Shown here: piece after piece, positions 1 through 22,042 of the stretch | How positions within the stretch are numbered: position 1 is the stretch's first letter | Layout: every line of letters starts with the position of its first letter | Virus record (IMG/VR): IMGVR_UViG_3300025832_000077 | Span: 1 to 22,042 of that record | From: a virus | Length of the DNA: 22,042 nt | Direction: 5' to 3' (one strand) | The notes under the pieces: model-generated | Told to the model about the DNA's origin: nothing | The model's input: only the letters and a program-made list of their open reading frames with translations | Databases searched by the model: none | Translations under genes and position numbers: made by a program

Positions 1-151
1 AGGTACTGATGGTTTTATAGCTTACTGTCATGGGAACATGATTAAGTATCAACATAGGTATAGGTACAAAGCTAATCCTGTAGAGGATATGAAGAAAGCT
101 GAATGGTATCTTAAGCGTATGAATGAAGCATTATCGGAGAAACATAAATGA
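1..151 (+). CDS. DUF3310-type protein, C-terminal part (5' end outside window)
   Basis: An open plus-strand frame enters from the left edge and ends at a TGA at 149-151, giving 49 visible residues. The segment YCHGNMIKYQHRY followed by NPVEDMKKAEWYLKRM matches the core of the DUF3310 (SaV-like) family, whose members carry a C-x-GN-x-IKY...ED-x-KKA-x-WYL signature. These proteins are common in the early or replication modules of phages. They are sometimes labelled nucleotide kinase, but their function is not established. The N-terminal part lies outside the window. The stop overlaps the start of the next gene (ATGA), so the two are probably translated together. The plus strand puts it in a different, converging transcription unit from the late genes. 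Confidence 0.75.
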   Translation, partial: GTDGFIAYCHGNMIKYQHRYRYKANPVEDMKKAEWYLKRMNEALSEKHK

Positions 152-288
152 CAATAAACGAAGGAATACTGCTAGGCAATCTAGCTTTATCTACTTACTT
201 AGTGTGGATCATATCTAAGCTAAATCAAGATATAAAAACTCTATTCGAAGGTCTTGCAATTACGATGGATGCAGTAGGTGTTAAATAG
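148..288 (+). CDS. Small single-pass membrane protein, 46 aa
   Basis: The frame starts with ATG at 148, overlapping the previous stop (ATGA), and ends with TAG at 286-288. A GGAGA about 8 nt before the ATG serves as ribosome binding site. The product has one hydrophobic helix (about residues 7-25, from ILLGNLALSTYLVWII) and a short polar tail containing KLNQDIKTLFEGL, which could form an amphipathic helix. No family is recognised. Small proteins of this shape are frequent in phage early regions, where they may act on the host membrane or simply be uncharacterised. The tight coupling with the DUF3310 gene and the good ribosome binding site are the reasons to call it real. It is the last plus-strand gene before the convergent terminator. 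Confidence 0.6.
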   Translation: MTINEGILLGNLALSTYLVWIISKLNQDIKTLFEGLAITMDAVGVK

Positions 289-290
289 CC

Positions 291-365
291 CCTGAGAGGG
301 AAATTAAGCGTGGTGTGACAGAGGTTAGAGCTTTTGATAGGCTAACCTACCTGAGAGGGAATTAA
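291..365. repeat. Pair of direct repeats (CCTGAGAGGGA...ATTAA)
   Basis: CCTGAGAGGGA followed by ATTAA occurs at 291-307 (with one extra A) and again at 350-365, 59 bases apart, in the gap between the two converging gene sets. The first copy can also be read as a tiny hairpin, CCCT-GAG-AGGG, at 290-300. The second copy lies inside the nested inverted-repeat element described separately. No coding frame explains the identity. The role is unknown; a protein-binding site or an RNA element are both possible. Confidence 0.6.
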
Positions 366-379
366 TAGGTTCACACCAC
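310..379. other. Nested inverted repeats, candidate structured RNA (three-way junction)
   Basis: Three helices can be drawn in 70 bases. P1 is GTGGTGTGA (310-318) with TCACACCAC (371-379), 9 perfect pairs. P2 is AGGTTAG (322-328) with CTAACCT (342-348), 7 perfect pairs. P3 is ACCT (349-352) with AGGT (367-370), 4 pairs. P2, P3 and the 3' side of P1 abut with no unpaired bases, and only CAG (319-321) separates P1 from P2. The element lies after the stop of the plus-strand gene at 288 and before the bidirectional terminator. It does not fit a tRNA: there is no D arm, no anticodon loop and no TPsiC loop. It could act as RNA on either strand or as a DNA binding site. No known RNA family was recognised. 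Confidence 0.4.
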
Positions 380-393
380 AAGTATAGAATCAA

Positions 394-433
394 AAAAGCC
401 GTAGGCGTCCTTGAGTGGATACCTACGGCTTTT
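394..433. terminator. Bidirectional intrinsic terminator between converging units
   Basis: AAAAGCCGTAGG (394-405) pairs perfectly with CCTACGGCTTTT (422-433) around a 16-nt loop. Read on the minus strand, the stem ends in a run of six T (complement of 392-397); read on the plus strand, it runs into CTTTTCTTTTG. It lies 8 bp beyond the stop of the lysozyme gene and about 105 bp beyond the last plus-strand stop, so it can end both converging transcripts. Confidence 0.85.
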
Positions 434-440
434 CTTTTGT

Positions 441-956
441 TTACTCTTCAATCATGTTGAGAGCTTGTTCTAATGTTTCTTTATTGCGCCGTGACCATCC
501 ACGACCAAAGTGTTTGTAATCATCTAGACCTTCATAGAAGCCTTGACGTACTGTGTATACATAATCAATTATAAACTTGGGATCTTTCTCCATTATAAGA
601 CCTAACGTCTGTGGTCCTATAGCTCCATCAGGTGTCGCTCCTACTGCACGTTGTACAGCTTTAGCAGGTCTACCACTTCCCGAATTCACAGCCCAGTCGA
701 AACAGCTCCAGTCTAAGCCCGATGGAAGTGAATCTCCTTTAACTCGATTCCAGTAGTTCTTCTTATAGATAGGAGCTACATCATCTGGAGTTAAGTCTCT
801 CATTTCTTGTTCAGTAGACTCTCTGCCAATCCAATCGTCGTATACTCTCTTAGTTACACCTAAATTAGTCATCCCCCCAGAATCGCGGCTATCATTTACG
901 TAGCCCCCTTCGTGTTCCAATAACATATGTAGACATTTATCAAAGTTGTTCTGCAT
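441..956 (-). CDS. Endolysin: GH108 family lysozyme (N-acetylmuramidase)
   Basis: This 171-residue protein would cut the glycan strands of peptidoglycan at the end of infection. The N-terminus carries EHEGGYVND and DSGGMTNLGVT (residues 14-35), the signature of the GH108 lysozyme family (EGGY...D-GG-T-x-G). E16 in EGGY is the expected catalytic acid. The C-terminal part, with WAVNSGSGRPAKAVQRAVG and PDGAIGPQT (about 89-118), matches the predicted peptidoglycan-binding domain that follows GH108. The length is normal for the family. There is no signal peptide or N-terminal membrane anchor, so release depends on a holin. The holin gene ends 2 bp upstream, and this is the last gene of the late operon, followed at once by the terminator. 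Confidence 0.93.
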   Translation of the reverse strand: MQNNFDKCLHMLLEHEGGYVNDSRDSGGMTNLGVTKRVYDDWIGRESTEQEMRDLTPDDVAPIYKKNYWNRVKGDSLPSGLDWSCFDWAVNSGSGRPAKAVQRAVGATPDGAIGPQTLGLIMEKDPKFIIDYVYTVRQGFYEGLDDYKHFGRGWSRRNKETLEQALNMIEE

Positions 957-958
957 GT

Positions 959-1315
959 TTATTTCTTCCCAAAGTATTTGCTTACACCACGCATACCTAT
1001 ACTAGCACTCACAATACCACCAAGGGAATACTGATACCAGTCAGGCATAATCTCTAGCGCAGTAAAACCTGCTTGTACTATCTGATTACCCCAGTCTCCA
1101 CAAAACGCTAAAATTAACGGAATCGAGAAGAGTAGAGTTATCCACTCGTCTTTCCACGAGTTCTCTGTAGCTTTCATTGCGGCAATATCCCAATCGATCT
1201 CGCCTGTAGCTATCTTCATTTTAGTTTCAGCTTCTGCTTTCTTTACAGCAGTCTTACCTTCGATCATAGTACCAGCTAAATTAGCTACCTGACCTATTAA
1301 GTTTAGTCCTAACAT
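959..1315 (-). CDS. Holin, 3TM gene-transfer-release type
   Basis: This 118-residue protein has an amphipathic N-terminus (VANLAGTMIEGKTAVKKAEAETKMKIA), then the segment NSWKDEWITLLFSIPLIL and a second hydrophobic stretch, PDWYQYSLGGIVSASIGMRG. This is the pattern of the phage Holin_3TMs family (holin of 3TMs, for gene-transfer release), in which a W-K-D-E segment precedes the first strong helix. It is expected to form lesions in the inner membrane that let the neighbouring lysozyme reach the cell wall. The ATG overlaps the stop of the EF-hand membrane protein (TAATG), and the lysozyme gene begins 2 bp after its stop, which gives a classic holin-endolysin pair. Family assignment is by motif memory. 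Confidence 0.75.
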   Translation of the reverse strand: MLGLNLIGQVANLAGTMIEGKTAVKKAEAETKMKIATGEIDWDIAAMKATENSWKDEWITLLFSIPLILAFCGDWGNQIVQAGFTALEIMPDWYQYSLGGIVSASIGMRGVSKYFGKK

Positions 1316-1644
1316 TATCCGTTATTACCTTTCACTTCTTTCTTGCTCATATTAGTAACGCCAAAGAATACGCCAACTATACCAGCAACTGATAGGAAGT
1401 AAATGGAAGCCATAGAACCTATGATAGAAGACGCTTGTTCTAATCCTAATGCACTAGCTAGTACGACACAAAAAGGATAAGCAAGCATACCGAATAAACA
1501 GAACCAAGCCATACGTCTTTGTGCATCTCTTTGTGCATCTTCATCATCTAGTCGTCTGCGTCTATCTTCTAGTTCAAGTGCTTCCCACTCTGATCTATCT
1601 ATAGTGCCACTTCCATCTTTATCTACTTTATCAAATTCACTCAT
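1315..1644 (-). CDS. EF-hand, two-helix membrane protein (lysis region)
   Basis: The chosen ATG at 1644 gives 109 residues; an in-frame GTG at 1665 is possible but lies deep inside the upstream gene. Residues 8-19 (DKDGSGTIDRSE) form a complete canonical EF-hand calcium loop, with D1, D3, S5, G6, I8 and E12 all present, followed by W-E. A highly charged helix comes next (LEDRRRRLDDEDAQRDAQRR, about 25-44). Two hydrophobic segments follow, about 46-68 (WFCLFGMLAYPFCVVLASALG) and about 75-97. I recall the same arrangement in other marine phages next to holins, but its function is not known. Topology, with the EF-hand probably cytoplasmic, and a role in lysis are inferences from position and shape. 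It overlaps the 53-residue membrane protein gene by 8 bp. Confidence 0.8.
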   Translation of the reverse strand: MSEFDKVDKDGSGTIDRSEWEALELEDRRRRLDDEDAQRDAQRRMAWFCLFGMLAYPFCVVLASALGLEQASSIIGSMASIYFLSVAGIVGVFFGVTNMSKKEVKGNNG

Positions 1645-1798
1645 TCTTAAGAGTAGTCCATGCACCCCAAGCGATAGCTACACCTGCGGCAATATTATCT
1701 ATTGAGTTAGGTAATAGTATTACAATCACTCCAAGTCCACATAGAGCAACTCCGTCCCATGTAGTTCTTTCTTTTAGTCTATCTTTAATCCAATTCAT
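1637..1798 (-). CDS. Small membrane protein, 53 aa (MNWIKDRLKERTTWD)
   Basis: This short frame fills the apparent gap 1666-1807. It starts with ATG at 1798, only 5 nt after an AGGAGA (1804-1809) that overlaps the upstream stop, and ends with TGA at 1637-1639, overlapping the EF-hand gene's start by 8 bp. The product begins with MNWIKDRLKERTTWDGVAL, then has a hydrophobic stretch GLGVIVILLP and a second one, NIAAGVAIAWGAWTTLK. It therefore has two short membrane segments behind a charged N-terminal helix. I recall similar short proteins overlapping the EF-hand membrane protein in marine phages. A holin or antiholin role is possible but unproven. Spacing, ribosome binding site and coupling all support a real gene. 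Confidence 0.8.
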   Translation of the reverse strand: MNWIKDRLKERTTWDGVALCGLGVIVILLPNSIDNIAAGVAIAWGAWTTLKNE

Positions 1799-1803
1799 AT
1801 TAG

Positions 1804-1809
1804 TCTCCT
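1804..1809 (-). promoter_or_regulatory. Ribosome binding site of the 53-aa membrane protein gene
   Basis: AGGAGA on the minus strand lies 5 nt before the ATG at 1798 and overlaps the stop codon of the upstream gene. It is a main argument that the short frame 1637-1798 is translated. Confidence 0.65.
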
Positions 1810-2317
1810 AATCTGCTAAGGGGTTATCTAACGCCCTTTGTAATTTATCCATAAGTTTGTCTTCGAGTTCTTTCATCGAGCCACTTTGTGATACTCTGAC
1901 ACGTTCTCTTTGGTTCTCAAACCTTACTTCAGCGTCATCTATCATATTACGTACTTTGTCTTCTGTTTCACGTACCATGTCTTCCACACGATCCGTCTGT
2001 TTCTCTATACTAAGAATATCAGATCTAAGTCCATTCTTAATATCACGACTGTATTCTACACTCTCTTCTACCTTCTCAGATATACCTGTTACCTTGGCAT
2101 CCATTACGTCCATTTGTAGTTGGTATTCTTCTAGGTCAAGGCCAGCGACTGATTCTATCTTCTGGTACAACACAAAGCCACCATACAAACCACCCACAAC
2201 AGTAGATAGGAAAGCAAGTATAGCCATGATAGAACCAAATGATACCTTCATACCGCCTGTCTTAAACTCACGATCTGCAAGTCCATCTATATTATCTGCT
2301 ATCTTGGTAGTATCCAT
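1808..2317 (-). CDS. Membrane-anchored coiled-coil protein, 169 aa
   Basis: A polar N-terminus of about 27 residues is followed by one transmembrane helix (about 29-52, IMAILAFLSTVVGGLYGGFVLY). A long heptad-rich region then runs to the end (about residues 60-165, with stretches such as KQTDRVEDMVRETEDKVRNM). With an N-in topology, the coiled coil would lie in the periplasm, which is the layout of inner-membrane spanins (Rz type), but no family could be assigned. Its place at the start of the lysis cluster fits a spanin or a lysis regulator. Against a two-component spanin is the lack of an obvious outer-membrane lipoprotein next to it. The ATG overlaps the preceding stop (TAATG), so it is co-translated with the secreted-protein cassette upstream. 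Confidence 0.75.
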   Translation of the reverse strand: MDTTKIADNIDGLADREFKTGGMKVSFGSIMAILAFLSTVVGGLYGGFVLYQKIESVAGLDLEEYQLQMDVMDAKVTGISEKVEESVEYSRDIKNGLRSDILSIEKQTDRVEDMVRETEDKVRNMIDDAEVRFENQRERVRVSQSGSMKELEDKLMDKLQRALDNPLAD

Positions 2318-2715
2318 TAGTTCTCAAACTCCATCTCACCACCAGAACTTTGTAGGTTTTTTAGTTGTTCTAGTTCATCTCGTAGTTTCTGTATCTCTAA
2401 TCTACGTTGAGCTAACTCTATTTGGTACAGGTCGTCACAGTTTATACGAGCCTTTGGTTTATCTAAAGGTATAACAATTCTAGCGTACACGCCAATATCT
2501 TTACCCCTACTATTTGTATCTAAACCTGACAGTACACCTGTTACACCGTACTCAAGATTTACACCCCCACCAACAGCATTACTACACCTCATACTCCCAG
2601 TGGAAAATGAATCCGACTGGTAATTCATGGGTGGGTTAGGTAATGCTAATGAAAGGGAACTACTATCTGCTACAGCAGAACTAGCTACAAAACAAAGGGT
2701 AAATAATAATCTCAT
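2317..2715 (-). CDS. Secreted protein with C-terminal coiled coil, 132 aa
   Basis: The N-terminus MRLLFTLCFVASSAVADSSS is a Sec signal peptide with a plausible signal peptidase I site after AVA. The C8 inside it is not in a lipobox context. The mature part has a Ser/Pro-rich start, two cysteines that could form a disulfide (in SMRCSN and RINCDD), a middle part that looks like beta structure (VNLEYGVTGVLSG, IGVYARIVIPLDKP), and a C-terminal amphipathic helix with heptads (YQIELAQRRLEIQKLRDELEQL, about 96-120). No family was recognised, although I associate this layout with phage genomes of marine origin. It starts within an ATGA overlap with the chaperone-like gene and is the last of five consecutive exported products. 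Confidence 0.75.
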   Translation of the reverse strand: MRLLFTLCFVASSAVADSSSLSLALPNPPMNYQSDSFSTGSMRCSNAVGGGVNLEYGVTGVLSGLDTNSRGKDIGVYARIVIPLDKPKARINCDDLYQIELAQRRLEIQKLRDELEQLKNLQSSGGEMEFEN

Positions 2716-3098
2716 GCGGGTTCACCATCTAATCTTGAACATATCCTAGATGAAATAAGAGTTCTAGACTTACTACTCTTTCTTACCTTTGATGTAGTAC
2801 ATAAGTATACAGCTTCATCCATATCTGCTTTACGTATATATACATCAAAAGACTTTCTCTCTTTGTATCCTATGTTTATAATTCGGTATGAGGATGCAAA
2901 AGGTATGTTCGTCCAATTTAAATCAAACAACTCTATCTGATACCACTGTATTTCTTCTCTAGAGTTAAACAGAGACATCTCTACTTTAACTACTCCATCT
3001 ACATGAGAAGGTTTAACAACAGGATAAGCTGGTGTCATCTCATGGGCTGAAGTGGAAAATGAAAGCAATAGAAAGAGTACTATTAACCTACTTAGCAA
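2712..3098 (-). CDS. Secreted small Ig-like protein, pilus-chaperone-like
   Basis: The frame has no usable ATG before a hydrophobic signal sequence (residues 1-18, LSRLIVLFLLLSFSTSA) that is cleaved plausibly before HEMTP. The start is therefore taken as TTG at 3098, with AGG about 9 nt upstream and an in-frame stop shortly before. The mature part of about 110 residues is beta-rich (VVKVEMSLFNSREEIQWYQIE, followed by KSFDVYIRKADMDEAVYLC), with two cysteines near C-terminal strands. Its pattern recalls the N-terminal Ig-like domain of fimbrial chaperones, with strands made of alternating residues and a basic patch before YLCTTSKVRK. The length is half that of a normal PapD-type chaperone, so a second domain is missing. 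The 11-bp overlap with the pilin-like gene suggests a functional pair. The assignment is by pattern only. Confidence 0.65.
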   Translation of the reverse strand: MLSRLIVLFLLLSFSTSAHEMTPAYPVVKPSHVDGVVKVEMSLFNSREEIQWYQIELFDLNWTNIPFASSYRIINIGYKERKSFDVYIRKADMDEAVYLCTTSKVRKSSKSRTLISSRICSRLDGEPA

Positions 3099-3576
3099 TA
3101 CAGCTAGCCTGTACTAATGCAGTATAGACCCCTCCAGCGAAAGGCTTAGATGCTCCGTAAGTAGCACTTGATGCAGTAGAAAACCATGTTGACCCTGCAA
3201 GTGTTAGATCAAATATTGTTGTACTGTCTACTACTACTTTAGCCGCTTCATATGCTGACATACCAGAGACAGAAGTTTGTGTAACACTCGTACTACCTGT
3301 CCAAGCAACTGTGTCGTTAAGTGTAGGAGAAGAACTAAATGATGTAGGGTGAGTTATGTTAGCTGTGTAGCTGTCTGCTATAGATACATCAAATCTTATT
3401 ACAGGTAGAACACCACCATCAGCAGGTGTAGTGCTTAACTTACTAGCTATAGGGTTTCCATAAACCCCATCTTTAGTTGTTTGTATTACGCACTTAGCTT
3501 CTACGTTACCTGTTATTGGTGTATTTGCTAGTGCAGGTAAAGCGAGTAGTGATAGTGCTGTTACTAGATACTTCAT
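3088..3576 (-). CDS. Secreted pilin-like (fimbrial-type) protein
   Basis: The preferred start is the ATG at 3576, with GAGG 6 nt upstream; an in-frame ATG at 3588 overlaps the previous stop but has no ribosome binding site. The 162-residue product begins with a clean Sec signal peptide (MKYLVTALSLLALPALA, cleavage before NTPITG). The mature part is small, rich in Ser, Thr and Ala and probably all beta. It has one Cys near the start (NVEAKCVIQ) and one near the end (VYTALVQASCIAK), able to form a disulfide that closes the sandwich. The final alternating-strand segment GGVYTALVQASC resembles the last strand of fimbrial subunits and spore-coat-U-like proteins. It is followed directly by the Ig-like protein gene. 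The function is inferred; a virion or surface role are both open. Confidence 0.7.
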   Translation of the reverse strand: MKYLVTALSLLALPALANTPITGNVEAKCVIQTTKDGVYGNPIASKLSTTPADGGVLPVIRFDVSIADSYTANITHPTSFSSSPTLNDTVAWTGSTSVTQTSVSGMSAYEAAKVVVDSTTIFDLTLAGSTWFSTASSATYGASKPFAGGVYTALVQASCIAK

Positions 3577-3582
3577 ATTAAA

Positions 3583-3586
3583 CCTC
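3583..3586 (-). promoter_or_regulatory. Ribosome binding site deciding the pilin-like start
   Basis: GAGG on the minus strand sits 6 nt before the ATG at 3576. Nothing comparable precedes the alternative ATG at 3588, so translation probably begins at 3576, which also gives the more regular signal peptide. Confidence 0.5.
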
Positions 3587-4454
3587 ATTTATTGTACTGC
3601 ATATCGACCATCTGTTCGTGCAGTACTTGTTGTGCTAAATTGTTTCTTAGGGCTTTCTTGTTGTCAGGTATTGTACCATCTTGTAGTCCAGCCGCGTCAT
3701 TTAATGTACCACCATTTATCTCTGCGTTGTAGTACATATTGATATTAGTTTGTTGGTTGATAGCCATGATTATATCATCTTGACCTTGAGCCTTAAATAA
3801 AGTGAGAGCATTAGCAGATGCAGTTAGACCCATCTCTATACGTGTCTCTTCTTCTTCCTCTTCTTCAGAGAGTATTAGCTTTCCATCTTCGTCGTATTGA
3901 AACTCATCGGGTTCTAGATTATCTACAACTGCATCATCTTCTAGTGCATCATATACAACTACTTCTGGTATCTCAGGCATAGGCTTAACGTAACCTGCAC
4001 ATGAAGGATCAGACTGAGGATCATAGCACGTATCTACCCTGTAGGAGTAAATAACAACTGCATCTTCCACTCTGCCCTCTCCTTCCACTTCAATCGAGCC
4101 TGTACCCCAATTTGAAGCTGGAATGTTCGAAACTGGAAACGACTTTACAATGGTATTACCAGCTACCCCCGACCAATCATCTGTTTCTCTAAAGATATAA
4201 CCATCAGCATTAGCATTAAGATTACTGACGTGTACTTTCATATCAGAATCTGGGTCTTTAACAGTTGTGTACCTGTAGATAAGACCGTTTATGTCTACAC
4301 CAGCAATGCTAGGTAAGATACTATCCATACCCCAACCTAGAGAAGTACTAGCCGCATTACCTGTTGCTCCATAAGTATAGGGGTCAGAGTAACAATAAGA
4401 AGGCAAGGCTACTAAAAATAACACCCAAGCCAATCTTTGTCTCACCATTTTCAT
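3585..4454 (-). CDS. Large secreted protein with acidic linker, 289 aa
   Basis: The N-terminus MKMVRQRLAWVLFLVALPSY is a signal peptide, with cleavage likely near SYCYS-DPYTY. The mature N-terminal half (about 25-150) is beta-rich and ends with a cysteine pair (DTCYDPQSDPSCAGY). A very acidic stretch follows (about 165-207, including a run of seven E at SEEEEEEET). The C-terminal third is helical, with MGLTASANALTLF and NKKALRNNLAQQVLHEQMVDMQY. I recall relatives in marine Vibrio-type phages without a known function. The gene overlaps the upstream one by 71 bp, so its signal peptide is encoded on the same DNA as the hydrophobic C-terminus of the upstream protein. It sits in the middle of the exported-protein cassette. 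Confidence 0.75.
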   Translation of the reverse strand: MKMVRQRLAWVLFLVALPSYCYSDPYTYGATGNAASTSLGWGMDSILPSIAGVDINGLIYRYTTVKDPDSDMKVHVSNLNANADGYIFRETDDWSGVAGNTIVKSFPVSNIPASNWGTGSIEVEGEGRVEDAVVIYSYRVDTCYDPQSDPSCAGYVKPMPEIPEVVVYDALEDDAVVDNLEPDEFQYDEDGKLILSEEEEEEETRIEMGLTASANALTLFKAQGQDDIIMAINQQTNINMYYNAEINGGTLNDAAGLQDGTIPDNKKALRNNLAQQVLHEQMVDMQYNK

Positions 4455-4935
4455 CGAACATCCTCTCGATTACATTGTTTTGGTCACGCTCTATTGCTTC
4501 TTCAACTGCTTCCATTTCCCATGCTAGTCTAGCTTTATCGCCTACCAACCCATCCTTGGGACAGGGAGTTCCAGCATTGAGCATGGCTTCAAACACTCTT
4601 TCGTCCTGACACATTACAGATACAGCCGCAACTTTCATGCCCATATCGTACATAGTCTTAGCGTTCTTTAACTTCTCACAGTTCATATCCCTTACTGTAC
4701 GACCAGCAGAGATACCTAGTATTTGTGTTTGTACAGCACCTGCTACACCTACAGTACATAAGTCAGAGTTACTTGCACTTATCTGTGGTGATATAGCAGA
4801 AGGTGGTGGACTATTAATCGTCGTGTCCATTGATCCATCAGAAGTTATTGTACTATTACTGTCGGTGTAAATCGTATCGTCAGCATATACAGTACTACCA
4901 ATTATCAGGGTAAGTAGTATAAGTAAGTGTTTCAT
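4384..4935 (-). CDS. Secreted/membrane-tethered Cys-rich protein, 183 aa
   Basis: A Sec signal peptide (MKHLLILLTLIIGSTVYA, cleaved before DDTIY) is followed by a Ser/Thr/Pro-rich stretch. A conserved-looking domain (about 58-140) has four cysteines: SDLCTVG, RDMNCEKL, VMCQDERVFEAML and GTPCPKDG. The last residues, IGLGVIFSSLAFLLLL, form a C-terminal membrane segment, so the protein could be anchored in the inner membrane and face the periplasm. The pattern MxVKVAA...MCQD...AGTPCP is one I associate with phage proteins of unknown function. Four cysteines in an exported domain suggest two disulfides. The gene begins in an ATGA overlap with the small coiled-coil membrane protein gene and is the first of the five exported products. 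Confidence 0.75.
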   Translation of the reverse strand: MKHLLILLTLIIGSTVYADDTIYTDSNSTITSDGSMDTTINSPPPSAISPQISASNSDLCTVGVAGAVQTQILGISAGRTVRDMNCEKLKNAKTMYDMGMKVAAVSVMCQDERVFEAMLNAGTPCPKDGLVGDKARLAWEMEAVEEAIERDQNNVIERMFDENGETKIGLGVIFSSLAFLLLL

Positions 4936-5156
4936 TTTCTCTCCACGAGTCTATCTAGCTTTTCTTCTATCCTATCAAACTTGCTCATTATTTGACTAAG
5001 GACTTGATTTGAGTCAGCCTTAGTAACGTATTCTTCTCTAGTTCTGTTTAGTAGTATACGTAATCTATTTAACTCTATTACATAACCTCTTAGAACGAAG
5101 CCAATAAAACCAACACCTAGTGTTAGGACACTACTCCATAGATCTGTCATTTCCAT
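4932..5156 (-). CDS. Small membrane protein with coiled coil, 74 aa
   Basis: One transmembrane helix near the N-terminus (about 7-28, WSSVLTLGVGFIGFVLRGYV) precedes a charged helical tail with heptads (ELNRLRILLNRTREEYVTKA, then MSKFDRIEEKLDRLVERK). Similar small proteins with VTKxE/D-type linkers and a DRxEEKLDRL tail are common in phage genomes near tail and lysis genes, and their role is not settled. The ATG at 5156 is preceded by AAGG about 9 nt upstream. It follows the fibre gene by 2 bp and overlaps the next gene by ATGA, linking structural genes to the secreted-protein cassette. Confidence 0.75.
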   Translation of the reverse strand: MEMTDLWSSVLTLGVGFIGFVLRGYVIELNRLRILLNRTREEYVTKADSNQVLSQIMSKFDRIEEKLDRLVERK

Positions 5157-5158
5157 AA

Positions 5159-6004
5159 TTAAGCCTTATACACTTTTATTATAGCGAAAGTAGCTAGATC
5201 TCCCGATATAGGATCTCCGTATCTAAGTGTAACAACCTCACTTGACCAAGCCTGTAATTGAAAAGACTTAGTTCCAGCTATAGTAAACTTCCCACAACCA
5301 TGAAAGTTTAAATTCTGCCAATCCCCTATTTTTATTTGTTGACTTGCTCCTACACTTACATTGTCTGTAACATTTCTAAATCTTACTCCTACTTTATCTG
5401 CTGTATCTGAAGCAACCCTTGCTATAGGTAATGTCCATTCAACATAGTAAGTTCCAGCAGGTAAATCTATCTCGTAGTTTGTAGTATCTGTTGCCGCCCC
5501 AGATAAGTTTGATATTATAGTATTAGTTATAGGAGTTTTAACCCAAGCGTTGTAAGAACTTAGACCTGTAGCTGAATAAGTAGATACTGAATCTGTAGCT
5601 ACCCAGACAGGTGCAGTTGATACCTGAGAATCAATAGCTGATTTTACATTAGCTGGAGAAACAAGACTTTGTGTAGTACCCGTACCAGTTTGCCATGTAG
5701 ATGTAGATTGATCTCCTAGTAAACCTGTTTGTGTACCAGACGTATTAGAAACTATAGTATTATCAAGTATTTTATATAAGTTGTTAGATTGATCTACGTA
5801 AGCTACATTTATCCAAGCACTGTTACCTTCGTTTCTGATCTTAAGTAGGTTGTTTGTTACATCATACCAAAATTGGTTTGCGTAAGTTGTAGATGGAGCT
5901 GAAGTTCCACTACTGTTGCTTGCCAAGGCTTGTAGCCCATTGTTAAGGTCAGCTCTAGCACTACTAGCTGTTTGGTTTGCGATTGCAAAGTCATGTTGTG
6001 ACAT
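5159..6004 (-). CDS. Tail fibre/receptor-binding-type protein, 281 aa
   Basis: The N-terminus MSQHDFAIANQTASSARADL with the following NNGLQALASNSSG and TYANQFWYDVTNNLLKIRN (to about residue 60) is a module I know from many marine phage fibres, probably the virion-attachment part. A Ser/Thr-rich middle follows. The C-terminal part (about 150-281) is beta-rich (YEIDLPAGTYYVEWTLP, KSFQLQAWSSEVVTLRYG) and resembles a small C1q/TNF-like or jelly-roll tip that would contact the host surface. No enzymatic motif is seen. Its position directly after the J-like hub supports a tail-tip role. The fold of the C-terminal part is an inference from strand pattern only. Confidence 0.8.
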   Translation of the reverse strand: MSQHDFAIANQTASSARADLNNGLQALASNSSGTSAPSTTYANQFWYDVTNNLLKIRNEGNSAWINVAYVDQSNNLYKILDNTIVSNTSGTQTGLLGDQSTSTWQTGTGTTQSLVSPANVKSAIDSQVSTAPVWVATDSVSTYSATGLSSYNAWVKTPITNTIISNLSGAATDTTNYEIDLPAGTYYVEWTLPIARVASDTADKVGVRFRNVTDNVSVGASQQIKIGDWQNLNFHGCGKFTIAGTKSFQLQAWSSEVVTLRYGDPISGDLATFAIIKVYKA

Positions 6005-6007
6005 ATA

Positions 6008-8752
6008 TTAATACTCCACTGTGGCACTAAGTGCCGATATGTTGGGTGTTATCTTAGCTTGCGTATTTGCAAGTATAGCTCTAAATTGTACATAACGACC
6101 TACTATCTCGCCTGAGCCTGTGACGAAGGGTGCGTTATTCATTTCAGATACAGTAGTACCAGCTCTTGCTTCTATCGTAACAGAAAAGTCGTTAAAGTTT
6201 GATGTTTCATCTGTCCATGTATCCCAATTATTAGGCCATGTGTCCCAGTTACTAGGTATGTCATCCCAGTCAACTTCTCCATTTACAGCGTCAAGATGTT
6301 TACGCTCAACTGTAATAGAAGAAGATAACCTAACAGTACGTGATGTCCCTACATCAAAATAATCATTACCGTTATGATCAAATACATATGTACCACTAGA
6401 GTTTGCACTAGAGTAAGAAGTCATAAACAACTTACCACCAGAGACAGTTAAGTTAGTTTTAGTTCCGCTAAAGCTAGTACTTTCTGTATGTGTTTGACTA
6501 GCACCCAAAGTAGGTAACTCACTGGGAGAGACAACTGTTGAAGAAGACGTAGTACTCTCATTGCCTGTCTTATCTATAGCAGATATAAAAAACTTACCAG
6601 ATAAAGCAGGGTATGTTACAGATGTAGCAGGTCTAGCTATTTTATCTACTATAGCTAAAGTAGAAGAGTCACCAAAGTTAGCTGAACTATTAGAAGAATA
6701 ATATAACTTATAGTGAGATAAATCTAAGTCTGAAACGGCGGGCCAAGCAAAGAATATTGTACCACCAGATAACTGATGTGTTAGAGTGCTAGGAGAAGAA
6801 GGGGGAGTTGTATCAGAAGTAACATTAAATGTAGTTAATACTGGATCTCCTCTAAAACCAAGAGCATTAACTGGAACAACACTTATTGTATAGTTTATAG
6901 CTGGTTCATTTATCTGAGGTACATCTATACCAACTATCTCAAATCTACCAGCTGTATTAGAATCACCTATAAGTATAGACTGCCCAACAGACTTAAAGTC
7001 TGGATCAGCTGTCTTTCTATATTTAACTATAACTGAGTCTATTCTTTCTATAGAGTCTGTAACAATTTGAGCAACAAGTATGTTAACTACATTCTCATTA
7101 ACTTCTCTATACTCTTGTGTTATACTTACACCTATATCTGGTACTTCATCATAAGTTGTTAATGTAGTATTGTTACTTACTATAGTATTCTCATCTGAAG
7201 CATCAAATCCAAATGCGGCTGAACTACTTTCCCTTAAGGACAAAGCAATTCTTATGTCGCCCTCATCTGGGTTAGGAGCTAGTTTCCAGCTTGTTACCTC
7301 AAAAGTCTTTTCATTACCTGTAGACCAACCATAACGTTCATTTCTTAACTTTATAAAGTCGCCTACCTCTATGTCAAATGCGTTCATACCAAACTCTGCA
7401 CTTAAGCTAAGTTGTTCGCGACTTCTAAATAGTAGTTGTTTAGCTAGTCTTTGTGCAGTTATAGAGCTTGTGGTAAAAGGTAATTGTAGATCAAGTACAG
7501 TTTCTTCTCCTCCATCTTCAGTTAAGAAAACGTTAGAGTTTACTTGAGGGTAATCTGAACTTATATAATCAGCTGAAGCATCAATGTATGTGCCTCTTAC
7601 AGCATTAAAGTTATCTCTCATAGATACTTTAGTATCTAAGCTAATAGGACTTCTAAAGTCGTCTAAGGTTAGAGTTTTAGTAGGAGTTACAAACGCTCCA
7701 GCATGAAGCCTCCAGTAACCAGAACCCCAGAAAAGAGATCCACCACAAGTAGAAACCATACTATCTAATACTTCACCATAAGATTGACTGGCGTTTATAA
7801 CACCATCTACAGTATACTGAGCTTCCCCATTTGATAAAACAGTTGTGTCATCACAAACAGTTGCCGCCGCTTCAAAAGTAGTGTAATCTATAGCACTATC
7901 AGAAAAACCATAAGATGCTTTTAAGAAGTCCCTCATAACCCAAGCTGAGTTGTTACTAAACACTGGGGTTTGCTCTACTCCGTTAACTGTCTTAGTTACC
8001 TTCTTACCTTTTATTACAGCAGTAATAGTAGGAACACCATCAGTATAAGCATCTTTATCGTATACTAACCTACAATATAAATAAGCTAAACCTTTACCTA
8101 TAAAGTTTGAGTCTGCTGTTGTCTCTGCATGTAAAGTTGTAGCTAGACTTTCACTAGAGTTAGCAAAAGTATCAGTAGCACTTGTTTGATCCCCTAGATG
8201 GAAATATATCTTCAAGTAATCATCTATTACATCAACTTCAGTTGTAACAGATACACCATCAACTACACTAGTAGAAGTCTCTTTTCTAGTTCTTCTGTAA
8301 GGACTAGTTGTAACTGTCTCATTAGTCATAGATACAATTTTGTCGTTTATGTATATGTCACTTATCTCGTGTATTTCGTGAGCCGCTAAAGTTATTATTT
8401 GGTGTAGTACTTTATTGTTTGTACCAACAGTTTCTACGAATGTAACTGTTCCACCTTTACGTACTGTACCGTATACAAACTGAGCAGGGGCAATAGCAGA
8501 TCTATTATTGACTAATAAGCCCTGAGAACTATTAGGATTCATATCTGGCTTAGGCATAAGAGCCGCTATAGCCGCTGAAGTAATCATAGATACAGCAATA
8601 GAGCTTACTGTTAAAACTGCGAAATATAAGAATGTACCTTTAGTGGCTATAGCACCAGCAATATATAATGATACTGGATCTCTAGGTGCTATCTCAAACT
8701 GTCTGTTGTGCCTTAATACGTTAAAAGGAGTGTTGTGTTTATTTATCGACAT
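6008..8752 (-). CDS. Tail tip hub / attachment protein, J-like (914 aa)
   Basis: The start is ATG at 8752 (MSINKHN), overlapping the previous stop by 10 bp; the TTG two codons earlier is less likely. Residues about 29-66 are hydrophobic (SLYIAGAIAT through AIAALMPKPD), as in lambda gpJ-type proteins, whose N-termini have an alanine-rich segment before a PKP turn. Residues about 265-460 carry a phage-tail_3-like region (VMRDFLKASYGFSDSAID, SQSYGEVLDSMVSTCGGSLFW). Two fibronectin type III-like domains follow (about 545-645 and 650-740, the second with FAWPAVSDLDLSHYKLYYSS). A tryptophan-rich segment lies at about 827-847. The protein should plug the tail tube end and carry fibres. It is the longest gene in the window. 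Confidence 0.88.
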   Translation of the reverse strand: MSINKHNTPFNVLRHNRQFEIAPRDPVSLYIAGAIATKGTFLYFAVLTVSSIAVSMITSAAIAALMPKPDMNPNSSQGLLVNNRSAIAPAQFVYGTVRKGGTVTFVETVGTNNKVLHQIITLAAHEIHEISDIYINDKIVSMTNETVTTSPYRRTRKETSTSVVDGVSVTTEVDVIDDYLKIYFHLGDQTSATDTFANSSESLATTLHAETTADSNFIGKGLAYLYCRLVYDKDAYTDGVPTITAVIKGKKVTKTVNGVEQTPVFSNNSAWVMRDFLKASYGFSDSAIDYTTFEAAATVCDDTTVLSNGEAQYTVDGVINASQSYGEVLDSMVSTCGGSLFWGSGYWRLHAGAFVTPTKTLTLDDFRSPISLDTKVSMRDNFNAVRGTYIDASADYISSDYPQVNSNVFLTEDGGEETVLDLQLPFTTSSITAQRLAKQLLFRSREQLSLSAEFGMNAFDIEVGDFIKLRNERYGWSTGNEKTFEVTSWKLAPNPDEGDIRIALSLRESSSAAFGFDASDENTIVSNNTTLTTYDEVPDIGVSITQEYREVNENVVNILVAQIVTDSIERIDSVIVKYRKTADPDFKSVGQSILIGDSNTAGRFEIVGIDVPQINEPAINYTISVVPVNALGFRGDPVLTTFNVTSDTTPPSSPSTLTHQLSGGTIFFAWPAVSDLDLSHYKLYYSSNSSANFGDSSTLAIVDKIARPATSVTYPALSGKFFISAIDKTGNESTTSSSTVVSPSELPTLGASQTHTESTSFSGTKTNLTVSGGKLFMTSYSSANSSGTYVFDHNGNDYFDVGTSRTVRLSSSITVERKHLDAVNGEVDWDDIPSNWDTWPNNWDTWTDETSNFNDFSVTIEARAGTTVSEMNNAPFVTGSGEIVGRYVQFRAILANTQAKITPNISALSATVEY

Positions 8753-9159
8753 ACCCAAGCACTTTCTACATCTTTAATGTTTAATCTAATTAATCCTTCT
8801 TGACCAAGGAATATAGCCCTAGATCCGATGGAAATACCAAGGGCAACACCAGTTATCCAGCGTTGCTTTTTTCTCGTAGTAACTAAGCAACCGAAGGTAG
8901 GTGTATCAACTCTAACTAACTTGTCCGCTAGTCCTTCTTCTATACTATTATAACCAGCATCATAACGTAAGCTACTTGGCCCTTTTGGGTAGACCTTGTT
9001 ACTTTGCATGTATATGCCCATCCATTCGTCTGCGTAACCTTTACCATACATAGCTCTAAAAGCACCATTAGTAAAAGTGAAGCAATCATTCACACCCCAC
9101 TCAAAGGGTATGTCAACTAAGTTTTCAATGTATATGTTTAAACGCTCTTTCGGCCCCAT
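8743..9159 (-). CDS. DUF6950 / NlpC-P60-like tail tip protein
   Basis: This 138-residue protein contains FEWGVNDCFTFTNGAF near residues 19-34, the F-x-WG-x-x-DC-x-x-F pattern of DUF6950 and related NlpC/P60-like proteins from tail-tip operons. The cysteine is the likely nucleophile. The second half, ITGVALGISIGSRAIFLGQE plus GLIRL, matches the family's G-I-x-x-G...G-x-x-GL region. A catalytic histidine of the usual GDV-x-H type is not visible, so enzymatic activity is doubtful; the same is true of many DUF6950 members as I remember them. In lambda-like tails the equivalent protein (gpK) contributes to tail tip assembly and cell-wall passage. The gene overlaps the DUF2163-type gene by 22 bp and the hub gene by 10 bp. 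Confidence 0.8.
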   Translation of the reverse strand: MGPKERLNIYIENLVDIPFEWGVNDCFTFTNGAFRAMYGKGYADEWMGIYMQSNKVYPKGPSSLRYDAGYNSIEEGLADKLVRVDTPTFGCLVTTRKKQRWITGVALGISIGSRAIFLGQEGLIRLNIKDVESAWVCR

Positions 9160-9701
9160 GCTATTTGTTGATCCTGTAGGCTTGTAACATAGCTGAAAAA
9201 GGTATCACTACTATATCGGGATTGATGGTTATCATTAGTATATCTCCAACCACTGTTTCTTTCTAATTCTACTAACTTACTTTCTACTGATAGTTTTATT
9301 ACACTATCTTCTCCGCTGTCAGCTATAGACATCTTGTCCATTTTGCCGCTAAATACTTCTACAATATCAGAAGTGCTTTGTTCTCCTATATAAAGGCGAC
9401 ATACTCTTTTCTGGTAAGGTTCTTGTAGAGCTAGAGATACTATCTCAGAAGGTATGCCACTAAGAGTTATATCTAGATTCTCAGCACTTAAGTCTTTTAC
9501 CTCTGATAGATCCCCGATGGAAAGTAAGCTACCTGTACCAGTAAATGTTTGACTTGCACCTTGAACAGTGATTGTCTTGTCACCCATACCAGTCCACATT
9601 CTTAGAGGAGCAGAATCAAACATGAGTTCTACAGCGTAGAAAGGTCTTATGTTATCTTGATTAAGAGCGTTAAATAGTGCAGTTGTAATTGGCCTACTCA
9701 T
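9138..9701 (-). CDS. Tail tip protein, DUF2163 (BR0599)-like
   Basis: This 187-residue protein has the N-terminal pattern of DUF2163-type tail proteins: RPFYAVELMFDSAPLRMWTG, then ITVQGASQTFTGTGSLLSIG, LDITLSGIPSEIVSLALQEP and VCRLYIGEQ. The C-terminal part has IKLSVESKLVELERNSGWRY, also typical. Members sit between the distal tail protein and the NlpC-like protein in phages and gene-transfer agents, and are thought to form part of the baseplate hub. The protein is shorter than the full GTA version, which lacks nothing obvious here apart from a C-terminal extension. The ATG overlaps the preceding stop (ATGA). Confidence 0.78.
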   Translation of the reverse strand: MSRPITTALFNALNQDNIRPFYAVELMFDSAPLRMWTGMGDKTITVQGASQTFTGTGSLLSIGDLSEVKDLSAENLDITLSGIPSEIVSLALQEPYQKRVCRLYIGEQSTSDIVEVFSGKMDKMSIADSGEDSVIKLSVESKLVELERNSGWRYTNDNHQSRYSSDTFFSYVTSLQDQQIAWGRKSV

Positions 9702-10285
9702 AATATAACCTCTGTTGCTCCAAATGATATACCAAAGAAACTTGCATCGTTAACTGACCAAGAAGTCTCGTTAGATGCTAATCTAAATACACCAGATGCG
9801 TTTACTGTAACTGCTGTTACTGAAGATCTATCTTTACGTAGCTTAGGCCATATCTCTAGTGTACCATCTCCAGATTGATCTTGAAGTACTTTATGTAAAG
9901 TGGCATCTGAAGCAGAACCTAGTTGTATGTAATCTCCAGCTTTAAGTGTACCTGTCATAACAACACTTATAGAACTTTGACCTGTAGTTCCACTAACGAC
10001 AACGCTAGTAGCAGTACCCCTTATATTCTTAGCTGAAGGGTCGTACAGTAGAAAAGAACCTGACTTACCTCTTAAGCTCATTAAAAAACTTACCCAAGAT
10101 TCTGCATCATCTCTATTCATAGGTGGTAAAGTAATATCAGCTTCCCACTTCTCCCCATCGTAGGAATAAATCTGTTGTTTATAAGTAAAAGGAGATACTG
10201 AAACTGCTGTAGTGTTTACTGCCCTTAGTTCAATACTAGACATACCAATATTAGTTGGTAGAGTGAGGGGGTAAGAAATAGCCAT
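9698..10285 (-). CDS. Distal tail-type protein, 195 aa
   Basis: The segment SPFTYKQQIYSYDGEKWEAD at about residues 31-50, followed by ITLPPMNRDDAESWVSFL and GSFLLYDPSAKNIRG, is typical of a family found directly after the tape measure in marine siphoviruses. The second half, GTLKAGDYIQLGSASDATLH with EIWPKLRK and FRLASNETSWSV, completes the match. The position between tape measure and DUF2163-type gene corresponds to a distal tail protein that joins the tube end to the tip complex. The fold (split-barrel type) is inferred from genomic position. The start overlaps the tape-measure stop (TAATG). Confidence 0.75.
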   Translation of the reverse strand: MAISYPLTLPTNIGMSSIELRAVNTTAVSVSPFTYKQQIYSYDGEKWEADITLPPMNRDDAESWVSFLMSLRGKSGSFLLYDPSAKNIRGTATSVVVSGTTGQSSISVVMTGTLKAGDYIQLGSASDATLHKVLQDQSGDGTLEIWPKLRKDRSSVTAVTVNASGVFRLASNETSWSVNDASFFGISFGATEVIL

Positions 10286-11964
10286 TATGCCATTGCCCTT
10301 CCATAGTTACCACCACGTCTCTTAGCATCTAGTACTGCACCTTTAGCACTGTCTGCAATCTGTGGCATCATTTGTCGTATCTCAGCACGTACAGTTTGTT
10401 GTACACCTGTAGATACATTTATGTTTTGTACGATAGTAGTCTCACCGCCTCCACCAGAGTTAGGTGTTATAGTACCTGACATTGCAGGGGTAAATACTTC
10501 TGGTCCACGTTCACCAACAATGTATCTACCTCCAGCGGAAACTGGACCACCATTAGCTTTTGGCTTGAAAGAACCTGCTGGTGCTGGACCTGCTCCACCT
10601 AACTTTGAACTAATCATACCTGTAATTTGTTGTACGACATATATACGATATAACTCTTTTATAATGTCTACTGCCATAGCTTTAAAGGCATCCTTAACAG
10701 ACTTAGTTCCATCTATCATAGACATCATAGCACTCTCTATTGAACTTGATAGAGCGTCACGAACCATGTCAGCTTGTGTCTTTAGTTCCTTTAAGCTCTT
10801 CTTGCCTTCTTTAGCGGCAAACTTAAAGTAATCACCCAAGTTAAAACCTTCTATGCCTTCGAAAGCATCCATCATACCTTGGAAAGCCTCTAGAGGTGCA
10901 GTAACATCTGCATTTACGTCCCTAAGAGCTTCAGCTAAAATCTGTAGTTCTGCGGTTGTCTCTGCTATTTGAGTTGAGCTATTCTCAGGTATAAGTGATC
11001 CACCTCTAGCCATACCTGTATTAAAGGCATCTTTTACAGTATCTAAGAAACTACCAGCTTCCTTTATAGTATCATCTTCATAGTCTCCAAAGAAATTACC
11101 TACATCAAACGTAGGTAAGTTTAATCTCTGAGGTAATTTATTATTAACGCTGTCTATTAGCCAGTTTATCTTATGTAAAATACCCTCTACAATATCTCTA
11201 AATGTGTTAGCTATAAAACCTGAGCTTCCCGTTAGGTAGTTCTTTATCTTATCAATAATGTATTTCCAACCTGCAAATAAGGCACTAAAAGTACCAGTTG
11301 CATACTCTAGTACAGTCTGAAAAGCGTTACTGACTGGATCTGGTAATAAATCCATAATCTCTAAGAACTTTATATAGAACTTCTTTGTCGCCATTTGGAA
11401 GTTTAGGTTAAAGCTCTCTACTATAGAACCAGCTCTACCAAATATTTCTTTGTATACTTTAGGCATATAACTTAAGTAAGTAAAGAAATAGGCTAGTCCT
11501 GTTATCATACCATTAAGTAGACCTGCAAATATACCACCTACCCACTTAAAAGCATCACCTATAGCTTCAAAAGCTGGAGCCGCTGGTTCCATTAACTTCT
11601 TAAGATCTCTACCTATTCCTTTAAAGTCAAACTGTAGTTCTTTACCTGCGTTCTTAGCTTTGATAATAGCTGTACCGATAGCTAATGCCGCACCAGCTAT
11701 AGCACCAAACGCACCAAAGATACCAAGTAACTGTGGACCCTGTTGACCCAAAGCAACCATAGCACTTGTACCGTTCTGTACCTGAGCCGCAAAGTCACCT
11801 ACTTGGAAACCTGCTTGTTGTATACCCATAGTAAATCGTTTACTGTTCTTAGTAAGTCTACCTTGTTGTATGCTTGCTCTACCTACAGCTTTACCCATAC
11901 CTCTAATTCTATTAGTACCCTTAACAACTTCGTCAGAGTTTACTCTTATTTTCATGTCATCCAT
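10285..11964 (-). CDS. Tape measure protein, 559 aa
   Basis: The protein sets tail length and is ejected with the DNA. The N-terminal part is helical and basic. Residues 70-107 (QLLGIFGAFGAIAGAALAIG) and about 139-166 are hydrophobic, as expected of segments that insert into the host membrane. The C-terminal region has ANGGPVSAGGRYIVGERGPE and VFTPAMSG (about 470-497), the conserved tape-measure motif, followed by a Gly-rich stretch and a basic tail. With the usual ratio of about 0.15 nm per residue, the tail would be about 84 nm. The gene follows the tail assembly chaperones with an 8-bp overlap (ATG at 11964, previous stop at 11957). No lytic transglycosylase domain is visible. Confidence 0.92.
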   Translation of the reverse strand: MDDMKIRVNSDEVVKGTNRIRGMGKAVGRASIQQGRLTKNSKRFTMGIQQAGFQVGDFAAQVQNGTSAMVALGQQGPQLLGIFGAFGAIAGAALAIGTAIIKAKNAGKELQFDFKGIGRDLKKLMEPAAPAFEAIGDAFKWVGGIFAGLLNGMITGLAYFFTYLSYMPKVYKEIFGRAGSIVESFNLNFQMATKKFYIKFLEIMDLLPDPVSNAFQTVLEYATGTFSALFAGWKYIIDKIKNYLTGSSGFIANTFRDIVEGILHKINWLIDSVNNKLPQRLNLPTFDVGNFFGDYEDDTIKEAGSFLDTVKDAFNTGMARGGSLIPENSSTQIAETTAELQILAEALRDVNADVTAPLEAFQGMMDAFEGIEGFNLGDYFKFAAKEGKKSLKELKTQADMVRDALSSSIESAMMSMIDGTKSVKDAFKAMAVDIIKELYRIYVVQQITGMISSKLGGAGPAPAGSFKPKANGGPVSAGGRYIVGERGPEVFTPAMSGTITPNSGGGGETTIVQNINVSTGVQQTVRAEIRQMMPQIADSAKGAVLDAKRRGGNYGRAMA

Positions 11965-12313
11965 CTGAGGTCATAATCCTTATGTATACTGAGTCTAATA
12001 GTTTTATAGTTTGTACTTCTCTGGCATCTAAAGGTGTGCCAGTTAATTCACACCAAGATTTTATGTCTGTGTAGGAAAGTGAGTTTGGTCCACTAAAACC
12101 TGCTGACCTACCCTGATTAATAGATAAGAAGTAAGTCCACAAACTAGATAGAATATCAGGTAGCCTTGGACCATTGAGTTCCTCTATCTCTCTACCTAGT
12201 TGCTTCTCTACTTGCTCTAAGTGTTCTCTCATAGATTTACCGTCTTCATTAGGCTTTGCTAACTTAAACTGATGTTCAGCAAAAGATAGCAAACGTTCTG
12301 TTAGACATTCGTA
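11957..12313 (-). CDS. Tail assembly chaperone, frameshifted T part (GT-type)
   Basis: This frame has no convincing start of its own: the first candidate is a TTG at 12292 without a ribosome binding site. It is -1 relative to the upstream chaperone gene and open back to a TGA at 12326-12328. It is therefore probably made by a -1 slip at GGATTTT (12313-12319), giving a fusion of 129 residues from the first frame plus about 118 from this one, 247 in all. The visible sequence after the slip (YECLTERLLSFAEHQFKLAK...) is helical and acidic, as in lambda gpGT-type T domains. The role is to hold the tape measure in solution while the tube polymerises. It ends with TGA overlapping the tape-measure start. 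Confidence 0.75.
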   Translation of the reverse strand, partial: YECLTERLLSFAEHQFKLAKPNEDGKSMREHLEQVEKQLGREIEELNGPRLPDILSSLWTYFLSINQGRSAGFSGPNSLSYTDIKSWCELTGTPLDAREVQTIKLLDSVYIRIMTSDG

Positions 12314-12699
12314 AAATCCACGCTGTCAGCAAGAGCTTCTTCTATCTGAGCTTTAGCCCAAGGTAGATCTATATAAATCTCTTTAGCCTTTTCTATAGTT
12401 AACTCTGGTTGCTCACCATCGTATGTGATGTTCCAACTCTTAGTTACTTTAGCCATATGTAGTATAGCACTAGCTTCTAGGTCTTCAGCAGTAACTTGCA
12501 TCCTACCTGACTTTTCCATGCGCTTAAGTTTAATATTTGTTTGTCGATGTACTTCTGATTTGTACTCTTTAGTGTGAGTAGCATACATAACAATAGACAT
12601 CTGTGTTCCATCCTCATTCATAAGAGGCTCATCAGTAGATGGGTTACATATAAGTACTTCAACAGTGTCAGTCTTTGGTGTTAAGTCTTTTAAATCCAT
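12301..12699 (-). CDS. Tail assembly chaperone, G-type, 132 aa
   Basis: It sits between the major tail tube gene and the tape measure, the standard position of the gpG chaperone. The protein has a beta-rich N-terminus (DTVEVLICNPSTDEPLMN) and helices afterwards (TKEYKSEVHRQTNIKLKRME, VTAEDLEASAILHMAKVTKSW), matching tail assembly chaperones of marine siphoviruses. The ending EKAKEIYIDLPWAKAQIEEA is also typical. A ribosome binding site AAGGAAA lies about 9 nt before the ATG. The stop TAA at 12301-12303 falls just after the slippery GGATTTT, so most ribosomes would stop here and a minority continue into the T frame. Confidence 0.85.
   Translation of the reverse strand: MDLKDLTPKTDTVEVLICNPSTDEPLMNEDGTQMSIVMYATHTKEYKSEVHRQTNIKLKRMEKSGRMQVTAEDLEASAILHMAKVTKSWNITYDGEQPELTIEKAKEIYIDLPWAKAQIEEALADSVDFTNV
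12313..12319 (-). promoter_or_regulatory. -1 ribosomal frameshift site GGATTTT
   Basis: On the minus strand the heptamer reads G-GAT-TTT in the frame of the first chaperone, ten codon-bases before its stop. GGAUUUU is an established -1 slippery heptamer in dianthoviruses such as red clover necrotic mosaic virus. It lies inside the only stretch (12303-12325) where both frames are open, which places it exactly where tail chaperone frameshifts occur. No strong downstream stem was found by eye. Confidence 0.65.
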
Positions 12700-12733
12700 A
12701 TCGAGTTTCCTTATCGAGTTCGGGTTAATAAAT

Positions 12734-12765
12734 GGGGAACGTCAGACCCGACACCAACGTTCCCC
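12734..12765 (-). terminator. Terminator after tail tube gene
   Basis: GGGGAACGT (12734-12742) pairs with ACGTTCCCC (12757-12765), 9 perfect GC-rich pairs. Read on the minus strand the stem is followed by ATTTATTAA. It lies about 20 bp after the tail tube stop and before the chaperone gene, so it probably reduces read-through from the abundant tail tube mRNA. Confidence 0.7.
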
Positions 12766-12766
12766 C

Positions 12767-12780
12767 ACTCTAGCTAGAGT
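12767..12780. repeat. 14-bp perfect palindrome ACTCTAGCTAGAGT
   Basis: ACTCTAGCTAGAGT is fully self-complementary and lies between the tail tube stop (12786) and the terminator stem (12734-12765). Its spacing and AT-rich centre differ from a terminator. It may be a protein-binding site or part of a larger stem at the mRNA 3' end. Confidence 0.5.
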
Positions 12781-12785
12781 ATTCT

Positions 12786-13685
12786 TTACGAGCGTGTAAT
12801 ACGCAAGTTAGTAGCTTCTGTGCTATCACGTAATGCGACGAAGCTAAGGTTTACTATTCTGCTTGTAGGACCTTCTACGCCTACATCAGCACTATTTATT
12901 TTACATCTAGGGAAGAAGAACTCCATAGTGTTTGGTGTACCAGCATTGTCACCTACAGTAACCTTAAGTGGGGTTTCTGTCTCGTTAACAAATCTATTAA
13001 TTAGTGAGGCATCCTCGAAGTAAGCTGATAGAGTACCTTCTACTACAGCGTTACCTACTTCTAATGCAGGTGCGCTATCGTCGCCAACAACAAAGGTAGG
13101 AGCAAAACTGTTAGTTAAAGTGAAGTCCATAGCTGTAACTATAGCTGAAGCTGATCCACCTATCTCTAAGTCACCTGAGTATGAGTCAAATGGTGAAGCT
13201 CCAGAAGCGGCATCTTGTGTTTTCTCTGTAGCACTCATAGTCATGCTCTTACCGACTAAACCGAATGTGCCTGTTACCATAGCGTTAGGTGCTAGTGATA
13301 CAGCAAGCGAGTTGACTGCACAACCTGTAAACAACCTAGCTTGGTCGATGTCAGCGGCATAGTCCTCGATAGAAAAATACTTTGGTGTTGTACCTACTTT
13401 AAGTACGTTAGTAGACCAAGCACTTAACATAGCAGACTCTAGTAGTTCATCGAAATCTCCATCTCGTAGATCTCCTACAATGTCTCCAGCTACTTGACGG
13501 TTTCCGTGACGGTCTACTCTAGACATGCGGTCAGCTTGAATGTCAGTACCTTCAACACGGTCTTTAGTCATGTTAAGTGAATGTGAAGTGAAAGGTAAGT
13601 TTTGAAAGTTACCAGCAGGTGTCGTACCGAAAGTTGTTTCAGTAATGTATGACAGACTGGAACGTGAACCCTGTGCAAAGGCCAT
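12786..13685 (-). CDS. Major tail tube protein, 299 aa
   Basis: The N-terminus MAFAQGSRSSLSYITETTFG with TTPAGNFQNLPFTSHSLN is typical of the phage tail tube family (Phage_tube_2 / tail tube 3 type), whose members start with a G-x-x-x-x-L-x-Y-x-x-E-x-x-F-G pattern. The rest is beta-rich with repeated strands (DLEIGGSASAIVTAMDFTLT, NTMEFFFPRCKINSADVGVE, SRIVNLSFVALRDS). It builds the tail tube, the most numerous tail component, which agrees with its own terminator and a strong ribosome binding site (AGGAGA before the ATG at 13685). Only one tube gene and no sheath gene lie in the window, so the tail is non-contractile. Confidence 0.9.
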   Translation of the reverse strand: MAFAQGSRSSLSYITETTFGTTPAGNFQNLPFTSHSLNMTKDRVEGTDIQADRMSRVDRHGNRQVAGDIVGDLRDGDFDELLESAMLSAWSTNVLKVGTTPKYFSIEDYAADIDQARLFTGCAVNSLAVSLAPNAMVTGTFGLVGKSMTMSATEKTQDAASGASPFDSYSGDLEIGGSASAIVTAMDFTLTNSFAPTFVVGDDSAPALEVGNAVVEGTLSAYFEDASLINRFVNETETPLKVTVGDNAGTPNTMEFFFPRCKINSADVGVEGPTSRIVNLSFVALRDSTEATNLRITRS

Positions 13686-13704
13686 ATTATATTCTCCTAT
13701 AGAA

Positions 13705-14112
13705 TTATTTGTAAGCGTACCAACCTATATTGACAGGTACTAAGAACCAAGGACTATCAACTAAAGCCTGATCTGCTTCAGCGTAATCTATAGATACTGT
13801 TACGTTATTTGTTGTAAAAGATGAGGTAGCTTCAAACGCATTCATTACGTTCTCTGCTATAGTTTCAGCGGCAGATGGTCCATTACCTTCTGGTGCATAA
13901 CAATTTATAGCAAAGATGCCATCGTATCTCTGCTGAGGATTTAAGCCCCTTACGGCTGGTCTACGTGAAGTAGGCAGGTAATCTACCTTTATGTAGCTAG
14001 TGCCAGTTGTAGGTACGTAAGGAACGTTCTCGTAAGCTATTTGAGGTACATTAGAAATATTAGCTAACTGTACTTCTAGGATAGACCTAATCTCTTTGTG
14101 TATATTAGCCAT
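13705..14112 (-). CDS. Tail terminator protein (DUF4128-like)
   Basis: This 135-residue protein has the layout of the DUF4128/gpU-type tail terminators: N-terminal helix (ANIHKEIRSILEVQLANIS), PQIAYENVPYVPTTGTSYIK, then PTSRRPAVRGLNPQQRYDGI. It continues with FAINCYAPEGNGPSAAETIA and ends with a strand (WFLVPVNIGWYAYK). These caps stop tail tube growth and form the joint to the head. The gene lies just upstream of the tail tube gene, as usual. The ATG overlaps the previous stop (ATGGCTAA). Confidence 0.82.
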   Translation of the reverse strand: MANIHKEIRSILEVQLANISNVPQIAYENVPYVPTTGTSYIKVDYLPTSRRPAVRGLNPQQRYDGIFAINCYAPEGNGPSAAETIAENVMNAFEATSSFTTNNVTVSIDYAEADQALVDSPWFLVPVNIGWYAYK

Positions 14113-14551
14113 ATATTTTCCTTAACTTATTAAAGATACGGTATCCATATTTATACTCAACATCTCTAGCATATCTAGAACCATTTAGTAGTGTTACTGT
14201 AGGTCCCTTGTTTCCTTTTATGTCGTCTAAAGACTCTATTATTCTTGAGACATCTCTGCTTAAAGTTGCAATAACTTGAGAGCCTACACCTTCTGGATTT
14301 ACACCCCTTGGTCTACCAAGAGAATCTACAGATCTTATTGTACCTATTGATCCAGACATAATAGAGAATGATTCTAGATAAGAACCAGAATCTACAGCAC
14401 CTATCTTGCCACTGTTTTTATTTGTAGCTGTCAAAGTATATCTTACTGTATCAAAAACTAATCCATATAATACATCTTCTGCTGTATCCATTATAGAGTT
14501 CTGTATTCTATCTATCTTCTTATACAGAGATTTGTTTACTTTTATCTCCAT
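14105..14551 (-). CDS. Neck / tail completion protein (HK97 gp10-like)
   Basis: This 148-residue protein ends with LLNGSRYARDVEYKYGYRIF followed by NKLRKIYG, close to the N-x-x-x-YA-x-x-x-E-x-GY or KYG endings of HK97 gp10-type neck proteins. The N-terminal half is helical (IDRIQNSIMDTAEDVLYGLV) and holds a central region with SGSYLESF and GVGSQVIATL. Such proteins sit at the head-tail joint and are needed to attach tails. Order with the neighbouring stopper and terminator genes supports the call. It starts in a TAATG overlap with the stopper-type gene. Confidence 0.75.
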   Translation of the reverse strand: MEIKVNKSLYKKIDRIQNSIMDTAEDVLYGLVFDTVRYTLTATNKNSGKIGAVDSGSYLESFSIMSGSIGTIRSVDSLGRPRGVNPEGVGSQVIATLSRDVSRIIESLDDIKGNKGPTVTLLNGSRYARDVEYKYGYRIFNKLRKIYG

Positions 14552-14892
14552 TATTCAGTTACCTCACAGACGTAACAAACTGCTACACCAGATGCGTAAA
14601 TGGTTCTAACTCTAACGATAGATACATCGTCACCTCTACCAGATATTATATCTTTATCTGTAGGTATTGCAGGTAAGCCAAGGGCAGGTATTACACAACT
14701 GCGAGTACCGCGAGTTATGTCGTTTAATAAAACGCCCTCTTGTACATTATACATATAGGCAGTTATTTCATATTCTTTAACTGTACTAGAGTATTCGCCA
14801 GTACTAGCATTGTAAGAACCAGCAGTAGTCTTCTTTAGTATCAAAGTACTACCATGACGTTGTACCAGTTTAAGTAAATTGTACGCTTGCAT
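14551..14892 (-). CDS. Head-tail stopper/closure-like protein, 113 aa
   Basis: The sequence LVQRHGSTLILKKTTAGSYN followed by TGEYSSTVKEYEITAYMYN and ISGRGDDVSIVRVRTIYASG is a short beta-barrel pattern seen in stopper or head-closure proteins of siphoviruses (SPP1 gp16 and HK97 gp8/9 type). The order connector, this gene, neck protein and tail terminator agrees with that assignment. The start has AGGGATG upstream of the ATG at 14892. It closes the portal channel after packaging. Family call is by position and pattern. Confidence 0.7.
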   Translation of the reverse strand: MQAYNLLKLVQRHGSTLILKKTTAGSYNASTGEYSSTVKEYEITAYMYNVQEGVLLNDITRGTRSCVIPALGLPAIPTDKDIISGRGDDVSIVRVRTIYASGVAVCYVCEVTE

Positions 14893-14901
14893 GTGACATC
14901 C

Positions 14902-15351
14902 CTATTCGTAATCAGTAGTTTCTGCGTCTATCTTAAATTGATCCTTGTTGAACTCTGGTCTAACTCTATTAGTATTTGCTCTTACACCCTCCACAGTGGA
15001 AACAGTAAGACCTCCAGCGGAAATACCCAAGCTACCACCTAGTTTAGTTCCTTGATACTCTAAGGTATCTGCTAACTTAGTGTAGTGAGCTTGTAGTTGT
15101 GATGAGGCTTCTTTTAAAGCACCACTGATCTCTAAATCGACAGAACGAGAGTACTTAGCCGCTATAGCTCTACATAACCACCCACCAGCTTTATATACGT
15201 TGTTGTTAGCTTGAGCTAAAGCGAATGAAACTTCTTCATCTTGTACTTGCTTATCATTTAGATCTGTATCACCGATTAACAACCTAGTAGAGTTTAGTCT
15301 ACCTAGTGCATCAGTTATATTTAGGTTTCCTTCGTCGTAGCTCCAAGCCAT
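14902..15351 (-). CDS. Head-tail connector (adaptor) protein, gp6-like
   Basis: RLLIGDTDLNDKQVQDEEVS followed by FALAQANNNVYKAGGWLCRA is the hallmark of marine-phage head-tail adaptor proteins: an N-terminal D-T-D...L-x-DEE-x-x helix pair and then an A-A-x-x-Y-S-R-x-V-D segment (AKYSRSVDLEISG). The 149-residue length fits. It docks on the portal ring from below. The start overlaps the preceding stop (TAATG). Confidence 0.78.
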   Translation of the reverse strand: MAWSYDEGNLNITDALGRLNSTRLLIGDTDLNDKQVQDEEVSFALAQANNNVYKAGGWLCRAIAAKYSRSVDLEISGALKEASSQLQAHYTKLADTLEYQGTKLGGSLGISAGGLTVSTVEGVRANTNRVRPEFNKDQFKIDAETTDYE

Positions 15352-15731
15352 TAGTCGTTCTCCAACTCTCCATAATTTCTACGCCAACTGCGGAGTAAAC
15401 CGCGTTGCTTCTCTAGTATCTTAGACTTCTTACACTTCTTACGAGTAAACTCTGCGTGGGAATTAGTCTTAGCTTTTACTTTAGCATTGATCGTATCTAC
15501 TAGGACAGCTAGTGATGCGACATCAAGTACTTCTAGTCCGTCTCCAACCTTAGCTTTAATCTCTAGGTCAGAGTTATGATGTAGAAAGTTATTGTTGTAT
15601 AAAGTCTGAACAACGTCACTAGAGAGAGATAACTCTTTCCAAGGGTAATGTTCTGATCTCTTCCAATCTCTTCCTCCACCACTAAATTCTTGCTTTATAA
15701 ATACGGGTCTATCAAACTGAAATGGTATCAT
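15351..15731 (-). CDS. Basic phage protein of unknown function, 126 aa
   Basis: It lies between the major capsid gene and the connector gene. The N-terminus contains RDWKRSEHYPWKELSLSSDV and VQTLYNNNFLHHNS; the middle holds VGDGLEVLDVASLAVLVDTI. The C-terminus is strongly basic (FTRKKCKKSKILEKQRGLLR, then SWRRNYGE). I recall homologues with the same ending, F-x-R-K-K-C-x-x-S-K...Q-x-G-L-I-R-S-W-R, in other phages, always near head genes and without a known function. A nucleic-acid or capsid-inner-surface contact is possible from the charge. AAGGAGA about 8 nt before the ATG is a strong start signal, as expected right after a terminator. Confidence 0.75.
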   Translation of the reverse strand: MIPFQFDRPVFIKQEFSGGGRDWKRSEHYPWKELSLSSDVVQTLYNNNFLHHNSDLEIKAKVGDGLEVLDVASLAVLVDTINAKVKAKTNSHAEFTRKKCKKSKILEKQRGLLRSWRRNYGELEND

Positions 15732-15754
15732 ATCGGGTTCTCCTTAATAAAAGA

Positions 15755-15778
15755 GGTGAGGACACTTAAGCCCTCACC
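15755..15778 (-). terminator. Terminator after major capsid gene
   Basis: GGTGAGG (15755-15761) pairs with CCTCACC (15772-15778). On the minus strand the stem (GGTGAGG...CCTCACC) is followed by TCTTTTATT. It lies about 17 bp after the capsid stop and likely sets the 3' end of abundant capsid mRNA, with partial read-through into the connector genes. Confidence 0.75.
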
Positions 15779-15795
15779 AAATAGTATGTATAGTT

Positions 15796-16809
15796 TTACG
15801 CTATAGCTGTGTTAAAGAATACACCTAAGTCAGCACCAGTGACTTTCATGTCGTAAGACATTTTAACTTGGATGTGTTCTGCAACCTGTTGACGCTTAAG
15901 AGCATCGTCTGAGAATGACTCAACTGTGATACCTAAGTTGTTTACACCGTCTAAAGTGTTCCAAGCAAATGTACCGCCAGCCATAGGTGTCATCAATCCA
16001 GCTGAAGGAGCAACGTGTGCTAACATAGCTGTTTTACCACCGATGAAAGAGTTGCTTTCTGCAATACCTTCTGCTGAGTCGTTCTTGACTGCTTCCATTA
16101 CATAGAAATTAGACACTTCAAAGATCTCAGCTAGTTTAGCGTCTGTGATCAATGCAGGGTTAGCTACAGTTGATCCGCCGTTTAAACGTGCTAGGATGTC
16201 TGGGTGGTTAATTAAGATGTCACGAACTTCTTTACCTACAACCATTGTGTTTGGCTTGTATCCACCAGACTTAAGTTGCATTGCACGACGTGCTTTAGTA
16301 ACGTCTACGATTGGTGTAGCGTTTGTGTAGTCTGACCAGTATGTGAACTCTGAGTCTAAGTTGTTGTCGCCGTTAGCTACGCCATCATACTCTGTTCCCC
16401 AAACGTTAGTTGAGAAGAAAGTTGAAGCGAATTGCTCTTCACGGTGGATCATCAAACGTGTCGCAAGTGTTTGCGCTCCAGCTGAACGAATTTCCAAAGC
16501 GGCATCTTCGTTAGCAAGTGTTTGTTGATCGAAGTCCATACCTAGACCAAATACGTCTGCAAAGTATGAGCTTGTTGATAGTGACATACCGATACGGTTT
16601 ACTTCTGTACGTGGAGCTAATTTCTTAACGTCCCCTGTACGGTTCATGTTGTCACGGTCATAAATGTAATACTTGTCTGACTGCTTCTGAACACCAACGA
16701 TTGGGAATACTTTATCCGCAATGAAGTTAGTATCTGCTTGTGCGTAAGCGATAGTCAAGTTAGTAAGTGGTTGATCCAGATGTACACTGGATGGTGTTAA
16801 TAATGGCAT
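15796..16809 (-). CDS. Major capsid protein, 337 aa (HK97-fold expected)
   Basis: The order protease, scaffold, decoration protein, then this gene makes it the major capsid protein. The N-terminus LLTPSSVHLDQPLTNLTIAY followed by ADTNFIADKVFPIVGVQKQS, and the pattern KYYIYDRDNMNRTGD, are typical of marine-phage capsid proteins. The body has an E-loop/P-domain-like arrangement (ALEIRSAGAQTLATRLMIHR, then KARRAMQLKSGGYKPNTMVV and KEVRDILINHPDILARL). The C-terminal part has VAEHIQVKMSYDMKVTGADL and GVFF, with the D-x-x-V-x-x-x-D-L-G ending seen in this group. Ribosome binding site AGAGGA lies 8 nt before the ATG. The terminator just after it fits high expression. No separate delta domain is needed because a scaffold gene is present. 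Confidence 0.9.
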   Translation of the reverse strand: MPLLTPSSVHLDQPLTNLTIAYAQADTNFIADKVFPIVGVQKQSDKYYIYDRDNMNRTGDVKKLAPRTEVNRIGMSLSTSSYFADVFGLGMDFDQQTLANEDAALEIRSAGAQTLATRLMIHREEQFASTFFSTNVWGTEYDGVANGDNNLDSEFTYWSDYTNATPIVDVTKARRAMQLKSGGYKPNTMVVGKEVRDILINHPDILARLNGGSTVANPALITDAKLAEIFEVSNFYVMEAVKNDSAEGIAESNSFIGGKTAMLAHVAPSAGLMTPMAGGTFAWNTLDGVNNLGITVESFSDDALKRQQVAEHIQVKMSYDMKVTGADLGVFFNTAIA

Positions 16810-16825
16810 AATATAATTCCTCTAA

Positions 16826-17194
16826 TTAAGCGTGTGCGTTAGCGGCTAAGATCAACTCTATTGCGATGATTTGACCGTCAACACCTGCTTCATATGCGCG
16901 ACCAACGATGATGTCTCCAGAGGTCGCATTGACAGCTTTACCAGCGGCATCTACTGCCACGTCGTCTGCTATAGTTACAGTTCCACCACATTTTACCATG
17001 ACTTTACCTGAGTGAGTTATTGTGCAAGCATTTCCAGATGCGGCTCCAACGGCAATTATACCGATAGTACCTTCACCGTCTCCAGCTTTAACAGCTTTAG
17101 CGGCGGCATCCATTTTTGCAAATAAGAATTGAGAAGTGCTAAGATCTTCTCCAGCGATTAGTGTGCGGTTGTCGCGTGATTGCGTTACAGCCAT
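16826..17194 (-). CDS. Capsid decoration/stabilising protein, DUF2190-like
   Basis: The 122-residue product is small, Ala/Gly-rich and beta-rich: GTIGIIAVGAASGNACTITH, then SGKVMVKCGGTVTIADDVAV and GKAVNATSGDIIVGRAYEAG. This is the pattern of DUF2190, a family of capsid cement or fibre proteins placed next to capsid genes. It probably binds the outer surface of the expanded shell. The start ATG at 17194 has AGGGGA upstream. It ends 16 bp before the capsid start. Confidence 0.8.
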   Translation of the reverse strand: MAVTQSRDNRTLIAGEDLSTSQFLFAKMDAAAKAVKAGDGEGTIGIIAVGAASGNACTITHSGKVMVKCGGTVTIADDVAVDAAGKAVNATSGDIIVGRAYEAGVDGQIIAIELILAANAHA

Positions 17195-17196
17195 AA

Positions 17197-17994
17197 TTAT
17201 TCCCCTTTATAGGATTTAGTGATAAGAGCTTTACCTTCATCGGTCTTTGCTACAGCAGAGTATGCCACAGCGTATTCGCTCTTCTTCATTGTGTTAGTGT
17301 CCATATAAGACTTTACAAGTGAGTCAAGTTTATCTGAAGCGGTAGTAAATTCACCATCAACATCTGCCTTGCCTACTTCTTCCATAGATGATCCAAATGC
17401 TTTATCAGCGGCTTTTAGTACACCCATAACTTCTTCATTAGCCTCAAATGATTTGACTAATTCTTTAGCTGTAGCTACGTCAAAGTTAGGAAGGACTTCT
17501 TCCGCTTTAGTTGTTAGCTCTAAGTCAGCTTTAGCAAACTCAGCTTCTTCTAACGCCTTTAAGATAGGTGCTGGAATGTCAGCCTTGTTTATTTTGTCGC
17601 CCTCGTACTCAAGAAACTCTTCTGGAGCTTTCTTCTCGATAGCGTCTGATTTGATTATGTAGCCGTTCTCAATTAGAGATTTACGTAAACGCTCATTCTC
17701 TGCTTTAAGAGTTTCGACTTCAGCGTTAGCTTTGTCTACTTCAGCTTCTTTTGCTTTCTTCATGTCTTCGTCATAAGCCTTCATAGCTTCTTCTTCAGAC
17801 ATACCTTTGTCCATGTAAGGCTTTAGTTTACCTAACATCTCATCGGACATTTTTACTGTTGTTTCTAATTCTTCGTTCATAGTTTCCCCGTCGAAGTTGT
17901 CGCGCTTAAATAATGATACCATTGCCTCAGCATTGGCAGGACGATCTACCAAAGATAATTCGTCTAATTCAAGCATGGTTAAAAGGTTAGCCAT
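17197..17994 (-). CDS. Capsid scaffold-type protein, 265 aa
   Basis: The start is ATG at 17994, overlapping the protease stop (ATGGCTAA); a TTG at 18024 would only add ten residues inside the protease gene. The N-terminus LELDELSLVDRPANAEA (about 8-24) is a segment that in many phages belongs to the C-terminal region of XkdF-like proteases. A long charged coiled coil (about 73-110, KAYDEDMKKAKEAEVDKANA and AEVETLKAENERLRKSL) follows, then acidic helical sequence to the end. Acidic, helical and located between protease and capsid genes, it is the expected scaffold that guides capsid assembly and is then digested by the protease. Confidence 0.8.
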   Translation of the reverse strand: MANLLTMLELDELSLVDRPANAEAMVSLFKRDNFDGETMNEELETTVKMSDEMLGKLKPYMDKGMSEEEAMKAYDEDMKKAKEAEVDKANAEVETLKAENERLRKSLIENGYIIKSDAIEKKAPEEFLEYEGDKINKADIPAPILKALEEAEFAKADLELTTKAEEVLPNFDVATAKELVKSFEANEEVMGVLKAADKAFGSSMEEVGKADVDGEFTTASDKLDSLVKSYMDTNTMKKSEYAVAYSAVAKTDEGKALITKSYKGE

Positions 17995-18682
17995 TATAGT
18001 CTTCCTTTGTTGCTCTGCCACCAATGCTAAAGGCGGCTAGTTCACCAGATTTTACCTTAGCCCAGACATCATCGTTATATACTTTAAACGCTACTATCCA
18101 ACCTTCTCGGTCACTCTGGATGCCAAGGGAATCACCAATTTCTTTAGTGATAGGCATAGAATGGATAACGGCCCCAATCTGCTCACCCTTGTGCATTTCT
18201 TTACCTACACGTACATGCTCCATAAACTTGTTTACGGCACTTACTAACGTGTCAGGTTTAATTACATCGCCTTGTCTATCGACTACTGGTTCACCCTTTT
18301 CGGTTACTACAGAAGCCCAACCATAGACCATGCGTTGTTCTTCATCGGTCTTTAATATTTGACCTGTAATATCTTTAGTCATACTTCCCACTGTACTACC
18401 ACTCCACATTCTACAAGACCAATATCTTGCTGAGGTTTTATCTTTAGCCGTACTGCATGAGTGTCGGCTTCTAAAGTTAGCTCTAGCTTTCGGATCATCT
18501 CGACGAATTTCCATGTTAGGATCACCGAAAGTAACTTTCTTAGTCTTACCACCAGAGTTTACGTAAACACCAAACTTCTTACTAGAACCCTTTGGTAGTC
18601 TAAAAGGTTTATTTAAGGGTTTATCTGCTTTGTTAATAACTTCTTCAGAAGGTAGGTTGTCTATATCAAACACTTCTTCCAT
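17987..18682 (-). CDS. Prohead serine protease, XkdF-like, with N-terminal extra domain
   Basis: The start is ATG at 18682, after AGGAGG; a TTG 24 bp upstream is poorer. The N-terminal part (about 34-93) with KFGVYVNSGGKTKKVTFGDP and NMEIRRDDPKARANFRSRHS, C-S and RYWSCRMW is a DUF5872-type domain, Cys/His-bearing and common in phages. The protease part (about 107-231) has VYGWASVVTEKGEPVVDRQG, D-V-I, GKEMHKGEQIG and ELAAFSIGG. H164 and S219 are the probable catalytic residues of the XkdF/S78-type prohead protease (by position in EMHKG and AFSIGG). It should mature the scaffold and capsid. It ends within the scaffold start, unlike many relatives that continue into an LVDRPAN segment. Confidence 0.85.
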   Translation of the reverse strand: MEEVFDIDNLPSEEVINKADKPLNKPFRLPKGSSKKFGVYVNSGGKTKKVTFGDPNMEIRRDDPKARANFRSRHSCSTAKDKTSARYWSCRMWSGSTVGSMTKDITGQILKTDEEQRMVYGWASVVTEKGEPVVDRQGDVIKPDTLVSAVNKFMEHVRVGKEMHKGEQIGAVIHSMPITKEIGDSLGIQSDREGWIVAFKVYNDDVWAKVKSGELAAFSIGGRATKEDYNG

Positions 18683-18692
18683 CAGTCTAGAT

Positions 18693-18698
18693 CCTCCT
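18693..18698 (-). promoter_or_regulatory. Ribosome binding site of the prohead protease gene
   Basis: AGGAGG on the minus strand lies 10 nt before the ATG at 18682 and overlaps the previous stop. It is the reason to prefer this start over the TTG at 18706. Confidence 0.6.
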
Positions 18699-19026
18699 AT
18701 AACCAAACTCTCATTGGTGTTTCAGGTGTCACACCATAAGATGTGTCTAATGTTTCTACAGTTTCTCTAACTGCATCACCTACTAATCTAATGTTCACAT
18801 GCCAGCCTGTCATAGCTTGCATCTCAGGATACTCCATGCCGTCATCATCTGTCAGGGTGTTGCCTGTAGGCTCGTGTAGAGTACCTACAATGTCGATGCT
18901 ATAGTCAGATGTGTTTGGCACAAACTCACTGTCTTCATTATAGAAAGCTGACAAGACTGTAGCCATTGATGCTTCATTAGCTAACTTAAGATAATAGTCA
19001 ATCTTTATTCCTGATTCCTCTATCAT
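18697..19026 (-). CDS. Hypothetical protein of fibre/structural region, 109 aa
   Basis: Small protein without a recognised family name. It contains VPNTSDYSIDIVGTLHEPTG with NTLTDDDGMEYPEMQAMTGW followed by HVNIRLVGDAVRET. I associate the pattern HEPTG...EYPEM...GWHVN with short phage proteins that follow tail or fibre genes. No signal peptide or membrane helix is visible. It starts in an ATGA overlap with the lectin-like gene and ends 14 bp before the protease start, so it is translated with the structural genes. A role as a fibre-assembly or attachment accessory is a guess. Confidence 0.65.
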   Translation of the reverse strand: MIEESGIKIDYYLKLANEASMATVLSAFYNEDSEFVPNTSDYSIDIVGTLHEPTGNTLTDDDGMEYPEMQAMTGWHVNIRLVGDAVRETVETLDTSYGVTPETPMRVWL

Positions 19027-20465
19027 GTTGAAGCCTCCGCAATACCTGTGTCTGTTAAGTCTTCATCCCACACTCTGAACTTGCCGATTGTACCCATGAA
19101 GGTGTTTGCAAGGAGTAAGTCACTAGAGGACAAGTCAGGTAAAGCTGTAACGGTTGTGTCGGCTGTAAGAGCTGTACCACCCTCTGCCCCGTTTAGGAAC
19201 GTAGAACCGTGACGAGAAGAAATGTTGAATGGTACGTTAATGTCAGGGGTAAAGTAAGAATTACTAGTAACGACCTCATCATACCCACTGGTTGTTTCTC
19301 TTTGTGAAAAACGTATACGCCCCTCATAACTTCCAGTTGTCTGCAAAACGGTTTGAGCGTAGTTAGTTGGACTTAATAGCCAACGATAGAAGAATGCAGT
19401 AGCACCATCATCAGCATAAGTCATTCTTCCATCCATCTGGATAGACATATTAGTAGAACTATAAGGTAGATTAGCCGCAGGGACTGTTAGTGTATCAGCC
19501 GCCCTTGTTACAGTTGAACCCGATGTTGGGATGTAGCTTGATGGGGTTGAGCCTAGTTCATACTGTGAACCAGCGATTAGGATAACATCTGTTGCGGTGC
19601 AACTCTGAACACCATCCCCGTTGGGCATCTCATAAGACACACCACCATTGTTAGAAGCGGCATTACTGGAAGCCCAGCATAACCACCAGCCATCACCATA
19701 GTCTACCATTCCGTGGTCTATGATAAGGCTCTCTTTAGAACCAACTACGCCATTCTGTAAATCAAAGTAAGCCTGTTCGTTACCCTTGCCTGTGTCGTAC
19801 ATGTTGACTACGAACCAACCAGAACCAACAGAATACTTAGCCAACGCCCAACCAACATAGGTTGAGCCTGATGTAATGGGTTTGCCGATTTGGTATCTTT
19901 GCGCTAAAGCTAGATTGACCCCGTTACCAGTAGGTGAAAGAGTCTGATAAGTACCGAAGGGTGAACCTGTGGTTACTGTGGATGCAGTCGCCCCGCCAGT
20001 CCAACCAGTACCAGTCAAATCACCAGAGCTAGTCAGCAAGTTAGTCCTAGCTTCACTCTCGTGGAGTATGCCTTCGTTAACCCAAGCAGAACCATTGTAG
20101 ACGTGATGTCCTGTTCTAGCTACGTTGTTACCTACTGTTACAAGATCACCATCACTGTTTGTCATTGTAGCATTTCCTGCACGAGTATGAGTTACAGCAG
20201 AACTTAAAGTAGTTTCTGTGCCACCTGTCCTGTAGTAGTTCTGCTTGAAGTCAAACACTAGGTCAGGATCAAAGTTGTTTACAGCATAAACTGAAAGAGA
20301 AGTATATCCAAACTTAGTTATATACTTAAAATACCAGTTAGCTCTATTAAAACTAAAGAATGAGTGGTTATTAATATTATACCTAGCTGTAGAGGAATTA
20401 AAAGTCATAGTGTTAGGTAAATTAGCTCTAACATAATCATTATATATCTTTGTAGGATTGCTCAT
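19023..20465 (-). CDS. Lectin-like structural/receptor-binding protein, 480 aa
   Basis: The N-terminal part (FDPDLVFDFKQNYYRTGGTE, HTRAGNATMTNSDGDLVTVG, then NVARTGHHVYNGSAWVNEGI and LHESEARTNLL, about 65-150) is a motif set known from phage structural proteins, where a D-F segment, a T-R-A-S/G-x-A-T segment and an L-x-E-x-x-R-T-N-L segment mark a carbohydrate-binding-like (CBM/LamG) protein. Later stretches (SGSTYVGWALAKYSVGSGWF, GDGWWLCWASS, YELGSTPSSYIPTSGSTVTR) repeat this fold, and the C-terminus (TFMGTIGKFRVWDEDLTDTG) looks like a second concanavalin-type domain. It could recognise host glycans. Its place before the protease rather than next to the tail tip is unusual. Confidence 0.75.
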   Translation of the reverse strand: MSNPTKIYNDYVRANLPNTMTFNSSTARYNINNHSFFSFNRANWYFKYITKFGYTSLSVYAVNNFDPDLVFDFKQNYYRTGGTETTLSSAVTHTRAGNATMTNSDGDLVTVGNNVARTGHHVYNGSAWVNEGILHESEARTNLLTSSGDLTGTGWTGGATASTVTTGSPFGTYQTLSPTGNGVNLALAQRYQIGKPITSGSTYVGWALAKYSVGSGWFVVNMYDTGKGNEQAYFDLQNGVVGSKESLIIDHGMVDYGDGWWLCWASSNAASNNGGVSYEMPNGDGVQSCTATDVILIAGSQYELGSTPSSYIPTSGSTVTRAADTLTVPAANLPYSSTNMSIQMDGRMTYADDGATAFFYRWLLSPTNYAQTVLQTTGSYEGRIRFSQRETTSGYDEVVTSNSYFTPDINVPFNISSRHGSTFLNGAEGGTALTADTTVTALPDLSSSDLLLANTFMGTIGKFRVWDEDLTDTGIAEAST

Positions 20466-20791
20466 TAGTCTAGATCCTCCTTAACTATAACAGTGAAGTA
20501 ACCATTGTTAGGGAATGTCTCTACTGTGTTATCAGCATATGTAACTTCTACTTCACCGTAATAAGTACCAGCAGTGTCAGTATCTGAGGCTACCCAAGAA
20601 TATTGTACGATACCACCTGTTGCATTTGTAATTGTCATAGGTGCATCTATCTTAAGTGCTGTTGCTCCAAATGCTTTCATGTGAAACCTCACACCGTTAG
20701 CACCTGTAACGTTTATTGCGTTACCACTTGCATCTTCTAGGGTTACTGCCAACTTAGGGCTAGTATCATTCGTTTTAATTCTAAAAGCCAT
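20465..20791 (-). CDS. BppU-like Ig domain structural protein, 108 aa
   Basis: Pattern VRFHMKAFGATALKIDAPMT, followed by GGIVQYSWVASDTDTAGTYY and GEVEVTYADNTVETFPNNGY with FTVIV, matches the single Ig-like domain of the phage BppU N-terminal family (baseplate upper protein), whose members read ...GxVxYxWxxxDTxxAGxYxxEFEVTxxDGxxxTFPxxGYxxxxV. The gene is free-standing here, located directly before the lectin-like gene with a TAATG overlap. It probably is an attachment domain for a virion surface fibre, perhaps on head or tail. Start ATG at 20791 overlaps the repeat-protein stop. Confidence 0.8.
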   Translation of the reverse strand: MAFRIKTNDTSPKLAVTLEDASGNAINVTGANGVRFHMKAFGATALKIDAPMTITNATGGIVQYSWVASDTDTAGTYYGEVEVTYADNTVETFPNNGYFTVIVKEDLD

Positions 20792-22042
20792 TAGCCTATC
20801 TTAACCTTATTGTTTGAGTCAAATCTAACTGAGTTACTATTCGCTATTTCTGTTCTACTACCTATACGTTGATTACCTATGTTGACTACTCTAGCTAAAG
20901 CTGGATTGTAGTAAGGTTCACCTAAGACTGGTATTCCACTAACAACATTTTCTAGTAAGAAGTAATGGTCGCCTATTATTACAGTACGACCTACATCTGG
21001 TATTCCTGTGTCTAAGTTTGATGTAGACAAAGCTACAAAATGCTGTAGTACAGCATCGTCTACAACTGGTACTCCAGATACTAACTCTCCAGTAGAAAAT
21101 GTCTCTTCTTCTGACATTGATATATCAGGTACACTTACAGCACCAGTATTCAAGTCTCCAGTAGAAATTATGTGTTCTTGGTTTATTATAGGACCATCAA
21201 GTACAGGGGGTGCAGTATTTAAGTTTGCTATCTGTATTACATGATCTTGTTGTAGAGCAACACTTGGTGTCTGTGGGGTATCAGTAGTTATAGGTCTAGC
21301 AACAAGCGTCTCTTCTTCTTGCATTGTTATTGCAGGTAGACTTAAGTTACCAGTATCTATATCTCCAGTATTAAGAGTTTGACCTTGGTTTACTACAGCA
21401 ACACTAACGTCAGGATTGCCTGTACTAATATCCCCAGTAGAAAATGTTTCGTCTTCTTGCATTGTAGCAGAAGGTAGATCTATTCCTGTATCTAAGTTAG
21501 GAGTAGAAAGTATATTACCTTCTGTAATATCTGCACTGTCAGTATTTGGAGTGTCAGTAATTATATTTACAGCAGAGAACGTTTCATCTTCTGACATAGC
21601 TAAGTTGTCAATGACTACTGTGCCAGTATCTAGGTCTCCTGTATTTAATGTCTGCCCTTGATTTATAGAAGCAGTATCTAGATCTGGACTACCAGTGGAA
21701 ATAGAAGTTGCTGTGAGATCGTACCTAAGTAAGGCAGTAGCATTACCTAAGACTGGACTACCTGTACTTATACTTGTAGCAGTAAACGTTTCGTCTTCTT
21801 GTAGTAGTGCAGTATCTATATCAGGATTGTTAGTAGCTAACTCTCCAGTGGAAAGTGACTTACCTGAGTTCTTACTAGGTTGTCCTAGTACTGGACTTCC
21901 TGTAGTTATAAATAACGCACCTAAAGTCTCATCTTCTTGGAATGTAGTATTAGCTACACTTACAGCACTAGTAGTAATGGCACTAGCTGTTAAATCGTAT
22001 TCTTCGCTCCCCATACCTGCAAAGGTAGCGGATGCAAAAGGG
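20791..22042 (-). CDS. TTGxPxL-repeat protein (5' end probably outside window)
   Basis: The frame contains an ATG at 22014 but stays open to the window edge, adding PFASATFAG, and no ribosome binding site precedes that ATG. The true start is therefore probably outside. About 16 degenerate copies of a 22-24 residue unit follow, with consensus ending T-G-x-P-x-L/V and starting D-E-T-F/L or G-Q-T-L. The last 37 residues (PALARVVNIGNQRIGSR and on) are not repeated and end in VRFDSNNKVKIG. Similar repeat proteins, with LTxTxLTTGxPxLGxP units, are known from marine phages and are of unknown function. Low cysteine and Asp/Thr richness point to a beta-rich extended surface protein. It sits just before the BppU-like gene and is probably a virion fibre. 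Confidence 0.75.
   Translation of the reverse strand, partial: PFASATFAGMGSEEYDLTASAITTSAVSVANTTFQEDETLGALFITTGSPVLGQPSKNSGKSLSTGELATNNPDIDTALLQEDETFTATSISTGSPVLGNATALLRYDLTATSISTGSPDLDTASINQGQTLNTGDLDTGTVVIDNLAMSEDETFSAVNIITDTPNTDSADITEGNILSTPNLDTGIDLPSATMQEDETFSTGDISTGNPDVSVAVVNQGQTLNTGDIDTGNLSLPAITMQEEETLVARPITTDTPQTPSVALQQDHVIQIANLNTAPPVLDGPIINQEHIISTGDLNTGAVSVPDISMSEEETFSTGELVSGVPVVDDAVLQHFVALSTSNLDTGIPDVGRTVIIGDHYFLLENVVSGIPVLGEPYYNPALARVVNIGNQRIGSRTEIANSNSVRFDSNNKVKIG
20905..22014 (-). repeat. Degenerate tandem repeat region, about 16 units of 66-72 bp
   Basis: The coding sequence consists of consecutive units with ends such as SISTGSPVLG, DLDTGTVVID, DISTGNPDVS, NLDTGIPDVG and VVSGIPVLG, each 22-24 residues apart. 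Two sub-types alternate in part: one beginning DETF or EETF after QE or SE, and one beginning GQTLNTGD after NQ. DNA copies are diverged, with recurring phrases such as CCAGTAGAAAATGT on the plus strand. Unit numbers could vary among relatives by recombination. Confidence 0.75.

Follow-up and report, generated by a model that had tools for sequence, protein, structure and literature searches.

An optional 79-bp module before a shared terminator in a CRP-6-related marine phage, tentatively read as a 3'-UTR hairpin

Between the final genes of two converging transcription units of a marine phage lies a short stretch of nested repeats, which raises the question what this stretch is and on which nucleic acid it acts, if it acts at all. 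The window that was analyzed is a whole IMG/VR virus record, linear and 22,042 bases long. Most of its genes read leftward, among which those for the major head protein, tail proteins and an endolysin. A rightward unit ends within the first 288 bases, which contain the C-terminus of a protein with matches to PHROG 'nucleotide kinase' families and, as the final gene of this unit, a 46-aa ORF (148-288, plus strand). The endolysin gene (PHROG 315; 441-956, minus strand) is the final gene of the minus-strand unit. Both units converge on a terminator-like hairpin at 394-433, which from its inverted repeat (394-410/417-433) and its folds appears to be bidirectional and common to the two units; a consensus terminator scanner did not include it in its list. 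With 80% identity in the major head protein, the window resembles Roseobacter phage CRP-6, which belongs to the RCA lineage and to a group that its published description calls ubiquitous in the ocean (PMC6918029). The convergent junction of CRP-6 (MK613348.1) is similarly built, with a similar small ORF in the same place, convergent units and a terminator-like hairpin directly after, while the gene opposite resembles window gene 959-1315. The repeated stretch itself is lacking in CRP-6, where 54 bp separate the ends of the two genes.

Comparison with relatives showed that the inverted repeats are part of a 79-bp module (TTAAGCG...CACAAG, plus strand), which is a real but optional piece at one exact point. 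The filled and empty sites among relatives, together with its absence from CRP-6, fix the insert at exactly 304-382 or, equally, 305-383. The junction set comprised 44 IMG/VR contigs, the window included, obtained from endolysin relatives and two pattern scans. Of 185 relatives brought up by the endolysin, 80 were retained; two endolysin relatives (L026 and L040) end before the junction and the other remaining ones have different surroundings. The module was present in 30 of the 44 junction contigs, which read GGAAA[module]TATAGAATC. Ten contigs have the clean empty site GGAAA|TATAGAATC, with GGAAATATAGAATC in place of the module and GGAAA kept in all. The other four have a different insert or none: in L250, L253 and L255, whose slot sequences are identical, a 50-aa ORF (MSKFSIATEVNG...) fills the slot before the same terminator, and in L254 the small ORF's stop codon immediately precedes AATCAAAAAAGCC. 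The 50-aa ORF was also seen to overlap the end of the small ORF. The closest natural pair, L022 with and L020 without the module, is 97.3% identical over 150 bases to the left and 1000 bases to the right. Carriers and non-carriers are intermixed on both flank trees, one built from 42 of 44 rows and the other from 35 of 40, and the module was therefore gained, lost or exchanged by recombination several times. The earlier note had singled out the stretch 289-380; its presence or absence as an insert lay beyond that note's view.

The module occurs in one copy per contig and at this site only, as judged from the IMG/VR contigs, a covariance model and pattern scans. Among viral contigs, a 14-base left-end pattern was found in 105 stretches, a pattern of both ends in 82, those outside this locus being unrelated, and an internal pattern in 25, every one in a contig carrying this locus. 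A profile search of 182 loci returned the module at this locus only, plus three weak partial matches (E 0.06 to 2), and a covariance model run over 62 loci and 18 whole records placed it nowhere but at this site. The internal exact pattern had one match in 84,980 species genomes, by chance in unrelated sequence, and a pattern scan of plasmids gave 0 module matches, exact-pattern scans being prone to overlook diverged copies. Named phages gave nothing for the module beyond a 22-nt match at E 3, and literature searches brought up nothing on the module. In line with the novelty claimed in the earlier note, no Rfam family covers it: there were 0 matches at the gathering score in the whole window, and at E up to 10 the region 140-460 gave just terminator-like and chance matches. 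No Rfam family and no counterpart in named phages or plasmids was found; as a class, hairpins that are optionally present ahead of a phage terminator are nothing unusual.

The repeats reported earlier are all present in the window. The left arm of the outer inverted repeat, GTGGTGTGA (310-318), is 100% complementary to the right arm, TCACACCAC (371-379), across a gap of 52 bp, and the inner 7-bp arm AGGTTAG (322-328) is equally complementary to its partner CTAACCT (342-348). The 12-bp direct repeat CCTGAGAGGGAA has an inner copy at 350-361 and an outer copy 59 bp upstream, at 291-302, which lies in the variable spacer after the ORF and outside the insert. All these elements were read on the plus strand. 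Taken alone, the 9-bp inverted repeat is unremarkable; with gaps of up to 60, the window holds 8 such repeats against 6.0 +/- 2.5 in shuffles. CCTGAGAGGGA, at one mismatch at most, occurs twice in the window while 0.2 occurrences are expected. The compact three-way junction that had been described is indeed the minimum-energy fold of the module in the window, with AGGTTAG/CTAACCT as helix 2 and a third helix (ACCTG/TAGGT) of 5 bp instead of the 4 bp claimed. On either strand, the predicted folding of the 80-nt stretch 305-384 surpasses that of all 200 shuffles (z -3.98 and -3.75). In a scan of the contig, noisy with its 40 shuffles per stretch, this stretch ranked 11th on the plus and 4th on the minus strand, and the stretch 301-380 ranked third among 1100 plus-strand windows, after two that contain the terminator. 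The module is itself not an intrinsic terminator, in agreement with the earlier note: its stem is followed by AAGTATAGAATC on the plus strand, and it is the hairpin at 394-433 that carries a T run, a separate structure with an inverted repeat distinct from those of the module.

Whether these structures are maintained was analyzed in 20 distinct module sequences. For the three-way fold, none of 21 pairs had a change on both sides, and 93.1% of cells were paired compared to 93.3% in shuffles. Helix 2 is broken in up to 8 and helix 3 in up to 7 of the 20 sequences at single pairs, so that the inner repeat is not conserved as a helix. The consensus fold of the alignment is one long hairpin with many G-U pairs. 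Given a complete outer stem, it pairs 96.5% of cells, but also shows 0 compensatory changes, and shuffles score equally high, which leaves the long hairpin short of a proven RNA structure. Folded singly, 10 of the 20 sequences form the long hairpin, while the complete three-way form appears in 7 and another structure in 3. The three-way junction was thus rejected as a conserved RNA, since it lacks compensatory pairs, has broken helices and is passed over for the long hairpin by half of the relatives; the covariation by which it was to be judged did not appear, though the sequence itself is conserved. Half of the carriers (15 of 30) have the outer repeat in perfect 9-bp form, and its pair 312/377 is mismatched in 7 of the 20 sequences, from either side. 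On the other hand, folding is predicted to be stable in all 20 (-16.6 to -27.9 kcal/mol), and in each of them the fold of the plus strand is stronger than that of the minus strand.

The direct repeat fared no better as a meaningful feature. It is exact in 8 of 30 carriers. The inner copy reads CCTGCGAGGGAA or CCTGAGAGAGAA in many relatives, and the outer copy reads CCCCACAGTGGAAA, CCCCTACAGTGGAAA, CCCCTCAGATGGAAA or otherwise in some carriers, CCCCACAGTGGAAA-type sequence taking its place in several carriers and in all 10 empty sites. A paired binding site is therefore weakly supported, and the outer copy was perhaps made secondarily by copying of the inner one. The spacer after the small ORF (288-303 in the window, and its counterparts in relatives) varies strongly and in many cases is palindromic (CCCCACAGTGG, CCCCTACAGTGG, CCCCTGTAGTGG, CCCCTGAGAGGG), and its TACA/TGTA resembles the inversion of a loop. 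The same TAGACCCCTACA spacer was found with the module (L011) and without it (L077).

Sequence diversity was compared in 24 haplotypes, taken from the 29 of 30 carriers in which both genes are readable, after removal of duplicates. Diversity of the module is 0.085, while that of four-fold sites is 0.271 in the endolysin gene and 0.167 in the 46-aa ORF; the terminator has a diversity of 0.030. Variable sites make up 24 of 77 positions in the module and 29 of 42 four-fold sites in the endolysin gene. In the small ORF, the diversity of codon positions 1 and 2 is high (0.060), a value that may include divergent or shifted rows. Within the module the arms vary less than the inside (0.065 vs 0.096), and two motifs, TGTGACAG in columns 10-17 and TCACAC in columns 67-72, are invariant in all 20 distinct sequences. 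The slow change of the module fits purifying selection, but recent spread would look alike, and the low diversity may stem from such a spread by recombination rather than from selection.

The reading that is tentatively preferred, at somewhat less than an even chance, is that the module forms a hairpin in the 3'-UTR of the plus-strand mRNA, where it would block decay or serve as a processing site. We infer from the sequence that the module is transcribed, on which strand, and that it affects the mRNA. The module lies after the stop of the final plus-strand ORF and upstream of the shared terminator, as the earlier note had it when placing the repeats in the 3' region of the plus-strand unit. 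Because both units share this terminator, minus-strand transcripts should stop before the module and plus-strand transcripts should include it. Of the small RNA, 3' regulatory element and DNA site offered by the earlier note, this placement ahead of a shared bidirectional terminator favours an element of the plus-strand 3'-UTR, and hence the hairpin reading. In the mechanism proposed for this CRP-6-related marine phage, the module would sit in the 3' untranslated tail just before the terminator shared with the endolysin unit, the 9-bp base would close a long hairpin rich in G-U pairs or, as in the window, a three-way junction, and the hairpin would block 3'-to-5' decay or offer a processing site to a double-strand-specific nuclease. 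RNase III sites and REP-type stabilisers are 3'-UTR hairpins of this sort that protect or process mRNA. Like structured 3'-UTR hairpins of phage and bacterial mRNAs, the module combines a stable predicted hairpin with a place after the final gene of a unit and before the terminator; it differs in being optional among close relatives and free of compensatory changes. The stable predicted fold in all 20 distinct relatives, stronger on the plus strand, the change slower than at four-fold sites and the presence of another structured element at the corresponding place in sister phages (see below) argue for the 3'-UTR reading. Against it stand the lack of covariation in either structure, with the mismatched outer pair, and the 14 of 44 contigs that do without the module.

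Because the module is optional and shows no covariation, an insertion that is neutral or selfish follows closely, at a somewhat lower probability. The module would then be a small mobile palindrome of the REP or MITE type, or a chance insert, harmless and moved by homologous recombination. REP and MITE-like elements are short palindromic intergenic insertions, and the module resembles them in being short, palindromic, intergenic and present or absent at a precise point, with 30 filled and 10 clean empty sites among the 44 contigs. The intact flanks of pairs such as L022 and L020, the mixing of carriers and non-carriers on both flank trees and the differing slot contents of these phages (module, 50-aa ORF or nothing) also agree with such an insertion. 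However, REP and MITE-like elements occur in many copies at different sites, whereas the module has one copy and one site, its target duplication is no more than 1 bp, and nothing beyond the single chance match was found in the species genomes and plasmids searched. The change slower than at four-fold sites also speaks against a neutral insert. If neutral, the module is another optional intergenic insert. If functional, it would be an exchangeable 3'-end RNA element in relatives of the widespread CRP-6-type roseophages, and the natural near-identical phage pairs with and without it would permit a direct test of the role of a 3'-UTR hairpin during infection. These presence/absence pairs, together with the parallel element of sister phages, are more useful results than the module as a kind.

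The remaining explanations are weaker than both the 3'-UTR hairpin and the neutral insertion. A small regulatory RNA of about 80-130 nt, cut from the 3' end of the mRNA or made from its own promoter and ending at the terminator, is improbable. A hairpin followed by a terminator is the usual build of 3'-UTR-derived sRNAs, and module and terminator fold as a single strong stretch (z -5.6 on the plus strand), but no promoter-like plus-strand site was found upstream of the module (the two strands of 1-1400 together gave 5 sites vs 3.6 expected), there is no Rfam match, and the module is missing from 14 of the 44 contigs. Less probable again is a protein-binding DNA site built on the inverted repeat, at which a protein of the phage or its host would act in replication, recombination or repression. 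The two invariant motifs and the slower change of the arms would suit it; the 52-bp gap between the arms, the single copy, the contigs in which the site is dispensable and the stronger pairing as plus-strand than as minus-strand RNA speak against it. A decayed gene or tRNA is very improbable, despite the 50-aa ORF in the slot of L250, L253 and L255 and a module length and GGTTAGAGC / GGTTCACACC motifs that presumably resemble a tRNA, since comparison by eye with the 50-aa ORF of L250 showed no resemblance and neither ARAGORN nor cmscan, the latter at E up to 10, found a tRNA, tmRNA or tRNA-like remnant, which bears out the earlier statement that the module is not a tRNA.

Sister marine phages, among them L042, L048, L050, L052, L057, L059, L074 and L257-L283, carry another structured element in the same slot, found in 28 IMG/VR contigs. 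It consists of GGAGAGCAG...CTGCTCTCC around a core AAGTCATCTCAAGGATGTCTAG, followed by a GTTAC/GTAAC hairpin, and in L057 occupies 4590-4680 on the minus strand. It shares with the module the slot, a 9-bp outer stem and the lack of an Rfam match above chance; it differs in its unrelated sequence, its invariant core and one compensatory pair. No match was found in named phages, and the covariance model of the window's module has no match at these loci. The core is invariant in 14 aligned sequences, partly due to query choice, as these were chosen from the 28 contigs found by the core itself. In the same 14 sequences, one pair of the 9-bp stem, outside the core, is A-U in 8, U-A in 5 and unpaired in 1, which is one pair and possibly a single event. 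As a candidate structured RNA, the sister element is perhaps more promising than the module of the window. It is conceivable, though quite unlikely, that in a large group of marine phages the slot serves for the exchange of structured RNA cassettes, where the 79-bp module, the GGAGAGCAG element, small ORFs or nothing alternate, each being a different 3'-end regulator traded by recombination. By eye, the upstream frame seems to run into the sister element in some phages and to stop before it in others.

A further family was noticed in unrelated contigs (L185, L186, L188, L191, L194, L205, L215, L222 and L232). It reads GTGTGACAG or GTGTGACAA, followed after about 61-62 nt by CAGTTCACACCAC, has a TATACT/TAGGAT-like box, is present in two copies in L191 and looks like a repeated promoter or operator family.
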